64,000 nt of DNA, taken from assembly GCF_030269305.1 (NCBI RefSeq), contig NZ_BSTC01000010.1, positions 124,001 through 188,000 of the forward strand. Reading direction: 5' to 3'. How positions within the stretch are numbered: position 1 is the first letter of the stretch; the number at the start of each line of letters is the position of its first letter. The DNA is from Kineosporia sp. NBRC 101731 (GTDB lineage: Bacteria; Actinomycetota; Actinomycetes; Actinomycetales; Kineosporiaceae). The notes below the pieces were generated by a model. The model worked only from the letters and a program-made list of their open reading frames with translations, was not told where the DNA came from and searched no databases. Positions 1 to 64,000 of this stretch are shown in pieces. The translations under genes and the position numbers were made by a program.

Positions 1-955
1 GTGCCGCATCGCTCGTGCAGGTGGTGATGACGGCAACGGGTTTTCGTGATCGTCGCCCCTGGGCCAGGGCCCGCGTGGTTTCGATCAGCTGGTGCACGTC
101 GGCGCACGGCACCGCCCCGGCCTCGTGCAGCAGCGCGTCGAGCACCTCGGAGTCACCGGTGCGGCGGCCCGTGCGCAACACCGCGAGGCGCACCCCGGCG
201 TCGGCGCACACGGCGAGGGCGGAGGCCAGACGGGCGCCGGGCGGGACCTGCTCCAGGTACAGCGCGATCGCCCGGACCCCGTCGGTGGTCGCCAGAACCG
301 TCAGGGCGAGCGCGGCGTCGACGACGGCGCCGTTGCCCAGGGAGACCACGGTGTGCAGGCCGGTGCCGCCGCGGTGGGCCAGCGCCCGCCGTCCGACGGC
401 GCTGCTCTCGGTGATCAGCGCGATGCCGGTGTCGGGCTCGGCCGGGCCGGGCAGCGTCACCGGGTCGCGCCAGAGGCAGGCCCGGGCGCGACTGCTGACC
501 AGGCCCCCGGTGTCCGGGCCGAGCGTCGGCAACCCGTACCGGCCGGCCGCGGCGACCAGACGCTGTTCGGCGGGCAGGTCACCGGCCTCGGCGAACCCAC
601 CGGCGAAGACCACCGCCCCACCGCAGCCCAGCCGCCCGGCCTCGGTCAGGTAGTCGGGCACGGTGGCGGCGGTGGTGGCCACGACGACGGCGTCGGCCGG
701 TGCGCCGATCAGGTCGAGTGCACCCGACAGGTCGGGCCGGCAGGCGACGCCGAGCACGTCCGCCTGCCGCGGGTGCACTCCCGCCAGGGGCCCGGTGAAT
801 CCGGAACGCCGCAGGTTGAGCAGGGTCTGGGCGGCGTAGGAGCCGGCCCGGTCGGTGGCCCCGACCACCACGACCGACCGGGGCGCCAGCAGGCGTCGCA
901 GATCCGGGCCGGGCGACGAGGGGAAGGGTCGCGGCTCCCCGGCCTCAGTTACCAC
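1..955 (-). CDS. CoA-binding/acyl-CoA synthetase (ADP-forming)-like protein, 5' part only
   Basis: The reverse strand is open from a GTG at 955 to the left edge, giving about 318 codons; the 3' part lies outside the window. After a proline-rich lead of about 20 residues comes a Rossmann-type CoA-binding start (LLAPRSVVVVGATDRAGSYA). It is followed by a succinyl-CoA-ligase-like domain containing LGPDTGGL, SLGNGA and GVRAIALYLE. The visible part ends at KPVAVITTCTSDAA, which aligns with the VAVVTNAGGPG stretch of the acetate-CoA ligase (ADP-forming)/protein acyltransferase family. Known members make acyl-CoA or act as Pat-type lysine acetyltransferases when fused to GNAT; which applies here cannot be seen. 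The GTG start has no clear Shine-Dalgarno sequence, so the exact start is uncertain. It lies downstream of the MFS gene on the same strand. Confidence 0.7.
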   Translation of the reverse strand, partial: MVTEAGEPRPFPSSPGPDLRRLLAPRSVVVVGATDRAGSYAAQTLLNLRRSGFTGPLAGVHPRQADVLGVACRPDLSGALDLIGAPADAVVVATTAATVPDYLTEAGRLGCGGAVVFAGGFAEAGDLPAEQRLVAAAGRYGLPTLGPDTGGLVSSRARACLWRDPVTLPGPAEPDTGIALITESSAVGRRALAHRGGTGLHTVVSLGNGAVVDAALALTVLATTDGVRAIALYLEQVPPGARLASALAVCADAGVRLAVLRTGRRTGDSEVLDALLHEAGAVPCADVHQLIETTRALAQGRRSRKPVAVITTCTSDAA

Positions 956-1008
956 GCAGGCAAGTATTCGCGGTTCGGGTGCCGTTCGGGTGGTTTTCCC
1001 TCGATCTA

Positions 1009-1030
1009 CCGTGATCCACAGTGATCACGG
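1009..1030. repeat. 8-bp perfect inverted repeat after the MFS gene
   Basis: CCGTGATC at 1009-1016 and GATCACGG at 1023-1030 form perfect arms around a 6-bp spacer, 13 bp beyond the MFS stop codon and 54 bp before the next start on the same strand. There is no T-tract, so it may be a weak terminator or a protein-binding site. Confidence 0.5.
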
Positions 1031-1042
1031 TGGAACCAGGGG

Positions 1043-2287
1043 TCACCGCACCGGTGCGGTGAGAGCCGGCGCGACCTCGGGGCACCCGGCGGGCTGGGTC
1101 TGCTCGGCCCGCCGGGCCAGGAGTTCGGCGCCCACGGCGAGCAGAGCCATGGCGATCACCACGAGACCGAACACCGTGGTCGTGGGCCGTAGCCCGAACT
1201 GCGGCACGGCCAGCCCGGCCAGTACCGCGGCGCCCCCGAACGCGCCGTAGCTCGGGACGAAGACGGCCGACAGCAGCTCGGCGCGCTCGTGCGGAAGGAC
1301 CAGCTGGGCCACGGAACCCAGGGCCCCGACGAATCCCGCGCCGAAGCCCAGGCCGGTGACGACCAGTCCGACGAAGAACAGCGGGAGAGAGGTGATGTCG
1401 ACCGCCACGAGCACCACGGCCATGCCGGCGGCGAGCACCAGGGAGGCCCACAGCATCGTGGTGCGGGCCGGCCGGCTGCGCACCACGAAGGCGGCGACCG
1501 AGCCCGAGCCGGCCATGGCCGTCACCACGATGCCGCCGATGACGTGGTTGTTCACGCCGAAGACGCCCACGGCCAGCGACCCGCCGAGCGAGAGGATCAG
1601 CCCTCCGATCGACCAGGTCGCGACCAGGACCGGAACGGCGTTGCGGAACGCGCGCCGGGCGCCGCGCGGGACGGATGCGGTGGGGCGCAGGCTGGCCAGG
1701 GCACCGGGCCGCGGCTCGGTGAGGCGGGGCAGCACCACGGCGCAGGCCACCAGCAGCACGGCCAGGAGCACGGTGAGCACCTCGAACACCAACGTCGTCG
1801 GTCGTGGGGCGAACTGCACCAGCACACCGGAGAGCAGAGCACCCGCGGCCAGGCCGAAGGTGGGCGAGGCGACGTTGAGACCGGAGGCCAGGGCCGGTCG
1901 TTCCGGCGGGGCCAGGTCGCTGATCGTGGCACCGAGCGCGCCCAGCCCGACGCCGGTGGCCAGTCCCTGCAGGGCCCGGCCGATGATCAGCTCGGTCACG
2001 CCGTCCGCGACCAGGAAGACCACCAGGGAGACGATCTCCAGGGCGACGGCCGTGACGATCACCGGTCGGCGGCCGACGAAGTCGGACAGGCCGCCGACCA
2101 CGAGCAGCGTCAGGAGCAGCACGACGGCATACACCGCGAACACCAGCGTCAGCATCGGCGCCCCGAAATGCCACTGCTGCTGGTAGACGACGTAGAGCGG
2201 TGACGGCGCGCTGGCCGCCGCGAGGAATACCACCGAGGTCAGCGCGACGAGCCAGAAGCCGGCCGCCCGACGGGACTGCGTGATCAT
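1043..2287 (-). CDS. MFS transporter (12-TM efflux type)
   Basis: This 414-residue integral membrane protein has about 12 hydrophobic segments. The first is near residues 10-30 and is followed by YVVYQQQWHF. The loop after the second and third helices reads GGLSDFVGRRPV, the classical MFS motif A (G-x-x-x-D-x-x-G-R-R). It probably exports a small molecule or drug by proton antiport; the substrate cannot be told. The ATG at 2287 is chosen because it directly precedes the first transmembrane helix. It is divergent from an ArsR-type regulator 100 bp away, and the shared intergenic region holds palindromes, so local repression by that regulator is likely but inferred. Confidence 0.85.
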   Translation of the reverse strand: MITQSRRAAGFWLVALTSVVFLAAASAPSPLYVVYQQQWHFGAPMLTLVFAVYAVVLLLTLLVVGGLSDFVGRRPVIVTAVALEIVSLVVFLVADGVTELIIGRALQGLATGVGLGALGATISDLAPPERPALASGLNVASPTFGLAAGALLSGVLVQFAPRPTTLVFEVLTVLLAVLLVACAVVLPRLTEPRPGALASLRPTASVPRGARRAFRNAVPVLVATWSIGGLILSLGGSLAVGVFGVNNHVIGGIVVTAMAGSGSVAAFVVRSRPARTTMLWASLVLAAGMAVVLVAVDITSLPLFFVGLVVTGLGFGAGFVGALGSVAQLVLPHERAELLSAVFVPSYGAFGGAAVLAGLAVPQFGLRPTTTVFGLVVIAMALLAVGAELLARRAEQTQPAGCPEVAPALTAPVR

Positions 2288-2302
2288 CCGGGCCCCCAGA
2301 AG

Positions 2303-2340
2303 GTTCGAACAGAATGGAACTGTGGCAGCCTAGGCCTAGG
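2303..2340. promoter_or_regulatory. Palindromes in the divergent MFS/ArsR promoter region
   Basis: GTTCGAAC (2303-2310) and the perfect 12-bp palindrome CCTAGGCCTAGG (2329-2340) lie between the two divergent starts. They are candidate operators for the neighbouring ArsR-type regulator. The palindromes are seen directly; the binding is inferred. Confidence 0.5.
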
Positions 2341-2386
2341 TTCCGAAATTGTCGAACTATCTGCCGGGCGGGTTTAGGGTGAGCGC

Positions 2387-2764
2387 ATGAGCACGTACGA
2401 GCATCCCGAGGTCGCGGATCTCAGCCTTCCCGCGGTGCTGTTCGCCCTGAGCGACCCGGTGCGACTGGAGATCGTCGGGCAGCTCGCGCTCTGGCGCGAG
2501 GGGGAGATGCCCCTGGTGTGCGCGTCGGTCGGCCCGCAGATGCCGAAGTCCACCCGGTCGCACCATCTCAAGGTGCTGCGCGAGGCCGGGGTGACGCGTT
2601 CGGTGCAGAGTGGGCGCGAGCGCCAGTTGTCACTGCGCCGGGCGGATCTGGACGAGCGCTGGCCCGGACTGCTGGACGCCGTGCTGCCGGGGCGGACGGT
2701 GCTTGCTCCCTCGGCCCGGAACCCGACGGCCGGGCCCACGGAAGTGGACCCGGCCGACGCGTGA
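2387..2764 (+). CDS. ArsR-family winged-helix transcriptional regulator
   Basis: This is a 125-residue DNA-binding protein. The first half reads VLFALSDPVRLEIVGQL, then a recognition-helix region STRSHHLKVLREAGV, then a wing with SGRERQLSLRRADL; this is the usual ArsR fold order. There is no obvious Cys pair for metal sensing, so it is more likely a ligand- or redox-responsive member. The ATG at 2387 has GGGTGAG upstream. It is divergent from the MFS exporter and probably controls it. Confidence 0.85.
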   Translation: MSTYEHPEVADLSLPAVLFALSDPVRLEIVGQLALWREGEMPLVCASVGPQMPKSTRSHHLKVLREAGVTRSVQSGRERQLSLRRADLDERWPGLLDAVLPGRTVLAPSARNPTAGPTEVDPADA

Positions 2765-2773
2765 TGTGCGTCT

Positions 2774-4678
2774 TCAGTGACCGGAGGACGGCGTGACCAC
2801 AGCGGCCGCACCACCACCGCGCCGGGTGGGCTCGGCCGCCGCGACCAGGTGCTTTCCGCCGAGGAACCGGATGCCGGTGGCGGCGCCGATCTCAGGGTTG
2901 GCCTTGAGCTGATGGCCCAGCGTGGTCAGTCCCACGCCCAGCGCGGTGCCGGTGATGCCCGGTTCGGCCTCGGACGTGGCCCCGTTGCGCGACGACAGGC
3001 GGGGCGCGGCGATCGCGTCGACCAGGGACAGGTTCCGGTCCAGGTTCCCGAGCGCGACCTGGAGCACCGTGGTGATGATCGTGGCGCCGCCGGGTGAGCC
3101 GAGGGCCAGATAGGGCTCACCGTTCTTCGTCATGATCGTGGGGGACATCGACGATCGGGGACGTTTGCCCGGACCCGGCAGGTTCGGGTCGGGGACGCCC
3201 GCGCTGAGGGGGACGAAGTTGAAGTCGGTGAGCTCGTTGTTCAGCAGGAAGCCGTAGCCGGGCACGGTGATGCCGGAACCCCCGGTCTGCTCGATGGTCA
3301 GGGTGTACGCCGCGACGTTGCCCCAGCGGTCGGCGACGGTGAGGTGCGTGGTGCCGTGGTCGTCGCGGGCGGCCGGCTGGGCCACCGTGGTCGTGGTGCA
3401 GTCGCCGTACCGGCCGTCTGGCGTGCCGAACGGGATCGGCCGGGCCGCAGCCTTTTCCGGGTCGAACAGCTGGCAGGCCCGCTCGGCGGCGAAGTCTTGC
3501 GAGACCAGCTGCGCCGTCGGCGTGCCGACCCGGTCGCCGACGTAGCGGTTGCGGTCGGCGAACGCCGTGGCACTGGCCTCGGCCAGGCGGTGCAGGTACT
3601 GGGTCTGCGACAGCTTGCCCAGCGGCCCGCCCGGGTACTCCTCGAGCAGGTTCAGGGCCTCGGCCACCGCGATACCACCGGACGAGGGGGTGGGCATGCC
3701 GTACACGGTGAGGTCTTCGTAGCGGCTCTGCACCGGCCGCTTCACCAGGGCCCGGTAGGAACGTAGGTCTTGCGTCGTGATCTGGCCCGGGTACACGGTG
3801 GAACCGTCGGTGGTCGGCGGGGCGCTCGCGGTGGCCACCACGGCGTCGGCGATGTCGCCGCGGTAGACGGCCCGCACGCCCTGCCGGCGCAGCACTGCGT
3901 AGGTCTTGGCCAGGTCGGGGTTGGTGAACACGGTGCCGACCTCGGGGGCCTGGCCGCCGGGCAGGAAGAGCTGGGCGGTGGCCGGGAACTTCGCGAAACG
4001 TGCGGCATTGGCCGCGGTCTGGTCGTGGAACGTCTGGTCGACCACGAAGCCCTGCTCGGCCAGGCGCTGGGCCGGGGCGAGGGTCTGGCTCAGCTTCCAG
4101 GTGCCGAACTTCTGCGACGCCTTCTCCCACAGCGCGGGGGTACCCGGAACTCCTACCGAAAGGCCGGAACTCACCACGGTCGCGAAGTCGAGGGCGGTGC
4201 CGTCGGCCTTCTGGAGGGTGGTGGGGGTGAAGGTCTTCGGAGCGCTCTCGCGGCCGTCGATCGTGCTGACCCGCTTCTTCTTCGCGTCGTAGTAGACGAG
4301 GAACCCGCCCCCGCCGACGCCCGAGGAGTAGGGCTCGGTGACGCCCAGGGCCGCGGCGGTGGCCACGGCGGCGTCGGCCGCGTTGCCGCCCTGGCGCAGC
4401 ACCTCCAGCCCGATCGCCGTGGCGTCGGCGTCGACACTGGTGACGGCGCCACCGGAACCGCTGGCGCTCGGCTGTTTCGGGGTGGGGGCCTCACGGGTGG
4501 ACGCGGTGGCCGGGCCGGCGGCGACGGCGACAGTGGTCAGGGGCGCGCAGACCACGAGGGCGCCCAGTGCGGCCAGGCCTCGTCGGCGGACTCTCGTCCT
4601 GGCCGGCCCGGTCGGGCCGGTCAGACTGGTCGGACTGGTCAGGCTGGTCGGGAACACGATCGGGGGCCGGCTCGACAT
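2774..4678 (-). CDS. ggt: Secreted gamma-glutamyltranspeptidase
   Basis: This is a 634-residue N-terminal nucleophile hydrolase that cleaves and transfers the gamma-glutamyl group of glutathione and related compounds outside the cell. The ATG at 4678 is chosen over an in-frame start at 4828 because it has AGGGAGA just upstream and leads into a signal peptide: a basic stretch near residue 30, a hydrophobic core, then an ATAST-type cleavage region. Family motifs seen are GGNAADAAVA and GVGGGGFLVYYD. The autoprocessing site is TTHLTVAD with the catalytic Thr at about residue 443, then FLLNNELTDF, SSMSPTIM and GSPGGATIITTVLQ. Length and order match the full-length enzyme. The signal region carries a short SLTSPTSLTGPTGP repeat. 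It is monocistronic and convergent with the ArsR gene. Confidence 0.93.
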   Translation of the reverse strand: MSSRPPIVFPTSLTSPTSLTGPTGPARTRVRRRGLAALGALVVCAPLTTVAVAAGPATASTREAPTPKQPSASGSGGAVTSVDADATAIGLEVLRQGGNAADAAVATAAALGVTEPYSSGVGGGGFLVYYDAKKKRVSTIDGRESAPKTFTPTTLQKADGTALDFATVVSSGLSVGVPGTPALWEKASQKFGTWKLSQTLAPAQRLAEQGFVVDQTFHDQTAANAARFAKFPATAQLFLPGGQAPEVGTVFTNPDLAKTYAVLRRQGVRAVYRGDIADAVVATASAPPTTDGSTVYPGQITTQDLRSYRALVKRPVQSRYEDLTVYGMPTPSSGGIAVAEALNLLEEYPGGPLGKLSQTQYLHRLAEASATAFADRNRYVGDRVGTPTAQLVSQDFAAERACQLFDPEKAAARPIPFGTPDGRYGDCTTTTVAQPAARDDHGTTHLTVADRWGNVAAYTLTIEQTGGSGITVPGYGFLLNNELTDFNFVPLSAGVPDPNLPGPGKRPRSSMSPTIMTKNGEPYLALGSPGGATIITTVLQVALGNLDRNLSLVDAIAAPRLSSRNGATSEAEPGITGTALGVGLTTLGHQLKANPEIGAATGIRFLGGKHLVAAAEPTRRGGGAAAVVTPSSGH

Positions 4679-4834
4679 CGATTCTCCCTGGCAGGCGGCT
4701 CGGTGGCGGTACGCGGAATGCCGGCATGCTATCCGGGTCCGGACCACTCCCGGCAACCTTCGGTAACGCCACGGAAGCATGGGGTTAACGGTGGCGGGTG
4801 GCGTTGTCGATCCGGCGCCGCCCGCCACCGGCCC

Positions 4835-6262
4835 TCAGACCGGTACCGCCTCGGCGAGTTCTTCCGCGTCCGGCACCCGCTGTTTCTGTACGAGGGCCAG
4901 TCCCGCGTTGGCCGCGGCGAACGCGGCCGCCACCAGGATGCCCCGGTGGAAGGCGTCGACCAGGGCGGTCTGCGGATCGGCGCCCTCGGCCAGACGGCTG
5001 TTGGCCAGCGACGTGGACAGGGTGTTCACGACGGCCAGTCCGAGCACCCCGCCGATCTGGTAGCCGGCCGACACCAGCCCGGAGGCCGCGCCGGCGTCGC
5101 TGTGATCCACCTCGGACACCGCCGAGATCTGCCCCGGCACGCCGACCCACATGATCCCGAAGCCGAAGAGCGTGAATCCGGGAAGTAGTTCGGCCGCGTA
5201 GCTGCCGTCGGCGCCCGCCGTGGTGAGAAGCAGGAGCCCGGCCACGCTCATCACCGCACCTGCGAGGTGCACCGGCCGGGTGCCGATCCGGGTGACGAGG
5301 GCGGAGGCCAGGGTGGCCCCGACGATCGCGGCGAGGCCCATGGGCAGGAACTGCACGCCGGTCTCGACGGCCGAGCGGCCCCGCACCTGCTGCAGGAAGA
5401 TGGCAGCCAGGAAGAACATCGACAGGAACGCGGCGCCGTTCAGGCCCAGCTGCACCGACGACAGGCTGAGCGAGCGGGAGCGGAACATCCGCAGCGGCAC
5501 CAGCGGGGCGGTGGAACGGCTCTCGGCCCCGACGAACCCGGCCAGCAGCACGACCGCCGCGATCAGGGAACCGAACACCTCGGGGTCGCTCCAGCCGAGC
5601 GGTTCGGCGCGGATGACGCCGTAGGTCAGGGCCAGGGTGCCGGTGGTGGCGAGCAGGGCACCGGGAAGGTCGAAGGTGCGCCCGCCCGAGGCGTTCTGGA
5701 CCCGGCTCTCGCGCACGATCAGCGGCGTGATCACGATGAGGGCGACGGCCACGGGCACGTTCACGAAGAAGACCCAGCGCCAGCTGGCGTCGTCCACCAG
5801 GAAACCGCCCGCCACCACACCGAGCGTTCCGCCCAGCCCGGCCAGACCGCCCCAGATGCCGAGGGCGATGTTGCGGTCGCGCCCCGCCGCGAAGGTGACG
5901 GTGAGAATGGAAAGGGCTCCGGGGGAGAGCATCGCGCCGCCCAGGCCCTGAACTGCCCGGAGGGCGATCAGCATGTTCGGGGACTGCGCGAAACCTCCGG
6001 CCAGCGACGCCAGGCCGAACACGACCAGGCCCGCGACGAACAGCCGACGCCGGCCCAGCAGGTCACCGGCGCGTCCGCCGAGCAACAGGAACCCGCCGAA
6101 AACCAGGGTGTAGGCGCTGATCACCCACTGCAAGCTGTCGGTGCTGAAACCGAGATCGGTCTGCATGTCGGGCAGTGCGACATTCACGATCGTGACGTCG
6201 AGCACGACCATGAACTGGGCCAGCGCCAGCACGGCCAGTGTCGACCAGGGACTACGCCTCAT
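4835..6262 (-). CDS. DHA2-type (14-TM, EmrB/QacA-like) drug efflux MFS transporter
   Basis: This is a 475-residue membrane protein. The N-terminus LAVLALAQFMVVLDVTIVNVALP is typical of DHA2 drug:proton antiporters, and GGRAGDLLGRRRLF is motif A. About 14 helices fit the length. The ATG at 6262 has GGAAGG about 9 bp upstream. It is divergent from the tetR gene. A CTGTAC-type inverted repeat lies close to its ribosome-binding region, so repression by that TetR protein is likely. Substrates cannot be inferred. Confidence 0.9.
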   Translation of the reverse strand: MRRSPWSTLAVLALAQFMVVLDVTIVNVALPDMQTDLGFSTDSLQWVISAYTLVFGGFLLLGGRAGDLLGRRRLFVAGLVVFGLASLAGGFAQSPNMLIALRAVQGLGGAMLSPGALSILTVTFAAGRDRNIALGIWGGLAGLGGTLGVVAGGFLVDDASWRWVFFVNVPVAVALIVITPLIVRESRVQNASGGRTFDLPGALLATTGTLALTYGVIRAEPLGWSDPEVFGSLIAAVVLLAGFVGAESRSTAPLVPLRMFRSRSLSLSSVQLGLNGAAFLSMFFLAAIFLQQVRGRSAVETGVQFLPMGLAAIVGATLASALVTRIGTRPVHLAGAVMSVAGLLLLTTAGADGSYAAELLPGFTLFGFGIMWVGVPGQISAVSEVDHSDAGAASGLVSAGYQIGGVLGLAVVNTLSTSLANSRLAEGADPQTALVDAFHRGILVAAAFAAANAGLALVQKQRVPDAEELAEAVPV

Positions 6263-6285
6263 GGCGAAACCTTCCGAAAGGAGAA

Positions 6286-6306
6286 CTGTACGACGTACAT
6301 GTACAG
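6286..6306. promoter_or_regulatory. Candidate TetR operator 1
   Basis: CTGTAC-GAC-GTACAT is followed by an overlapping GTACATGTAC palindrome and GTACAG. It shares the half-site CTGTAC with a second repeat at 6335-6349. It lies just upstream of the efflux pump start on the other strand. Confidence 0.55.
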
Positions 6307-6334
6307 CGTAAAGGAGTGCTCGCGCAAGCCCGCC

Positions 6335-6349
6335 CTGTACGGGGTACAG
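6335..6349. promoter_or_regulatory. Candidate TetR operator 2
   Basis: A perfect inverted repeat CTGTAC-GGG-GTACAG lies 8 bp upstream of the chosen GTG start of tetR. It probably mediates autoregulation. The same half-site occurs in operator 1, which supports a shared regulator. Confidence 0.6.
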
Positions 6350-6357
6350 TTGGTCTC

Positions 6358-7041
6358 GTGGCTGGTAAGAGGAGTGTCAAAGAGCGCCTGAGCAGGGACG
6401 TCATCGTCGCGTCGGCGCTGGTCCTGGCCGATTCCGAAGGGCTGGATGCGGTCACCATCCGGCGCTTGGCAACCGACCACGGCGTCACCCCGATGGCCCT
6501 CTACTGGCACTTCAAGGACAAGGACCTGCTGCTCGACGGCCTGGCCGAGCGGGTGCTCGACGAGGTGGAGATCCCGGTCTACCCGGCCGGCGAGCTACCC
6601 GCGTGGCACGTGCGCATCCGCGACGTCTGCCGGGCGATCCTCCGGTCGCTGCAACAGCATCCCGAGGTCGCCGACCTGGTGCACAAGCGGTTCATGGGCT
6701 GCACGGCCGGGCTCGACCTGGCCGAGATGTTCTTCGCCGCACTGCGCGAGGCCGGTTTCGACGAGCAGCGGATGGGCGAGATCGGCATCCAGGCGCTGCA
6801 CAACATGGTGGTACTGGTGACGATGGAGCCGGGCGAACGCGCGCCGAAGGCGTCGGAGGAGGAAGTGCACCGGCGCACCCGGGAGAAGCGGATCGTGCTG
6901 GAGAGCCTGGCGCCGGAGCGGTACCCGAACATCGTCGCCTGCGCGCCGATCCTGGTCAGCAAGTCGGTGGAAGACCACTACCTGAACCTCGGCGTGGAGC
7001 TCATGGTCGAGGGGATCCGGGCGGTGCAGGCGAAGCTCTAG
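6358..7041 (+). CDS. TetR-family repressor of the adjacent efflux pump
   Basis: This is a 227-residue TetR-like protein. The N-terminal helix-turn-helix includes LDAVTIRRLATDHGVTPMAL followed by YWHFKDKDLLLDGL. The C-terminal part resembles the TetR_C domain of TetR/tetracycline-type members. The GTG at 6358 is preferred to an in-frame start at 6238, because the longer version would run through both operator repeats and overlap the divergent gene. The final TAG overlaps the TAG of the convergent GNAT gene on the other strand by 2 bp. Confidence 0.88.
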   Translation: MAGKRSVKERLSRDVIVASALVLADSEGLDAVTIRRLATDHGVTPMALYWHFKDKDLLLDGLAERVLDEVEIPVYPAGELPAWHVRIRDVCRAILRSLQQHPEVADLVHKRFMGCTAGLDLAEMFFAALREAGFDEQRMGEIGIQALHNMVVLVTMEPGERAPKASEEEVHRRTREKRIVLESLAPERYPNIVACAPILVSKSVEDHYLNLGVELMVEGIRAVQAKL

Positions 7042-7787
7042 GAAGGCTCGAGAGTGTGCCAGCGCTCGGCCGCCTGAAAGCCCATCGACTCGTACAGCGG
7101 TTGCCCGGCGGTACTGCTCTGCAGGCAGGCCACGGTGAAGTCCTGCGAGAGAGCGGCTTCGGTCAGCGCCCGGCCGACGCCCCGCCCGCGCGCCGACGGC
7201 CGCACCGCGACGTTGAACACGCAGAGCGCGCCGTCTTTCAGCGTGCTCAGCGCGGTGCCGACCGCACCCTCGGCGGTGCGGGCCAGATAGCCGCGGAACC
7301 CGGGCAGGCCGAGCACGGGGCCGCTCATCACCTCGCCGAAGATCCCGGCGGGAGCCCCGAAACCCCGGGTGAGGACGTCGGTGTACTCCTCCCAGCGCTC
7401 CGGCCCGACGGTCTCGACCGTCTCGACCGTCGGGGAGGTCAGAGAGGTTCGGCGGCGGACGAGATCCTCGGGTCGGCAGGTCATGAACTGAGGACGCGCG
7501 TGCTGGTCGAGTCCGAGACCGGCGGCCAGGTGGATGATGTCGTTCGAGGGCTCGGACCGGAACTCCATGCCCCACGGCACGCCGTAGGCCGGCATCGCGG
7601 CGGCAGCGCTCGCCACGTCGGCCGGGTCCGGGTCGGGCGTCATCACCATGACGTAGTTCAGGGACGAGGTGGCCGCGCCGGACACCAGAACGGTCGCGTC
7701 GCCGTGCCGCTCGAGGGCCCCGCCGGGTGTGTTCGAGCACAGTTCGACCATCGCCCAGGCGAAACCCTCGACCGCGGCGTCGATCAC
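7038..7787 (-). CDS. GNAT-family N-acetyltransferase downstream of helD
   Basis: This 249-residue protein has a C-terminal GNAT fold. The acetyl-CoA-binding motif A is seen as VAVRPSARGRGVGRALTEAA, followed by LQSSTAGQPLYESMGF, the usual end of the domain. The N-terminal 120 residues are a separate, less conserved half. The GTG start at 7787 overlaps the TGA of the HelD-type gene in a GTGA, so the two are translationally coupled. The substrate is unknown. A 9-bp repeat encodes TVETVET in the linker between the halves (7411-7428). Confidence 0.8.
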   Translation of the reverse strand: MIDAAVEGFAWAMVELCSNTPGGALERHGDATVLVSGAATSSLNYVMVMTPDPDPADVASAAAAMPAYGVPWGMEFRSEPSNDIIHLAAGLGLDQHARPQFMTCRPEDLVRRRTSLTSPTVETVETVGPERWEEYTDVLTRGFGAPAGIFGEVMSGPVLGLPGFRGYLARTAEGAVGTALSTLKDGALCVFNVAVRPSARGRGVGRALTEAALSQDFTVACLQSSTAGQPLYESMGFQAAERWHTLEPS

Positions 7788-9865
7788 CGGGCCAAGACCT
7801 CCGGCAGCGGTTCGGAGTGCACCACCGTGAGCCCGGTGACGGCCCGGGTCAGCACCACGTAGAGCCGCCGCAGCCCGGTGCGCTCGTCCGGTTCCTCGGC
7901 GGCGATCGTCGTGGGCTCCAGCACGATCACCCAGTCGTACTCCAGGCCCTTGGCGGTGGTGGCGGGCACCACGCTGACCCGCAGGCTCAGGGGGTCGGGG
8001 GCATCACAGGCGCCGTCCAGCTCGGCTCCGTGCGGCCCGAGCACGGAATGCTCGATCCCGGCGTCCCGCAGCTGCGCGGCGACCGCGAGCACCTGCGAGT
8101 CCGGCACGATCAGCCCGATCGACCCCAGCTCGGCCAGGGCCTCCCGCACGGACGTCTCCACGAGCGTCCACCGTTCCCCCTCGTCCTGCGCCGGGAGGAT
8201 CCGCAGGCTGCCCGGCGAGTCACGCACCGAGGTCGGGGCGTTCAGGCCGGGGGCGATCGAGGGCAGCAGCCGGGCCGCGTAACGGATCACGGCGTCGGGT
8301 ACGCGGAAACCCCGGTCCAGTTCGTCGATCACGGCGCCGACCTGGCCCAGGTGCTCCAGCGTGACCTCCCACGACGGGGTGGCCCAGGGGGTGGTGCCCT
8401 GCGCGATGTCGCCCAGCACGGTCATCGAGCCGGTCGAGCACCGCCGCCCGACCGCGCGCAGCTGCATCGGGGAGAGGTCCTGGGCCTCGTCCAGCACCAC
8501 GTGACCCATGCTGGGCGAACGCCGGGTGAGGTCGGTCATCTCGTCGATCAGGACCGCGTCGGCCTGGCTCCACTTCGCTGAACCAACCGTGCGCGAAGGC
8601 TTTTCCCAGATCAGCAATTTCTGCTCGGCGTCTGTGAGAATGCCCTCGGCGTGCCGGGCCAGCACCTGTGGGTCGGAGAGCAGTGAGAACAGCAGCTTCT
8701 TCGGGTCGACCGCGGGCCAGACCGTGTCGGCGTACTTCTTCACCTCGCGACTGCGGGCCACCGCGTCCTGCACCCGGTCGTCGGGCGAGTCGCCGGCCTC
8801 TTCCATCATCAGCAGCACGGCGTGCGAAATACGCTGCGGCAGCATGTCCTTGGCCGCCGCGTAGCGCACCCCGCGGTTCTTCAGCTCCTCGACGATCTCG
8901 GCGATCTGATAGCCGGGCACGCGGTACTTGCGGGCGCCGCGAGGAAGGACGAGAGCGTCGACCGGCTTCGTGACCCCGGCCCAGACCGCGCGGCGCAGCA
9001 CCTCGGCCATCCGGGCATCGCCCTTCAGGCCGGTCACCGCCGGGGTGTCGGACCCCTTCACGGTGAGCAGGACCTCGGCCCCGCCCGGCGACGTCACCAC
9101 CAGTTGCTCGACCGTGGCGTGCCGCACCTGCGCCTCGCCCAGGCTCGGCAGCACCGCGTTGACGTGCTCCAGGAACGACTCGTTGGGACCGACCACGAGC
9201 ACGCCCGAGCGGGCCAGACGGTCGCGGAAGGCGTAGAGCAGCCAGGCCGCGCGGTGCAGGCCGACCGCGGTCTTCCCGGTGCCGGGCGCCCCCTGGATGC
9301 AGACCGAGGTGTCGATGTCGGCCCGCACGATGACGTCCTGCTCGGGCTGGATTGTCGCGACGATGTCGCGCATCGGCCCGGCGCGTGGGCGCTCGATCTC
9401 GTGCGCCAGGATCTGGCTCTTCTTCTCCGGCTCCCCCTCGGAGGCGGTGTCGGTGAGCACCTCGTCCTCGTACGCGGTGATGGTGCCCTGCTCGATGCCG
9501 AACCGGCGGCGTTTCTGCACACTCATCCGGTCGTTGCGGCTGGCCTGGTAGAAGGCCTTGGCCACCTCGGCCCGCCAGTCGATGACGACCGGGTCGCCCT
9601 TCGGGTCGGCGACGTGCCGGCGCCCGACGTACCAGCGGTTGCCGTTGTCGTGGTCGGTGCGGCCGAAGAACAACGTGGTGCCCGGGTCATCCCGCAGAGC
9701 CTGCGCACGGTGGTACAGGGCGGCGCTCAGGTACTGGGCCGACACCTCGTTCCCACCCTGAACGTCCAGCGAAAGCACCTGCTGACGCATCATTTCGAGG
9801 TCGGCGCGGGCCCGGGCCAGGTAGTCCTGCTCCGAACCGAGGACATCATCAAGGGCGGCAGACAC
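7784..9865 (-). CDS. HelD/HelR-type UvrD-like ATPase (RNA polymerase recycling factor)
   Basis: This 693-residue superfamily 1 ATPase opens with a coiled-coil arm (EQDYLARARADLEMMRQQV). FFGRTD, RWYVGRRHV and VVIDWRAEVAKAFYQAS are hallmarks of the actinobacterial HelD family. Walker A is QGAPGTGKTAVGLHRAAWLL near residues 190-205; later come VVLDEAQDLSPMQLRAVGRR (motif II) and AKGLEYDWVIVLEP. Known homologues dislodge stalled RNA polymerase from DNA, and HelR members protect against rifamycins. It is the first gene of a pair with a GNAT gene; a second, divergent HelD-GNAT pair lies near the right end of the window. The GTG start at 9865 has only a weak ribosome-binding site. Confidence 0.9.
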   Translation of the reverse strand: MSAALDDVLGSEQDYLARARADLEMMRQQVLSLDVQGGNEVSAQYLSAALYHRAQALRDDPGTTLFFGRTDHDNGNRWYVGRRHVADPKGDPVVIDWRAEVAKAFYQASRNDRMSVQKRRRFGIEQGTITAYEDEVLTDTASEGEPEKKSQILAHEIERPRAGPMRDIVATIQPEQDVIVRADIDTSVCIQGAPGTGKTAVGLHRAAWLLYAFRDRLARSGVLVVGPNESFLEHVNAVLPSLGEAQVRHATVEQLVVTSPGGAEVLLTVKGSDTPAVTGLKGDARMAEVLRRAVWAGVTKPVDALVLPRGARKYRVPGYQIAEIVEELKNRGVRYAAAKDMLPQRISHAVLLMMEEAGDSPDDRVQDAVARSREVKKYADTVWPAVDPKKLLFSLLSDPQVLARHAEGILTDAEQKLLIWEKPSRTVGSAKWSQADAVLIDEMTDLTRRSPSMGHVVLDEAQDLSPMQLRAVGRRCSTGSMTVLGDIAQGTTPWATPSWEVTLEHLGQVGAVIDELDRGFRVPDAVIRYAARLLPSIAPGLNAPTSVRDSPGSLRILPAQDEGERWTLVETSVREALAELGSIGLIVPDSQVLAVAAQLRDAGIEHSVLGPHGAELDGACDAPDPLSLRVSVVPATTAKGLEYDWVIVLEPTTIAAEEPDERTGLRRLYVVLTRAVTGLTVVHSEPLPEVLAR

Positions 9866-9907
9866 GAGGGGGCACCTTACTCGCCCTTTTCCAGCAGGTC
9901 GAACGAA

Positions 9908-12475
9908 TTACCGTCGGACCGGATGCTTCGTTCTCTTCGTGGGCACGGCGCGCGCCGGGTCGTCGGGCCACGGGTGCTTCGGGTACCGGCCCCGCATCTC
10001 CGACCGCACCGACGGATAAGCGTTCTGCCAGAACGATTCCAGGTCGCCGGTGACGGCCAGCGCCCGGCCCGCCGGGGAGAGCAGGTGCAGCACGACGGGC
10101 ACCCGGCCACCGGCGATCCGCGGTGCGGCCGCCCAGCCGAACACCTCCTGCAGTTTCACCGCGAGCACCGGGTCGGCGGGGTCGGTCAGGTCGTCGGAGT
10201 AGGCGAGGGCGATGCTCGAGGAACTGGGGACGACGATGCGCTCGGGTGCCAGTTCGTCGAGTTGGGCCCTCTCCCGATGGTCGAGCAGGTTGCGCAGGGC
10301 CTGGACCAGGTCGACGCGCTGCAGGTCGGAGCGCTTGCGGGCGGTGAGGAGCCATTCCTGCGCGCGCTCCAGCAGGGCCGCGTCGGACACGTCGGGCCAG
10401 TCGAGGGCCCGGTGCAGCAGGGCCAGCCGCGCCCGCAGACGAAGGGCGGCGGGGGTCCACCGCAGCAGCCCCAGACCCTCCTTCTCCATCCCCGCGCGCA
10501 GCGCCTCCTGCACCAGGGGCGTCGCCGGGTTCTTCAGCGGACGTTCGCTGAGCACGATCGCCCCGAGCCGGTCGCGCTGCCGGGCGACGACGTCACCGCC
10601 CGACCAGACCACCTCGTCCACTGTTCGCAGCATCTCGCCCCCGGCCTCGAGCGCCGTGGTCTCGTCGATCGCCGCCGCCAGGCGCACCCGGGCGGCCTGC
10701 GCCCCGGCCTGGCGCTGCGCCACGGCGACCGCGAGCCAGGAGATGCCGGTGAGTCCGGAACCGGGGGAGAGCTCGGCCCCGGTGCCCCCGGACATCAGGT
10801 AGCCGCCCGTGCGGCGCAGCCGGGCAATGCGCTCGGGAAAGGCCAGCCCGGTGACGAGCCCGGCGGCCAGGTCGTCGCGGGGAGCGTCGGCAGGATCACG
10901 GACAAGGCTGTCGGGGATCGCCGACCGCAGCCGTCGCACCTCGTCCCGCCAGCGCGCGGCCAGCGGATCGCCCCTACCGGCGGTGCGCAGCCGCCGCCAG
11001 GCCGCCGCGAGATCGTCCGTGCCCCCACCCAGTGAGTCGTCGGCGAGCAGGGCCACGATCTCGGACGAACGCCGCGCACCCACCAGCGCGGCCCCGTCGA
11101 GCAAGGCCCTCGCCAGCCGCGGATGCACCCCGGCCGCGGTCAGCCGGGCACCCCGGGTGGTCACCCGGCCGTCGTCGGAGACCGCCCCCAGCGCCTGCAG
11201 GGTCTGCCGGGCGACGGCCATCGCCGAGGCCGGGGGCTGCGACGGCAGGGGCAGCGTGGCCGGGTCGGGCGAGCCCCAGACCGCGAGCGACAACGCGAAC
11301 CCGGTCAGGTCGGCCACGTCCACCTCGGGCACGGGATGCGCGGGCAGTCGGTCGTGCTCGGCCTGCGACCAGCAGCGGTACACCACGCCCGGGGCCTCGC
11401 GCCCGGCCCGGCCCGCCCGCTGGTGCGCCGACGAGCGGGACACCCGCACGGTGGCCAGCCCGCTCAGCCCGCGCGACAGGTCGGTGCGCGGCACCCGGGC
11501 CAGGCCCGCGTCCACCACGCACCGCACGCCGGGCACGGTCAGGCTGCTCTCGGCCACCGAGGTCGAGAGCACCACGCGCCGCCGGCCGCGACCACCGGTG
11601 AGCACCGCGTCCTGGTCGCGCCCGCTCAGACGACCGTGCAGGCGCAGCACCTCGGCCCCGAGCGACCCGGCCGACCCGAGCGACCCGGCCGACCCGGCCG
11701 ACCCGACCGACCCGACCGAGGAGAGCCGCCGCGCCACCCCCTCGATCTCGCCGGCCCCGGGCAGGAACACCAGCACGTCACCGGTGGTCTCACCCAGCGC
11801 CCGCCGCACGACCACCGCCACGTGGTCGAGCAACCGCGGATCCACCCGCAGCCCGTGGGGCGGGTCGACCGGGCCCGTCGGCGGGCACCAGACCGGATCG
11901 ACGGAGAACAGCGGGGCATCCGCCCCGATCACCGGGGCATCCCCGAGAAGTGCTGCCATCCGGTCGCTGTCGGCGGTCGCGGAGGCAGCCAGCAGCCACA
12001 GGTCGGGGCGCAGCGCCGAGCGCACCTCGGCCGTGAACGCCAGCGCCAGATCGGTGTCCAGATGCCGTTCGTGGCACTCGTCGAGCAGGACCACGCCGGT
12101 GCCGGGCAGTTCGGCGTCGGCGAGCAGCCGCCGCACCAGCAGACCGGTCGTGACCACCTCGACCCGGGTGCGCCGGCTCACCCGCCGGTCACCCCGCACG
12201 GAGTACCCGACCGATTCGCCGACCTCCTCACCCAGCAGCCACGCCATCCGCCGCGCGGCGGCCCGGGCCGCGACCCGTCGCGGCTCCGCGACCACGACCC
12301 GCCCTTCGACCGAGTCGGCCAGGGCGAGCGGCACGAGCGTCGTCTTACCGGTACCGGGCGGCGAGACGAGCACACCCGCACCCGATCCGGTCAGGGCGGC
12401 CAGCAGCGTGGGGATCGTCGAGCTGATCGGCAGCGGGTTCCCGAGCGCCCGCTCGGCGGTGGCCAGGAGTGTCAC
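9908..12475 (-). CDS. hrpB: ATP-dependent helicase HrpB (DExH box)
   Basis: This 855-residue SF2 helicase matches HrpB in length and layout. Walker A is SPPGTGKTTLVPLAL (Lys about 44), then VVAEPRRVAARAAARRMA and VRGDRRVSRRTRVEVVTTGL. The DExH box is LLDECHERHLDTDLALAF, and the helicase C motif includes VVLSTSVAESSLTVPGVRCVVDAGLARVPR and QRAGRAGREAPG. An HrpB C-terminal domain follows. The RNA or nucleoprotein substrate is not known. In the helicase C part, a 9-bp tandem repeat encodes a Gly-Ser-Ala/Leu linker. The GTG at 12475 gives a normal HrpB N-terminus. Confidence 0.92.
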   Translation of the reverse strand: MTLLATAERALGNPLPISSTIPTLLAALTGSGAGVLVSPPGTGKTTLVPLALADSVEGRVVVAEPRRVAARAAARRMAWLLGEEVGESVGYSVRGDRRVSRRTRVEVVTTGLLVRRLLADAELPGTGVVLLDECHERHLDTDLALAFTAEVRSALRPDLWLLAASATADSDRMAALLGDAPVIGADAPLFSVDPVWCPPTGPVDPPHGLRVDPRLLDHVAVVVRRALGETTGDVLVFLPGAGEIEGVARRLSSVGSVGSAGSAGSLGSAGSLGAEVLRLHGRLSGRDQDAVLTGGRGRRRVVLSTSVAESSLTVPGVRCVVDAGLARVPRTDLSRGLSGLATVRVSRSSAHQRAGRAGREAPGVVYRCWSQAEHDRLPAHPVPEVDVADLTGFALSLAVWGSPDPATLPLPSQPPASAMAVARQTLQALGAVSDDGRVTTRGARLTAAGVHPRLARALLDGAALVGARRSSEIVALLADDSLGGGTDDLAAAWRRLRTAGRGDPLAARWRDEVRRLRSAIPDSLVRDPADAPRDDLAAGLVTGLAFPERIARLRRTGGYLMSGGTGAELSPGSGLTGISWLAVAVAQRQAGAQAARVRLAAAIDETTALEAGGEMLRTVDEVVWSGGDVVARQRDRLGAIVLSERPLKNPATPLVQEALRAGMEKEGLGLLRWTPAALRLRARLALLHRALDWPDVSDAALLERAQEWLLTARKRSDLQRVDLVQALRNLLDHRERAQLDELAPERIVVPSSSSIALAYSDDLTDPADPVLAVKLQEVFGWAAAPRIAGGRVPVVLHLLSPAGRALAVTGDLESFWQNAYPSVRSEMRGRYPKHPWPDDPARAVPTKRTKHPVRR
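11664..11717. repeat. 9-bp tandem repeat (six units) inside hrpB
   Basis: There are six units of GACCCGGCC with GAG/GAC variants, in frame. On the coding strand they encode a repeated Gly-Ser-Ala/Leu/Val linker between GEIEGVARRLSS and AEVLRLHGR. Other HrpB proteins have a short loop at this place. Confidence 0.85.
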
Positions 12476-12569
12476 GGACGCGGGCCCTTCAGCGACCGGC
12501 CGGGCCGCACGGGAACAGGGATCAGCATGGCCCCATCCTCTCAGCCCGCCCGGCCGGGATCAGCGGAGC

Positions 12570-13241
12570 TCAGCGGATGAGGATCTGGTCCAGGTCGGGC
12601 GCCGGGTCGTTCTGGTTGAAGAACCGGATCACGTTGTCGCCCTTCACCAGATCGATCTTCGTGCTGAACCGGGCCGGCGTGTCCCAGCTCTGCGCGCCCT
12701 TCACGCTGAAAGTCCGCACCGGGTCGGAATTCACCATGATGTCGAGCTCGCGTTCCTCGGGGTCGCAGGCGCAGGTGTAGATCACCGTCAGGGTGCGCCG
12801 GCCGCCCACCCGCAGGTTCTTCAGGCGCACGATCACGTAGTGCCCCTGCCCCAGGTACTGCACCCGTTTTCCCGAGGCGCAGGTCGGGCAGTCGATCACC
12901 GCGATGCCCGAGGTCTCGTTCGCCTTCGCCCAGGGATTGATGGTCAGGGCCTGGAACGTGGGCTTCGGGCGGGGTTTCGTGGTGGTGGGACGAGGGGACG
13001 CCGTGGTCGGCGCGGCGGTCGGGGTGACCATCGCGGTGGTGGTGGGAACCACGGTGGGCGTCATCGAGGGGGACGCCGAGGGTGACACCGTCGCCGACCC
13101 GCTCGGGAGAGCAACCTCGTCCTTCATCGGCTCTTTCGCCGGCAGCACCCGGGGCACCGCGAACGACGAGGCGGCCACCAGGAGCGACAGCAGCCCGATG
13201 CCCCACCAGTGGGTCGAGACCGGTCGTGCGCGGGATGCCAT
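12570..13241 (-). CDS. Membrane-anchored surface protein with C-terminal CBM-like domain
   Basis: This 223-residue protein has one transmembrane or signal segment (GIGLLSLLVAASSFAV, about residues 14-30). A Pro/Ser/Thr-rich spacer of about 60 residues follows, then a C-terminal domain of about 130 residues. That domain has the rhythm of CBM6/CBM35-like modules: CPTCASGKRVQYLGQG, TLTVIYTCACDPEERELDIMVNS, FSVKGAQSWDT, GDNVIRFFNQNDPAPDLDQI. It likely binds sugars at the cell surface. The ATG at 13241 lies in TAGTGATGG: it overlaps the stop of the response regulator gene, and a GTG at 13244 is an alternative. Four Cys residues may form disulfides. The catalytic partner is unknown. Confidence 0.7.
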   Translation of the reverse strand: MASRARPVSTHWWGIGLLSLLVAASSFAVPRVLPAKEPMKDEVALPSGSATVSPSASPSMTPTVVPTTTAMVTPTAAPTTASPRPTTTKPRPKPTFQALTINPWAKANETSGIAVIDCPTCASGKRVQYLGQGHYVIVRLKNLRVGGRRTLTVIYTCACDPEERELDIMVNSDPVRTFSVKGAQSWDTPARFSTKIDLVKGDNVIRFFNQNDPAPDLDQILIR

Positions 13242-13243
13242 CA

Positions 13244-13993
13244 CTAACGCCAGCCGTGCCAGCGGGCCAGCGCCTCGGTGCGGCTGGTCACGTCGAGCTT
13301 GCCGAACACGTTGCTGAGGTGGTTCTTCACGGTCTTCTCCGACAGCCGCAGCTGCTGCGCGATCGCGGCATTGGACAGCCCGTCACCCACCAGTTCGAGC
13401 ACCTCGATCTCCCGCCCGCTCAGCCCGAAACCCCGCCGGGTACGCCGCAGGTTGCCGTGCCGGGCCCCGGCCGCGCGCTCGCGGGCGTAGGCGTCGCGCA
13501 CGGCCCCGGTCGCGACCGAGGCCGCCGCCGGGATCAGCCAGCCCTGCCCGGAGGCCACGGCCCGCACCGCGCTCACCAGATCGGCAGGGTCGAACTTGCC
13601 GTAGACCAGGTAGCCGCGCGCCCCGCCCTGCAGCATCGGCGCGATGATCTCCTGGCTGTCGTTACTGGTCAGCACCAGCACATTGCTGTGCTGCGCGATG
13701 TCCTCGATCACCGACAGCCCGTCCGCGATCGGCATCTGGTAGTCCAGAACGGTGACGCGGGGCCGTAATCGCCGGGCCTCGGCCAGCCCGGCCGCCCCGT
13801 TGCCCGCCTCGGCCACCACACTGATCTGCCCGTCCGACTCCAGCAACGGCCGCAGCGTCGCCCGGATGGTGGCGTTGTCGTCCACCAGCAGCACCGTGAT
13901 GCGGGTGTCGGTGGGGGAGACCGGCAGCGAACCGGTGTTCAGCCAGCCCACGGCATCGAAACTGGCATCGAAACCGGCGTCGGGACCGTTCAC
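13244..13993 (-). CDS. LuxR/NarL-family response regulator
   Basis: This 249-residue protein has a receiver domain: acidic pair VDD near 38-39 and phosphoacceptor Asp about 84 in [11 protein letters not shown]-terminal LuxR helix-turn-helix follows ([20 protein letters not shown], then [19 protein letters not shown]). At the place where most receivers have LLK, it reads GYLVYGKF, so the usual conserved Lys is displaced and the switch may be atypical. The GTG start at 13993 overlaps the kinase stop (GTGA). The CBM-like surface protein gene begins at its stop codon, so the three genes form one operon. Confidence 0.88.
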
Positions 13994-15171
13994 AGCACCG
14001 GCACCCGCACGCGGATCATCGTGCCCAGACCCGGCTCCGACTCCACCGTCAGTGAGCCCCCGATCGTGCGTGCGCGCTCCATCATGCCGACGATACCGGC
14101 GTGGCCCCGGTGCTGAAGAGCCGCGAGGTCCGCTTCGAACGGGACCTCGAACCCCCGACCGTTGTCCCGGACCGTCATCACCAGCCCTCGTCCACGCTCG
14201 CTGATGGTGATCCCGACCCGGGTGGCGGCCGCGTGCCGTTGCACGTTGACCAGGGCCTCGCCGGCGATCCGGCTGAGTTCGTACCGTACGGCCACCGGCG
14301 GATCGACCGGCGCGACGGTAGCCGTGGCGCTGATCCCGGTCTCGGCCGACCACAGGGCGCAGACCCGCTGCAACGTGGTGGCGAAGTCCTCCTCCGGGGC
14401 GTCCAGCCGCATCCCGTCGATCAGTTGCCGGGCCTCGGCCGACGCGGCGGTGGCGCCCTGCGAGATCACGTCGGCCAGTTGCTCGGCCAGGGCGGGCTGG
14501 CGGCGCAGCGAACCGGGCAGCGCGACCGCGGCCAGCGACATCGCGCGCAGGGTCTTGGCCACGGAGTCGTGCAGTTCCCGGGCCAGGCGGGCCCGTTCGG
14601 CGGCCGCGGCGGAGCGCTGGGCGTCGGTGATCAGCTCGACCGTCCGGCTCATCTGCCGGGTCAGCATCCGCTGGGCGAGCACCGTGCCGATCCCGGCCAG
14701 CACCGCGGCGGGCGGGGCGGCGAGCAGGAAACCGGCGAGCGCGCTGGGGACCTCCTGGCTGTCGAGCAGCACGGCACAGACCGCGAGACCCTGCACGGTC
14801 TGGGCCGCCCACAGCGGGATCGCGGCGAATCCCAGCGCGGCTCCGGCCAGGGCCGCGGCCCCGGCGGCGTACACGAAGTAGGTCATGCCGCCCGAGCTCA
14901 GCCCGAGCACGACCAGCAGCAGCACGGCGTCGGCGGTGAGCAGAGGCACGGGGGAGCGCACCAGCGTGGGCCAGCGGGGCAGCGCGGCCACCCCGGCCGC
15001 GGTGGACAGCAGCAGCACCAGGATCAGGAGGGCCGACCGCACGCCGTCGGTCTGTACGAGCAGACTGACGACAGCGCTGGTCAGACAGACGGTGGCCCGG
15101 GTGAGCAGCACCGCCCGGCTGAGCGCCACGGCCACGATCTGCTGCACCCGGTGCTGGGGGAGCTCGTCCAC
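13990..15171 (-). CDS. DesK/NarX-type sensor histidine kinase
   Basis: This 393-residue membrane kinase has about six hydrophobic segments within the first 165 residues. A HisKA_3 dimerisation helix follows with the phosphoacceptor in [19 protein letters not shown] (His about 201), then a HATPase domain ([50 protein letters not shown]). The GTG at 15171 has AGAGGACCAG directly upstream. It is the cognate kinase of the overlapping response regulator. The signal is unknown, but the third gene of the operon suggests a cell-surface or carbohydrate cue. Confidence 0.9.
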
Positions 15172-15337
15172 CTGGTCCTCTCAGCATCCTCTCCGGCGCG
15201 TTCCGTCGCCGTGAAGGTACCAACCAGCAGGCCCCAGCCCGGCCACGGGCCTAGGACTTTGGGCCTACAGCGGTTTCACAGGTTCGCGATTGAGTCGTCC
15301 CTGACCACCCCGAGCTCGCCCTGAAGGAGAAAAACAC

Positions 15338-16552
15338 GTGTCACCACGACGTCCCCGGCTGCTGCGCCCGGCGCTGGCGGTGGCCACGGCCGCTGTTCTG
15401 GGACTGACGGCCGCCGTCGCGTTCGACGTCGTGCCGGGTGCCAGCGCGGCCAACTCGACGCCCCTGGCCGCCACCGCGACACACGGTCATGAGCAGGCTG
15501 CGACCAGCGAGGCGACCCAGGAGGCGAAGGCCGGGGCGAGCACGGTGGCACCCACCACCGAGCACTCCACGGCGCACGGTGAGAAGGCTGCCTCGACCGC
15601 TACGTCGAAGGCTGCGGCCCAGTCGACGACGTCGAAGGCCGCCGCGACGACCGACGCCCCGATCCACGTGATGAAGATGCCCAAGGGCAAGTGGATCAAC
15701 GTGGACAAGAAGGCCTGGGCGGCCCAGCTCGCCGACTTCAAGACCACCAAGCCCCGCAAGGTCAAGGCCGGCGCGAAGATGAACCCCGAGTTCAACGCGA
15801 CCTGCTCGTACAGCCATTCGGGCAAGAACGACCCGATCGTGTTCCCGAACCAGACCGGTGCCTCGCACCTGCACTCGTTCTACGGCAACAAGATCACCAA
15901 GGCGAACACCACGGTCGACGACCTGATGAAGTTCACGGCCACCACCTGCGTGCCGAAGAAGGACCACTCCTCGTACTGGGTGCCCTCGCTCACCAATAAG
16001 GCGACCGGTAAGAAGGTCCAGCCGAACATGCTGATCGCCTACTACGGAAGCCTTCTCGACGACAAGAACAAGAAGAAGACCGTGCCGATGCCGAACGGCA
16101 TGCGGATGATCTACGGCGACGCCAGCAAGCAGGTGAAGACGCCGGCCGGCAGCCGCGACGCGTTCTACTGCTCGGGCGGCCCGCTGGAGGGCAAGTCGCG
16201 CAGCACCGACGGCAACTGGCCGGTCTGCGGCGACGGCGGCACGGTGCACTTCATGATGCGTTTCCCGGACTGCTGGGACGGCAAGCACCTGGACAGCCCC
16301 GATCACAAGTCGCACGTCAGCTACGGCTCGCAGGGTGACTGTCCCAAGGCCTTCCCGGTGCGGATCCCGGCGATGACCTTCTCGATCTACTACCCCACGC
16401 ACGGCAGCAAGGCCGGGTACTCGCTCTCGTCCGGCATGGCCTCGTCGATGCACGCGGACGCGTTCATCGCCTGGGACGTGAAGACCATGAACGACCGGGT
16501 CAAGAGCTGCGTGCGTCAGCTGGCCACCTGCGCCAGCAACGGGAAGTTCTGA
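15338..16552 (+). CDS. Secreted DUF1996-domain protein
   Basis: This 404-residue exported protein has a signal peptide (RRPRLLRPALAVATAAVLGL, cleavage near AGASAANS). An Ala/Thr/Ser/Lys-rich spacer of about 75 residues is followed by a full DUF1996 domain. Signatures are CSYSHSGKNDPIVFPNQTGA, SHLHSFYGN, FYCSGG, MRFPDCWDGKHLDSPDHKSH, SYGSQGDCP and MTFSIYYP. Several conserved His and Cys residues suggest metal or disulfide sites, but the family function is unknown; fungal and actinobacterial members are wall-associated. The GTG start has GAAGGAG upstream. It is divergent from the two-component operon and followed by a strong hairpin. Confidence 0.88.
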   Translation: MSPRRPRLLRPALAVATAAVLGLTAAVAFDVVPGASAANSTPLAATATHGHEQAATSEATQEAKAGASTVAPTTEHSTAHGEKAASTATSKAAAQSTTSKAAATTDAPIHVMKMPKGKWINVDKKAWAAQLADFKTTKPRKVKAGAKMNPEFNATCSYSHSGKNDPIVFPNQTGASHLHSFYGNKITKANTTVDDLMKFTATTCVPKKDHSSYWVPSLTNKATGKKVQPNMLIAYYGSLLDDKNKKKTVPMPNGMRMIYGDASKQVKTPAGSRDAFYCSGGPLEGKSRSTDGNWPVCGDGGTVHFMMRFPDCWDGKHLDSPDHKSHVSYGSQGDCPKAFPVRIPAMTFSIYYPTHGSKAGYSLSSGMASSMHADAFIAWDVKTMNDRVKSCVRQLATCASNGKF

Positions 16553-16566
16553 TCCACCCCTGATCA

Positions 16567-16613
16567 ACCGGGTGGGTTCGCCAGGGAGTCAGGCCCCTGC
16601 GAACCCATCCGGT
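16567..16613 (+). terminator. Hairpin terminator after the DUF1996 gene
   Basis: The 15-bp arms ACCGGGTGGGTTCGC (16567-16581) and GCGAACCCATCCGGT (16599-16613) pair with one mismatch across a 17-nt loop, 15 bp past the stop. There is no T-tract, as is common in high-G+C genomes. Confidence 0.7.
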
Positions 16614-16630
16614 TCACTAGTTTCACTAGT
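16613..16630. repeat. 9-bp tandem duplication before cutC
   Basis: TTCACTAGT occurs twice in tandem directly before the cutC start and partly overlaps the terminator arm of the preceding gene. It is possibly part of the cutC promoter or leader. Confidence 0.5.
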
Positions 16631-16639
16631 TTGCGGCCT

Positions 16640-17371
16640 ATGACACTGCTGGAGATCTGCTTGGAGGACGCGGCCGGCGCCGCGGTCGCGGAGGCCGCCG
16701 GGGCCGACCGGGTCGAGATCTGCTCGGCGCTCTCCGAGGGTGGGGTGACCCCCAGCGGGGGTCTGGTGCACCGGGTGCTCGCGAGCACCTCGCGGATCGG
16801 GGTGCAGGTACTGATCCGCCCGCGGGGCGGCGATTTCGTCTTCAGTCCCGCTGAGGTCGAGGTCATGATCGAAGACGTTCGCCAGCTCCGGTCTCTCCCG
16901 CGCGTGGGTTTCGTGCTGGGTGCGCTGAGCGTCGACGGGCATGTCGACGTGCCGGTGCTGGAACGACTCCTGGAGGCCTGCGACGGGGCGCCGACCACCT
17001 TTCACCGGGCCTTCGACGCCTGCCGCGACCTGCCCGCATCCCTGGAGATCCTGGTGGGGCTGGGGTTCGACCGGGTGCTGACCTCCGGCGGCGCGGCGTC
17101 GGCCCTCGAAGGGGCGGCGGTGCTGAGGGCGCTGACGGAGCAGGCGGCGGGCCGTCTGACGGTCCTGGCCGGGGGCGGGGTCCGGCCGTCGAACGTGGCC
17201 GAGCTGGTGCAGCGGGCCGGTGTCGCCGAGGTGCACGGCCGGGCCTCGGAAACGGTCGGTTCAGCGGCGCTTTTCAGCAACCCGGCCGTGCCCTACGACG
17301 CGGCGGTGCGAGGGGTCACGTCGCGGGCGGCGGTGGAGGCGATGAGAAAGGCCCTCGACGAAGAGTTCTAG
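16640..17371 (+). CDS. cutC: CutC family TIM-barrel protein
   Basis: This is a 243-residue cytoplasmic protein. It starts MTLLEICLEDAAGAAVAEAA, then GADRVEICSALSEGGVTPSG, LIRPRGGDFVFS, VGFVLGALSVDGHVD, TFHRAFDACRD, RVLTSGGAASALEG and VLAGGGVRPSNV, the full set of CutC family motifs in the normal order. The family was named for copper homeostasis in E. coli; a direct copper role is disputed. The ATG at 16640 is preferred over a TTG at 16631 because it begins the conserved first strand. It stands alone. Confidence 0.9.
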   Translation: MTLLEICLEDAAGAAVAEAAGADRVEICSALSEGGVTPSGGLVHRVLASTSRIGVQVLIRPRGGDFVFSPAEVEVMIEDVRQLRSLPRVGFVLGALSVDGHVDVPVLERLLEACDGAPTTFHRAFDACRDLPASLEILVGLGFDRVLTSGGAASALEGAAVLRALTEQAAGRLTVLAGGGVRPSNVAELVQRAGVAEVHGRASETVGSAALFSNPAVPYDAAVRGVTSRAAVEAMRKALDEEF

Positions 17372-17377
17372 AACGCT

Positions 17378-17444
17378 GGGGAGGTTTTGCATGATCACGG
17401 AGGGTTTTCCCGCCTTCTTGGTCGTGATCATGCACAACCTCCCC
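17378..17444. terminator. Long 22-bp-arm inverted repeat between convergent cutC and lon
   Basis: The left arm (17378-17399) begins GGGGAGG and ends ATGATCACG; the right arm (17423-17444) is its reverse complement with one mismatch. The loop is 23 nt. It sits between the ends of two convergent genes and can act as a bidirectional terminator. A third related copy lies at 17461-17482 over the lon stop codon. Confidence 0.75.
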
Positions 17445-17460
17445 GGAGATCTATCACTCC

Positions 17461-17479
17461 GGGGAGGCGTCGTGCATGA

Positions 17480-17482
<3 letters not shown>
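17461..17482. repeat. Third copy of the 22-bp intergenic repeat, covering the lon stop
   Basis: GGGGAGGCGTCGTGCATGATCA matches the arms of the upstream hairpin at about 18 of 22 positions, and its last three bases are the lon stop codon. The arrangement looks like a small dispersed repeat family rather than a simple terminator. Confidence 0.6.
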
Positions 17483-19867
<2,385 letters not shown>

Positions 19868-19910
19868 GCCCGATCAATGCGATGGCGTGATGACTTAGTT
19901 CCGGGTTCGC

Positions 19911-19931
19911 CCTGAGCGGAGTCGACTCAAC
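19911..19931. promoter_or_regulatory. HspR-type (HAIR-like) operator upstream of lon
   Basis: CCTGAGC-N7-ACTCAAC matches the HAIR consensus CTTGAGT-N7-ACTCAAG at 11 of 14 positions with the exact 7-bp spacer. HspR control of lon is established in Streptomyces lividans, so heat-shock repression here is a reasonable inference. Confidence 0.65.
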
Positions 19932-20154
19932 GTACCGGCCGGTTCGGTGACCGGGTCACCGCGATCGGTGCCTGCCGGACGGGTGACGCAGGCCACCCCG
20001 CTCACGGTACGCACCGCCACGGGTGGTGCGGTTCCTGGTTCGAACCGTTCGAAGGGTCGCCCGGATCGGCCGTGTGACCTGCGAAGATGTGTCCCCCGAG
20101 CGGGGGACTTCCAGTTTTCCTCAGGATCGGGGCCGGTTGGGCCGATAAGAGGGT

Positions 20155-23100
20155 GTGACTTCCAGCCGCCAGGTCTCGCCGCCGCGAGAGACCACCAGGG
20201 TCCCCGCTGCCCGGGACCCCAGGGACGGCCGGGCTCAGCACGGCATGCTCGCCGGGTTCGAGATCGTCGAGCAGCTCGGCAGTGGTGCCGAGAGCACGGT
20301 GTTCAAGGTCCGTCGCCCCGAGGACATGGCCCAGGGCCGCCGGGCCGAGTACGCCCTCAAGATCCTCGACAAGCCCCTGGCCGACTCGCACGAGGCCGAG
20401 GTGGCCTTCCGTCGCGAGGCCGCGCTGCTCGCCGGCGTGAACCACCCCGGTCTGCCGCGGGTGTACGAGGTCGGGGCCCTGGACCGGCGCCCGTACCTGG
20501 TGATGGACCTGGTCTCCGGCAAGCAGCTGGCCGGCGTGCTCGAGGGCGGGGCGCTGGCGGCCGACAAGGTCGTGGCGCTGGCCCTCGACATCGTCGAGCC
20601 GCTGTCGGCCGTGCACGACAAGGGCCTGGTGCACCGCGACCTCAAGCCCGCCAACGTGATCGTCATGGAGGGCGGTGAGGCGCGCCTCATCGACTTCGGC
20701 CTCACGGCCCGCGACGGTGAGGACGACGAGGCCCACGCCGCTGTCGGCACCCTGGCGTACTCCTCGCCCGAGCAGGGCGGCACGCTCAAGCGCCCGGTGG
20801 ACAACCGGTCCGACCTGTACTCGCTCGGCGTGATCATGTTCCAGGCGCTGTCCGGCGTGCTGCCGTTCAGCAGCCCCGATCTGGGCGAGCTGCTGCGCAT
20901 GCACGCCGTGGTGCCCGCCCCCGACCTGACCCAGCTGGTGCCCAGTATCCAGCCGGCGCTGGCCGAGATCGTCGGCACGCTGCTGCAGAAAGACCCGGAC
21001 GACCGCTACCAGAGCGGCCGCGACCTGGCCGCCGACCTGCGCGCGCTGGCCGGGATGCCGCGCCGCACGGCCGAGGTCACCAGTGGTGGCGAGGCTCCGC
21101 TGTTCGGCCGCAACGCCGAGATCAGCGTGCTGTCCGGGCGCTGGAACGAGGTCCGCAACGGCCGCAGCGGCATTGCCCTGGTGCACGGCGGCGGCGGCAC
21201 CGGCAAGACCCGGCTGGTGGCCGAACTGCTGCACCAGGTCCGGGATTCGGGCAGCACCGTGCTGCAGGCGACCTGTGTGCCGGACAGCCCGGTGCCGTTC
21301 GCCCCGATCCGTGACGCGATCCTGGGCCATCTCCAGGAGATCGCCCGGATGCCGGTGGGCGACCGCTGGCGGCGCCGCTCGAAGATCCGCGCGGCCTCGG
21401 CCGGCTGGTCACCGTCGATGCTGGGCCGGATCGCCCCCGGGCTGGAGGCCATCCTCAACGGTTCCGACACCCTCAAGGGCAAGGACAACCTGACGGCCCG
21501 GTCGGGGCTGGGCGGCGCCCGGCACACCGCGCCGGAGCAGGCTCGCCAGTCCGAGCCCGAACCGATGAACGAGAGCCAGTTCGCCGTCGCCATCGCCGGT
21601 TTCCTGGCGGCGCTGGCCCGCCAGACCGGCGACCTGCTGCTGTTCCTGGACGACGTGCAGTGGCTCGACGAGGGTTCCCGGCAGGTGGTGTCGCACCTGG
21701 CCGGCCAGATGGCCGACAGCAAGGTGCTCATCCTCGCCGCCAGCCGCGACGAGGTGGAGTACGCCGAGGGCCTGGGCGCCTTCTACCACGCGGCCGGCAT
21801 GTCGCTGGACGTCGAGGTGCCGGTGCTGGAGCTCGACGAGGGCTCCATCGGCCAGCAGATCCGCTCGCTGATCCCTGGCCTCGACGTCGGCTCCAGCCTG
21901 GTCGACATCCTCTCCCGCCGCAGCAACGGCAACCCGTTCGTCGCCGGCGAATACCTCAGCGCCGTGATCGACGCCGGTCTGCTGCAACCGTTCTGGGGTG
22001 CCTGGAAGCTCGACGAGGAGGGCCTGGACCGCCTCGAGCTGCCGCAGGACGCGGTCGGCCTGGTGCTGACCCGCCTGCAGAACCTGGCCCCGGGCACCTA
22101 CGAGCTGCTCGTCACCGCCGCGGTGATCGGGAACGAGTTCCACGGCGAGATCCTCTCCTCGGTGATGGGCATGACCGGGGAGGAAGTCCTGCCGGCCCTC
22201 TCCGAGGCGGTCGGCCAGCGGCTCATCGACACCCGTGAGGGCGGGGCCTACGTCTTCCTGCACGACCGCGTGCGACAGGCACTGCAGGCCCAGCTCGACG
22301 AGGACGAGCTGGCCGCGCTGCACCTGCGCATCGCGCAGGCGCTGGAGACGGCGCCCGACTCACCGATGACGGTGCGCCCGGAGCACGCGTACTCGATCGC
22401 GCACCACTACATGCAGTGCGACCCGGACAGCGACGAACGGCTCGAGCGGATCTTCGGTGCCGCCTGGCGCGCCGGTCGCCTGGCGCTCGCCAACCACGCG
22501 CCGAACGAGGCCATCAACTTCCTCGAGTTCGCCGCCGGCCTGCAGGCCCGCCCGCCGACGGCGTTCCTGGTCGAACTGGCCCACGCGCTCAAGCAGAACG
22601 GCCGGATGGAGGCCGCGCGCAACCGCACCCAGCAGGCGCTCGCGGGCGAGACCGACCCGGTGCGCCGGGCCGAGATGTACTCGCTGCTCGCGGACCTCTA
22701 CAAGGACGACTGGGACAACGACGCGTCGCTGACCGCGGTCCGTAGCGGTCTGGCCGAGCTCGGGGTGGAGTGGCCCCGGACCCGGACCGCGCTGGTCGTC
22801 ACGTCGATGCTGCTGTTCGCCGGCGCCACCCTGCGCGGCCTGTTCGGCGACCGCCACCCGCTGACCGACGAGGACCGGCAGCGCCGGCTCGTCACGGTAC
22901 AGCTGCACAGCACGGCCTCGTTCGTGGCGCTGTTCGCCCAGGACCACCTGCTGGCGTTCTCGCACGCGCTGCGGGCCCGGGTCTGGGCGCTCCGGCTCGG
23001 CGAGGGCACCGCGAACGTGATGTCCCACGCCGCGATCGGCATGGTCGCGGCGTTCAACGGCTGGCGCGGCAGTGCCCGCCGGGCCTTCGCGCGGATGGAC

Positions 23101-25611
23101 GCCGACCCGGTCTCCGAGCTTCCCACGCGCCGGGCGACGAACGCGTACCTGCGCGGAACGGCCCTGTACGGGGGCGGTCTCGCCGACGGCACGCAGTGGG
23201 CGCGCGACATGGAGGCCGACGGTCCCTGGATGGACCTCGGCCAGGAGCTCGACGCCATCGCCGTGTTCGCCGTGCGCTCGGTCGTCATGGGCCGCACCGC
23301 CGAGGCCCAGCACTGGCTGGACCGTGGCCGCAGCCGTCAGACCGGCCGCAACGTCGACGCCACGCCGTTCATCGTCGCGGCCCCGATGACCCTGTCGCTG
23401 CTCGGCCGTTTCCCGGAGGCGGGTACCGAGCTGCGGCACATCCGGCAGGTCTGCGAGCGGGTACCCACCCTGGACCTCCTGCGCCACATGGCCACCCTGT
23501 TCCAGCTCGCCGAACAGCAGGACTTCGCCTCGGCCTTCGAGACCGTCGCGTCCGAGGTGGAGGCCGCCAATCCCCGCCCCGAGCAGGTCTTCCGCGCCCA
23601 CCACCCGCTGTTCTACCTGATCGCGACGGGCCGCCTGGCCCAGCTGCGGGCGGCGGACGAGGCGGAGCGGCCCGTGCGCCTGGAGATGGCCCGGTTCGCC
23701 GTGGAGCAGGCCACCCGGCACCCGGACGCCCCCGAGCTGGAGGCCCTGGCCCGGCTGGTGCGCGCCGACCTGGAGGTCGCCGAGGGGCGGCCGGGCGACG
23801 CCCTGGTCACGCTCACCCGCATCGGCCAGTTCCTGACCCCGGACGCCCCGACCGTGTCGTTCGAGGTGGCCCGCATCCGGGCCCGGGCGCTGAAGGCACT
23901 GGGCACCCCGGAGGCCCGCCGGCAGGCGCAGCACGCCTACGCCGTCGCGGTCGGTGAGGGCTGGCCGCACCGCGCCCAGGCCGTCAGCACCGAGTTCGGG
24001 CTCGGCACCGACTGGCTCGGCGTCGCCAGCAGCGGCTCGCACAGCACTACCGGCAACGGCACGCACACGACGGCGGGGCACGACCGGCTGCGGCTGCAGG
24101 CCCTGCAGACCGTCAGCGCGGCCGCGGCCAAGGTGCTCGACCCGCGGGTGCTGGCCCGGATCGCCCTGGACGAGACCATCAAGCTGCTCTCGGCCGACCG
24201 CGCCTACCTGTTCCTGGTGCCCGACGACGAGGAGGAGGCCAGCCTCTCCGGCGGCCTGGCCAAGTACCTCGGGCGCGACGCCGACGGCCGGGACGTCCCC
24301 GAGCTCACGGGCTACAGCACCACCCTGGTCGACCGGGTGCGCCAGACCGGCCAGGCCCAGGTCTTCACCGGCACCGAGGAGGGTGCCGTGCTCGGCACCA
24401 AGAGCGTGGTCGCCCACGGTCTGCGCTCGGTGCTGGCCGCGCCGATGAAGGTCGACGGCCGGATGACCGGTGTGGTCTACCTGGACAGCCAGGTCGCCAA
24501 GGGCATCTTCACCTCCGGCGACGTGGAGATCCTGTCCGCGCTGACCAACCACATCGCCACCTCGATGGAGACGGCCCGCGTGGCCCAGCTGGAGGTCTCG
24601 GTGAAGACCGCCGACCGGGAGCGGGCCGTGGCCAACAACCTGCGCGACGCCCTGCGCGAGATGGCCGAGAAACTCGACGACCCGAGCAAGGTGCTCAAGG
24701 AGCTGCTCCTGTCGACCTTCCCGGTGCTCGGGACCGACCGGGCCTGGCTGCTGTCGGTCAAGGACGGCACCCATCTGCTGCGCGACGCCGGCGACGGCGA
24801 TCCGGTCGAGATCGCCGAGGACGCGAAACTACGCGGCCTGCTGACCATCCAGCAGCCCCGGGTGGGCAGCGCCGAGCTGGTGCCGGGCGGTCTGTCCGAT
24901 CAGCTCGGCGAGGCCACCTCGTGGATCGCCGTGCCGATGCGCTCGCGGCGCGCCGACCTCGGCGTCATGATCGTGGCCAGCACGACCACCAACGGACCCA
25001 CCGTTGACCTGGCCCAGACCATCGACACCGCAGCGGTTCTCGCGGCGCAGGGAATGAGCGCCTACGACAACTCCACGCTGTTCCAGCAGGTGCAGAACCT
25101 GGCCGTGGTGGACGAGCTGACCGGGGTGCCGAACCGCCGCCGCTTCTTCGAGGTGAGCGCGCGGGACCTGGCCGGCGCCAAGCGGCACGGTCGCAGCCTG
25201 ACCGCGCTGATGATCGACATCGACCACTTCAAGAAGGTCAACGACACCTACGGGCACCCGACCGGGGACGACGTGATCAAGACCGTCGCAGACCGGTTCC
25301 GCCAGCAGATCCGCAAGACCGACGTGCTCGGCCGCTACGGCGGCGAGGAGTTCGCGGTGCTGCTGCAGGACGCGCAGTTCGACGGGGCCCTGCCCGAACG
25401 ACTGCGGGCCTGTATCGCCGAGGAGCCGGTGCAGACCCGGTCCGGCCCGCTGGAGATCACGGTCAGCGTGGGCATGACCTTCCTCGGCGACGACGACGAC
25501 ACCGTCGAGACCCTGCTGGCCCGGGCCGACCAGGGGCTCTACAAGGCCAAGCAGAACGGCCGCAACCAGGTGCGGTTGCAGGAGGAACTCGAGGAGAACA
25601 CCGCCGGGTAG
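20155..25611 (+). CDS. Giant Ser/Thr kinase - AAA ATPase - GAF - GGDEF signalling protein
   Basis: This is a single 1818-residue protein. Domains in order: a Hanks-type kinase (about 30-300; GSGAES loop, Lys69, HRDLKPAN with Asp162, DFG Asp180); an AAA/STAND-type ATPase (about 315-620; GRNAE, Walker A HGGGGTGKT with Lys351, LLLFLDDVQWLD); and a long alpha-helical repeat region (about 640-1290). A GAF domain (about 1305-1485), a second weaker GAF-like region (about 1510-1640) and a C-terminal diguanylate cyclase (about 1650-1812) follow. The cyclase has DELTGVPNRRRFF, the active-site signature GGEEF at 1729-1733 and an intact RxxD inhibitory site at 1720-1723, so it should make c-di-GMP with product feedback. 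All key kinase and cyclase residues are present. The soluble protein has no transmembrane segment. The GTG at 20155 has AAGAGG upstream; an internal ATG at 20245 is possible. It is monocistronic. Confidence 0.9.
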   Translation: MTSSRQVSPPRETTRVPAARDPRDGRAQHGMLAGFEIVEQLGSGAESTVFKVRRPEDMAQGRRAEYALKILDKPLADSHEAEVAFRREAALLAGVNHPGLPRVYEVGALDRRPYLVMDLVSGKQLAGVLEGGALAADKVVALALDIVEPLSAVHDKGLVHRDLKPANVIVMEGGEARLIDFGLTARDGEDDEAHAAVGTLAYSSPEQGGTLKRPVDNRSDLYSLGVIMFQALSGVLPFSSPDLGELLRMHAVVPAPDLTQLVPSIQPALAEIVGTLLQKDPDDRYQSGRDLAADLRALAGMPRRTAEVTSGGEAPLFGRNAEISVLSGRWNEVRNGRSGIALVHGGGGTGKTRLVAELLHQVRDSGSTVLQATCVPDSPVPFAPIRDAILGHLQEIARMPVGDRWRRRSKIRAASAGWSPSMLGRIAPGLEAILNGSDTLKGKDNLTARSGLGGARHTAPEQARQSEPEPMNESQFAVAIAGFLAALARQTGDLLLFLDDVQWLDEGSRQVVSHLAGQMADSKVLILAASRDEVEYAEGLGAFYHAAGMSLDVEVPVLELDEGSIGQQIRSLIPGLDVGSSLVDILSRRSNGNPFVAGEYLSAVIDAGLLQPFWGAWKLDEEGLDRLELPQDAVGLVLTRLQNLAPGTYELLVTAAVIGNEFHGEILSSVMGMTGEEVLPALSEAVGQRLIDTREGGAYVFLHDRVRQALQAQLDEDELAALHLRIAQALETAPDSPMTVRPEHAYSIAHHYMQCDPDSDERLERIFGAAWRAGRLALANHAPNEAINFLEFAAGLQARPPTAFLVELAHALKQNGRMEAARNRTQQALAGETDPVRRAEMYSLLADLYKDDWDNDASLTAVRSGLAELGVEWPRTRTALVVTSMLLFAGATLRGLFGDRHPLTDEDRQRRLVTVQLHSTASFVALFAQDHLLAFSHALRARVWALRLGEGTANVMSHAAIGMVAAFNGWRGSARRAFARMDADPVSELPTRRATNAYLRGTALYGGGLADGTQWARDMEADGPWMDLGQELDAIAVFAVRSVVMGRTAEAQHWLDRGRSRQTGRNVDATPFIVAAPMTLSLLGRFPEAGTELRHIRQVCERVPTLDLLRHMATLFQLAEQQDFASAFETVASEVEAANPRPEQVFRAHHPLFYLIATGRLAQLRAADEAERPVRLEMARFAVEQATRHPDAPELEALARLVRADLEVAEGRPGDALVTLTRIGQFLTPDAPTVSFEVARIRARALKALGTPEARRQAQHAYAVAVGEGWPHRAQAVSTEFGLGTDWLGVASSGSHSTTGNGTHTTAGHDRLRLQALQTVSAAAAKVLDPRVLARIALDETIKLLSADRAYLFLVPDDEEEASLSGGLAKYLGRDADGRDVPELTGYSTTLVDRVRQTGQAQVFTGTEEGAVLGTKSVVAHGLRSVLAAPMKVDGRMTGVVYLDSQVAKGIFTSGDVEILSALTNHIATSMETARVAQLEVSVKTADRERAVANNLRDALREMAEKLDDPSKVLKELLLSTFPVLGTDRAWLLSVKDGTHLLRDAGDGDPVEIAEDAKLRGLLTIQQPRVGSAELVPGGLSDQLGEATSWIAVPMRSRRADLGVMIVASTTTNGPTVDLAQTIDTAAVLAAQGMSAYDNSTLFQQVQNLAVVDELTGVPNRRRFFEVSARDLAGAKRHGRSLTALMIDIDHFKKVNDTYGHPTGDDVIKTVADRFRQQIRKTDVLGRYGGEEFAVLLQDAQFDGALPERLRACIAEEPVQTRSGPLEITVSVGMTFLGDDDDTVETLLARADQGLYKAKQNGRNQVRLQEELEENTAG

Positions 25612-25629
25612 CGGGTTAGGGTCTGCCGT

Positions 25630-27156
25630 GTGGTCTGCCCTGAGGTCGTCATCGTCGGAGCGGGGCCGGTGGGGCTGGTGCTCGCCCTGCTGCTGGCCCG
25701 CCAGGGGGTGCGCTCGACGGTCCTGGAACGACAGGACGCGGCGTACCCGCTGCCGCGGGCGGTCCATCTCGACGACGAGTGCGCGCGGATCCTTCAGAAC
25801 GCCGGTTTGGCAGCTGGTTTCGCCAGTATCAGCCGTCCCGCGGCGGGTCTGCGCCTGCTCGATGCCCGGCACCGGCCGCTCGCGCAGTTCCGGCGGTCGC
25901 AGCCGGTCGGTGTGCACGGGCATCCGCAGGCCGGGCTGTTCGACCAGCCCGAACTCGAAACGCTTCTGCGGGAAGCAGTCTCGAACTCACCACTGATCTC
26001 GATGCGGCTCGGTACCGAGGTCACGGGGGTGGACGCGGCGGGTCGGGTGCACTGCGGCACCACCGTTCTGGCGGCGGACGCGGTGGTCGGGTGTGACGGG
26101 GCCGGCAGTGTGGTGCGAAGGGCACTGGGAGCCCGGTGGCGCACCCTGGCGGGCGACCAGACCTGGTTCGTCACCGACCTTCTCGGTGAACCTCCGGTGC
26201 GGGAGGAGGACTTCGTCGAGCAGATCTGCGATCCCCGACGGCCCGCCACCTACCTGCGGGTGGGCGAACGGCGGCTGCGCTGGGAGTTTCGCCTGTGGCC
26301 GGGGGAGACCGCCGGTGACCTGACCGCCCGGCTCGGTGAGCTCGTCGACCCCTGGACCCACGACGGGGTGGGGGAGCGACAGGTACTGCGCACCGCCGCC
26401 TACACCTTCCGCGCCGTGGTCGCCGACCGCTGGCGCCGCGGCCGCGTCCTGATCGCCGGTGACGCCGCCCACCTCACTCCACCCTTCATCGGCCAGGGCC
26501 TCGGCTCGGGACTGCGCGACGCCGCCAACCTCAGCTGGAAACTGGCCCGGGTCCTTCGGGGTCAGGCCGGGGACGACCTCCTCGACACCTACCAGGCCGA
26601 GCGCGCCCCGCACGCCACCGCCCTGATCCGGCTGGCCGCGCTCGCCGGTGGTCTGATGGCCTCACCCGCCGCCCCGCTGGCGGGGATCGCCGGGCGCTCG
26701 GCGCGCCTGACCGAACGGATCCTGGCCAGCACCGGCCCACCGTTACGGGCGGGCGCGCTCACCCCGCCCCGCCGTTCCCGGCGTGCCTCACTGGTCGGCA
26801 CGCTCGTCCCTCAATTCCCGACAGGGGACGAAACAGTGGACGAGGAAAGCCTTCCCTGCTTCGACGATCTCCTGGGCCCGGGGTTCGCCCTGCTCACCCG
26901 GGGCGGCCCGGGTGCGGCCGGGCTCGAGGACCTGGCCGCCCGGCTGGACGCTGTCGTGCTCCGCACCGACCGAGGCACCGACCGAGGCACCGACCGAGGC
27001 ACCGACCGAGAAACTGAGCGACCGGAGCTGACGCGCGTCCACCATTGGCTGATCGAGAACGCGACGGACGCCGCCCTGGTGAGACCCGACCGGGTCGTCG
27101 TCGCGACCGTACCCGCACGGGGTGCGGCGCGAAACCTGGGTGTGATGTCAGTGTGA
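25630..27156 (+). CDS. FAD-dependent aromatic-ring monooxygenase (MhpA/phenol hydroxylase type)
   Basis: This 508-residue flavoprotein has an N-terminal dinucleotide-binding motif VVIVGAGPVGLVLALLLARQ and ends its first strand pair with VLERQ. The FAD-ribose motif RVLIAGDAAHLTPPFIGQGL, GSGLRDAANLSWKLARVL and DTYQAERAPHA are typical of the 3-(3-hydroxyphenyl)propionate hydroxylase group. It probably hydroxylates an aromatic or polyketide-like substrate using NAD(P)H and O2. The C-terminal region contains a TDRG tandem repeat. The GTG at 25630 lies 19 bp after the upstream stop, with GGGTTAGGG upstream. No aromatic-pathway neighbours are seen. Confidence 0.88.
   Translation: MVCPEVVIVGAGPVGLVLALLLARQGVRSTVLERQDAAYPLPRAVHLDDECARILQNAGLAAGFASISRPAAGLRLLDARHRPLAQFRRSQPVGVHGHPQAGLFDQPELETLLREAVSNSPLISMRLGTEVTGVDAAGRVHCGTTVLAADAVVGCDGAGSVVRRALGARWRTLAGDQTWFVTDLLGEPPVREEDFVEQICDPRRPATYLRVGERRLRWEFRLWPGETAGDLTARLGELVDPWTHDGVGERQVLRTAAYTFRAVVADRWRRGRVLIAGDAAHLTPPFIGQGLGSGLRDAANLSWKLARVLRGQAGDDLLDTYQAERAPHATALIRLAALAGGLMASPAAPLAGIAGRSARLTERILASTGPPLRAGALTPPRRSRRASLVGTLVPQFPTGDETVDEESLPCFDDLLGPGFALLTRGGPGAAGLEDLAARLDAVVLRTDRGTDRGTDRGTDRETERPELTRVHHWLIENATDAALVRPDRVVVATVPARGAARNLGVMSV
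26965..27012. repeat. 12-bp tandem repeat in the monooxygenase gene
   Basis: There are three perfect units of ACCGACCGAGGC and a fourth ending GAGAA. They encode TDRG-TDRG-TDRG-TDRE near the C-terminal thioredoxin-like part of the protein. Confidence 0.9.
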
Positions 27157-27209
27157 CGAAGTTGTCCGGACACCTGCCCGGCCTATCCGGGGCGCCCTGG
27201 ATAGAGTGA

Positions 27210-28253
<1,044 letters not shown>

Positions 28254-28270
28254 TTCGTCCGTACCGCTTG

Positions 28271-28306
28271 CCCGTGCTCCCGGTGAACTACAGCCGGGAG
28301 CGCGGG
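28271..28306. terminator. Bidirectional hairpin between mdh and the convergent FAD gene
   Basis: The 13-bp arms (28271-28283 and 28294-28306) pair with one mismatch. The 10-nt loop holds the stop codon of the convergent FAD gene, so one arm is coding sequence. Confidence 0.7.
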
Positions 28307-29547
28307 TCGGCCGGGGGAAGCGGCGGCGGCTCCCAGTTCACGATCGACGCCAGACCGCTCGCCAGCGGCGTGCCCGGCAGGGCATTGAGCACCTGGGCCG
28401 TCAGTACCTGCGCCCGGTGCGGGGCCGCGGAGTTCAGCCGGCCCAGCTGCCGGGACCGGCGCGCCACCATCTGGGTGCGTGCCTGCCGCACCTGCGTGAA
28501 CTTCTCGAGGGCCGGCGGGATCGGCACGTTCTCGAACTCCGGACCCACCCGGCCCTCACCCACGAGCGACGCGAGCACCACCGCGTCCTCCAGCGCCATC
28601 GAGCCACCCTGACCCAGATCGGGGGTCATGGCGTGCGCGGCGTCACCGATCAGGGCGACCCGGCCCTGGTGGAACGCGGACGGCCCGGGGTTCAGCTCCT
28701 CCACCGGGTGCCGCATGACCTGTTCCTCCACCAGGTTCTCCAGGAGGGCGGGGATCGGGTCGTGCCAGTCGCCGAAGAGTCGCCGTAGCTCCTGCACACC
28801 CGACGAACCGGTCTCGTTGTCCCCGTCATCCCTGTCATCCCTGTCATCCCCGGCACCCCCGTCACTGGCAGCCGTGGCGTAGCAGTACAGGCTCTGGTCC
28901 TTCAGGGGCATCACGGCGAACCGGCGTCCGTCCGGGCCCCAGGTCTCGAAGCCGGTGTCCTCCGGCGACAGGCCCCCCGGATCCGGCACCACCATCCGCC
29001 ACGACGTGTACCCGACGGGCGCGGGGGCGACGGGCGAGGGGAACAGCAGGCTGCGCACCACCGACCGGATGCCGTCGGCCGCCACCACCAGGTCACCCTC
29101 GCTCTCACCGTGCTCGGTGATCAGCGCGGCGGGAGTGTCGGCGTCACCGGCCCGCACCCCGGTCACCCGGGTGTCGGCCTGCACCACGCCGAACGGCAGG
29201 GCCTGCACGATCACGTTCGCGAGCTCGGCCCGGTGCAGCGCCACCACCGGGTCGCCGTACTTCTCCTGAACGGCCGCGGAGATGTTGTTGCGGATCAGCC
29301 AGGTGCCGTCGGGCTGCCGCAGGCCACCGGGGCCCGGGACCCGGCCGATCTCCCGCACGGCGTCACCGATGCCGAGCCGGTCGAGGGAACGCAGCCCGTT
29401 GGGCCACACGCTGATGCCGGCGGCGACCGGTTCCAGGGTGATGGCCTGCTCGAACACGCAGACGTCCCAGCCCCGGCGGTGCAGTGCCGCAGCGGCGGTC
29501 AGACCCCCGAGGCCTCCGCCTGCGATCAGTGCGCGCCGTCGTGTCAC
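28288..29547 (-). CDS. FAD-dependent monooxygenase (salicylate hydroxylase/zeaxanthin epoxidase-like)
   Basis: This 419-residue flavoprotein starts VTRRRALIAGGGLGGLTAAA, followed by GWDVCVFEQA, the GxGxxG FAD-binding fold. ISVWPNGLRSLDRLG, LVVAADGIRSVVR (DG motif) and RVALIGDAAHAMTPDLGQGG (GD motif) identify a group A monooxygenase. The GTG at 29547 is chosen over an in-frame start at 29709 because GAGGAGG lies 5 bp upstream, and the longer version would run through the terminator of the nlpC gene. A 9-bp repeat (28825-28851) encodes an Asp-rich insertion. The substrate is unknown; it lies convergent to mdh. Confidence 0.88.
   Translation of the reverse strand: MTRRRALIAGGGLGGLTAAAALHRRGWDVCVFEQAITLEPVAAGISVWPNGLRSLDRLGIGDAVREIGRVPGPGGLRQPDGTWLIRNNISAAVQEKYGDPVVALHRAELANVIVQALPFGVVQADTRVTGVRAGDADTPAALITEHGESEGDLVVAADGIRSVVRSLLFPSPVAPAPVGYTSWRMVVPDPGGLSPEDTGFETWGPDGRRFAVMPLKDQSLYCYATAASDGGAGDDRDDRDDGDNETGSSGVQELRRLFGDWHDPIPALLENLVEEQVMRHPVEELNPGPSAFHQGRVALIGDAAHAMTPDLGQGGSMALEDAVVLASLVGEGRVGPEFENVPIPPALEKFTQVRQARTQMVARRSRQLGRLNSAAPHRAQVLTAQVLNALPGTPLASGLASIVNWEPPPLPPADPRSRL
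28825..28851. repeat. 9-bp tandem repeat (three units) in the FAD gene
   Basis: GTCATCCCT, GTCATCCCT and GTCATCCCC occur in tandem, in frame, encoding a GDDRDDRDDGD surface loop. Confidence 0.85.
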
Positions 29548-29639
29548 GTAGGCCTCCTCGGGGGAAATGGGGTTGATGATCACCATAGGTGCGGATGGTT
29601 CGATCGGCGCGTTATCGGTGTCGGGGCCGGCCAAAGCAC

Positions 29640-29675
29640 GAAGAGGCCGGGAGCTCGATGGCTCCCGACCTCTTC
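29640..29675 (-). terminator. Terminator hairpin after the NlpC/P60 gene
   Basis: The 15-bp arms (29640-29654 and 29661-29675) pair with one mismatch around a 6-nt loop, about 75 bp beyond the nlpC stop on the minus strand. Confidence 0.7.
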
Positions 29676-29749
29676 CGCCCGCAGGAGGGGGTGCGGGCGT
29701 CGGGCCCATTGTCTGGACCCTGACGTGTCGTTCCGGGGTGCTGCCCGAC

Positions 29750-30598
29750 CTAGACCTTGACCCGTCCCACCGAGTAGCTGGAGGTCCAGATGGTTTCCTT
29801 CTTCACCGAGCTACCGGGCTTCGGCGCGTGCCAGATCTTGCCGTCACCGGCGTAGATGCCCACGTGGTAGACGTGACCGCCGCTGGAGAAGAAGACGAGG
29901 TCGCCCTTCTTCTTCGCGCGCTTGGAGACCTTCTTGGTGTCGGACACCAGGCCCGACGAGGTGCGGTTGAGGTGCGTCACACCGGCCTGCCGCAGCACGT
30001 AGCCCACGTAGCCGGAGCAGTCGAAGGCGTTCGGGCCGGTGGCGCCGTAGACGTACGGCGTGCCCTTCTTCTTCGCCGCGTCCGAGACGATCTTGGCGCC
30101 GAACTTGACCCGGCCCAGACGCTCGGCCTTCTCAACGGCCCGGTGCTTGGCCTTCTGCTTGGACTTGGCGACGGCCTGTTTCTTGGCCGCGGCGATGGCG
30201 GCCGCCTTCGCCCGCTCGTGCGCCTTCTTCTTGGCCGCGGACCGCGCCTGGGCGACTGCTCCGTCGTAGCTGGAGGCGCTGGTCGTGACCGTGACCGTGC
30301 GGGTGGCCTTGGCGGTGCGGGTGCTCCACGCCGTGACCTTCGCGGTGGCCTTGACCTTCTTGGTGATCCGCGCCGTGGCCTTGGCCGTGGCCTTGCGGGT
30401 GATGCGTGCGGTCTCGGTGTCGCTCACCTTGACGGTGGCGGTCTTGAGACTCGCTGTTTCGGTGTTCGCCTCATCGTTGCCTGCGGCCGCGGAGCTGTCC
30501 GCGGCCATGGCCGGAATGCCTCCCGAGAGCGTCAGCGCAGCACCGGTGACGACGGCGCTGAGCGGCATGACGGATCTTCGAACGCGCGATTTCTGCAA
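29750..30598 (-). CDS. Secreted NlpC/P60 cell-wall hydrolase
   Basis: This 282-residue exported peptidoglycan hydrolase has a basic n-region (QKSRVRR), a hydrophobic core and an AMAAD cleavage site. A Lys/Ala/Thr-rich charged spacer of about 130 residues follows, which could bind the anionic wall. The C-terminal C40 peptidase domain has the catalytic Cys194 in NAFDCSGYV, His in HVYHVGIYAG, and a third polar residue in WHAPK. It should cut stem peptides in the wall. The start is TTG at 30598, because the n-region needs it; an ATG at 30568 would remove the basic residues. It is controlled by a c-di-AMP riboswitch directly upstream. Confidence 0.92.
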   Translation of the reverse strand: MQKSRVRRSVMPLSAVVTGAALTLSGGIPAMAADSSAAAGNDEANTETASLKTATVKVSDTETARITRKATAKATARITKKVKATAKVTAWSTRTAKATRTVTVTTSASSYDGAVAQARSAAKKKAHERAKAAAIAAAKKQAVAKSKQKAKHRAVEKAERLGRVKFGAKIVSDAAKKKGTPYVYGATGPNAFDCSGYVGYVLRQAGVTHLNRTSSGLVSDTKKVSKRAKKKGDLVFFSSGGHVYHVGIYAGDGKIWHAPKPGSSVKKETIWTSSYSVGRVKV

Positions 30599-30611
30599 AG
30601 GGGTGGGTGTC

Positions 30612-30790
30612 CTTCCCTCGCCTACCAGGTGAGCTGACGGGCTCGGGCGGAAGTTGCCCGGACGGCTCTCGCGAGCCGCCTTAGCCCCGTGACGACCGGA
30701 CTGTGGGTGGTCCGGTGTCGAGGTGGTTCCCCGGCGTCCGTCTGGGAACTTGGGTGGCCGCCGACGGACCTCGGCAGGACGGTCACCCGG
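30612..30790 (-). ncRNA. ydaO-type c-di-AMP riboswitch
   Basis: On the minus strand, 14-20 bases before the nlpC start, the leader carries the strongly conserved block CCGCCCGAGCCCGTCAGCTC followed by ACCTGGTAGGCG. Upstream are GACGCCGGGGAACC and CACGGGGCTAAGGCGGC, and the P1 partner GTCCTGCCGAGG is at the 5' end. This is the arrangement of the ydaO/yuaA motif, which binds c-di-AMP and turns off wall-hydrolase genes. An extra perfect hairpin with 8-9 bp arms lies just 5' (30788-30809). Confidence 0.88.
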
Positions 30791-30843
30791 TCCTTCGGGT
30801 GAAGGACCGATGGGGAATCTACGGGCATTCGGGGAGTAATCAA

Positions 30844-31105
30844 AATGTGATCACCAAAATGTGACCCGTGTAATAGGCCGTGGCACCTTGTGTGCTACGT
30901 GTCCGGACACCCTCCGTGAGGCTCCAGAACGTGTATTTCTGCAGCTCAGACGCTCTGATGATCAACGGTGACACGATGTGTCCAGTATCATGCGGATTTA
31001 ACATGCACCACTACGCACTGTGTCGTGCGTCGCCCTTTCGGGCATCCCTCCAGTTCAAGCCTCAAATAGCTCACCGTGATTATTAAATAACGTAAAGCTT
31101 CCATC
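30844..31105. other. Low-G+C intergenic stretch without a gene
   Basis: This is clearly poorer in G+C than the rest of the window, notably around 31065-31100 (TGATTATTAAATAACG). It holds the probable promoter for the riboswitch transcript (minus strand) near AATGTGATCACC at 30844-30860. No open frame with a ribosome-binding site and normal codon use was seen on either strand. Confidence 0.5.
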
Positions 31106-31107
31106 AA

Positions 31108-31142
31108 AACGGGACCGACCGGGGGCACTGCCCCGGCCGGTC
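31108..31142 (-). terminator. Rho-independent terminator of the GH26-like gene
   Basis: A G+C-rich stem (31113-31127 with 31129-31142, one mismatch) is followed on the minus strand by CCCGTTTTGATGG, that is, a short T-run. It lies 24 bp past the stop. Confidence 0.75.
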
Positions 31143-31165
31143 GTGACGCGCTGTGAGGCGAAGGC

Positions 31166-34100
31166 CTACTTTTTGTTGCCACCGAAGAGCTCCAGGAACT
31201 TCTTCCCGCCCTGGGGGAACGACTCCGTCAGGCTGTGCTCGCCCTGGTAGGAGTTGAGGTTGAAGTAGCTCGCGTAGGCGACGTTGTTGGGCGCCCAGGT
31301 GATGTAGTCGTGCATGAACTCGATGAAGAGCGGGTTGTCCTGGCCCCCGGAGCCGTCGTAGCGGTCCCACAGCCCCCACTCCGGCAGCGAGATCGGCTTG
31401 TCGTGCTGCTGGGCGAAGTCGGTCCAGAACACCAGGCCCCGATCGCCCCCGAAGATGACCTCGTTCCAGGCCCGGGTCTGGCGGTTCTCCTTGCAGGCCT
31501 GGTTGCAGTTCTTCGGGTACGGGTACAGGCCGCTGTGGAGGTCGTAGACATCCACCCCGACGTAGTCGACGTACGCGTCGCCGGGGTAGTAGTCCTGGCC
31601 GTCGTAGGGGTTGTAGCCGTTGTTGGGGTTCCAGTCGAACTCGAACTCCTGGCCCGGCACCGACCGCATCGCGGTGACGATCTGCCGGTAGAACGTGATG
31701 TACGTGGCGTGGTCCTCGATGCCCCACGGCCATGACTTCAGGTTGAACTCCCAGCCGACGCGCAGGATCGCCTTCTCCTGGCCGTTCTCCACCAGGTGCT
31801 CGGCCAGCGTCACGAAGTACTCGTTGAAATCGCCGCTCGCCCCGTCTTTCATCGAGGCGAGCTTGGTGTCGTTCAGGTTGTCCGGAATCATCGGCACGGC
31901 CATGACGACCCGGTAGCCACTGTCCTTCCACTCGGTCAGGTGCTCGCCCGGATTCGCGATGTCGTCCCAGGTCTCACGGTCGCCGAAGATCGTGGCGTAG
32001 GTGAGTTTGCGGCCCATCCACGTCTCGAAGGCCTTCGTCCGGGCCAGATCGGTGCCGCTGAACACACCCAGCTTCCCCTTCAGGGACGCCTCGGTCACCA
32101 GGGGCGTCGGGGTGGCGGTCGCGGGACCGGTCGTCGCCGACGCGCCCAGGCCGGTGGTCGTGGACCGGCCGGACTTGTACGCCCCGGCCACCGCGATGAG
32201 GATCACCAGGGCGGTGACCAGCCCGAGCGTGATCACCTGGCTGCGGCGCAGGGTGATCTGGTGGGGACGCCAGTCGCGCCAGGTCTTCTTCTGCGGGCGC
32301 AGGCCCTGCGGCTGCGGCCGGTTCTGTGGGCGGTTCTGTGCGCGGCCCGCGCCCCGGTTCTGGTGGGGCGGGCGCTGCGGGGGACCGCCGAGCAGGCTCG
32401 GGCCGTCCTCGTCGAAGGGCCGGCCGGGCAGGCCACGCGGTGCTCCCTGGTCGAGGTGGTCAAGATGGTCAACGTGGTCGAGGTGGTCGAGGTGGTCCCG
32501 GGCGGGCGGGGCGCCGTCGAAGCGCGGCATGGAGCGGTCGCGCCGGCCGTTCGCACCCGGGTTCTGGTGCGGGTCCGGGTTCGGCCCCGGACCACGACCC
32601 AGCACGGGACGCCGACTCGGGCCCGGGAACTCGGCGTCCGGTCCGGCGAGCCCCTGAACCGGTGACCCGGAACCGAACCCGGGCAACCGGCCGTCCCGCC
32701 GCCCCCACCCGCGGGGGGCCTCGGCCCCGTCGGACCGGACGCCCTCCTGGGTGCTCCCGGTGTCGTGGGTGTTCTCGGCGTCCCGGCCGAGCAGACCCGG
32801 CAGCGGTGTGCCGGACCCGTCGGCACCGCGTTCCCGGCGACCCCGCATCCGGGCCCGGGCGTCGCGGCCGAGCAGACGTTCCGGCGGGTTCCCGAGTTCG
32901 GGTTCGGGGGAACCCGCGGGATCGGGGAGGTCCGGCTGGGAACGCGCGAAAGGACTCTGGCCCGGCGGTTCCTGGTCGGGGCGGTCATCGTAGGCCGTCA
33001 GTTCCGGGGCGGACACGTGCGGGGCGGGCCCGGCGGAGAACCCGAAAACGTCGTCCTCCGGGTGACCCGGCCCGGTGAAGGGGACCTCCTGGCTCCGCTC
33101 GCGCCGCCCGTGCACCGGCGTGCCGGGGCGGTCGCCGGGGAGAGGGGTGTCGCGGCTGCCGGGAAGTTCACCGGGCAGCGGGGCGCGATGCGAGCTGGGG
33201 TCCCCGAGGGGAGAGCCACCACGGTGAGATCCGTCGCGGCGCGATGCGCTCCGGCGGGAGTCGCTGCGGTGGGAATCGGCGCGCGGAGAATCGTTGCGGG
33301 ATGCCGGGAACGGGTCTGCCTCGCGAGGGGAATCATCCGGCGGGGAGGCGGGGAAGGGGTCCGTCTCGCGACGGGAAGTTTCCGGCGGGGAGGCGGGGAA
33401 GGGGTCCGCCTCGCGACGAGAAGTTTCCGGCGGAGAGATGGGGAACGGATCCGGATCGCGGTCGGAACGGGTTCCCGGGAAGACCGGGAACGAGTCCGGG
33501 TCGCGGGGGGAGTGAGCCCCCGGGAACGGGTCGTCGAGCGAGCGCGCCTCGTGGCCCGGGCGTGGGGAACCGCCGGTCGTCGGGCCGCCGGACAGGGATC
33601 TTGGGGGTGCCGGTGTGTAGGGGCCACCCGCGTCGCGGTTGCGTGGACCAGTCCCCTCCGACAGCGGGGAGGCGGCCGGGCGGGATCCGGGCAGGGGACG
33701 GTTCCAGCGTGCGTCCGGCTCGCCCGGGGAAACGCTGGATCGGGAGATACCGGGCCGTGGTGTGTCGGGCCGGGCCGAATCGGGCCGGGCCAGATCGGGC
33801 CGGGCGACATCTGGCCGGGCCGTACCGGGCCGAAAATCGTCGGGGCCTGCAGTACCGGATCGGTTGCGCCGCAGACCACACTGCTCCACCACGCGCTGAC
33901 CAAAGTCGCGTGGATCGGCGTCGCGTGGATCGGCGTCGCGTCGATCGGCGGGGACGCCGAAGCTGGGCCGGCCGTCAGTAGTGCTGACGTCGCGCTGGTC
34001 CTGGGGGGCTCGGTGGTCGCGCCGGTTCTGGGGGGAACCGGTGGTCCGATGCCCACCGGCCGGGGGAGTGTCGATCGGAAGCGGGATGGACGCGGGGGTT

Positions 34101-34630
34101 TCCGCCGACGGGCTGAAGATTCCCGATCCTCCGTCGAGCCCGGAGGGCTGCGAGACGGGTGGCACGGGTGAGGGACGCGGAGGGGCCCAGGCAGGGCCGT
34201 CCGGGCGCGCGGGCGGCGCGGGTTCGGAACGGCGGTGCCCCGGGGCGGTACCGGACTGGGGTCGGGCGCCCGGGTGGCCCGGAACGTCCTGGACCCACTG
34301 CTGCTGCGCGGGCTCGTGCCCGTCGCCGCGGTGGCGGCTCCAGGCCAGGTCGCTGCGGCGGCCGAGCGAGTCCAGGCCCGACGGGGCGGAGTCTTCGGTT
34401 ACGGTGGAGGTGGCTGTGGGTGCCTGTCCGAATGCGGTGCGTGGTGCTTCCGGTTCGACCGGCACCCCGGGCGCCGACGGCTGCGGGCCCGGCCCGGAAT
34501 CCGGGTCGGAGGGGGCGGAATCAGGGGCGGCGTCGGACTGCGGGGCTGATGCCCTTCGGCGTTCCAGCTCCCGCATCTCTCTTCGGCTGCGGGGGCGCTC
34601 TTCCTGATCCGGCGCGCTCGGGTGCGGCAT
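31166..34630 (-). CDS. Membrane-anchored GH26-like glycoside hydrolase with giant disordered N-terminus
   Basis: This 1154-residue type II membrane protein begins SRREMRELERRR. Residues from about 20 to 780 are low-complexity Pro/Arg/Asp/Ser with several tandem repeat blocks (RPD-x-A, DPFPASPPETSRRE, DHLDHLD). One transmembrane helix lies near 794-813 (ITLGLVTALVILIAVAGAY). The outer domain (about 845-1154) matches GH26 beta-mannanase-like folds: candidate acid/base Glu961 in LRVGWEFN and nucleophile Glu1084 in SLPEWGLW, with DWNPNNGYNPYDGQDYYPGD and YVGVDVYD. So the catalytic part faces outside and about 790 disordered residues face the cytoplasm. The ATG at 34630 has GAGAGG upstream. The substrate is not known. 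Confidence 0.85.
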   Translation of the reverse strand: MPHPSAPDQEERPRSRREMRELERRRASAPQSDAAPDSAPSDPDSGPGPQPSAPGVPVEPEAPRTAFGQAPTATSTVTEDSAPSGLDSLGRRSDLAWSRHRGDGHEPAQQQWVQDVPGHPGARPQSGTAPGHRRSEPAPPARPDGPAWAPPRPSPVPPVSQPSGLDGGSGIFSPSAETPASIPLPIDTPPAGGHRTTGSPQNRRDHRAPQDQRDVSTTDGRPSFGVPADRRDADPRDADPRDFGQRVVEQCGLRRNRSGTAGPDDFRPGTARPDVARPDLARPDSARPDTPRPGISRSSVSPGEPDARWNRPLPGSRPAASPLSEGTGPRNRDAGGPYTPAPPRSLSGGPTTGGSPRPGHEARSLDDPFPGAHSPRDPDSFPVFPGTRSDRDPDPFPISPPETSRREADPFPASPPETSRRETDPFPASPPDDSPREADPFPASRNDSPRADSHRSDSRRSASRRDGSHRGGSPLGDPSSHRAPLPGELPGSRDTPLPGDRPGTPVHGRRERSQEVPFTGPGHPEDDVFGFSAGPAPHVSAPELTAYDDRPDQEPPGQSPFARSQPDLPDPAGSPEPELGNPPERLLGRDARARMRGRRERGADGSGTPLPGLLGRDAENTHDTGSTQEGVRSDGAEAPRGWGRRDGRLPGFGSGSPVQGLAGPDAEFPGPSRRPVLGRGPGPNPDPHQNPGANGRRDRSMPRFDGAPPARDHLDHLDHVDHLDHLDQGAPRGLPGRPFDEDGPSLLGGPPQRPPHQNRGAGRAQNRPQNRPQPQGLRPQKKTWRDWRPHQITLRRSQVITLGLVTALVILIAVAGAYKSGRSTTTGLGASATTGPATATPTPLVTEASLKGKLGVFSGTDLARTKAFETWMGRKLTYATIFGDRETWDDIANPGEHLTEWKDSGYRVVMAVPMIPDNLNDTKLASMKDGASGDFNEYFVTLAEHLVENGQEKAILRVGWEFNLKSWPWGIEDHATYITFYRQIVTAMRSVPGQEFEFDWNPNNGYNPYDGQDYYPGDAYVDYVGVDVYDLHSGLYPYPKNCNQACKENRQTRAWNEVIFGGDRGLVFWTDFAQQHDKPISLPEWGLWDRYDGSGGQDNPLFIEFMHDYITWAPNNVAYASYFNLNSYQGEHSLTESFPQGGKKFLELFGGNKK
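32453..32497. repeat. 9-bp tandem repeat (five units) in the GH26-like gene
   Basis: Five in-frame units of GAGGTGGTC type encode DHLDHLDHVDHLDHL in the disordered arm. Confidence 0.9.
33316..33480. repeat. 45-bp tandem repeat (three to four units) in the GH26-like gene
   Basis: Units of 15 residues of the form DPFPASPPETSRREA follow each other with few changes. The DNA copies are close to identical in the middle, so the expansion looks recent. Unit boundaries are approximate. Confidence 0.8.
33765..33824. repeat. 15-bp tandem repeat (four units) in the GH26-like gene
   Basis: Units of TCGGGCCGGGCCRAA type are in frame. They encode repeated ARPDx pentapeptides. Confidence 0.85.
33906..33950. 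repeat. 15-bp tandem repeat (three units) in the GH26-like gene
   Basis: TCGCGTGGATCGGCG occurs twice perfectly and once with one change, encoding DRRDA/DPRDA units. Confidence 0.9.
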
Positions 34631-34895
34631 GTCGCAGCTTTACCTCTCTGCCTTCGCTCAAGCATGGACGGGCTTCTCGTCAATGGCCCGGCATCACGCG
34701 AGCGCTCGGCCACCCTAATCGTTCCCGGGTGGACAGGTCAGCCGATCGCTCACATCCGGTGCACGGCATGTGAGAAGCCACACCCCGACTCACAGGTGCG
34801 TCTTTGCTGGTCAGAGGTAATTCACAGGCAAATGCGGCAGACCGGGGTAACGCGGAGAGGGCCCGAACGGGCGATCCGGGATATACGCGTTGTCA

Positions 34896-35855
34896 TCAAC
34901 CGGCAACGCCGGAGGGAAGCCACGCACGCCATTTATCCTCATTCGCGTCCAGCCATTTCTGGGCTGCTTCGTCGGGCTTCATCCCGTCGTTCAGATCGCG
35001 GGCAACCTGGTTCTGATCGTCATTGCTCCACTGGAACTTCTGGATCAGTTCGGCGGCCGGACTGCCCGAATAGGCGAATTCCCGGTTCTGGATCTTGTCC
35101 AGGTCGTAGGGCTGATAGTCGCAGCGCACGGTCTTCGGGTCGGCGTCGCAGCCCGGGGTGTAGGCGGGGAGCTTGATGTTGACGAGGTCGATCTCCGACA
35201 GCAGCCACTGCGGTGAGTAGAAGTAGCCGATCATCGGGGTGCGGTCGGCCTCGGCCTGCCGGAACGCCGTGATCAGCTTGTCCTCGCTGCCGGTGTAGGC
35301 GACGGTCAGGTCGAGCCCGAGGTTCTCGATCAGGGCCTTGTCGTTGGTGACGTAGCTGGGGTCACCGTCGAGGAACTTGCCGTCGAACAGGTGGGCGTAC
35401 TTGTTCAGGTTCTTCCAGTTGGTGATGTCGGGGTACTCCTTCGCCATCCACTCCGGCACGTACCAGCCGATCACGCCCTTGTTGCCGGTCAGCCCGGCCT
35501 CGACGGCGACCTTCTCGTTGTCGATGTACTTCTTCTTCTCCTCGTCGTGACCCCAGTTCTCCAGGATCGCGTCCACGCTGCCGTCGGCCAGGTGCTGCCA
35601 GGACGCGTCCTCCGCCTCGGCGCTCACCGTGACCTCACAGCCCAGCTCGGTGCGGGCGAGGTAGCTGATGACGGCGAGGTTGGCCGAGTACCCGACCCAC
35701 GGGTTCTCGGCGAGCGTCACCGTGCCGCAGTCCGTGGGCTGGATGCCGGGCGCCGCCACCCGTTCGGGCGCCGGCCCGCCGCAGGCCGTCAGGGTGCTGA
35801 GGGCCAGGAGGCCCGCCCCGGTGAGGCGGGCGATCAGGGGGGTGCGGCGGGTCAC
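34896..35855 (-). CDS. Glycine betaine/choline-type ABC substrate-binding lipoprotein (OpuAC/ProX-like)
   Basis: This 319-residue exported lipoprotein has a signal peptide ending in the lipobox LTAC (Cys25). The OpuAC domain carries NPWVGYSANLAVISYL, DAILENWGHDEE, GWYVPEWMA and IGYFYSPQWLLSEID; Trp/Tyr residues of this kind form the aromatic cage for quaternary ammonium ligands in the family. The GTG at 35855 is chosen over 35921 for its GAGGAGAG site and a proper signal start. No ABC permease or ATPase genes are adjacent, so it is an orphan binding protein or serves a distant transporter. It lies downstream of the conservon on the same strand. Confidence 0.88.
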   Translation of the reverse strand: MTRRTPLIARLTGAGLLALSTLTACGGPAPERVAAPGIQPTDCGTVTLAENPWVGYSANLAVISYLARTELGCEVTVSAEAEDASWQHLADGSVDAILENWGHDEEKKKYIDNEKVAVEAGLTGNKGVIGWYVPEWMAKEYPDITNWKNLNKYAHLFDGKFLDGDPSYVTNDKALIENLGLDLTVAYTGSEDKLITAFRQAEADRTPMIGYFYSPQWLLSEIDLVNIKLPAYTPGCDADPKTVRCDYQPYDLDKIQNREFAYSGSPAAELIQKFQWSNDDQNQVARDLNDGMKPDEAAQKWLDANEDKWRAWLPSGVAG

Positions 35856-35927
35856 GGTCTCTCCTCGAAGAACAGAACACAATGGGGGACGCCGGTGGGC
35901 GCGGTCGATCGGCCGGCTCACCGGTCC

Positions 35928-35998
35928 GGTTCAGCGGCTCAGCACGGTTCAGCAGCTCAGCGCGTTCAGGGACTCAGCGCGTTCAAAAGCTCAGTACG
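35928..35998. repeat. Imperfect 17-18 bp tandem repeat (four units) at the cvnD 3' end
   Basis: Units of the form GGTTCAGCRGCTCAGCRC repeat four times between the binding-protein gene and the cvnD stop, and the last unit covers the stop codon. The role is unknown. Confidence 0.75.
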
Positions 35999-36605
35999 CG
36001 GCTGCCTGCTCGGCGAGCCGGCGCACCAGGACCTCCTCGGTCAGCGCGACCAGCACGCTCTTGACCGATTCCCGCCGCCGCGCGTCACACAGCACCAGCG
36101 GTACCAGTCCGTCGACGCCGAGCGCCTCGCGGACCTCCTCCAGCTCGAACCGGCGGGTGTCCTGGAACTGGTTGACGGCCACGAGGAACGGCACACCGTG
36201 TTCCTCGAAGTAGTCGATGGCGGGGAAGCAGTCCTCGATGCGGTTGGTGTCGAGTAGCACCACCGCCCCCAGGGCGCCCTCCACCAGGTCGTCCCAGAGG
36301 AACGCGTAGCGGTCCTGCCCCGGCGTGCCGAACAGGTACAGGCGCAGGCTCTCGTCCAGGCTGATCCGGCCGAAGTCGAGGGCGACCGTGGTGGTGACCT
36401 TGCCCGGTACCGGGTCACGGTTGTCGATGCCCACCGACTCGTCGGTCATGTCGGCTTCGGTCAGCAGTGGCTCGATCTCGGAGATCGAACCGACGAAAGT
36501 GGTCTTGCCGACGCCGAAACCGCCACTGATGACGATCTTGACGGAAATCGGGGCGACGGCGTTACCGGGGTGACGGCCGGTGGACCGGTCAGAGAGCGCG
36601 GACAC
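35991..36605 (-). CDS. Conservon GTPase-like protein (CvnD type)
   Basis: This 204-residue small ATP/GTP-binding protein has P-loop GGFGVGKTTFVGSISEIEPL and TTVALDFGRI (switch region). YLFGTPGQDRYAFLWDDLVEGA and FLVAVNQF (a NQxx variant of the NKxD base motif) are the standard CvnD signatures. It acts as the GTPase module of an actinobacterial G-protein-like signalling complex. The GTG at 36605 overlaps the DUF742 gene by 17 bp. It is the last gene of the kinase-Roadblock-DUF742-GTPase operon. Confidence 0.92.
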   Translation of the reverse strand: MSALSDRSTGRHPGNAVAPISVKIVISGGFGVGKTTFVGSISEIEPLLTEADMTDESVGIDNRDPVPGKVTTTVALDFGRISLDESLRLYLFGTPGQDRYAFLWDDLVEGALGAVVLLDTNRIEDCFPAIDYFEEHGVPFLVAVNQFQDTRRFELEEVREALGVDGLVPLVLCDARRRESVKSVLVALTEEVLVRRLAEQAAAY

Positions 36606-36948
36606 GATCGCGGATCCTCTCGATCAGCTGTATCGACAGCTCTTCGCGTTGGGTGACGACCACCGACCCGTCGGCGACCAGGTCGGACACCAGCACCCGG
36701 GCCACCCCGAACGGCACCTTCAGCGAGGCGGAGATCTCCGCCAGCGAGGTGGGTTCGCGGCACAGCTGGACGATCTGACGATGTTCGAAACGCAGCCCGG
36801 CCGAGGTGATCCGGTCGCGGGCGTGAATGAGTGTCTCCACTCTCAGCCCGTCCTGCACCGGCCGGGTGCGGCCCCCGGTGAGGAGGAACGGCCGGATCAC
36901 CATGTCCTCGGCCGCATCGTAGGCGTCCGCGTTCATCGGGGCGTTCAT
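36589..36948 (-). CDS. DUF742 protein (CvnC type)
   Basis: This 119-residue protein has VIRPFLLTGGRTRP and LRFEHRQIVQLCREPTSLAE, then LKVPFGVARVLVSDLVADG, the winged-helix-like DUF742 signature. It is found in nearly all conservons as the partner between Roadblock and GTPase proteins. The ATG at 36948 overlaps the Roadblock stop (ATGA); a second ATG at 36936 is possible. Confidence 0.92.
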   Translation of the reverse strand: MNAPMNADAYDAAEDMVIRPFLLTGGRTRPVQDGLRVETLIHARDRITSAGLRFEHRQIVQLCREPTSLAEISASLKVPFGVARVLVSDLVADGSVVVTQREELSIQLIERIRDRVRAL

Positions 36949-37370
36949 TGGGGCAGGTGCTGCCGCGACTCGGAGATCAGAGACGGAGTCAGCAGTGGAC
37001 CGAAACGTTCTGCCAGGGAGGCAATCTCGTAGCCGATCAGGCCCAGGTCGCAGTCTCCCTCGGCCACCACGCCCAGGCAGCTGCCACCGGCGATCGCGGA
37101 GACCAGCAGGAAGCCGCGGTTCATCTCGATCATCACCAGCTTGAGACCGTCGAAGTCGTAACGCCGGGCGGCCGAGCGCCCCAGGCTGGACAGGCTGGAG
37201 ACGATCGCGGCCAGATGGTCGGCCTCGGTGCGGCTCAGGCCGTCGGAGCTGGCGATCAGCAGCCCGTCGGACGAGACGGCCACCGCCTCCCGCACCCCGT
37301 CGGTGTTGTGCACGAAGTTACCCAGCAGCCAGCCGAACTGATGCCGGTCGGTATGGGTGTGGACGCTCAT
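36945..37370 (-). CDS. Roadblock/LC7-domain protein (CvnB type)
   Basis: This 141-residue protein has GWLLGNFVHNTDGVREAVAVSSDGLLIASS and IVSSLSSLGRSAARR, typical of the bacterial Roadblock/LC7 fold that serves as a GTPase-activating or scaffold subunit in conservons. The ATG at 37370 has AGAGG upstream and lies 3 bp after the kinase stop. Confidence 0.93.
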   Translation of the reverse strand: MSVHTHTDRHQFGWLLGNFVHNTDGVREAVAVSSDGLLIASSDGLSRTEADHLAAIVSSLSSLGRSAARRYDFDGLKLVMIEMNRGFLLVSAIAGGSCLGVVAEGDCDLGLIGYEIASLAERFGPLLTPSLISESRQHLPQ

Positions 37371-37373
37371 CCT

Positions 37374-40300
37374 CTAGGACTCCTCTGACGTCGGGCGGCT
37401 GGAGGTGTTCGTGACCGTCCCGGTGGTACCGGATCTGGTACCGGGCTGGTCACCCTGACCGCCCTGCCCACGGCGCATCCCTGCGCGCAGAGCGGTCAGA
37501 CGGGCGCTGACGTCGGCAGGTGAGTCGGCCATACCCGGCCGGCCCCGCTGGGAGCGTTCGGCCGCCGCGTCCAGGTCGATGACCCGGCGCGGAGAGCGGG
37601 CCGGACCGCCGCCATCCTGCCGCTGGCTGCGGGGAACCCGCTTGCGCAGGCCGTTCTGGGTGTGATCGACGGGGCCCCCGGCGAGCGGGATGCCCGCCGT
37701 CTGGGGGGACCCGGAGGGCGACACCCGGCGGGGCGTACCCGGGGTGCGCGCCTGCGCCGGCCGCAGCGATCCGGTCGGGCGAGTACCCGAGGGTGGGGTG
37801 CCGGGAGCCGGCTTGGCCGCGGGCAGCCCCAGACCGGCGGCCGGGGTGCGAAGATCGATGAAGCTGCCGTTGTGGGGCTGGGAACCCGGCCCCCCACGGT
37901 CCTCGTCGTCGGCGCCGGTGCCCTCGTGCGTCCTCTGCTCGAACTGGTGGGCCACCAGATCACCCGGCTTCGCCCACCGGGGGGTGCCCGCGACATGGCC
38001 GGGCGCCGGAAGGTCGGCGGTCAGGCCCTGACCGCCGAGAAGCTGGTCGTCGAAACCCGGGCCGGCGAAGTTCTGCTCACCGGGACCCTGATCGTCACCC
38101 CGGTGGGCCGGGGCCCGGCCGATCTCGGGGGCGAACCCGCGCTCGTCGAACCGGTCGACGGCCGGCTCGATCACCGGCAGGTCCTGGACCCGGGGACCGG
38201 GAACCCCACCGATCTCGCTGATCTGGGCGTCGTCGACGAGCTCGCCCGGGTCGTCCGGCACCCGGGGGATGTCGCGCAGCTGGTCGTGCAGCGGGTCGTC
38301 CAGTGCGTCGAGCCGCGGCAGGGCCAGCAGCGGGGCGGGCTGGTCGTAGTGCTGGACGACCGGCGCCTCCTGCAGCGAGCGCACCTCGACCGACAGCGAC
38401 GCCGCCAGCAGCGAGGCCGGCAGGATCACCCGGGCGGTGACCCCGGTGACCGGGGAAGGCAGCAGTTCGACCTGAACACCGGTGTCACGGGCCAGTTTAC
38501 CGACCACGAAGTGCCCGAGGAAGCGGGTCGGGGCGGCGATGAAGTCGCCCTCGCCGCGCAGTCGGCTGTTGGCCAGACGGAGTTCCTCGGGAGTCATGCC
38601 GACGCCCTGGTCGGTGACGGCGATGAGGTAGCCGTCGGCGATCCGGCGGCCCTGCACCTCGACCTCGCTGTCGGGCGGGGAGAAGGTGAGGCCGTTCTCG
38701 ATCAGCTCCGAGAGCAGGTGCGCGATCGAGCCGATCGCGCTGCCCAGCACGTTGGCCTCGTCCACCCGCCGCAGTGCGACCCGGCGGTACTCCTCGACCT
38801 CGGAGACGGCGGCACGGATCACGTCGGCCACCGGGACGGCCTGGGACCAGGTGCGTGGACTGGACGCGTCGACCAGCACCAGCAGGCTGGAGGCGTTGCG
38901 CCGCATGCGGGTGGCGAGGTGGTCGAGCTCGAACAGGTTGGCCAGGGCGTTCGGGTCGACCTCCTCGCGCTCCAGCGAGGTGATGAACCCGAGCTGGCGG
39001 CGGATCAGGTTCTGGTTGCGGCGGCCCAGGTTGGCCAGCGACTGGATGGTGTCGCGCCGCTGCAGGGCCTGCTCGGTGGCCAGTTCGTAGGCGGCCGCCT
39101 GAAGGTGGTCCAGAGCAGTTGCCACGGAACGAATCTCGTCGGTGGCGCGGGCCGGGACGCGGACGGTCCCGGGCGGCTGCGGCGGGGAGTCCGGATCGGC
39201 GTTCTGCGCGCGGCGCACGGCCTCGGGCAACCGGTTGACGGCCAGGTCGTCGGCCTCGGCGGCGAGCGAGGCCAGCGGTCGGGAGATCGACAGCGCGGCC
39301 AGGGTGGACAGGTAGATCGACCCGGCGAAGCAGACCAGCACGGCGACCAGCAGCAGCCCGATGCGGCCGGCGGCCGCCTGCTGCAGGTCGTGGGCGCGCT
39401 CCTGGATCTGCGAGCCGACGTGCTGTTCCAGCTGGTCGGCGTCAGCGAGCAGGGTGCCCATGCCCGACCACCACGACTGCGGGTTGACGTTCAGGTGCCG
39501 GCCGTCGCCGGCCTCCAGCGCGGTCTGCTCGAACGACTGCACCACCTGTGCCGCACCGGTGGAGAAGATGAAGCTCAGCGACTGCTTCTGCCCGGTGGTC
39601 GCGTACTCGCCGAACTGGTCGAGCGAGTACTGGTACTCGGCGCGCATCTCGGACAGGCGCATGAACTCGTCGCCGCTGAAGCCGCCGGCCGAGTAGACGC
39701 CGTTGAGGAAGGCACGTTCCTGGGACAGGCCCTCGATGCCGTGCTGCAGCGAGCGGAAGGCCGTCAGACCGCGGCGCAGCTGGGTGTCGCCGCTGTTACC
39801 GAGGCCCAGGTCGACGTCGGCCAGACCCGCGATGCGCTCGGTGTAGTACTCGAAAGTGGCCGTGCGCCCGGCGCTGTCGATGTCCTTGCCGGCGTCGGTG
39901 GAGGCCCGGATCGCGGTCAGCCCGTCGAGCTGGCTGAGGGCGGAATCGACCCGGGCCCCGTCGCCGTCGCTGTTGCCGACGAGCCCTTGCACCACCCGGC
40001 GCTGGCCGTCGACCTGACTGCGGGCTGGCGCGAGCTCGGGGGTGAAGCTGCTGTTGCCGCCCTGCACCGCGGCGGTGACACCACGCTCGGTCTGCAGGGC
40101 AGTGACCAGCTTCTGCACCTCCAGCGACAGGGTGACCGCGTCGGCGGTGGCGGCGGCGTCGCGGTAGCTGCCGATCTGCTGGGCGGACAGGATGCCCAGC
40201 AGGAGCAGGATCACGGCGGCGGGCAGTGCCAGGATGCGCGCGACGCGGCGGCCGATGGTGCTGCCACCCCCGCCCGGGCCACCGGCTCGGTTCCCTCCGC

Positions 40301-40436
40301 GCCGTCCCGGTGGCGTGCGATGACGCGGCTCGGGAAAGGCGGTACCGGCCGAGGAGCCGGCTGGGTTCGCCGGATCCGGGGACGGTCCCGGCCGACCGGA
40401 GCCGAGTTGCGCCGGCTCGTGCTGGACCGCTGTCAA
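37374..40436 (-). CDS. Nitrate/sulfonate-sensing (NIT) histidine-kinase-like protein (CvnA type)
   Basis: This 1020-residue membrane protein has a Pro-rich cytoplasmic start, TM1 near 64-85 and an extracellular NIT sensor domain (about 95-345). TM2 and HAMP follow (about 355-450), then FELDHLATRMRRNASSLLVL and an HATPase domain with N-box LLSELIENGLTFSPP and VTDQGVGMTPEEL (about 560-680). A disordered tail of about 340 residues ends the protein. No canonical phospho-His box is seen, as usual for CvnA. The start is TTG at 40436, supported by GGAGGA 4 bp upstream. It is the first gene of the conservon operon. Confidence 0.9.
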   Translation of the reverse strand: MTAVQHEPAQLGSGRPGPSPDPANPAGSSAGTAFPEPRHRTPPGRRGGNRAGGPGGGGSTIGRRVARILALPAAVILLLLGILSAQQIGSYRDAAATADAVTLSLEVQKLVTALQTERGVTAAVQGGNSSFTPELAPARSQVDGQRRVVQGLVGNSDGDGARVDSALSQLDGLTAIRASTDAGKDIDSAGRTATFEYYTERIAGLADVDLGLGNSGDTQLRRGLTAFRSLQHGIEGLSQERAFLNGVYSAGGFSGDEFMRLSEMRAEYQYSLDQFGEYATTGQKQSLSFIFSTGAAQVVQSFEQTALEAGDGRHLNVNPQSWWSGMGTLLADADQLEQHVGSQIQERAHDLQQAAAGRIGLLLVAVLVCFAGSIYLSTLAALSISRPLASLAAEADDLAVNRLPEAVRRAQNADPDSPPQPPGTVRVPARATDEIRSVATALDHLQAAAYELATEQALQRRDTIQSLANLGRRNQNLIRRQLGFITSLEREEVDPNALANLFELDHLATRMRRNASSLLVLVDASSPRTWSQAVPVADVIRAAVSEVEEYRRVALRRVDEANVLGSAIGSIAHLLSELIENGLTFSPPDSEVEVQGRRIADGYLIAVTDQGVGMTPEELRLANSRLRGEGDFIAAPTRFLGHFVVGKLARDTGVQVELLPSPVTGVTARVILPASLLAASLSVEVRSLQEAPVVQHYDQPAPLLALPRLDALDDPLHDQLRDIPRVPDDPGELVDDAQISEIGGVPGPRVQDLPVIEPAVDRFDERGFAPEIGRAPAHRGDDQGPGEQNFAGPGFDDQLLGGQGLTADLPAPGHVAGTPRWAKPGDLVAHQFEQRTHEGTGADDEDRGGPGSQPHNGSFIDLRTPAAGLGLPAAKPAPGTPPSGTRPTGSLRPAQARTPGTPRRVSPSGSPQTAGIPLAGGPVDHTQNGLRKRVPRSQRQDGGGPARSPRRVIDLDAAAERSQRGRPGMADSPADVSARLTALRAGMRRGQGGQGDQPGTRSGTTGTVTNTSSRPTSEES

Positions 40437-41034
40437 CGGTTCCTCCGTGGCTGCTGTTTGGCCCGCCCGGCAAAAGCACTTGCCCGGCGGCCCGACCCGT
40501 ACGAATGGTTCGTAGCTGTGTGTAAAGGAGTAGTCGCGGCTGGATGTACTTAACCAGTCCTTCGCGCCTCTTGAACAGCCAAATGACGGAATTCGTTGAC
40601 AGAACGCGATTCTGGATGCGCCTCGGGTCGTCAGGGGTGGCGGGAGTGAATGATGTCGCCTCGGATAACCTGATGTTTCGAACGAGATCCGGGTTCAATC
40701 GGATTGACGACGAGGCGGCCAATTGCGGTTTTATCCAGGGCCAATTTCAGCGATTTGAAAATTGCGAGGAATCCGCGCTGTCATGGCAGTGCGACATCTG
40801 AGACCCGTGTTACAGATGATGTCTCTGGTAATGCTTCTTGTTAACCCTTGGTCAAAGGCGAGGCGTGCTTATTTCGGAATTCCCCGAATGCGCAAGGCTG
40901 AGAGTTTGAGCACGTCGCGCGCCCTATCCCGGGACTACCCGGAGTAGTGATGCCTGGCCAGGTCCGGATCATGAATGGATCAGCTGTGGATCAGGTGTGG
41001 ATCGGGTGCGGATCGGGTGCGGATCGGGTCGAGC
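40437..41034. other. 598-bp gene-free region upstream of the conservon
   Basis: The part from about 40500 to 40900 is visibly lower in G+C than its surroundings and must hold the conservon promoter (minus strand). Short open frames on the plus strand (for example 40544-40801) lack a ribosome-binding site and normal third-position G+C. Near 40970-41030 there is a GTGGATCxGGTGCGGATC direct repeat. Nothing else was recognised. Confidence 0.5.
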
Positions 41035-41715
41035 TCACGTCCGGCCGGGCACGACCAGACCGGACTCGTAGGCCAGCACCACGGCCTGCACCCGGTCCCG
41101 CAGATCCAGCTTGGACAGGATGCGGCCCACATGGATCTTCACCGTGCCCTCGGACAGGTGCAGCTCCTGCGCGATCTCCCGGTTCGACCGGGCGGCGGCC
41201 ACGAGCAGGAAGACCTCGCGCTCGCGATCGGTCAGCCCGGCAACGGCGTCACGGCTGGGCCGGCCCTCGCCGGCGTCGTGCCGGTCCGGGGGCAGCAAGG
41301 TGACCAGGCGGCTGATCAGCCGGGTCGTGGTGGTCGGCGCGAGTACCGATTCGCCCCCGGCCACCGTGCGGATGGCACCGATCAGCTCGTCGGTCGGGGC
41401 GTCTTTCAGCAGGAAGCCGCTGGCCCCGGCCCGCAGCCCGGCGTACACGTACTCATCCACGTCGAAGGTGGTCAGGATCAGCACGCGGGCGGAGGGGTCG
41501 GCCTTCAGGATCGCCTCGGTCGCCGAGATGCCATCCATCCCCGGCATTCTCACATCCATGAGCACGATGTCGGGCTTCAGTGCCGACGCCATGCCGACAC
41601 CGGACCGGCCGTCGCCGGCCTCACCGACCACGGTCATGTCGTCCTCGGCGTCGAGGATCATCCGGAACCCCATGCGCAGCAGCTGCTGGTCGTCGACGAG
41701 GAGAACACTGATCAC
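41035..41715 (-). CDS. NarL/LuxR-family response regulator of the ABC-2 exporter cluster
   Basis: This 226-residue protein starts VISVLLVDDQQLLRMGFRMIL. The receiver has the phosphoacceptor Asp in DIVLMDVRMPGMDGI and the conserved Lys in GFLLKDAPTDEL. The C-terminal helix-turn-helix is LTDREREVFLLVAAARSNRE, LSEGTVKIHVGRILSKLDL. The GTG at 41715 is chosen because it begins the receiver strand; the longer in-frame start at 41820 overlaps the kinase gene. Its kinase is directly upstream, and it likely controls the ABC-2 transporter genes of the same cluster. Confidence 0.92.
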   Translation of the reverse strand: MISVLLVDDQQLLRMGFRMILDAEDDMTVVGEAGDGRSGVGMASALKPDIVLMDVRMPGMDGISATEAILKADPSARVLILTTFDVDEYVYAGLRAGASGFLLKDAPTDELIGAIRTVAGGESVLAPTTTTRLISRLVTLLPPDRHDAGEGRPSRDAVAGLTDREREVFLLVAAARSNREIAQELHLSEGTVKIHVGRILSKLDLRDRVQAVVLAYESGLVVPGRT

Positions 41716-41740
41716 GACGCCACCTGTTCGCTCGCTCCGC

Positions 41741-42889
41741 TCACTCCGGCCGGACCCCGATGCGGGCGTGGACCTGCCAGCCGGCCGGGGACATCGGCCC
41801 CGACCCGACCTCACCACCATAGGCGTGCACCCGCTCGCGCATGCCGGTCAGGCCGCGTCCGCCCCCACGTTCGGGGGCCGGCGCCGCGCGCAGGCCGCCG
41901 CCGTCGTCCTCGATCGTGACCAGCACCTCGTCCTTCCCGAACGACAGCCCGACCCGGGCGCTCGCCCCGGCCCCGGCATGCTTCATGGTGTTGGTGAGCG
42001 ACTCTTGAACCAGACGGTAGAGGGTGAGCTGAACTCCCGGGCCCACCACCACGTCCTCCATCCTGCCGGTGACCTCGTACGCCACCGGTAACCCGGCCGC
42101 CCGCACGTTCTCCAGCAGGGCGTCGAGGCCGCCCAGGTCGGGCACCGGGTCGCGGTCGTGCGGATCGGCGCCGGAACCGTTCTGGGCCGAGGAGTTGCCG
42201 TCGAGCACCCGCCGGGTCTCCGCCAGCGCCTGCCGTCCCGTCGCGGATACCTGCCGCATCACCTCGGCCGCCCGTTCCGGCGACTTCACCGCCGTGCGGG
42301 CCGCCGCGTCGCTGAGGGCCACCACGACGGTGAGGTGATGCGCCACGATGTCGTGCATCTCCCGCGTCATCCGGGCCCGCTCGGTCTGAACGGCCAGCTC
42401 GTGCTGCTGGTCGCGCTCGCGTTCCAGGCGCTCGGCCCGGTCTTTCAGTTCGGCCAGGTAGGTGCGGCGGGTGGCGGTCCACAGGCCCAGGCCGATCGCC
42501 GCGGCCGTGGCCGCCAACGTGAAGATCACCGAGTCGGTCAGCGTGACCTGGGGCGACGTGTTCAGCGTGGTGATGAACACGATGTCCAGTCCGACGGCGG
42601 CGACCGCGGCCCGCAGCCGCGACTGGTAGGCCGCGACCGTGTAGAGCGCGACCAGCAGCGCCAGGTTCGGGCCGGTGATCTCGCTCCAGAGCGGCACGGT
42701 GGCGAACAGGGCGGCCAGCGTCCAGAACACCGGTGCCGGGTGGACCCGGCGCACCACCAGGGGCAGGCAGCACAGCATCTGGATCACGGCGGAGGTGCCG
42801 CTCACCCCCCGCACGTCGGACCGGAGCACGAACGTGGACATCACCAGCAGCGTCACCACCACGTCGAACGCCCAGGAACGCCTGCTCAT
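41741..42889 (-). CDS. DesK-type sensor histidine kinase
   Basis: This 382-residue kinase has about five to six hydrophobic segments up to residue 140. A coiled coil follows (LKDRAERLERERDQQHELA), then HisKA_3 with His179 in RARMTREMHDIVAHHLTVVV, and HATPase with LVQESLTNTMKHAGAGA and GRGLTGMRERVHAYGGEV. The ATG at 42889 has GAGG about 9 bp upstream; an ATG at 42898 is the alternative. It forms an operon with the response regulator and the upstream ABC-2 exporter. Confidence 0.9.
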   Translation of the reverse strand: MSRRSWAFDVVVTLLVMSTFVLRSDVRGVSGTSAVIQMLCCLPLVVRRVHPAPVFWTLAALFATVPLWSEITGPNLALLVALYTVAAYQSRLRAAVAAVGLDIVFITTLNTSPQVTLTDSVIFTLAATAAAIGLGLWTATRRTYLAELKDRAERLERERDQQHELAVQTERARMTREMHDIVAHHLTVVVALSDAAARTAVKSPERAAEVMRQVSATGRQALAETRRVLDGNSSAQNGSGADPHDRDPVPDLGGLDALLENVRAAGLPVAYEVTGRMEDVVVGPGVQLTLYRLVQESLTNTMKHAGAGASARVGLSFGKDEVLVTIEDDGGGLRAAPAPERGGGRGLTGMRERVHAYGGEVGSGPMSPAGWQVHARIGVRPE

Positions 42890-42920
42890 GATGCTCATCC
42901 TCGACGCTTGTCCGCCGCTT

Positions 42921-43733
42921 CTACACGTCGACCCGGCGCAGGCGCCACGCGGCGATCCCGACCAGCACGACCGTGTAGACGCAGAACACCCCGAAACCGG
43001 TCCACGGGGCCAGGGAACCGTCACCACCGTTACCGAAGACGGCCTGCCCCGCGGTGTTCGGCAGGTACTTCACGACCGCGTCGCCCAGGCTCGAGGGCAG
43101 CAGGCTGAACAGGGGAGGCACCACGAAGAACACGGCGACCAGGGCGGAGATACCGGCGGCGGTGTTGCGCAGCAGGGTGCCCAGCGCCATCGCGAAGATC
43201 CCGGCCACCGTCACGTACAGGGGCACGCCCACGATCGTGCGCAGCACCCCGTCGTGGCCCAGCGCCACGTCGAGGTCCTGGCCCGCCAGCACGGCCTGGG
43301 TCACGAGGAACGCCCCGAACGACGCCACCAGCATCACGGCGAACGTCACGGCCGCGAACACCGCGATCTTGCCCCACAGCACGGGCAGGCGCCGGGGCAC
43401 GACCGTCAGGCTCGCCCGGATCATCCCCGTCGAGTACTCGCCGCTGATCAGCAGCACACCCAGCACCCCGGTGGCGAGCTGGGCGAACGTGCTGCCCTGG
43501 GCGCTCGCGGTGACCGGGTCGAAGAGGGCCCGCTGGCCCGCGTCCATCGTGTCCCACTGGCTGACCATCACGGCACTGAAGAGTGCGGCGATGCCGACCA
43601 GCAGACCGACGGCCGCCACCAGGGTCCAGACGGTGGAGCGCAGCGAGCGGAACTTGATCCACTCCGAGGCAATGACGCGGCTCTGGGTGACCCGCACCGG
43701 GTTCGCGGTGCGCTCGGGCGTCGCGGTGCTCAT
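42921..43733 (-). CDS. ABC-2 type transporter permease
   Basis: This 270-residue membrane protein with six hydrophobic segments includes ASEWIKFRSLRSTVWTLVAAVGLLVG, the usual start of this permease group. LISGEYSTGMIRASLTVVPRR is the conserved cytoplasmic loop of ABC-2 antibiotic-type exporters. The ATG at 43733 overlaps the ATPase stop (ATGA). Confidence 0.92.
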   Translation of the reverse strand: MSTATPERTANPVRVTQSRVIASEWIKFRSLRSTVWTLVAAVGLLVGIAALFSAVMVSQWDTMDAGQRALFDPVTASAQGSTFAQLATGVLGVLLISGEYSTGMIRASLTVVPRRLPVLWGKIAVFAAVTFAVMLVASFGAFLVTQAVLAGQDLDVALGHDGVLRTIVGVPLYVTVAGIFAMALGTLLRNTAAGISALVAVFFVVPPLFSLLPSSLGDAVVKYLPNTAGQAVFGNGGDGSLAPWTGFGVFCVYTVVLVGIAAWRLRRVDV

Positions 43734-44665
43734 ACCGCCACCTCCTGCTTCATCTGGTCGACGGGCTGGTTCCGGTACTCCACGGCGTCGTGGGTGAGCT
43801 GCATGAATGCCTCTTCCAGCGAGGCGCTGCGACTGGTCAGCTCGTACAGCGGCAGGCGCTCCCGCCAGGCCACGATGCCGATCTCCGGTGCGGTGAGACC
43901 GAAGACCTCCAGCACGCCCTCCGCCTCGCTGGTCACGGTGATGCCCGGGCGCAGCAGGGCCTGCCGCAGTCGGGGGGCCTCGGGGGTGCGCACGAGCACG
44001 CCGTTGCCGGTGGCGCGGGAGACGAACTCGTCGACCGTGGTGTCCGCCACCAGCTTCCCCCGGCCGACCACCACCAGACGGGTCGCGGTCTGGGCCATCT
44101 CGCTCATCAGGTGCGAGGACACGAACACCGTGCGCCCTTGTGAGGCCAGGGCCTTGAGCAGGTTCCGGATCCACAGCACGCCCTCCGGGTCCAGACCGTT
44201 GACCGGCTCGTCCAGGATCACCACGCGCGGATCGCCGAGCAGTGCGCCGGCCACGCCGAGGCGCTGGCCCATGCCGAGGGAGAACCCGCCGACGCGCTTC
44301 TTCGCCACCTCGGCCAGCCCGACCATCTCGATCACCTCGTCCACCCGCCGGGCCGGCACGCCGTTCGTGGCGGCGAGCGCGAGCAGGTGGTTGCGGGCGG
44401 AGCGGCCGGTGTGCACGGCCTTGGCCTCCAGCAGGATGCCGAGCTCGGCCATCGGGGCGGCCGACCGTCGGTAGTCGGCGCCGTTGACGCGTACGCGTCC
44501 ACGGGTGGGCTCGTCGAGGCCGGCGATCATCCGCATCGTGGTCGACTTCCCGGCCCCGTTCGGCCCCAGGAACCCGGTGACGGTTCCGGGTTGCACGGTG
44601 AAGGTGAGGTCGTCGACGGCGACCTTGTCGCCGTACTCCTTGCGCAGGTTCTCCACTTCGATCAT
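43730..44665 (-). CDS. ABC-2 exporter ATP-binding protein
   Basis: This 311-residue ATPase begins MIEVENLRKEYGDKVAVDDL. Walker A is GPNGAGKSTTMRMI, the signature is FSLGMGQRLGVAGALLGDP, and Walker B is VVILDEPVNGLDPEG; a C-terminal domain of about 80 residues ends LEEAFMQLT. This layout is typical of the DrrA/BcrA drug-resistance group. The ATG at 44665 starts the domain; an in-frame GTG at 44716 lacks support. With the permease and two-component system it forms a likely antimicrobial-sensing and export unit. Confidence 0.93.
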   Translation of the reverse strand: MIEVENLRKEYGDKVAVDDLTFTVQPGTVTGFLGPNGAGKSTTMRMIAGLDEPTRGRVRVNGADYRRSAAPMAELGILLEAKAVHTGRSARNHLLALAATNGVPARRVDEVIEMVGLAEVAKKRVGGFSLGMGQRLGVAGALLGDPRVVILDEPVNGLDPEGVLWIRNLLKALASQGRTVFVSSHLMSEMAQTATRLVVVGRGKLVADTTVDEFVSRATGNGVLVRTPEAPRLRQALLRPGITVTSEAEGVLEVFGLTAPEIGIVAWRERLPLYELTSRSASLEEAFMQLTHDAVEYRNQPVDQMKQEVAV

Positions 44666-44841
44666 GGCTACGAGCCTAGGAAGGGGGGACGTCGGTGCGC
44701 GTCTGCCGGTCGGCACGCCTTTCGGGTGTCCGGGTAGAGCCGGCGGACGACGCGGGTATGTCTCTGGTCGTACGGGGCTGGGTGGTACGGGGCCTGGGAG
44801 TACGGGGTGCCGGCGTCACCGGCCCTGGGGTCGGCCGGGCG

Positions 44842-45861
44842 TCAGCGGACGGCGTGCCAGGTGCTCAGGAGCCAGGGCAGGGCCAGGGCGCCGGTGGGGA
44901 CGGCGATCAGGGCGAGGGCGCCGGCGTAGACGGCCGCGGCCAGGCCTGGCGGGGCGACGGAGACGGGGGCGTCGACGAGGCGGCGCAGGCGGGGGAGTAC
45001 TCCCAGACCGGTCACCTCGGTCTGTTCGCCGCTGTCCGCAGTCTTCTGCCCGGTCAGAGAGGTGGGGGAGGTGGGGGAGGCGGGGCTCTCCAGGGCGGTG
45101 CTGCTGCCCAGGGTGGCCAGGGCGGCGATCAGGGGCTGGGGTCCGTGCAGGCGGCGGGCGGCGTCGTCGGCGAGCAGTTCCACCAGCACGGCCGACTGCT
45201 CCAGTGCGGCCTGGGTGCCGGCCCGGCGGCCGGCCGCCTCGTAGAGCACGGTGAAGAACTCCAGCAGCAGGTCGTGCCGGGCCCGCAGGTGGGCCCGCTC
45301 GTGCTCGATGACGGCGGCAACCTGTTCGGGGGTGAGGTCGCGCAGGGCGGCGTCGCTGATGACGACCCGGGAGTCGCGGCCCGGAAGGCAGTAGGCGTAG
45401 GCGGTCTCGCCGCTGCTGAGCACCCGGATGTCCTGGGCGTCGGGCATCCCGGTGCCGGCCAGCAGATCGACCAGATCGCGGTGACGACTGCGGTGACGAC
45501 GCAGGCGACGGGCCACCTGGATGCCCACGTAGTTGAGCTTCACCAGGGCGACCACGGTGAGGACGAGCAGGCCGGTGGCGATCGTGAGGTGTAGTGCCCC
45601 GGTGGCGTCGATCTCGGACAGGGACGCCGGGCGTTCACCCGCGCGCACGGCGGCGTCGGGCAGCAGGAGGTTGAACACCAGGGCCTGGATGGTGGCGAGC
45701 GAGGCCCCGAACACGGCCAGCAGGGCGGACACGGCGACGGCCTGCCACAGCACCACCGCGGGCCGGGGCACGGTCAGCAGCCACCGGGCCCGGGCGAGAA
45801 CGGCCGGCACCGGCCAGATCAGCGTGATCGCAAGCAGCCAGAGCCAGGCCGCGGTGGTCAC
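44842..45861 (-). CDS. M56/BlaR1-like membrane metallopeptidase
   Basis: This 339-residue protein has about four to five transmembrane helices and a central zinc-peptidase motif VAAVIEHERAHLRARHDLLL (HExxH form HERAH). The motif is preceded by SRVVISDAALRDLTPEQ, as in the M48/M56 families. No penicillin-binding sensor domain is seen. The GTG at 45861 overlaps the blaI stop (GTGA). In known pairs such a protease cleaves the BlaI-type repressor. Near residue 260 a 9-bp repeat (45059-45085) encodes a Ser-Pro-Thr linker. Confidence 0.85.
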   Translation of the reverse strand: MTTAAWLWLLAITLIWPVPAVLARARWLLTVPRPAVVLWQAVAVSALLAVFGASLATIQALVFNLLLPDAAVRAGERPASLSEIDATGALHLTIATGLLVLTVVALVKLNYVGIQVARRLRRHRSRHRDLVDLLAGTGMPDAQDIRVLSSGETAYAYCLPGRDSRVVISDAALRDLTPEQVAAVIEHERAHLRARHDLLLEFFTVLYEAAGRRAGTQAALEQSAVLVELLADDAARRLHGPQPLIAALATLGSSTALESPASPTSPTSLTGQKTADSGEQTEVTGLGVLPRLRRLVDAPVSVAPPGLAAAVYAGALALIAVPTGALALPWLLSTWHAVR

Positions 45862-46241
45862 GGAGCGCGTTCCGGCGTGCTCTGCGCCGTTCCGCTCAGC
45901 GCGGCCTTGAGGAGTTCGGTCTCGTGGGCGGACATCCGCCCGACGAAGTGCAGCAGCGCCGCCTGTCGCGCCTGTGCGCCACCGACGTCGCCCAGCGCGT
46001 CCATCATCAGTTCGGCCGCCATCTGCTCCCGGGACTCGGAGGCGGAGTACAGGTGGGCCTTGCCGTCCCGGGTCTGGCTCGCGAGGCCCTTCTTGGCCAG
46101 TCGCTGGAGCACGGTCATCACCGTGGTGTAGGCCACGTCGCGCTGCTCGCCGAGGGCGGCGTGCACGTCGCGCACCGTCACCGGGGCCGGGGACGCCCAC
46201 AGGCGGTCCATGACGTCGCGTTCGAGATGACCCAGGCTCAC
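45858..46241 (-). CDS. BlaI/MecI-family repressor
   Basis: This 127-residue winged-helix protein reads LERDVMDRLWASPAPVTVRDVHAAL, VAYTTVMTVLQRLAKKGLA and GKAHLYSASESREQMAAELM, the full BlaI/MecI/CopY pattern. A C-terminal dimerisation region follows. The GTG at 46241 has AGGATGA upstream. It is coupled to the M56 peptidase gene and faces the cytochrome bd operon across an inverted repeat that is a probable binding site. Confidence 0.92.
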   Translation of the reverse strand: MSLGHLERDVMDRLWASPAPVTVRDVHAALGEQRDVAYTTVMTVLQRLAKKGLASQTRDGKAHLYSASESREQMAAELMMDALGDVGGAQARQAALLHFVGRMSAHETELLKAALSGTAQSTPERAP

Positions 46242-46282
46242 TCAGTCATCCTACCTTCGCTCGGCCTCCGGTACGAGGGGTC

Positions 46283-46307
46283 GTAGTACGACAATGGGTC
46301 GTACTAC
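46283..46307. promoter_or_regulatory. BlaI-type operator between blaI and cydA
   Basis: GTAGTACGAC-AATGG-GTCGTACTAC is a perfect inverted repeat with 10-bp arms, and an extra half-site GTCGTAG follows at 46313-46319. Tac/gac-rich dyads of this type are bound by BlaI-family repressors. It lies 42 bp from the blaI start and 104 bp before cydA, so it could control both directions. Confidence 0.7.
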
Positions 46308-46410
46308 ACTCTGTCGTAGATGGGCCGTAGGGTTCATCGTCCCGAACCACATCGCCACAGGTCCCAGCGCAGGTGCGTGCCGGCGGGTGGAAGTCAGAAG
46401 GGTCAGCCCA

Positions 46411-47883
46411 GTGGACGTCACAGACCTCGCCCGGCTCCAGTTCGCGGTGACGACCGTCTACCACTACCTGTTCGTGCCCCTGTCGATGAGTCTCTCGCTG
46501 CTCACCGCGGGATTCCACACCGCCTGGCTGCGCACCCGCCGCGACGATCTGAAGCGGGTCACGGTGCTCTGCGGTCAGTTGCTGCTCATCACGTTCGCCG
46601 TCGGAGTGGTCACCGGCCTGGTGCAGGAGTTCCAGTTCGGTCTGGCCTGGAGCAGCTTCGCCCGCTTCTACGGCGACGTGTTCGGCCCGACCCTGGCGAT
46701 CGAGGGCATGCTGGCCTTCTTCCTGGAGGCGACCTTCCTCGGCCTGTGGTTCTTCGGCTGGGACCGCCTCCCGAAAGGTCTTCACCTGGCCACCATCTGG
46801 GTCGTCGCCATCGGCACCCAGCTGTCGGCGTTCATCATCCTCTCGGCCAACTCGTTCATGCAGAACCCGATCGGCTACTCCATCAATGAGCAGACCGGTC
46901 GCGCCGAGCTGAACGACTTCTCCAGCCTGCTCTTCAACAAACTCAACCTGGCCGCCTACCCGCACGCCGCGTCCGGTGCCCTGATGACCGGTGGCGCCCT
47001 GCTGCTGGCCATCTCGCTGTGGAACCAGTTGCGCCGTCCCGGTGTCGACCGCGCCGCCGTGCGCGTGCTCGGCCGGGTCGGGGCCTGGGTGGTCGTCGTC
47101 GGCGGGGCGCTCGTCTCGATCAGCGGCGACCGGCTCGGCGTGGTCATCTCCGAGGTGCAGCCGATGAAGATGGCGGCCGCCGAGGCCCTCTACACGACCA
47201 CGACCGGCGCCCCCTTCTCCCTCTTCTCCTACGCCGGGCCGGGCGAGACCGAACCGTCCGTCAAGATCGACATTCCCGGCCTGCTGTCCTTCCTCGTCAC
47301 CCACGACTTCCACGGCACCGTCCAGGGCATCAACGACCTGCAGGCGCAGTACACGCAGCAGTTCGGCGAGGCCAACTACGTGCCCTGGGTGCCGGTCGCG
47401 TTCTGGTCGTTCCGGCTGATGATCGGCGTCGGTATGACCGCCGCCGCGCTGGCGGCGCTGTACCTGTTCGTCACCCGCCAGGACCGCGACCTGCCCGCCT
47501 TCCTGAGCAACCCGCGACTGCGCCCGGTCGTCGTCCTCGTCCCCGCCGTCATCGGGCTGATGCCGCTGGCGGCCAATGCGATCGGCTGGATCTTCACCGA
47601 GACCGCCCGCCAGCCCTGGCTCGCCTTCGGCCTGTTCCGCACCGAGCAGGGCGTCAGTCCTGGCGTCACGGCGGCCGAGGTGATCATCTCGATCGTCGGA
47701 TTCACCATCGTCTACGGCATTCTCGCCGTCGTCTGGGTGCGCCTGATGTGCCGGCTGGTGCGTTCCGGGCCGGGATCGGGGGAGACGGAGCACCACGCGC
47801 CGGCGGTGTCCTCCGACGGCGACGGTGACCACACCGAAACCGCGACCGACCACGACGACGCGCGCCTCGTCCTCACTTACTGA
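46411..47883 (+). CDS. cydA: Cytochrome bd ubiquinol/menaquinol oxidase subunit I
   Basis: This 490-residue membrane subunit carries the haems. It starts VDVTDLARLQFAVTTVYHYL, with haem ligand His18 (equivalent to His19 in E. coli). FGPTLAIEGMLAFFLEATFL carries the conserved glutamates, LNLAAYPHAASGAL the second haem-ligand His, and WSFRLMIGVGM the Met ligand. It is of the short Q-loop type. It is a high-affinity oxygen reductase in the cytoplasmic membrane. The GTG at 46411 is chosen over an in-frame start at 46294, since AGAAGG lies 9 bp upstream and the longer start would sit inside the operator. It is the first gene of cydA-cydB-cydDC. Confidence 0.95.
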   Translation: MDVTDLARLQFAVTTVYHYLFVPLSMSLSLLTAGFHTAWLRTRRDDLKRVTVLCGQLLLITFAVGVVTGLVQEFQFGLAWSSFARFYGDVFGPTLAIEGMLAFFLEATFLGLWFFGWDRLPKGLHLATIWVVAIGTQLSAFIILSANSFMQNPIGYSINEQTGRAELNDFSSLLFNKLNLAAYPHAASGALMTGGALLLAISLWNQLRRPGVDRAAVRVLGRVGAWVVVVGGALVSISGDRLGVVISEVQPMKMAAAEALYTTTTGAPFSLFSYAGPGETEPSVKIDIPGLLSFLVTHDFHGTVQGINDLQAQYTQQFGEANYVPWVPVAFWSFRLMIGVGMTAAALAALYLFVTRQDRDLPAFLSNPRLRPVVVLVPAVIGLMPLAANAIGWIFTETARQPWLAFGLFRTEQGVSPGVTAAEVIISIVGFTIVYGILAVVWVRLMCRLVRSGPGSGETEHHAPAVSSDGDGDHTETATDHDDARLVLTY

Positions 47884-47911
47884 TCTGACTGATTGCTGGA
47901 GAAGGCTTCTC

Positions 47912-48910
47912 ATGGATCTACCCGTGATCTGGTTCGGCGTGATCATCGCCGCCTGGGTGCTCTTCTTCGTGCTCGAGGGTTTCGACTTCGGGGTCGGCAT
48001 GATCGCCGGCCTGGCCCGCCGCCCCCGGCACGAACGCGACGCCGCCGTCCGCACCATCGCCCCGACCTGGGACGGCAACGAGGTGTGGCTCGTCGGTGCG
48101 ATCGGCCTGATGTTCGCGATCTTCCCGGACTGGTACGCGTCCGTGCTCTCCAGCCTCTACCTGCCGATGGTGCTGATCCTGCTGGCGCTCGCCGCCCGGG
48201 GCGTGGCCCTGGAGTTCCGCGGCAAGTACCACGGCGAGGGTGAGGAACGCTGGAAGGACCGCTGCGACGCGATCATGGCCTGGTCGTCCCTGCTGGTCGT
48301 CGCGCTCTGGGGTGCCGTCGTCGCAGTGCTCGCCCGGGGTCTGGCGATCGACGGGCAGGGTGAGGTCATGGGCGGTGGCTGGAACCGCAGCATCGACCCG
48401 CTCCTCACCTGGGAAGCCGCAGCCGGTGCCCTCGGCGCGGTGCTGATGGCCCTGCTGGTCGGGGCGCTGTTCCTGTCGCTGCGCACCACCGGCCCGCTGC
48501 GCGACTGGTCGCGTGGGCTGGCCGTACAAGCCGGAAGTGTGCTCGCTGTAGGAATTCTCGCCGTGGCCGCCCTCAGCGGTCAGTTCGTGGTCGCGATGCT
48601 CGTGGTGCCGGCGGCCGGGGCCGCGGCCGGCGCCCAGCTGCGCCGCGAGGGACTGGCCTTCACCGCCGGGGCCCTCACCATCGCGCTGGCCACCGTGCTC
48701 GGGCTGGCCTGGCAGGCGCCCACCCTGGTGCCCAGCACGCTGGACGCCACCTGGTCGATCACCATGGACAGTGCCGTCACCTCGGACTTCTCGCTCGAAC
48801 TGATCAGCTGGGCGGCCCTGTTCATCATGCCCGCCGTGGTGATCTACCAGGCCTTCTCCTACTGGATCTTCCGCAAGCGCATCAGCAGTGCCCGGGTGAC
48901 CACGGCATGA
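47912..48910 (+). CDS. cydB: Cytochrome bd oxidase subunit II
   Basis: This 332-residue membrane protein starts MDLPVIWFGVIIAAWVLFFV, followed by LEGFDFGVGM, IAPTWDGNEVWLVGAIGLMFA and ARGVALEFRGKY, all standard CydB motifs. The ATG at 47912 has GGAGAAGG upstream. The TGA overlaps the cydDC ATG (ATGA). Confidence 0.95.
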   Translation: MDLPVIWFGVIIAAWVLFFVLEGFDFGVGMIAGLARRPRHERDAAVRTIAPTWDGNEVWLVGAIGLMFAIFPDWYASVLSSLYLPMVLILLALAARGVALEFRGKYHGEGEERWKDRCDAIMAWSSLLVVALWGAVVAVLARGLAIDGQGEVMGGGWNRSIDPLLTWEAAAGALGAVLMALLVGALFLSLRTTGPLRDWSRGLAVQAGSVLAVGILAVAALSGQFVVAMLVVPAAGAAAGAQLRREGLAFTAGALTIALATVLGLAWQAPTLVPSTLDATWSITMDSAVTSDFSLELISWAALFIMPAVVIYQAFSYWIFRKRISSARVTTA

Positions 48911-51900
48911 GTACCCCTCCCGTCCGTCCCTCCTCCCCGACGGTGCCGCGCCCCCGTGGGCCGGTGGACACCCGGGTCTTCCGGCTCGTCCCGACCCTGC
49001 GCGGCGACGCGGCCGGGCTCGGTGCCCTCGCCGCGCTCGGGGCTGCGGCGCTGCTCGGCCAGCTCGTCGCCGCGGCCTGGGCCGTCACCGTGGTCGAGAC
49101 CGGGACGTCGCCCTGGCCGCCGCTGACTGCTTTCGTGGCAGCCACTCTCGTGCGCAGTGCGCTGCGGTCCGTCGAGCAGGTGCTCACCGCCCGGGCGGCC
49201 GGGCGGGCCCGGGTCGCGCTCGGCACCGCGCTCGTGGGCTCGGCCCTGCGGCTGTCGCCGGACCGGCTGGCGGAAGCCGGGCCGGGCCGGATCTCGGCGC
49301 TCGCCACGAACGGTGTCGACTCGCTGGAGAAGTACGTCACCCGTTACCTGCCCGCGGTCGTTCCCGCCGTGCTGCTGCCGCCCGCGGTGATCGTGATCCT
49401 CGCGCTGCTGGACCCGCGCTCGGCCGTCGTGGTGGTGGTCACCCTGCCCCTGATCCCGTTGTTCGCCGTGCTCGTGGGGCGGTTGACCGAGTCGCGCTCG
49501 GCGCAGCAGTGGCAGCTGATGTCGAAGCTGTCCTCCCATTTCCTCGACGTGGTGCAGGGACTGGTGACGCTGCGGGCCTACCGGCGGGCCGACCGGCAGG
49601 TCGAGGTACTCACCGCGGTGGGGGAGCGGCACCGGGCGGCCACGGTGCGGGTGCTGCGGATCGCGTTCCTCTCCGGCACCGCGCTCGACCTGGTGGCAAC
49701 CCTGTCCGTCGGCCTGGTCGCGGTCGAGGCCGGGTTGCGCGTGGCCGCGGGTGATCTGGGCCTGGGAACCGCGCTCGTCGCCATCCTCGTCGCTCCCGAG
49801 GCGTATCGTCCCGTCCGCGAGCTGGGGGCCCGGTTCCACGAGAGTGCCGATGCCACCGCTGTTCTCGATGAGGTTTCGGTGCTGGTGGACGATGTTCCCG
49901 CCCCCGTCGCGACGGCCGGTGGCGTTTCGCTCCCGTCGGGTGTCGCGCTGGTCGCCGACCGTCTCACGGTGCGGTTGCCCGGGCGGTCCGAGCCGGTGCT
50001 GTCGGGTGTCGGGCTCTGGGTGTTCGCCGGTTCGATCATGGCGGTCGTCGGGCCCTCGGGGGTCGGCAAGACCACGCTGATCCGGGTTCTCGCCCGCCAG
50101 CTGACCCCGGAATCGGGCTTCGTGAACGGAGCCGACCCCGTCTACCTTCCGCAGCGGCCCAGCTTTCCCCTGGCCCGCACGGTGCGGGAGGCGGTGACGG
50201 CGGCCTGGCCGCAGGCCTCCCGCGAGGTGATCGACGAGGCCCTGCGGGACGCGGCGGCCCTCGACTGGATCAATGCCCTGCCCGCCGGGCTCGACACCGC
50301 TCTCGCCGAGGACGGACGTGACCTCAGTGCCGGCCAGCGTCAGCGTCTGGCGCTGGCCCGGACCTACGTGCAGGCGGCCGGGCACGCGGCCCGGGTGAGG
50401 CCCGTCGTCCTCCTGCTCGACGAGCCGACCGCCCACCTCGACGACGTCACCGAGAAGGCGGTGCTGGCCGGTCTGCGCCGCCGCGCCGACAGCGGTACCG
50501 CGGTGGTGACGGTTGCGCACCGCCCGGCGGCCATCGCGGCAGCGGACGAGGTGACGCACCTGTGGGGCAACACGTCCCGGGTGTCTCTGCCCGGTGATCC
50601 GGGCTCGTCCAGGGCGGTGAGTTCTGTCGACCAGGCCGTTGTCTGGTCGCAGGTGGAGGAGATCGCGCCGTCGGTGGTCCACGGTGGAGGCCGGGCCGGG
50701 GCGGGCAGTCTGCCGGGTCTGGTTCCGTCTCCCCGCCCTGGCGCGGGGTCGTCGGCGGTGGTCTCGCCGTCTGGCCCATCGCTCTTGAGAGGGAGCGATA
50801 ACAGGCTTTCGCGGGTGGAAGATGAAGATCTTGAAGGCCGCTCCAGTCACGCTGATTCCCCTCCGGCGCGGGAGCCTCAGGGCGACGCCGTGCTACCGGG
50901 TTTCGGCCGGGCCTGGGCCGACGCCAGGCCCACGCGCAGCTGGATCCCGGCCCGCCTGCGCACGGCCTCGATGAACCTGGCCCTGGTGCTGGGTACGCTG
51001 TCGTCACTGTCCGGTGTGGCCCTCACGGCGGTCGCCGCCTGGCTCCTGACGAAGGCCTCGGGGCAGCCACCGATCCTGACTCTCACCGTGGCGGTGGTGG
51101 GGGTGCGGCTGTTCGCCGTCACGCGTCCTCTGCTCAGCTATCTGGACCGGCTCGTCGCCCACGACGTGGCGCTGGCCGATCTCGGCCGGTTGCGGGCCCG
51201 CGTCTACGCCGATCTCGTTCCGCGGGTGCCCGGTCCGGCTCTGCCCCGGCGCGGAGACCTGCTGACCCGTCTGGTGGACGACGTCGACGCGGTCGGCGAC
51301 ACCGTGCTGCGCTGGCGACGTCCGGCCACCGTGGCCGCGGCCACGCTGGTCGTTGCGCTGCTCGTCGCCGCGATCATTGACCGGACCGCCGCGCTCGCGG
51401 CTCTGCCCGGCCTTCTGCTGGCCGGCGTGGTGGCCCCGGTCGTCGCGGGTGCCGGAGCCGATCGGCGGGCCGAGCGCACGGCCGAGGCGAAGGCGGGCTA
51501 CTCGCAGACCGTGGTCGAGGTGCTGGCCGGGGCCGAGGACGTGAAGGCGCTCGGCGCCACGGCAACCGGGGTCGAACCGGTCCGCACGGCTGGTCGTCAC
51601 GCCACCGAGGCTGACCGGGTCCAGGTGCGTCGCAACGCCCTGGCCGAGTTTCTGCGGACGGCCGGGGCGGGTCTTGCCGTGGCCGGGGTCATGCTCGTGA
51701 CCACCGGCATCACCGGATCCACCGGTCTCACTCTCCAGCAGGTGGGGGTGCTCGTGCTCGGCACCCTGGCCCTCGCCGACGTCACGGCGACCCTGCCCGA
51801 CGCCGTCAATGCCCGTACCCGAGGACGCATCGCCCGCCGCCGTCTGGCCCAGGTGCTCCAGACCCCGGCGGCCAGTGTCGATGCGGTCGTGGATGCTTCG

Positions 51901-52689
51901 GCTCGGGAGCTGGGCCCGGTCGGGCTTGATGTCGCTCCGGCTGGTTCTGGCGTCACCCTGGCGGGTTCTGGCATCGCCCCGGCTGGTCCGGGTGTCGAAC
52001 TGAGTGCTGTCGTGGCCGGCTGGGACAGGTCCGGTGCTCCGGTGCTGACCGGTCTCGACCTGGATCTCGGCCCGGGGCGACGGATCGCGGTGCAGGGGCC
52101 GTCCGGGAGCGGCAAGTCGACGCTGGCCGGTCTGGTGTTGAAGTTCCTCGACCCCCGGGAAGGCCGGCTCAGTCTCGCCGGCCGGGACTACGGGACGCTG
52201 GCGGGCGACCGGGTGCGGGAGAGCATCGGGTTGGTGCCGGACGACGACCACGTCTTCGCAAGCACCGTGCGGGAGAACCTGAAACTGGCGAAACCCGATG
52301 CGAGTGACGGTGAACTGCGCGTCGTGCTGACCCGGGCCCGGCTGGGGAACTGGTTCAACGCCACCCCCGACGGACTGGACACCTGGCTGGGGGAGCGGGG
52401 TGCCACGATGTCTGCCGGTGAACGTCGGCGGATGGCCCTGGCCCGTGCTCTGCTGGCGGACCGGCCGGTGCTGGTGCTCGACGAACCAGCCGAGAGCCTG
52501 GACGCCGAGACCGCGCAGGCTGTACTCGCCGACATACTTGACGCCTCCTCGGGGAAAACCGTGCTGCTGGTCACACATCGCGCCGAGGGTCTCGATGCGA
52601 TGGATGCCGTGCTGCACCTGGAGAACGGAAGCCTGGTCAACGGAAATCTGGTCAACGGAAATCTGGGGGAGAGCGGCCCGAAGCGCTGA
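48907..52689 (+). CDS. cydDC: Fused CydD-CydC ABC exporter
   Basis: This 1260-residue fusion has two complete half-transporters, each with a six-helix membrane domain and a nucleotide-binding domain. The first Walker A is GPSGVGKTTL (Lys388), with LSAGQRQRLALAR and VLLLDEPTAHLDD. A low-complexity linker follows (about 565-670). The second Walker A is GPSGSGKSTL (Lys1070), with MSAGERRRMALARALL and VLVLDEPAESLDAE. CydDC exports thiols or haem-related compounds to the outside and is required for cytochrome bd assembly. Fused forms are common in Streptomyces-like bacteria. An APAGSG-type repeat lies before the second nucleotide-binding domain and a LVNGN repeat at the very C-terminus. Confidence 0.94.
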   Translation: MSTPPVRPSSPTVPRPRGPVDTRVFRLVPTLRGDAAGLGALAALGAAALLGQLVAAAWAVTVVETGTSPWPPLTAFVAATLVRSALRSVEQVLTARAAGRARVALGTALVGSALRLSPDRLAEAGPGRISALATNGVDSLEKYVTRYLPAVVPAVLLPPAVIVILALLDPRSAVVVVVTLPLIPLFAVLVGRLTESRSAQQWQLMSKLSSHFLDVVQGLVTLRAYRRADRQVEVLTAVGERHRAATVRVLRIAFLSGTALDLVATLSVGLVAVEAGLRVAAGDLGLGTALVAILVAPEAYRPVRELGARFHESADATAVLDEVSVLVDDVPAPVATAGGVSLPSGVALVADRLTVRLPGRSEPVLSGVGLWVFAGSIMAVVGPSGVGKTTLIRVLARQLTPESGFVNGADPVYLPQRPSFPLARTVREAVTAAWPQASREVIDEALRDAAALDWINALPAGLDTALAEDGRDLSAGQRQRLALARTYVQAAGHAARVRPVVLLLDEPTAHLDDVTEKAVLAGLRRRADSGTAVVTVAHRPAAIAAADEVTHLWGNTSRVSLPGDPGSSRAVSSVDQAVVWSQVEEIAPSVVHGGGRAGAGSLPGLVPSPRPGAGSSAVVSPSGPSLLRGSDNRLSRVEDEDLEGRSSHADSPPAREPQGDAVLPGFGRAWADARPTRSWIPARLRTASMNLALVLGTLSSLSGVALTAVAAWLLTKASGQPPILTLTVAVVGVRLFAVTRPLLSYLDRLVAHDVALADLGRLRARVYADLVPRVPGPALPRRGDLLTRLVDDVDAVGDTVLRWRRPATVAAATLVVALLVAAIIDRTAALAALPGLLLAGVVAPVVAGAGADRRAERTAEAKAGYSQTVVEVLAGAEDVKALGATATGVEPVRTAGRHATEADRVQVRRNALAEFLRTAGAGLAVAGVMLVTTGITGSTGLTLQQVGVLVLGTLALADVTATLPDAVNARTRGRIARRRLAQVLQTPAASVDAVVDASARELGPVGLDVAPAGSGVTLAGSGIAPAGPGVELSAVVAGWDRSGAPVLTGLDLDLGPGRRIAVQGPSGSGKSTLAGLVLKFLDPREGRLSLAGRDYGTLAGDRVRESIGLVPDDDHVFASTVRENLKLAKPDASDGELRVVLTRARLGNWFNATPDGLDTWLGERGATMSAGERRRMALARALLADRPVLVLDEPAESLDAETAQAVLADILDASSGKTVLLVTHRAEGLDAMDAVLHLENGSLVNGNLVNGNLGESGPKR
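52633..52662. repeat. 15-bp tandem repeat at the cydDC 3' end
   Basis: CTGGTCAACGGAAAT occurs twice in perfect tandem, in frame, encoding LVNGN-LVNGN just before the stop. Confidence 0.85.
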
Positions 52690-52831
52690 CGGCGAGCGCC
52701 TTGAGTTACCGGTGCGGCCACCCGCCGGATCCCGGATCTGCTGGATCAGAAGGGCGGTTCACCCCGGTCGGGGAGAGGATCGGTTCCTTCGTCCCCGGGG
52801 GCATGCGGTGGCCGGGCCGTTGGTCCGCCCC

Positions 52832-53284
52832 CTACAGCTCGTACTTGAAACCCGCGTGCGACTGGACGAAACCCAGCCGGCGGTAGAAGCGATGAGCGTC
52901 CGGGCGGGTGAGGTCGGACGTCAGCTGGACCAGATGGCAACCCCGCGAGCGGCATTCGTCGATGATCCACCGCATCAAGGCCGAGCCCAGTCCGGACCCG
53001 CGCTCGGTACTCGACACGCGCACGGCCTCGACGATGGCCCGCGTCGCCCCGCGCCGGGACAGTCCCGGGATGAACGTGAGCTGGGCCGTGGCCAGCACCG
53101 TGCCGTCCCGCTCACCGACCACGAGCAACTGGCCGGCATCCTGTTCCACCCGGGTGAAAGCCTTCTCGTACAGAGGAAGATCGTCAGGGCTCTCGCGTTG
53201 TGCCCCGAGCCGGTCGTCGGCCAGCAGGCCCACGATGGCGGGGACGTCGGGAAGGGCGGCGCGGCGGAACTGAAGGTCGGTCAT
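52832..53284 (-). CDS. GNAT-family N-acetyltransferase
   Basis: This 150-residue single-domain protein reads RRAALPDVPAIVGLLADD at the start. Motif A is VRVSSTERGSGLGSALMRWI, then LVQLTSDLTRPDAHRFYRRLGF. Its length is that of the small PhnO/aminoglycoside-type GNATs. The substrate is unknown. It stands alone, convergent with cydDC. Confidence 0.88.
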   Translation of the reverse strand: MTDLQFRRAALPDVPAIVGLLADDRLGAQRESPDDLPLYEKAFTRVEQDAGQLLVVGERDGTVLATAQLTFIPGLSRRGATRAIVEAVRVSSTERGSGLGSALMRWIIDECRSRGCHLVQLTSDLTRPDAHRFYRRLGFVQSHAGFKYEL

Positions 53285-53353
53285 CGTCCCGCATCATAAG
53301 AAGTGGATCGGCTGACCGCCACACCTGGCGGGTCCGATGGCTGCGGATCCGGT

Positions 53354-53704
53354 TCAGGCTGCCTGCGACCGCTCCGAGGTTTCCTGCCCCCGGCGCTGGC
53401 CCGGGACCTGCCCTGACGACGTTCCGGTCGTGTGCCCACGTCGTTCGGTCGCCGCCAGGACCAGAAACCGGCCGGCCGTGCCGTAGCCCGCTCCGGCCGG
53501 GGCCACGAGCGGCAGATCGGCGATGAGATCGGCGCTGACGGAGGTGATCGAGGGCCGGTCGAGGGGCCCTTCCGGAAGCGTGCCGGCGGTCCCGGTCAGG
53601 GCCTGCCGCCCGGCCGCCCGGCCCCGTACGGCCAGTGCACGGCCCAGGGCGCAGGCCAGCATCACGCAGGCCATCGGAACCAGGGCCACGAATTCGACGA
53701 ACAT
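53354..53704 (-). CDS. Small hypothetical protein with N-terminal transmembrane segment
   Basis: This 116-residue protein is not recognised. One hydrophobic helix (VEFVALVPMACVMLACALGRAL, about residues 3-25) is followed by an Ala/Gly-rich region and a polar Arg/Gln/Ser tail. The ATG at 53704 is chosen because GGAGGGAA lies 6 bp upstream; an upstream in-frame start at 53761 lacks such a site. It is between a GNAT gene and the EamA exporter gene, all on the minus strand. Confidence 0.5.
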   Translation of the reverse strand: MFVEFVALVPMACVMLACALGRALAVRGRAAGRQALTGTAGTLPEGPLDRPSITSVSADLIADLPLVAPAGAGYGTAGRFLVLAATERRGHTTGTSSGQVPGQRRGQETSERSQAA

Positions 53705-53777
53705 GACAGTTCCCTCCAGATGCCGGCCGGCCGCGCCGTCCTGTTGCCCGGGTTCTGGCATCTGTCGGCACTGACCA

Positions 53778-54716
53778 TCAAAGCGTCACCCCGTGGGCGG
53801 AATTCGGCGATACCTGAGGACCGGCGTCATCCTCCGGGCGGATACTCGCGGGCCGGGAGCCACCCGGTCGGCGGATGGCGACCACGGCAACCCCCAGGAG
53901 CAGCACCAGCCCGCCCAGCAGTTCGAACGGTCCCGGCTCCTCGTGTTGCACCAGCCAGGCCGTGATCAGCCCGACCACCGGAACCAGCAGGGTGAACGGC
54001 ACCACCTGGGCGGCGGTGTACTTGGCCAGCAGCGTGTTCCAGATGCCGTACCCGACCAGCGACGCGAGCACAGCGGTGTACAGCGTCGACGCCACGTTCC
54101 CGAGCGTGAGGTGGGTGAGCGCGTGGGTCACCTCGGCGAGCCCGTCGACCAGCAAGGAGAGAAGGACGAGGGGAACGGGCACCACGATCGCCGACCACAC
54201 CGTCATCGCGAGCCCGGACTTCACCGCGGCCCGGCGGCTCAGCACGTTTCCGCACGACCAGCTCAGCGCCGCGCAGACGGCCAGGGCCAGGCCGGGCAGA
54301 GGTGTCTCGGCGGACCGGCCGACCGCCACGACGACGAGCCCGATCGCACCCATGGCCACTCCGATCAGGGCCTTGAGGCCAGGTCGTTCACCCAGCACCC
54401 CGGCCGCGATCACCACGGTTCCGACCACCTGGGCCTGCACCACCAGGCTGGCGAGCCCGGCCGGCATGCCGGCGTCCAGCGACAGGTAGAGGAAGGCGAA
54501 CTGGCCCAGGCTGAGAAAGGTGCCGACCAGCAGCAGGGTGTGCCAGGGAACATCCGGCCGGGGCAGGAGGAACAACGCGGGGAGCAGCACCACGACGAAC
54601 CGCAGGGCGACGAACAGCAGAGGCGGGAATCCGGCCAGTCCTTCGTCGATGACGACGAAGTTCATGCCCCAGATCACTGTCACCAAGACAGCCAGGAACG
54701 AGTCGCGAGTGGTCAC
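53778..54716 (-). CDS. EamA/DMT-family exporter
   Basis: This 312-residue protein has ten hydrophobic helices in two EamA repeats. The first starts LAVLVTVIWGMNFVVIDEGL and the second LALAVCAALSWSCGNVLSRR; the end of the second repeat reads LVPVVGLITAWLVQHEEP. It exports amino acids or other metabolites. The GTG at 54716 begins the first helix. It is divergent from a LysR-type gene 72 bp away, the usual arrangement for a regulated exporter. It is 1.7 kb from the nicotianamine synthase-like gene; in Pseudomonas an EamA-type protein (CntI) exports pseudopaline, so a link is possible but unproven. Confidence 0.9.
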   Translation of the reverse strand: MTTRDSFLAVLVTVIWGMNFVVIDEGLAGFPPLLFVALRFVVVLLPALFLLPRPDVPWHTLLLVGTFLSLGQFAFLYLSLDAGMPAGLASLVVQAQVVGTVVIAAGVLGERPGLKALIGVAMGAIGLVVVAVGRSAETPLPGLALAVCAALSWSCGNVLSRRAAVKSGLAMTVWSAIVVPVPLVLLSLLVDGLAEVTHALTHLTLGNVASTLYTAVLASLVGYGIWNTLLAKYTAAQVVPFTLLVPVVGLITAWLVQHEEPGPFELLGGLVLLLGVAVVAIRRPGGSRPASIRPEDDAGPQVSPNSAHGVTL

Positions 54717-54788
54717 GGACTCACGATGGCCTGGTCAACCATGAACGTCCATCGACGATCGCTGCCGGGGAATCGGTAGCATTGCTTC

Positions 54789-55715
54789 ATGATGGATCTG
54801 GTGGCGCTGCGCTCCCTGATCGCCGTCGACGTCCACGGTACGGTCGCGGCGGCCGCGAGCTCCGGTGGTTACACGCCGTCGGCGGTGTCGCAGCAGATCA
54901 AACGGCTGGAGAAGGATCTCGGGGCGGTCCTGCTGGAACGCGTCGGGCGTGGCGTCGTGCTGACCGAACAGGGGCGCACCCTGGTCAAGCACGGGCAGGG
55001 AATCCTGCGCCGGGTCGAGGCCGCGACTGCGGGCCTCAGCGCCGATCAGGGAGAACCGTCGGGGCCGTTGCGGATCGTCGCGTTCTCCACGGCCGTGCGC
55101 GGTCTGGTGGCGCCGCTGCTGGCCGACCTGGCCAGGACCAGTCCGGCGCTCGTGCCGGAGCTGTTCGAGCGTGACCCTTTCGAGGCACTCGACGCCGTGG
55201 CCGCCGGGCAGGCCGACATCGGGCTCGTGCATCACTGGGTGGGGGTGCCGCTGCACCGTCCTGAGTACGTCGCCGCGCAGCTCATCGGCTTCGACACGGC
55301 CGATCTGCTGGTGCATCGCGACCACCCGCTGGCCGGGGCGGAGGTGGTCACACCGGCCGACCTGGTCGACGAACCCTGGGCCTCCACCCCGGTCGGCACG
55401 ATCTGTCACGGCTGGTTCCTCTACATGTTCACCGGTTTCGCCCGTCCGCCGTCGGTCCGGTTCTGGTCGTTCGAGTTTGCCTCGCAGTTGCGCCTGGTGC
55501 AGGAAGGGGTCGCGGTGGCCCTGGTCCCCCGCCTGGGCCGGGGGGCGCTGCCCGACGGGGTGATCGCGGTGCCGGTCTCGGGTCCGGCCCCGACCCGGGT
55601 GATCGAGATGATCTGGCGGGACTCGATGTCCGCCAGTCCGGCCGTCCGGCACGTACGCGACCGGTGTGTCTCCGTCTTCGCCGACCATGCCGAGGTTTTC
55701 GACCCCTCACGCTGA
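54789..55715 (+). CDS. LysR-type transcriptional regulator
   Basis: This 308-residue protein has an N-terminal helix-turn-helix (LVALRSLIAVDVHGTVAAAA, TPSAVSQQIKRLEKDLG, LLERVGRGVVLTEQGR). The effector domain follows (PLRIVAFSTAVRGLVAPLL, GQADIGLVHHW, LVQEGVAVALVPRLG). It probably activates or represses the divergent EamA exporter. An ATG pair opens the gene (54789 and 54792); the first is used. Confidence 0.92.
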   Translation: MMDLVALRSLIAVDVHGTVAAAASSGGYTPSAVSQQIKRLEKDLGAVLLERVGRGVVLTEQGRTLVKHGQGILRRVEAATAGLSADQGEPSGPLRIVAFSTAVRGLVAPLLADLARTSPALVPELFERDPFEALDAVAAGQADIGLVHHWVGVPLHRPEYVAAQLIGFDTADLLVHRDHPLAGAEVVTPADLVDEPWASTPVGTICHGWFLYMFTGFARPPSVRFWSFEFASQLRLVQEGVAVALVPRLGRGALPDGVIAVPVSGPAPTRVIEMIWRDSMSASPAVRHVRDRCVSVFADHAEVFDPSR

Positions 55716-55730
55716 GCCCGTTACCGGCGG

Positions 55731-55749
55731 GTGAATGAGAGTCATTATC
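55731..55749 (-). promoter_or_regulatory. Fur/Zur-like metal box before the GNAT-NAS pair
   Basis: Read on the minus strand, the 19 bases GATAATGACTCTCATTCAC match the E. coli Fur consensus GATAATGATAATCATTATC at 14 of 19 positions. The core AATGA-GAG-TCATT is a perfect dyad. A possible -10 element TATGGT follows at 55761-55766, so a bound regulator would block transcription toward the GNAT and NAS-like genes. Whether iron (Fur) or zinc (Zur) is sensed cannot be told. Confidence 0.65.
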
Positions 55750-55832
55750 AAATCATCCGCTATGGTCTTTCGGCAGGCAGGCGTATGACAAGAGACCGAT
55801 GGCACTGACATTCGACGGGGGATGCGAAGATC

Positions 55833-56420
55833 ATGGGCGAGGTGGAGATCCGGGCGGCCGGGCCCGCGGACCTGGAAGGCGCGGCGGCGTGCATGCGTGA
55901 GGTGCTCGACCGCGACCTGGGCGGCTACCAGGAGCGCTGGCACCGCGACATCGACAACCTGGCGGCCGCCTATCTCGAGGCGCCCCGGGCCGCGCTGTTC
56001 GTCGCGGTCGGGTACGGCGACGGCGAGCAGAACGGCGAGCATGAGGGGCGCGTACTCGCGACGACCGCTGTGCGTCCCTGCCATCTGGTGTCGCCGCCGA
56101 ATCCGGAATGGCTCGCGGCCCGCTACAACGGCCCGGAGACCTGCCAGCTCGTGCGGGTCTGGGTGCGCTCGGCGGCCCGCCGTCGAGGGCTGGCCCGGCG
56201 ACTGGTGGCCGAGGCGTCCGCCTGGGCCACCGAGATGGCCGGGTACGAAACGGTCTACCTCCACACGGATGCGGGAGTGCCCGGTGCGGAGGCGTTCTGG
56301 CGCTCGATGCCGACTGTCGAGGTGTACGACGCCAGACCCGACCCGTTCAACACGGTGCATTTCGAGATCGACCTGCCGAAGTTCCTCGGACGACCGGGCA
56401 AGGAGGCAGAGCACCGGTGA
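55833..56420 (+). CDS. GNAT-family acetyltransferase, first gene of a metal-regulated pair
   Basis: This 195-residue protein has a GNAT motif A QLVRVWVRSAARRRGLARRL, then TVYLHTDAGVPGAEAFW and a short tail. The first 90 residues form the N-terminal GNAT part (IRAAGPADLEGAAACMREVL). The ATG at 55833 has a GGGGGA stretch upstream. Its TGA overlaps the start of the nicotianamine synthase-like gene, so the two are coupled and are likely repressed together through the box at 55731-55749. It may modify an amine of the metallophore or a precursor; that is inference. Confidence 0.82.
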   Translation: MGEVEIRAAGPADLEGAAACMREVLDRDLGGYQERWHRDIDNLAAAYLEAPRAALFVAVGYGDGEQNGEHEGRVLATTAVRPCHLVSPPNPEWLAARYNGPETCQLVRVWVRSAARRRGLARRLVAEASAWATEMAGYETVYLHTDAGVPGAEAFWRSMPTVEVYDARPDPFNTVHFEIDLPKFLGRPGKEAEHR

Positions 56421-57385
56421 TGCGGCGTGAAGGACAGGCCGAGGCCGGCACGGCCAGTACAGCCAGTACAGCCAGTACGGTCAGTACGGCCAGTACTTTC
56501 GGTAGCCGGATCGTCGCGGAGGCCGGTGATCTCGCCCTCCTGAACGACCGTACGGTCGACCAGGCCTACGCCGAGCAACTCGCGGGCCGCGTGGCCACCA
56601 TCTACGAAAGTCTGCGGAGGCAACCGGGGCTGGCCCCGTCCACCATGGTCGATCGGCTCTTCACCGAGCTCGTCGAACTGTGCGGCGACGACGGCGGCGA
56701 CCTGTCGCCGAGGGCGGCCCGGGTGCTGGGCGACGAACGCATCACCTCTCGTCTGGCCGGTCTGCACGAGCTGTGTGCCGAGGGTGAGTACCTGATGGAG
56801 ACCCATTGGTCACGCCGCATCGCCGTTGCCGACCGGCCGCTGGAGGTGCTCGAGCAGTTCCCGTACCTGGGCAACTACCGTGAACTGACCCGGCTGGAGA
56901 TCAACCTGCTGCGCTGCTTCGGCGTGGAACCCGGCAAGGCCCGGCGCATCTGCTTCCTCGGTGCGGGGCCGCTACCTCTCAGTGCGCTGTGCCTGTACGA
57001 CGAACTCGGGGTGCCGGTGGACGTCGTGGACCGGTCGGCCGAGGCCGTCGCCCTGGGGTCCGCCTGCGTGAACGCACTGATCGGTCAGGGCGCCGTACGT
57101 TTCCACCGGGCCGAGGCGGCGGAGTTCGAGCAGGTGGCCGACGCCGACGTGGTGGTGCTCGGGGCGCTGGCCGGGCTGGACCAGGAGGCCAAGAACGCCA
57201 TCCTGGCCTCGCTCTGGCAGCGGCTCGGTCCCGGTGCGGTGCTGCTGGTGCGCAGCGCAGCCGGGCTGAGGCGGCTGCTCTACCCGGCCGTGGGCACCCA
57301 TGACCTGAGTGGATGGGAGCAGCTCGGGGTGCTCCACCCGCTCAACGACGTCATCAATTCGGTGATCGTCCTGCGTCACCCGTAA
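56417..57385 (+). CDS. Nicotianamine synthase-like protein (metallophore aminobutanoyltransferase family)
   Basis: This 322-residue protein has the order of the NAS family. A helical N-terminal domain contains LFTELVELC and CAEGEYLMETHWSRRIA (about residue 124). A bridge reads FPYLGNYRELTRLEINLL. A methyltransferase-like Rossmann domain follows with FLGAGPLPLSALCLY (about 182), VDVVDRSAEAVALGSACV, DVVVLGALAGLDQEAKNAIL and LLVRSAAGLRRLLYP, ending HPLNDVINSVIVLR. Family members use S-adenosylmethionine as aminobutanoyl donor to make nicotianamine or opine metallophores. A 9-bp repeat gives an (AST)n N-terminal tail. AGGAGG lies 11 bp before the GTG at 56417; ATG 56420 is the alternative. The last 32 bp overlap the convergent amidohydrolase gene. 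Confidence 0.85.
   Translation: MMRREGQAEAGTASTASTASTVSTASTFGSRIVAEAGDLALLNDRTVDQAYAEQLAGRVATIYESLRRQPGLAPSTMVDRLFTELVELCGDDGGDLSPRAARVLGDERITSRLAGLHELCAEGEYLMETHWSRRIAVADRPLEVLEQFPYLGNYRELTRLEINLLRCFGVEPGKARRICFLGAGPLPLSALCLYDELGVPVDVVDRSAEAVALGSACVNALIGQGAVRFHRAEAAEFEQVADADVVVLGALAGLDQEAKNAILASLWQRLGPGAVLLVRSAAGLRRLLYPAVGTHDLSGWEQLGVLHPLNDVINSVIVLRHP
56456..56491. repeat. 9-bp tandem repeat (four units) at the NAS-like 5' end
   Basis: AGTACAGCC occurs twice, followed by AGTACGGTC and AGTACGGCC, in frame, encoding a Ser-Thr-Ala/Val tail before the folded domain. Confidence 0.88.
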
Positions 57386-58565
57386 TCGTCGTCCCGCGCA
57401 CGACCACGGTGCGTACCCGGGTCAGCGCGGTGATGTCGGCCCGGGGATCGCCGTCGACGACCAGGAGGTCGGCGTCGATACCCGGCCGCAGGCGTCCCTT
57501 CGTGAATTCCAGGCCGCAGGCCTGCGCCGATACCGAGGTGGCCGTGGCGATCGCGTCGTCCGTGGCGATCCCGGCCCCCACCAGTTCGGCCACGGCGTGT
57601 GCCACGATGCCGTGCGGTTTCGCGGCATGGATCCCCGCGTCGGAGCCGCTGATCACCGCAACGCCCTGCCGGTGCAGTTTCTCGACCTGAACGAAACGAT
57701 GGGCGGGCACCAGTCCGGTGCGTTGCGTGATCTCCTGCGCCTGCGCGGAGGGGCGGCTGCCGGGGATCCGCCCGAACGTCGGCCCGATATGAATCCCGCG
57801 ATCCCGCAGTCGGTCCGCGAGATCTGTCGGTGTCTGCACGCCGTTCGCCGTCAGGCAGGTGCAGTGCTCGATGCCTTTCACCCCGGTGTCGATGCAGAGA
57901 TTCACGGCATCCAGCGAGTGCGCGTGCGCGACCACCGGAAGGCCGTGGTGGTCGGCGCGTTCCACTACCAGAGCGAGGTCCTCGGCGGAGTACTGCAACG
58001 ACAGCAGATCCGACCCCGGCGTCATCGCGCCACCACTGACGACGATTTTCACCAGTGGTGCACCCCGTTCGGCCCGTTCATCCACCGCGGCGACCAGATC
58101 GGCAGCACCCGCGGCCTCTCCGCCCATCGCCGCGCAGTGCCCGCCCGGTGTCGTGATCGGAGGCCCCGACGCCACCACGGCCGGTTCCCCGCGCGACGAG
58201 ACCCGTTCCAGCACGGACCAGCGGTTGTCGCCGAGGTCCCGCACGGTGGTCACCCCGGCCCGGGCGTGGGCGAGCAACGACTCCCGTACCACCCGCTCCC
58301 GCTCGTCACCGGAGCGGTGCACGTCCCGCCCCAGGGCCCCGTCCCGCCCGTCCGCGATCAGGTGCACATGGGTGTCGATGAGCCCCGGCAGCAACGTTCC
58401 ACCGTCATGCCGCCGAACCTCGAAACCCTCGGGAACAGGCCTCTGACCAGTGCTGACGCCGATAATCGACGAACCCTCGGTGAAGACGGTCGCGCCGTCG
58501 GGCAGAAACCGTTCCCCGTCGAAGGCCAGTGCTGCGATGTGTGCGACACGCTCCGGACTCGGCAT
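57354..58565 (-). CDS. Amidohydrolase (imidazolonepropionase/Xaa-Pro dipeptidase-like)
   Basis: This 403-residue metal-dependent TIM-barrel hydrolase has the HxH metal site in LLPGLIDTHVHLIADG, Lys in PLVKIVVSGGAMTPGSD, His in VVAHAHSLDAV and GIEHCTCL, and Asp in VISGSDAGIHA. The C-terminal beta region reads KGRLRPGIDADLLVVDGDP. It likely cleaves a dipeptide or cyclic amide in the cytoplasm. The ATG at 58565 is used; a TTG-ATG at 58601/58598 would add 11-12 residues, and both have weak ribosome-binding sites. Its 3' end overlaps the convergent NAS-like gene by 32 bp. Confidence 0.88.
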   Translation of the reverse strand: MPSPERVAHIAALAFDGERFLPDGATVFTEGSSIIGVSTGQRPVPEGFEVRRHDGGTLLPGLIDTHVHLIADGRDGALGRDVHRSGDERERVVRESLLAHARAGVTTVRDLGDNRWSVLERVSSRGEPAVVASGPPITTPGGHCAAMGGEAAGAADLVAAVDERAERGAPLVKIVVSGGAMTPGSDLLSLQYSAEDLALVVERADHHGLPVVAHAHSLDAVNLCIDTGVKGIEHCTCLTANGVQTPTDLADRLRDRGIHIGPTFGRIPGSRPSAQAQEITQRTGLVPAHRFVQVEKLHRQGVAVISGSDAGIHAAKPHGIVAHAVAELVGAGIATDDAIATATSVSAQACGLEFTKGRLRPGIDADLLVVDGDPRADITALTRVRTVVVRGTTITGDAGRSPN

Positions 58566-58652
58566 GGAATTCAGTCTCGTACCGGTGCGTACCGTCATCA
58601 AGTGCTCACATCGTGATGATGGCCATGGTTGCGCGTGCCGAGTGCGTGGGGG

Positions 58653-59114
58653 TCAGCGTGACGCCCAGTCAGGCTCGGCGCGCACCGGGATCTCGGGGGC
58701 ACCGGCTATCGGCGTGGTTGCGTAGAGGAAACGGATGCGGCCTTCATCGGCATCGTCCCCGTGCACGTGCACCACTCCGCAACCGCCTTCGGGTGTCACC
58801 AGGTACCAGCGGTTGGGCTGCTGGGTGTCGTCGTCGACCAGGCAGCGCCTTGCTAGTTTCGGGGTGAGGAACTGGGCCCATTCCAGCGGGCAAAGACTTG
58901 TCCCGGCGACCAATTCGGCGAAGACCTGTACGACGGTGCTGAAATCGACGCCGGGTTCGCCGCGCTCCAGCATGACCGCGGGAAGACCGTCTCCTGACGA
59001 TGGATCGTACGGCTCGGTCATAACCCGATCTGCCGGAACGCCCAGTTCGGCGAGTGAGTCGATCAAGGTTCGAGGGTCCACGGCGCCGTCGTACAGCAGC
59101 TCGTAAATTTCCAT
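58653..59114 (-). CDS. Hypothetical protein, possible immunity partner
   Basis: This 153-residue soluble acidic protein has no clear family match. It contains MTEPYDPSSGDGLPAVMLER, TSLCPLEWAQFLTPKLARRC and GGCGVVHVHGDDADEGRIRF. The ATG at 59114 overlaps the stop of the upstream gene (TAATG), so the two are coupled. Size, acidity and coupling resemble immunity proteins of polymorphic toxin pairs, but no immunity family was recognised. Confidence 0.6.
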   Translation of the reverse strand: MEIYELLYDGAVDPRTLIDSLAELGVPADRVMTEPYDPSSGDGLPAVMLERGEPGVDFSTVVQVFAELVAGTSLCPLEWAQFLTPKLARRCLVDDDTQQPNRWYLVTPEGGCGVVHVHGDDADEGRIRFLYATTPIAGAPEIPVRAEPDWASR

Positions 59115-59536
59115 TATTCTCCCCGAAAACTCTTGTGATGCTTGAATACTTCGTACGCTCGACGCTGTACCGAATCCGTGAGGGCCGGGAAGAACGTCAT
59201 TGCCTCCTCGGCCTTGCGGCGATCACCGTCGGCCTGGATGTAGTGCTTCAGCGCGTGATACTCGTGACGACCCAGGTTGATGAGGCCTGGCCCTGAATCG
59301 GGAAACACGGTACCGGAGGGTTCTTCAACGCCGTAGGTTCGTCCGCTGGGCGTCTCGTAGCGGCTCGTGGACCGGTTCCACGGGGCGCGCCCTTCCTGAA
59401 TGTCCCGGAGATCGCCGGATACATCGACGTCAAGGGTGAGGGCGACGTGCCGCACGGACCCGGCGCCCACCGCTGCGTCCCGGACGTCGGTGCAGACAGC
59501 ACGCAGCTGGCCCCGTAGATCACCCAACGTGCTCAT
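59114..59536 (-). CDS. Hypothetical protein, possible small polymorphic-toxin-like effector
   Basis: This 140-residue protein starts STLGDLRGQLRAVCTDVRDA, a helical opening like that of short actinobacterial WXG/LXG-type proteins. A middle region GTVFPDSGPGLINLG is followed by a basic, His-rich end LGRHEYHALKHYIQADGDRR and FKHHKSFRGE. The ATG at 59536 is preferred to an in-frame GTG at 59581. The basic C-terminus next to an acidic coupled partner suggests a toxin/immunity pair; no catalytic family is recognised, so this is tentative. Confidence 0.55.
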   Translation of the reverse strand: MSTLGDLRGQLRAVCTDVRDAAVGAGSVRHVALTLDVDVSGDLRDIQEGRAPWNRSTSRYETPSGRTYGVEEPSGTVFPDSGPGLINLGRHEYHALKHYIQADGDRRKAEEAMTFFPALTDSVQRRAYEVFKHHKSFRGE

Positions 59537-59672
59537 TCGACCCCGATCCGTTGCCACCGGGCGCAAACTATTCCGAACCACGAAGGTGGGGGCAAGCGTC
59601 CTCCATCCGTGCGAAGCGAGCGCCGGGCGGGCCGCGCGGTGGTGATCCGGGCGGTCGTGAGAAAGTCACGGA

Positions 59673-60095
59673 ATGACTGACGACAACCGCTCGGTGAGCA
59701 TCGAACGACTCGAGGAAGGCGTGTACCTGGCCACGAACAAGCGCGGTGACACGCTGCGCTTCGGGAGCAAGGCCACGGACGGGTTCTCCCCGGTGGAACT
59801 GCTGCTGGCCGCCATTGCCGGCTGTTCCGCCGTCGATGTCGACGTGGTCACCGGGCGGCGGTCGCCGGCCGAGCACTTCAGCGCCCGGGTGGACGCCGTC
59901 GCAGTGCGGGAGAACGGTGAGAACACCCTCAAGGACATCACCCTGACCTTCGACGTGCGCTTCCCCGAGGGGGAGGCCGGCGACGCCGCCCGCACCCTGC
60001 TGCCCCGCGCGGTCAAGGCCTCGCACGACCACACCTGCACGGTGTCGCGCACGATCGAGGCGGGCACGCCGGTCACGGTGCGCACAACGCCGTAG
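59673..60095 (+). CDS. OsmC-family peroxidase-like protein
   Basis: This 140-residue protein has the OsmC fold pattern: GDTLRFGSKATDGFSPVELL, AAIAGCSAVDVDVV (first active Cys about 52), LTFDVRFPEG and KASHDHTCTVSRTIEAG (second Cys about 115). The two Cys residues are those used for thiol-dependent reduction of organic hydroperoxides. The ATG at 59673 has only a weak ribosome-binding site. It is monocistronic. Confidence 0.9.
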   Translation: MTDDNRSVSIERLEEGVYLATNKRGDTLRFGSKATDGFSPVELLLAAIAGCSAVDVDVVTGRRSPAEHFSARVDAVAVRENGENTLKDITLTFDVRFPEGEAGDAARTLLPRAVKASHDHTCTVSRTIEAGTPVTVRTTP

Positions 60096-60177
60096 CAGTT
60101 GTCGTCACCGCTTCGAACGGGGGACGTCGTTGAGCCTCCGGCTCGCGGCGTCCCTCGCGTCGTGGTCCCGTCGCGGT

Positions 60178-60747
60178 TCAGGAGGTGGCGGCTCTCCACT
60201 CCCGGTCGAGCACCGAGAACAGCAGGCTGTCGCGCCAGGCGCCGTTCGTGAACACGTGATCGCGCATGCGGCCCTCGAGCCGGAACCCGAGCCGCTCGAC
60301 CACTCCGACCGAGCGGACGTTCTCCGGCCCGATCGCTGCGGAGATGCGGTGCAGACCGAGGGCGTCGAAGCCGAAACCGGCCAGCAGCCGTACCGCGGCC
60401 GTCGCGTAGCCACGGCCCCAGGCGTCCGCGTGGATGGCGTACCCGAGCTCCGCCGCCCGGGTGCCGCCGAGGGACAGGCGGGCGAAACCCAGGAAGGTGT
60501 CGTCGCCGGGCGCGCTCATCGCCATCCAGTACTCGGTGCGCGGGCTCTGGCGGGCCGACGTCATCGCTCCCTCCACCAGCATCGCGGCCTCGTCCCGGGA
60601 GAGGGAGCCGAAAGCCAGCCAATGAGTGACGCGGTCGTCACCGACGACCGCGGCCACCCCGTCGGTGTCGGTCAGGGCGAACTCGCGCAGGACGACTTTC
60701 GGGCCCTCCAGGCGGAGGGGACCACTCAGGCCAGGGAGTCCAGACAT
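60178..60747 (-). CDS. RimJ/RimL-type GNAT acetyltransferase downstream of helD
   Basis: This 189-residue protein starts with LRLEGPKVVLREFALTDTDG. Motif A is GYAIHADAWGRGYATAAVRL, followed by RISAAIGPENVRSVGVVERLGFRLEGRMRDHVF, the typical RimL-like pattern. Such enzymes acetylate N-termini or small molecules. The ATG at 60747 lies inside the 3' end of the HelD-type gene (22-bp overlap), so the pair is an operon, mirroring the helD-GNAT pair near 8 kb. Confidence 0.9.
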   Translation of the reverse strand: MSGLPGLSGPLRLEGPKVVLREFALTDTDGVAAVVGDDRVTHWLAFGSLSRDEAAMLVEGAMTSARQSPRTEYWMAMSAPGDDTFLGFARLSLGGTRAAELGYAIHADAWGRGYATAAVRLLAGFGFDALGLHRISAAIGPENVRSVGVVERLGFRLEGRMRDHVFTNGAWRDSLLFSVLDREWRAATS

Positions 60748-63074
60748 TTCGGCAGGCTAGCCGAATACACCACACCCAGCCTCTGGGTCGCCCGGGTGAC
60801 CGCCACGTAGAGGTCGCCCAGACCACGGGGCGAGGCCGCGACGATGTGATCGGGCTCGAGAACCACCACGGCGTCGAACTCCAGCCCTTTGGTCTCCCGG
60901 GGCTCGAGAACGACCACCCGGGCGATGTTCTCGGTGTCGGGATCCTCGCCCAGAGCGACGGTTCCGGCGAGCGCACCCGTCAGCGCACGGAAGGCCTCGG
61001 CGGCCCGGCCGGGCGCCGTGACGACGGCGAGACGACGGTCCTGGTCCAGGTGCGTGAGCTCGTCCGCGACCGCAACGACCAGTCCCGGGAGCACGTCGGG
61101 CCGATGAAGGGCCCACGGCTGCGGGCCGTCGGTGCGTACCGGCTCGGGTGCGGGAAGATCGGGGTCGACGGCCCGCAGCACCCCGGCCGCCACCCGCGCG
61201 ATCGGTTGCGGCATGCGGTAATTGACGCTGAGTTCGGTCAGGCGCCAGCGGTCGCCGACGTGCGGTCCCAGGGCCTGGCGCCAGGAGGTCGAGCCGGCGG
61301 GGTCACCGGTCTGGGCCACGTCACCGACGAGGGTCATCGAGCGTGAGCGGCGCATCAGCATGCGCCAGGCCATCGGCGAGATCTCCTGGGCCTCGTCGAC
61401 CACGATGTGCCCGAACCGCCAGGTGCGGTCGATGGCGGCCCGCTCGGCGGCGGTGCGGTGATCGATCTCCTCCTGCCGGTCCAGCAGGGTCTCGGCGTCG
61501 ACCAGGTCGAACGCCGCGAGGATCTCGCTCTCCTCGTCCTCGAAGTCACCCGACTCCGAACCCCGCAGCACGTCGAGCACACCCTGGGCGTACTCCAGGT
61601 CGGCGGTCTGCAGCTCGTCGGCCAGGCGCCGGGTCGTCGAGTCGTCCCGGCCGAGGATCTCGGCGGCCTCGTCGAGCAGGGGCACGTCGGCCTCCGACCA
61701 GCCGGACCCGCGGGGGCGCAGCAGCAGTTCCTGCTCGGCCCGGGTCAGCCCGACCTGGGTGGCCGCGGCGCGAAGACGCTGGGGAGAGCTGAACAGATCG
61801 CGCAGCAGGCGGGTGGGCGTCAGTCGGGGCCAGAGCCAGTCGACGATACTACCGACGTCGTCGTTCTCCTCGAGCTCGCCCCGAACCAAGGCGAGATCCT
61901 CCGGCCCGAGCAGATTCTCGCCCCCCAGCGGATCGGTGCCGACGGCCTGGGCCCACTGTTCGGCCAGGGCCTCGACCACCAGCCGGCGCACCAGGGGCCG
62001 GGCCTCGTTGTGCAGCAGACGGCTGGCCCGAACCCGCTCGCGCAGTTCCTGGCCGGTCTGCCGGTCCAGGCGCAGCAACTGGCCGTCGTGGCGGACCGCG
62101 ACCACTTCGTCGTCCTGGGGCACCCACTGCCGGTCCGCGACCGCACCGGCCACGACGTCCGCCATCAGCAACTGCCCTTTGAGGGCCGTGACCGCGCCGG
62201 GCTCGGTGAGCGTGGGGGAGACGCCTGGATAGAGGTCGCCGGTGGTGGCGAGCAGGACGCCGGTCTCACCGAGCGCGGGCAGCACCTCGGCGATGTACCG
62301 CAGGAACGTGGTGTTCGGTCCGATGATCAGGACACCGCGCCGTTCCAGCTGTTCCCGGTGGTGATAGAGCAGATAGGCGGCCCGGTGCAGCGCCACGGCC
62401 GTCTTCCCCGTTCCCGGACCGCCCTGCACCACGAGGATGCCCGGCAATCCGGAGCGGATGATGCGGTCCTGCTCGGCCTGTACGGTCTCGACGATGTCGG
62501 TCATCCGGCCGGTGCGGGCCGCGTTCAGCGCGGTCAGCAGGGCCGACTCACTGGTGATCGAACCCGGGCCGGTCTGTGCGGCCGGTGAGGTCGAGGCGTC
62601 GCCGGTCAGGTGCTCGTCGTGCAGCTGCACCACGCGACGCCCGACCGTGCGGATGTGACGACGACGCACGACACCGTCGCGCTGCAGTGCCGTGGCGAGG
62701 TAGAACGGCCGGGCGACGGGTGCGCGCCAGTCGATGAGCAGGGGCTCGTCGTCAGCTCCGGTCGTGTCGTCAGCTCCGGCCGCAGGCTCGGCGTGGTCCT
62801 CGTGCAGCCCGATCCGGCCGACGTAGCGGGGTCGCCCGTTGCCCTCCAGATCCAGACGCCCGAAGCACAGGGCGTTCTCGGCGGCGTTCAGCTGGGTCAG
62901 GCGCGCGCCGTAGAGGTGCACGGCCGCCTCACGTTCGACGAGCGCCTGGCGGGTCCCCGTGGCCGAGGCGAGTGCTCGGGTCTGACGGGCGGCGAGCCGG
63001 GCGCGGAGCTCGTCGACGTGGTCGTAGAGCAGGGAAATATATTCTTGCTCCAGTGCCAGGTCGGTAATTGACAA
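60726..63074 (-). CDS. Second HelD/HelR-type UvrD-like ATPase
   Basis: This 782-residue SF1 ATPase has a coiled-coil arm DLALEQEYISLLYDHVDELR, CFGRLDLEGNGRPRYVGRIG, LLIDWRAPVARPFYLAT, and Walker A QGGPGTGKTAVALHRAAYLLYHH near 215-230. IVVDEAQEISPMAWRMLMRR and ETKGLEFDAVVVLEP follow. These are the same family hallmarks as the first copy, but the protein is longer and only moderately similar; it looks closer to HelR. Such proteins release RNA polymerase from DNA and can give rifamycin tolerance. The start is TTG at 63074, with GGAGGAG 4 bp upstream; an in-frame start at 63185 lies in A+T-rich promoter-like sequence. Confidence 0.9.
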   Translation of the reverse strand: MSITDLALEQEYISLLYDHVDELRARLAARQTRALASATGTRQALVEREAAVHLYGARLTQLNAAENALCFGRLDLEGNGRPRYVGRIGLHEDHAEPAAGADDTTGADDEPLLIDWRAPVARPFYLATALQRDGVVRRRHIRTVGRRVVQLHDEHLTGDASTSPAAQTGPGSITSESALLTALNAARTGRMTDIVETVQAEQDRIIRSGLPGILVVQGGPGTGKTAVALHRAAYLLYHHREQLERRGVLIIGPNTTFLRYIAEVLPALGETGVLLATTGDLYPGVSPTLTEPGAVTALKGQLLMADVVAGAVADRQWVPQDDEVVAVRHDGQLLRLDRQTGQELRERVRASRLLHNEARPLVRRLVVEALAEQWAQAVGTDPLGGENLLGPEDLALVRGELEENDDVGSIVDWLWPRLTPTRLLRDLFSSPQRLRAAATQVGLTRAEQELLLRPRGSGWSEADVPLLDEAAEILGRDDSTTRRLADELQTADLEYAQGVLDVLRGSESGDFEDEESEILAAFDLVDAETLLDRQEEIDHRTAAERAAIDRTWRFGHIVVDEAQEISPMAWRMLMRRSRSMTLVGDVAQTGDPAGSTSWRQALGPHVGDRWRLTELSVNYRMPQPIARVAAGVLRAVDPDLPAPEPVRTDGPQPWALHRPDVLPGLVVAVADELTHLDQDRRLAVVTAPGRAAEAFRALTGALAGTVALGEDPDTENIARVVVLEPRETKGLEFDAVVVLEPDHIVAASPRGLGDLYVAVTRATQRLGVVYSASLPKCLDSLA

Positions 63075-63190
63075 TTGCTCCTCCGGGAAATAACATATGC
63101 CATGTTGGGTGGTATTCTTTTGTTTTGGGAATAGCGAACTCAATTGTCGAACATATCGTCTTTCCGGTTCCCGTGACCAGTGCAAAGACC
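63075..63190 (-). promoter_or_regulatory. A+T-rich promoter region of the second helD
   Basis: This is the most A+T-rich stretch around here, with CATATGTTATTT, AAAACAAAAGAATACC and the small dyad AACAT-ATGCC-ATGTT (63092-63106). It lies between the TTG start and the divergent decarboxylase gene. No rifamycin-associated element of GGGGC...GCCCC type was seen. Confidence 0.45.
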
Positions 63191-63352
63191 TCCGCGAAGA
63201 CCCTCTGCGATGTCCCGATGGTCAGCACTGCGTGTCCGTCTTCTCACGCTCGGCCCGACTTCTCCGGATCAGCACTGTCGGTCATGTCACCTTGACGCCG
63301 GAACGCCGTGAAGAATGCCGCCGGGACGCTGCCTTTCGGCGACAATCGGCCA

Positions 63353-64000
63353 ATGCGTGATGACGTGCTCCCCGAGGCCGTGCGTGAGCGTGCGCTCGCC
63401 CTGGCCGCGGAGAACCAGCTCCCGGCCTATCTCTACGACCTGGCCGCCCTGCGCTCGCAGGCCGCTGCGATCCGCGACGCGCTCGCGGGGGCCGGGGTCG
63501 AGTTCCTCTACGCCGCCAAGGCCAACCCCGACCCGGCGCTCCTGCGCGTGATCGCGCCGCTGACCGACGGCATCGAGGTGGCCTCCGGCGGCGAGCTGGA
63601 GCACGTGATGGACGCCGCGCCCGGAGCTCGCGTGGCGTTCGGCGGCCCGGGCAAGACCGACCGGGAACTGATGGCCGCGATCGGCCGGGGTGTCTGGCGC
63701 CTGCACGTGGAGAGCGTGCGGGAGCTGAACCGGGTGATCGCGCTTGCCGGTCGACGTCCCGTCGACGTATTGCTGCGGGCCAACCTGCCCTTCGGGGTGA
63801 GCGGAGCGGCGCTGACGATGAGCGGGCCCTTCGGGATGGACGAGGAAACGCTCGCCGTCGCCGCCCGCACGGCCCGGGACGCCGCGGCCGCCGGTAGTGG
63901 GGTGAGGGTGCGCGGTCTCCACGTGCACCTGGCCTCCGGACTGGACGCCGGTCAGAAGCTGGCGCTCGACGGGCGCGTGCTGGCCTGGGCCCGGTGCTGG
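63353..64000 (+). CDS. LysA-type PLP-dependent decarboxylase, N-terminal half only
   Basis: 216 codons are visible, and the frame runs off the right edge. The fold-type III signature is clear: PAYLYDLAALRSQAAAIRDA, then FLYAAKANPDPALLRVIAP (PLP Lys), DGIEVASGGELEHVMDA, ARVAFGGPGKTDRELMAAI and VRGLHVHLASGLD. It belongs to the diaminopimelate/ornithine decarboxylase group. The short KANP motif and lack of a neighbouring lysine operon gene are closer to siderophore-type members such as SbnH, but the specificity part is not visible. The ATG at 63353 has no strong ribosome-binding site. Confidence 0.8.
   Translation, partial: MRDDVLPEAVRERALALAAENQLPAYLYDLAALRSQAAAIRDALAGAGVEFLYAAKANPDPALLRVIAPLTDGIEVASGGELEHVMDAAPGARVAFGGPGKTDRELMAAIGRGVWRLHVESVRELNRVIALAGRRPVDVLLRANLPFGVSGAALTMSGPFGMDEETLAVAARTARDAAAAGSGVRVRGLHVHLASGLDAGQKLALDGRVLAWARCW

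Follow-up and report, generated by a model that had tools for sequence, protein, structure and literature searches.

Why should an actinobacterium keep an acetyltransferase gene fixed to a gene for nicotianamine synthase (NAS)? Nicotianamine is a zinc and iron carrier of plants, and if a bacterial NAS is indeed switched by zinc and tied to an acetyltransferase, this would show what NAS does in bacteria. We analysed a 64,000-nucleotide stretch of the genome of Kineosporia sp. NBRC 101731 (family Kineosporiaceae), hereafter the window, in which a GNAT acetyltransferase and a NAS follow a metal-type box. Judged by sequence, this unit is real, zinc-type regulated and conserved, and the gene identities, coupling, zinc-type box, conservation and GNAT-family context are each supported. 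Acetylation of the product is so far a good hypothesis rather than a result.

Layout of the gene pair

The features of the locus are as follows.
53778..54716, minus strand: EamA transporter (Pfam EamA), divergent to the LysR gene
54789..55715, plus strand: LysR-type regulator (Pfam), syntenic in 6/6 Kineosporia
55736..55750, plus strand: predicted Zur-type box TGAGAGTCATTATCA, ending 82 bp before the GNAT start and overlapping the -35 region
55761..55766, plus strand: predicted -10-like element TATGGT, aligned as TAT[G/C]GT in 6/6 species
55833..56420, plus strand: GNAT acetyltransferase, 195 aa (Pfam Acetyltransf_1, E 1.3e-10; GNAT fold in the AlphaFold model)
56417..57385, plus strand: NAS, its GTG start overlapping the GNAT stop (GTGA); the first ~40 residues are of low model confidence
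57354..58601, minus strand: amidohydrolase (Pfam Amidohydro_1), convergent with NAS; start codon uncertain

The sequence-only reading of this DNA had proposed two translationally coupled genes. This is borne out by the GTGA overlap, which is invariant in all six Kineosporia species compared. An alternative ATG for NAS lies one codon further on (56420), yet because of this overlap GTG 56417 is most likely the start. Within the low-confidence N-terminus a short repeat (window 56450-56497) encodes TASTASTASTVSTAST and is missing in the closest relative, K. mesophila. NAS identity over the best segment is 92, 81 and 74% for K. mesophila, K. babensis and K. rhizophila, respectively.

The second gene encodes a nicotianamine synthase

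The NAS protein scores 185.8 bits against PF03059 (cut-off 27.1) over residues 51-319, fits this family far better than a generic methyltransferase profile and is also supported in its fold. The motifs quoted when the gene was first noticed (LMETHW, FPYLGNY, FLGAGPLPLS and HPLNDVINSVIVLR) are all found in its translation. The catalytic residues E127 and Y153, equivalent to E81/Y107 of the thermonicotianamine synthase MtNAS and E77/Y106 of AtNAS1, occur in 32/32 aligned NAS rows (32 of the 34 loci; L048 and L049, halves of one gene, are excluded, and L196-L198 stand outside these counts). Family profile, fold and catalytic residues support the NAS identity.

Two further positions, placed by spacing, bear on the product. 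E123 corresponds to AtNAS1 E73 (numbering from PMC10248798) in 32/32 rows, and AtNAS1 206-VGMD-209 reads AGLD here, with [AV]G in 32/32 rows; the departure from VGMD counts against a nicotianamine-type product. The enzyme is likely to make nicotianamine or a close analogue. It could instead build a different chelator from a starter amino acid, as CntL and MtNAS do, with the GNAT finishing the molecule. A fold search gives both enzymes the NAS fold shared with our protein, and MtNAS also has the catalytic pair (residue roles in PMC10491745). However, the MtNAS alignment lacks both an E123 equivalent and the four-residue stretch 252-255. A CntL-like identity finds no backing in the NCBIfam CntL profile NF033601 either (18.5 bits, cut-off 350).

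The opine dehydrogenase CntM (PF10100) has no match in the whole genome by profile search (controls silent), which extends the earlier statement that none is seen at the locus. The same model detects CntM at E 7e-196 in one of 388 class genomes, so it works. Inspection of the neighbouring genes revealed no recognisable racemase. Together with the residues missing in MtNAS, this makes the different-chelator explanation improbable. The single CntM of the 388 genomes is at L200 (G249 C138). Around it are FecBCD-type importers, an MFS transporter and genes that by eye look CntL- and racemase-like, and ribosomal protein genes present as second copies lie within a few kb.

The box before the pair is of the Zur type

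The site upstream of the GNAT had been read as a Fur/Zur-like box with 14/19 matches to a Fur box; against the E. coli Fur consensus, we count 15/19 by eye at 55731-55749. The metal-type box stands, kept in 6/6 genus members, but the site fits Zur (zinc) better than Fur and is more aptly read as the 15-mer at 55736-55750, just upstream of the -10-like element. It has one mismatch to the published Streptomyces coelicolor Zur motif tGaNNatSatNNtCa (PMC5472717). At one mismatch this motif occurs at three places in the window (42883, 55736 and 58037; 0.16 expected), of which only 55736 is at the GNAT-NAS promoter; alone it is less sharp within the window than a matrix derived from this genome. Built from seven other sites of the genome, selected by gene context with the NAS box left out, that matrix places the NAS box first in the window at 23.2 bits. 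The second match, at 17.6 bits, sits within the amidohydrolase gene, and scores of 16-18 are possible by chance. The 17-mer AATGAGAGTCATTATCA with up to three mismatches has a single match in the window and zero in 100 shuffles. In the six-species alignment 19/20 columns are invariant at 55731-55750 versus 20/97 in the remaining intergenic region. The box is not a chance match.

A whole-genome scan with up to two mismatches gave 38 matches versus 2 for the backward pattern. We inspected 35 of the 38 (L121-L150, L152, L156, L157): the named ones lie at recognisable zinc or metallophore genes, and many of the rest fall inside genes and look chance-like. At L153 a box is flanked by L28 and S14 and, in the opposite direction, by a COG0523-type GTPase and type-B L31. 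Others lie at the AztC operon (L154), at znuACB-like genes for a zinc/manganese-type binding protein and ABC components (L156), and at a Fur-family regulator beside glyS and uppS (L124), which we take to be zur from this neighbourhood. Among the boxed gene products L28, S14, type-B L31, AztC, a salicylate synthase and a thiazolinyl imide reductase pass their NCBIfam cut-offs, and the COG0523-type GTPase, the zinc/manganese-type binding protein and the Fur-family regulator score below theirs. For the regulator the Zur model gives 52 bits (cut-off 167) and Fur models score higher, all below cut-off. No NCBIfam equivalog names it Zur, a point against repression by Zur, so the zinc reading rests on the other boxed genes. 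The Fur/iron reading was set aside on account of the zinc-type genes that share this motif in the Kineosporia genome, with the profile of the regulator undecided. A zinc-controlled NAS operon is very probable.

Outside the window, contig C12 (L151, L152) carries an NRPS cluster with the salicylate synthase, the thiazolinyl imide reductase, an Opp/Nik-type importer and three Zur-type boxes, one of them before the Opp/Nik-type binding-protein operon and one before an NRPS gene. It resembles the cluster for coelibactin, named as a Zur-repressed zincophore (PMC5472717), and the Kineosporia genome may make two zincophores.

Conservation of the pair and the box

NAS occurs in 23/394 class, 11/13 family and 15/396 order genomes surveyed; our alignments comprise 26 of the 34 NAS loci (A1) and 16 GNAT rows (A2). 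The GNAT adjoins NAS in 6/6 Kineosporia, so the gene pair is kept throughout the genus as sampled, and in a second genus (L039), where 55 GNAT residues remain (64% identity) and the same amidohydrolase lies beyond. In the NAS tree L039 groups with a genus that has no GNAT beside NAS (g143). The pair may therefore be ancestral in the family and lost, or may have been gained twice. NAS also stands without an adjacent GNAT of this kind in g140 (L047), L068 and L196-L198. In another family, f28, NAS has a second fixed partner: in 20/20 loci (L050-L067, L070, L071) the next gene encodes an ATP-grasp enzyme, which in the one member scanned carries an L-amino-acid-ligase domain at its C-terminus. NAS thus needs no GNAT in general, a point against the zincophore reading preferred below. 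The GNAT at L069 has 37-40% identity, is convergent, lies next to an aldehyde dehydrogenase and may belong to a different lineage.

Zur-type boxes extend beyond the genus. Across 33 of the 34 NAS loci (L048 excluded, L196-L198 counted apart), the 28 kb upstream of NAS contain 32 sites within one mismatch of the published motif, compared with 25 in the other 492 kb, and 30/33 loci have it upstream; the exceptions are L039 (contig ends in the GNAT), L047 and L069. At one mismatch 0/3 of L196-L198 have it upstream, and L197 has a site with two mismatches and 21.1 bits by the matrix. The NAS loci without a good box (L047, L069, L196, L198) weigh against the preferred reading too. The f28 box is nearly invariant (TGAACATGA[GA]TCTCA), so the 20 f28 loci are not independent witnesses; as separate groups, Kineosporia, g143, f28, L068 and L197 carry the box.

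Could the pairing be incidental, an unrelated acetyltransferase sharing the NAS promoter? GNATs are abundant and two other genera of the family (g140, g143) have NAS without one. The invariant GTGA overlap, the second genus with the pair and the zinc and transporter context of GNAT homologues described below leave this highly improbable.

The GNAT belongs to a family found with metal-type importers

The GNAT is 75-90% identical to its counterparts in five other Kineosporia and combines the family profile, the GNAT fold (AlphaFold mean pLDDT 91) and the acetyl-CoA-type loop R116-R-R-G-L-A121. A fold search for its acyl acceptor class returned generic GNATs only, which counts against the acetylated-chelator reading.

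Yeast Mpr1 acetylates azetidine-2-carboxylate (AZE), a toxic proline analogue, and the GNAT might similarly protect the cell from free AZE leaking from NAS. Among PDB sequences the GNAT comes closest to a toxin-resistance acetyltransferase, a weak match (E 0.1), and loci of AZE synthases contain N-acetyltransferases and drug/metabolite transporters (PMC11794875). The AZE synthases AzeJ and VioH are absent among the listed phmmer matches of NAS to E 10 and its 50 fold rows, which leaves room for distant kinship. Self-protection would not explain why the GNAT family occurs mostly without NAS, beside metal-type importers and Zur-type boxes. At none of the 20 f28 loci does such a GNAT adjoin NAS, and we consider self-protection rather improbable.

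GNAT matches were obtained in 125/394 genomes, mostly short and weak; they are strong (E 1.5e-26 or better) in 17 besides the window's own. At these 17 loci (of 19; L119 and L120, at 33% identity, are excluded) a NikA-type substrate-binding protein (SBP) with NikB and NikC permease parts is present in 11/17 and an MFS transporter in 11/17, and 17/17 have one or more of these genes or an ABC ATPase. By comparison, 1/34 NAS loci (L068) combines NAS with this SBP and MFS, and three have an ATPase; 0/7 control stretches, few and all from this genome, have any NikA-type SBP, NikB/NikC, MFS or ATPase. The typical operon runs GNAT, SBP, fused NikBC, MFS (L105), its nearest NCBIfam models being nickel types below cut-off. 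Eleven such loci (L104, L105, L107, L108, L110-L112, L114-L117) have GNAT, NikA-type SBP and fused NikB-NikC, mostly with MFS; 9/11 carry a matrix Zur-type box, and their genomes are without a listed NAS match. Matrix matches of at least 16 bits lie right before the GNAT or in the GNAT-SBP gap at nine loci (9.7 kb in total). The remaining 210 kb hold a single such match, at the head of a run of COG0523-type GTPase, S18, Nik-type ABC genes and GNAT (L103). At 7/17 loci the operon is without a good box; the stricter published motif is present at the operon in 6/19. 

This context would suit an uptake-side role, in which the GNAT would acetylate the apo-chelator after zinc release in the cytosol and so block rebinding, the acetylated ligand being discarded or exported; the ligand would be the cell's own nicotianamine in Kineosporia and imported ligands elsewhere. 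The synthase-free operon of GNAT, SBP, NikBC and MFS is the commonest context of the family, and L068 ties both contexts, its NAS lying beside the same SBP (47%) and MFS (52%). In Kineosporia, however, freshly made nicotianamine in the same cytosol would be acetylated too, and no importer was recognised next to the pair. We regard uptake-side trapping as unlikely, and rate acetylation during chelator synthesis only a little above it: the Kineosporia GNAT is fixed to a synthase, not an importer, and the usual context of the family argues the opposite way.

Synthesis of an acetylated chelator has points against it here as well. Of the 17 GNAT loci, 16 lie in genomes without a listed NAS match (in the other one NAS is on a different contig), so the usual ligand of the family need not be nicotianamine, and the SBP and MFS of the GNAT operons accompany NAS at L068 only.

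One locus of the family, L113 (733-7029), has the GNAT divergent from a gene run of ATP-grasp (44% to the f28 NAS partner), SbnA-like synthase, enolase-like gene (by eye) and MFS transporter; it looks like another metallophore locus. An SbnA-like and MFS pair also occurs in the Kineosporia genome (L178, 6577-9128).

Neighbouring genes and transporters

No metallophore importer or exporter was recognised beside the Kineosporia pair. Within ~7 kb lie EamA and a CydDC-like ABC protein next to cydAB (by eye), neither typical for metallophores. EamA had been suggested as a CntI-like outlet, a role that finds no support here: its nearest model is the O-acetylserine/cysteine exporter PRK11453 (222.7 bits, cut-off 472), it and the LysR gene are divergent, and among the loci compared its cluster is confined to the six of Kineosporia, whose neighbouring genes are largely syntenic. 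EamA is thus not specifically tied to the zinc unit, and the LysR gene probably goes with EamA, outside that unit. Elsewhere in the genome, the nearest counterparts of the L068 SBP (48% identity, C11) and of the L068 MFS (C20) lie in stretches of 19-20 kb where the matrix scores nothing above 14.1 bits. The unboxed C11 importer and the lack of a recognised metallophore transporter beside the pair count against the zincophore reading. On C12 a box does precede an Opp/Nik-type binding-protein operon, but this one is more remote (24% identity to the L068 SBP) and lies inside the NRPS cluster.

The amidohydrolase lies near NAS in 6/6 Kineosporia (~4 kb off in one) and at L039. Its nearest model is Xaa-Pro dipeptidase (161 bits, cut-off 500), and it is a possible candidate for chelator turnover. 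A PLP-decarboxylase-like ORF (by eye) occupies window 63353-64000 and runs on in L159 (1354-2541).

A proposed zincophore unit

The reading we prefer, tentatively and at somewhat short of even confidence, is a Zur-repressed zincophore unit that would give an N-acetylated nicotianamine-type zinc carrier. Under zinc shortage Zur would leave the box at 55736 and the GNAT and NAS would be made from one coupled message. NAS would join aminocarboxypropyl groups of S-adenosylmethionine (SAM) to nicotianamine or a near relative, and the GNAT would use acetyl-CoA to acetylate an amine of this chelator or of a precursor; export and uptake transporters would be encoded elsewhere. Here we infer Zur repression and induction, a three-SAM product, its acetylation, and secretion with re-uptake. 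On balance the GNAT probably acts on the chelator at some stage, and N-acetylation of the NAS product is plausible. That acetylation yields the finished product, and does not serve trapping or release, is more doubtful.

In a broader and still more tentative view, Zur may govern a modular zincophore system in actinobacteria. Its nicotianamine-type chelators would pass to partner enzymes that can stand in for one another, a GNAT in Kineosporia and an ATP-grasp ligase in another family. The GNAT would be an acetyltransferase dedicated to zincophores, both here and in Nik/Cnt-type importer operons, and would either finish the chelator or trap it chemically once imported, which would keep the zinc inside the cell. 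If true, a zinc-switched NAS with its fixed GNAT would point to an N-acetylated zincophore and give an acetylation step in metallophore handling, testable with two small genes.

Comparison with known systems

Some actinobacteria are known to have NAS (PMC12454661, citing Laffont and Arnoux 2020). The same paper gives the moss TetNAS a bacterial origin, reports that moss and flowering plants have an identical metabolite and uses Actinobacteria to root its NAS tree. The Kineosporia enzyme resembles the PF03059 synthases of plants, fungi and Actinobacteria in family score, in catalytic Glu/Tyr and, by spacing, in residues tied to nicotianamine makers, with AGLD for VGMD; it differs in its two-gene unit with a GNAT behind a Zur-type box, a unit that does not appear in the accessible part of PMC12454661. 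Thermonicotianamine synthase differs from it in the two missing positions given above.

Opine zincophore clusters (cntKLM; staphylopine, pseudopaline, bacillopaline) share the NAS-type fold, the zinc link and an occasional acetyltransferase (PMC7438024), but the Kineosporia genome has no CntM, its NAS falls far below the CntL cut-off, and neither racemase nor metallophore transporters were recognised beside the pair. To call the combination undescribed, as the sequence-only reading did, was too strong, since acetyltransferases are reported in CntL/CntM clusters (PMC7438024). As far as its accessible text goes, that survey used CntM as its handle, which puts units without CntM beyond its sight. 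Our literature search, with most subscription journals outside it, found no GNAT-NAS unit without CntM and no acetyl-nicotianamine.

The AZE synthases AzeJ and VioH share the SAM-to-azetidine chemistry, and their loci contain N-acetyltransferase and ATP-grasp genes (PMC11794875); they are not among the listed PDB matches for the Kineosporia NAS, though distant kinship is not thereby excluded. The f28 loci come close: there too an actinobacterial NAS follows a Zur-type box and has a single constant partner gene, but it lies downstream of NAS and encodes an L-amino-acid-ligase-like ATP-grasp enzyme, where Kineosporia has a GNAT upstream. Set beside these systems, the pairing and the zinc-type switch hint at a new branch of bacterial zinc scavengers.
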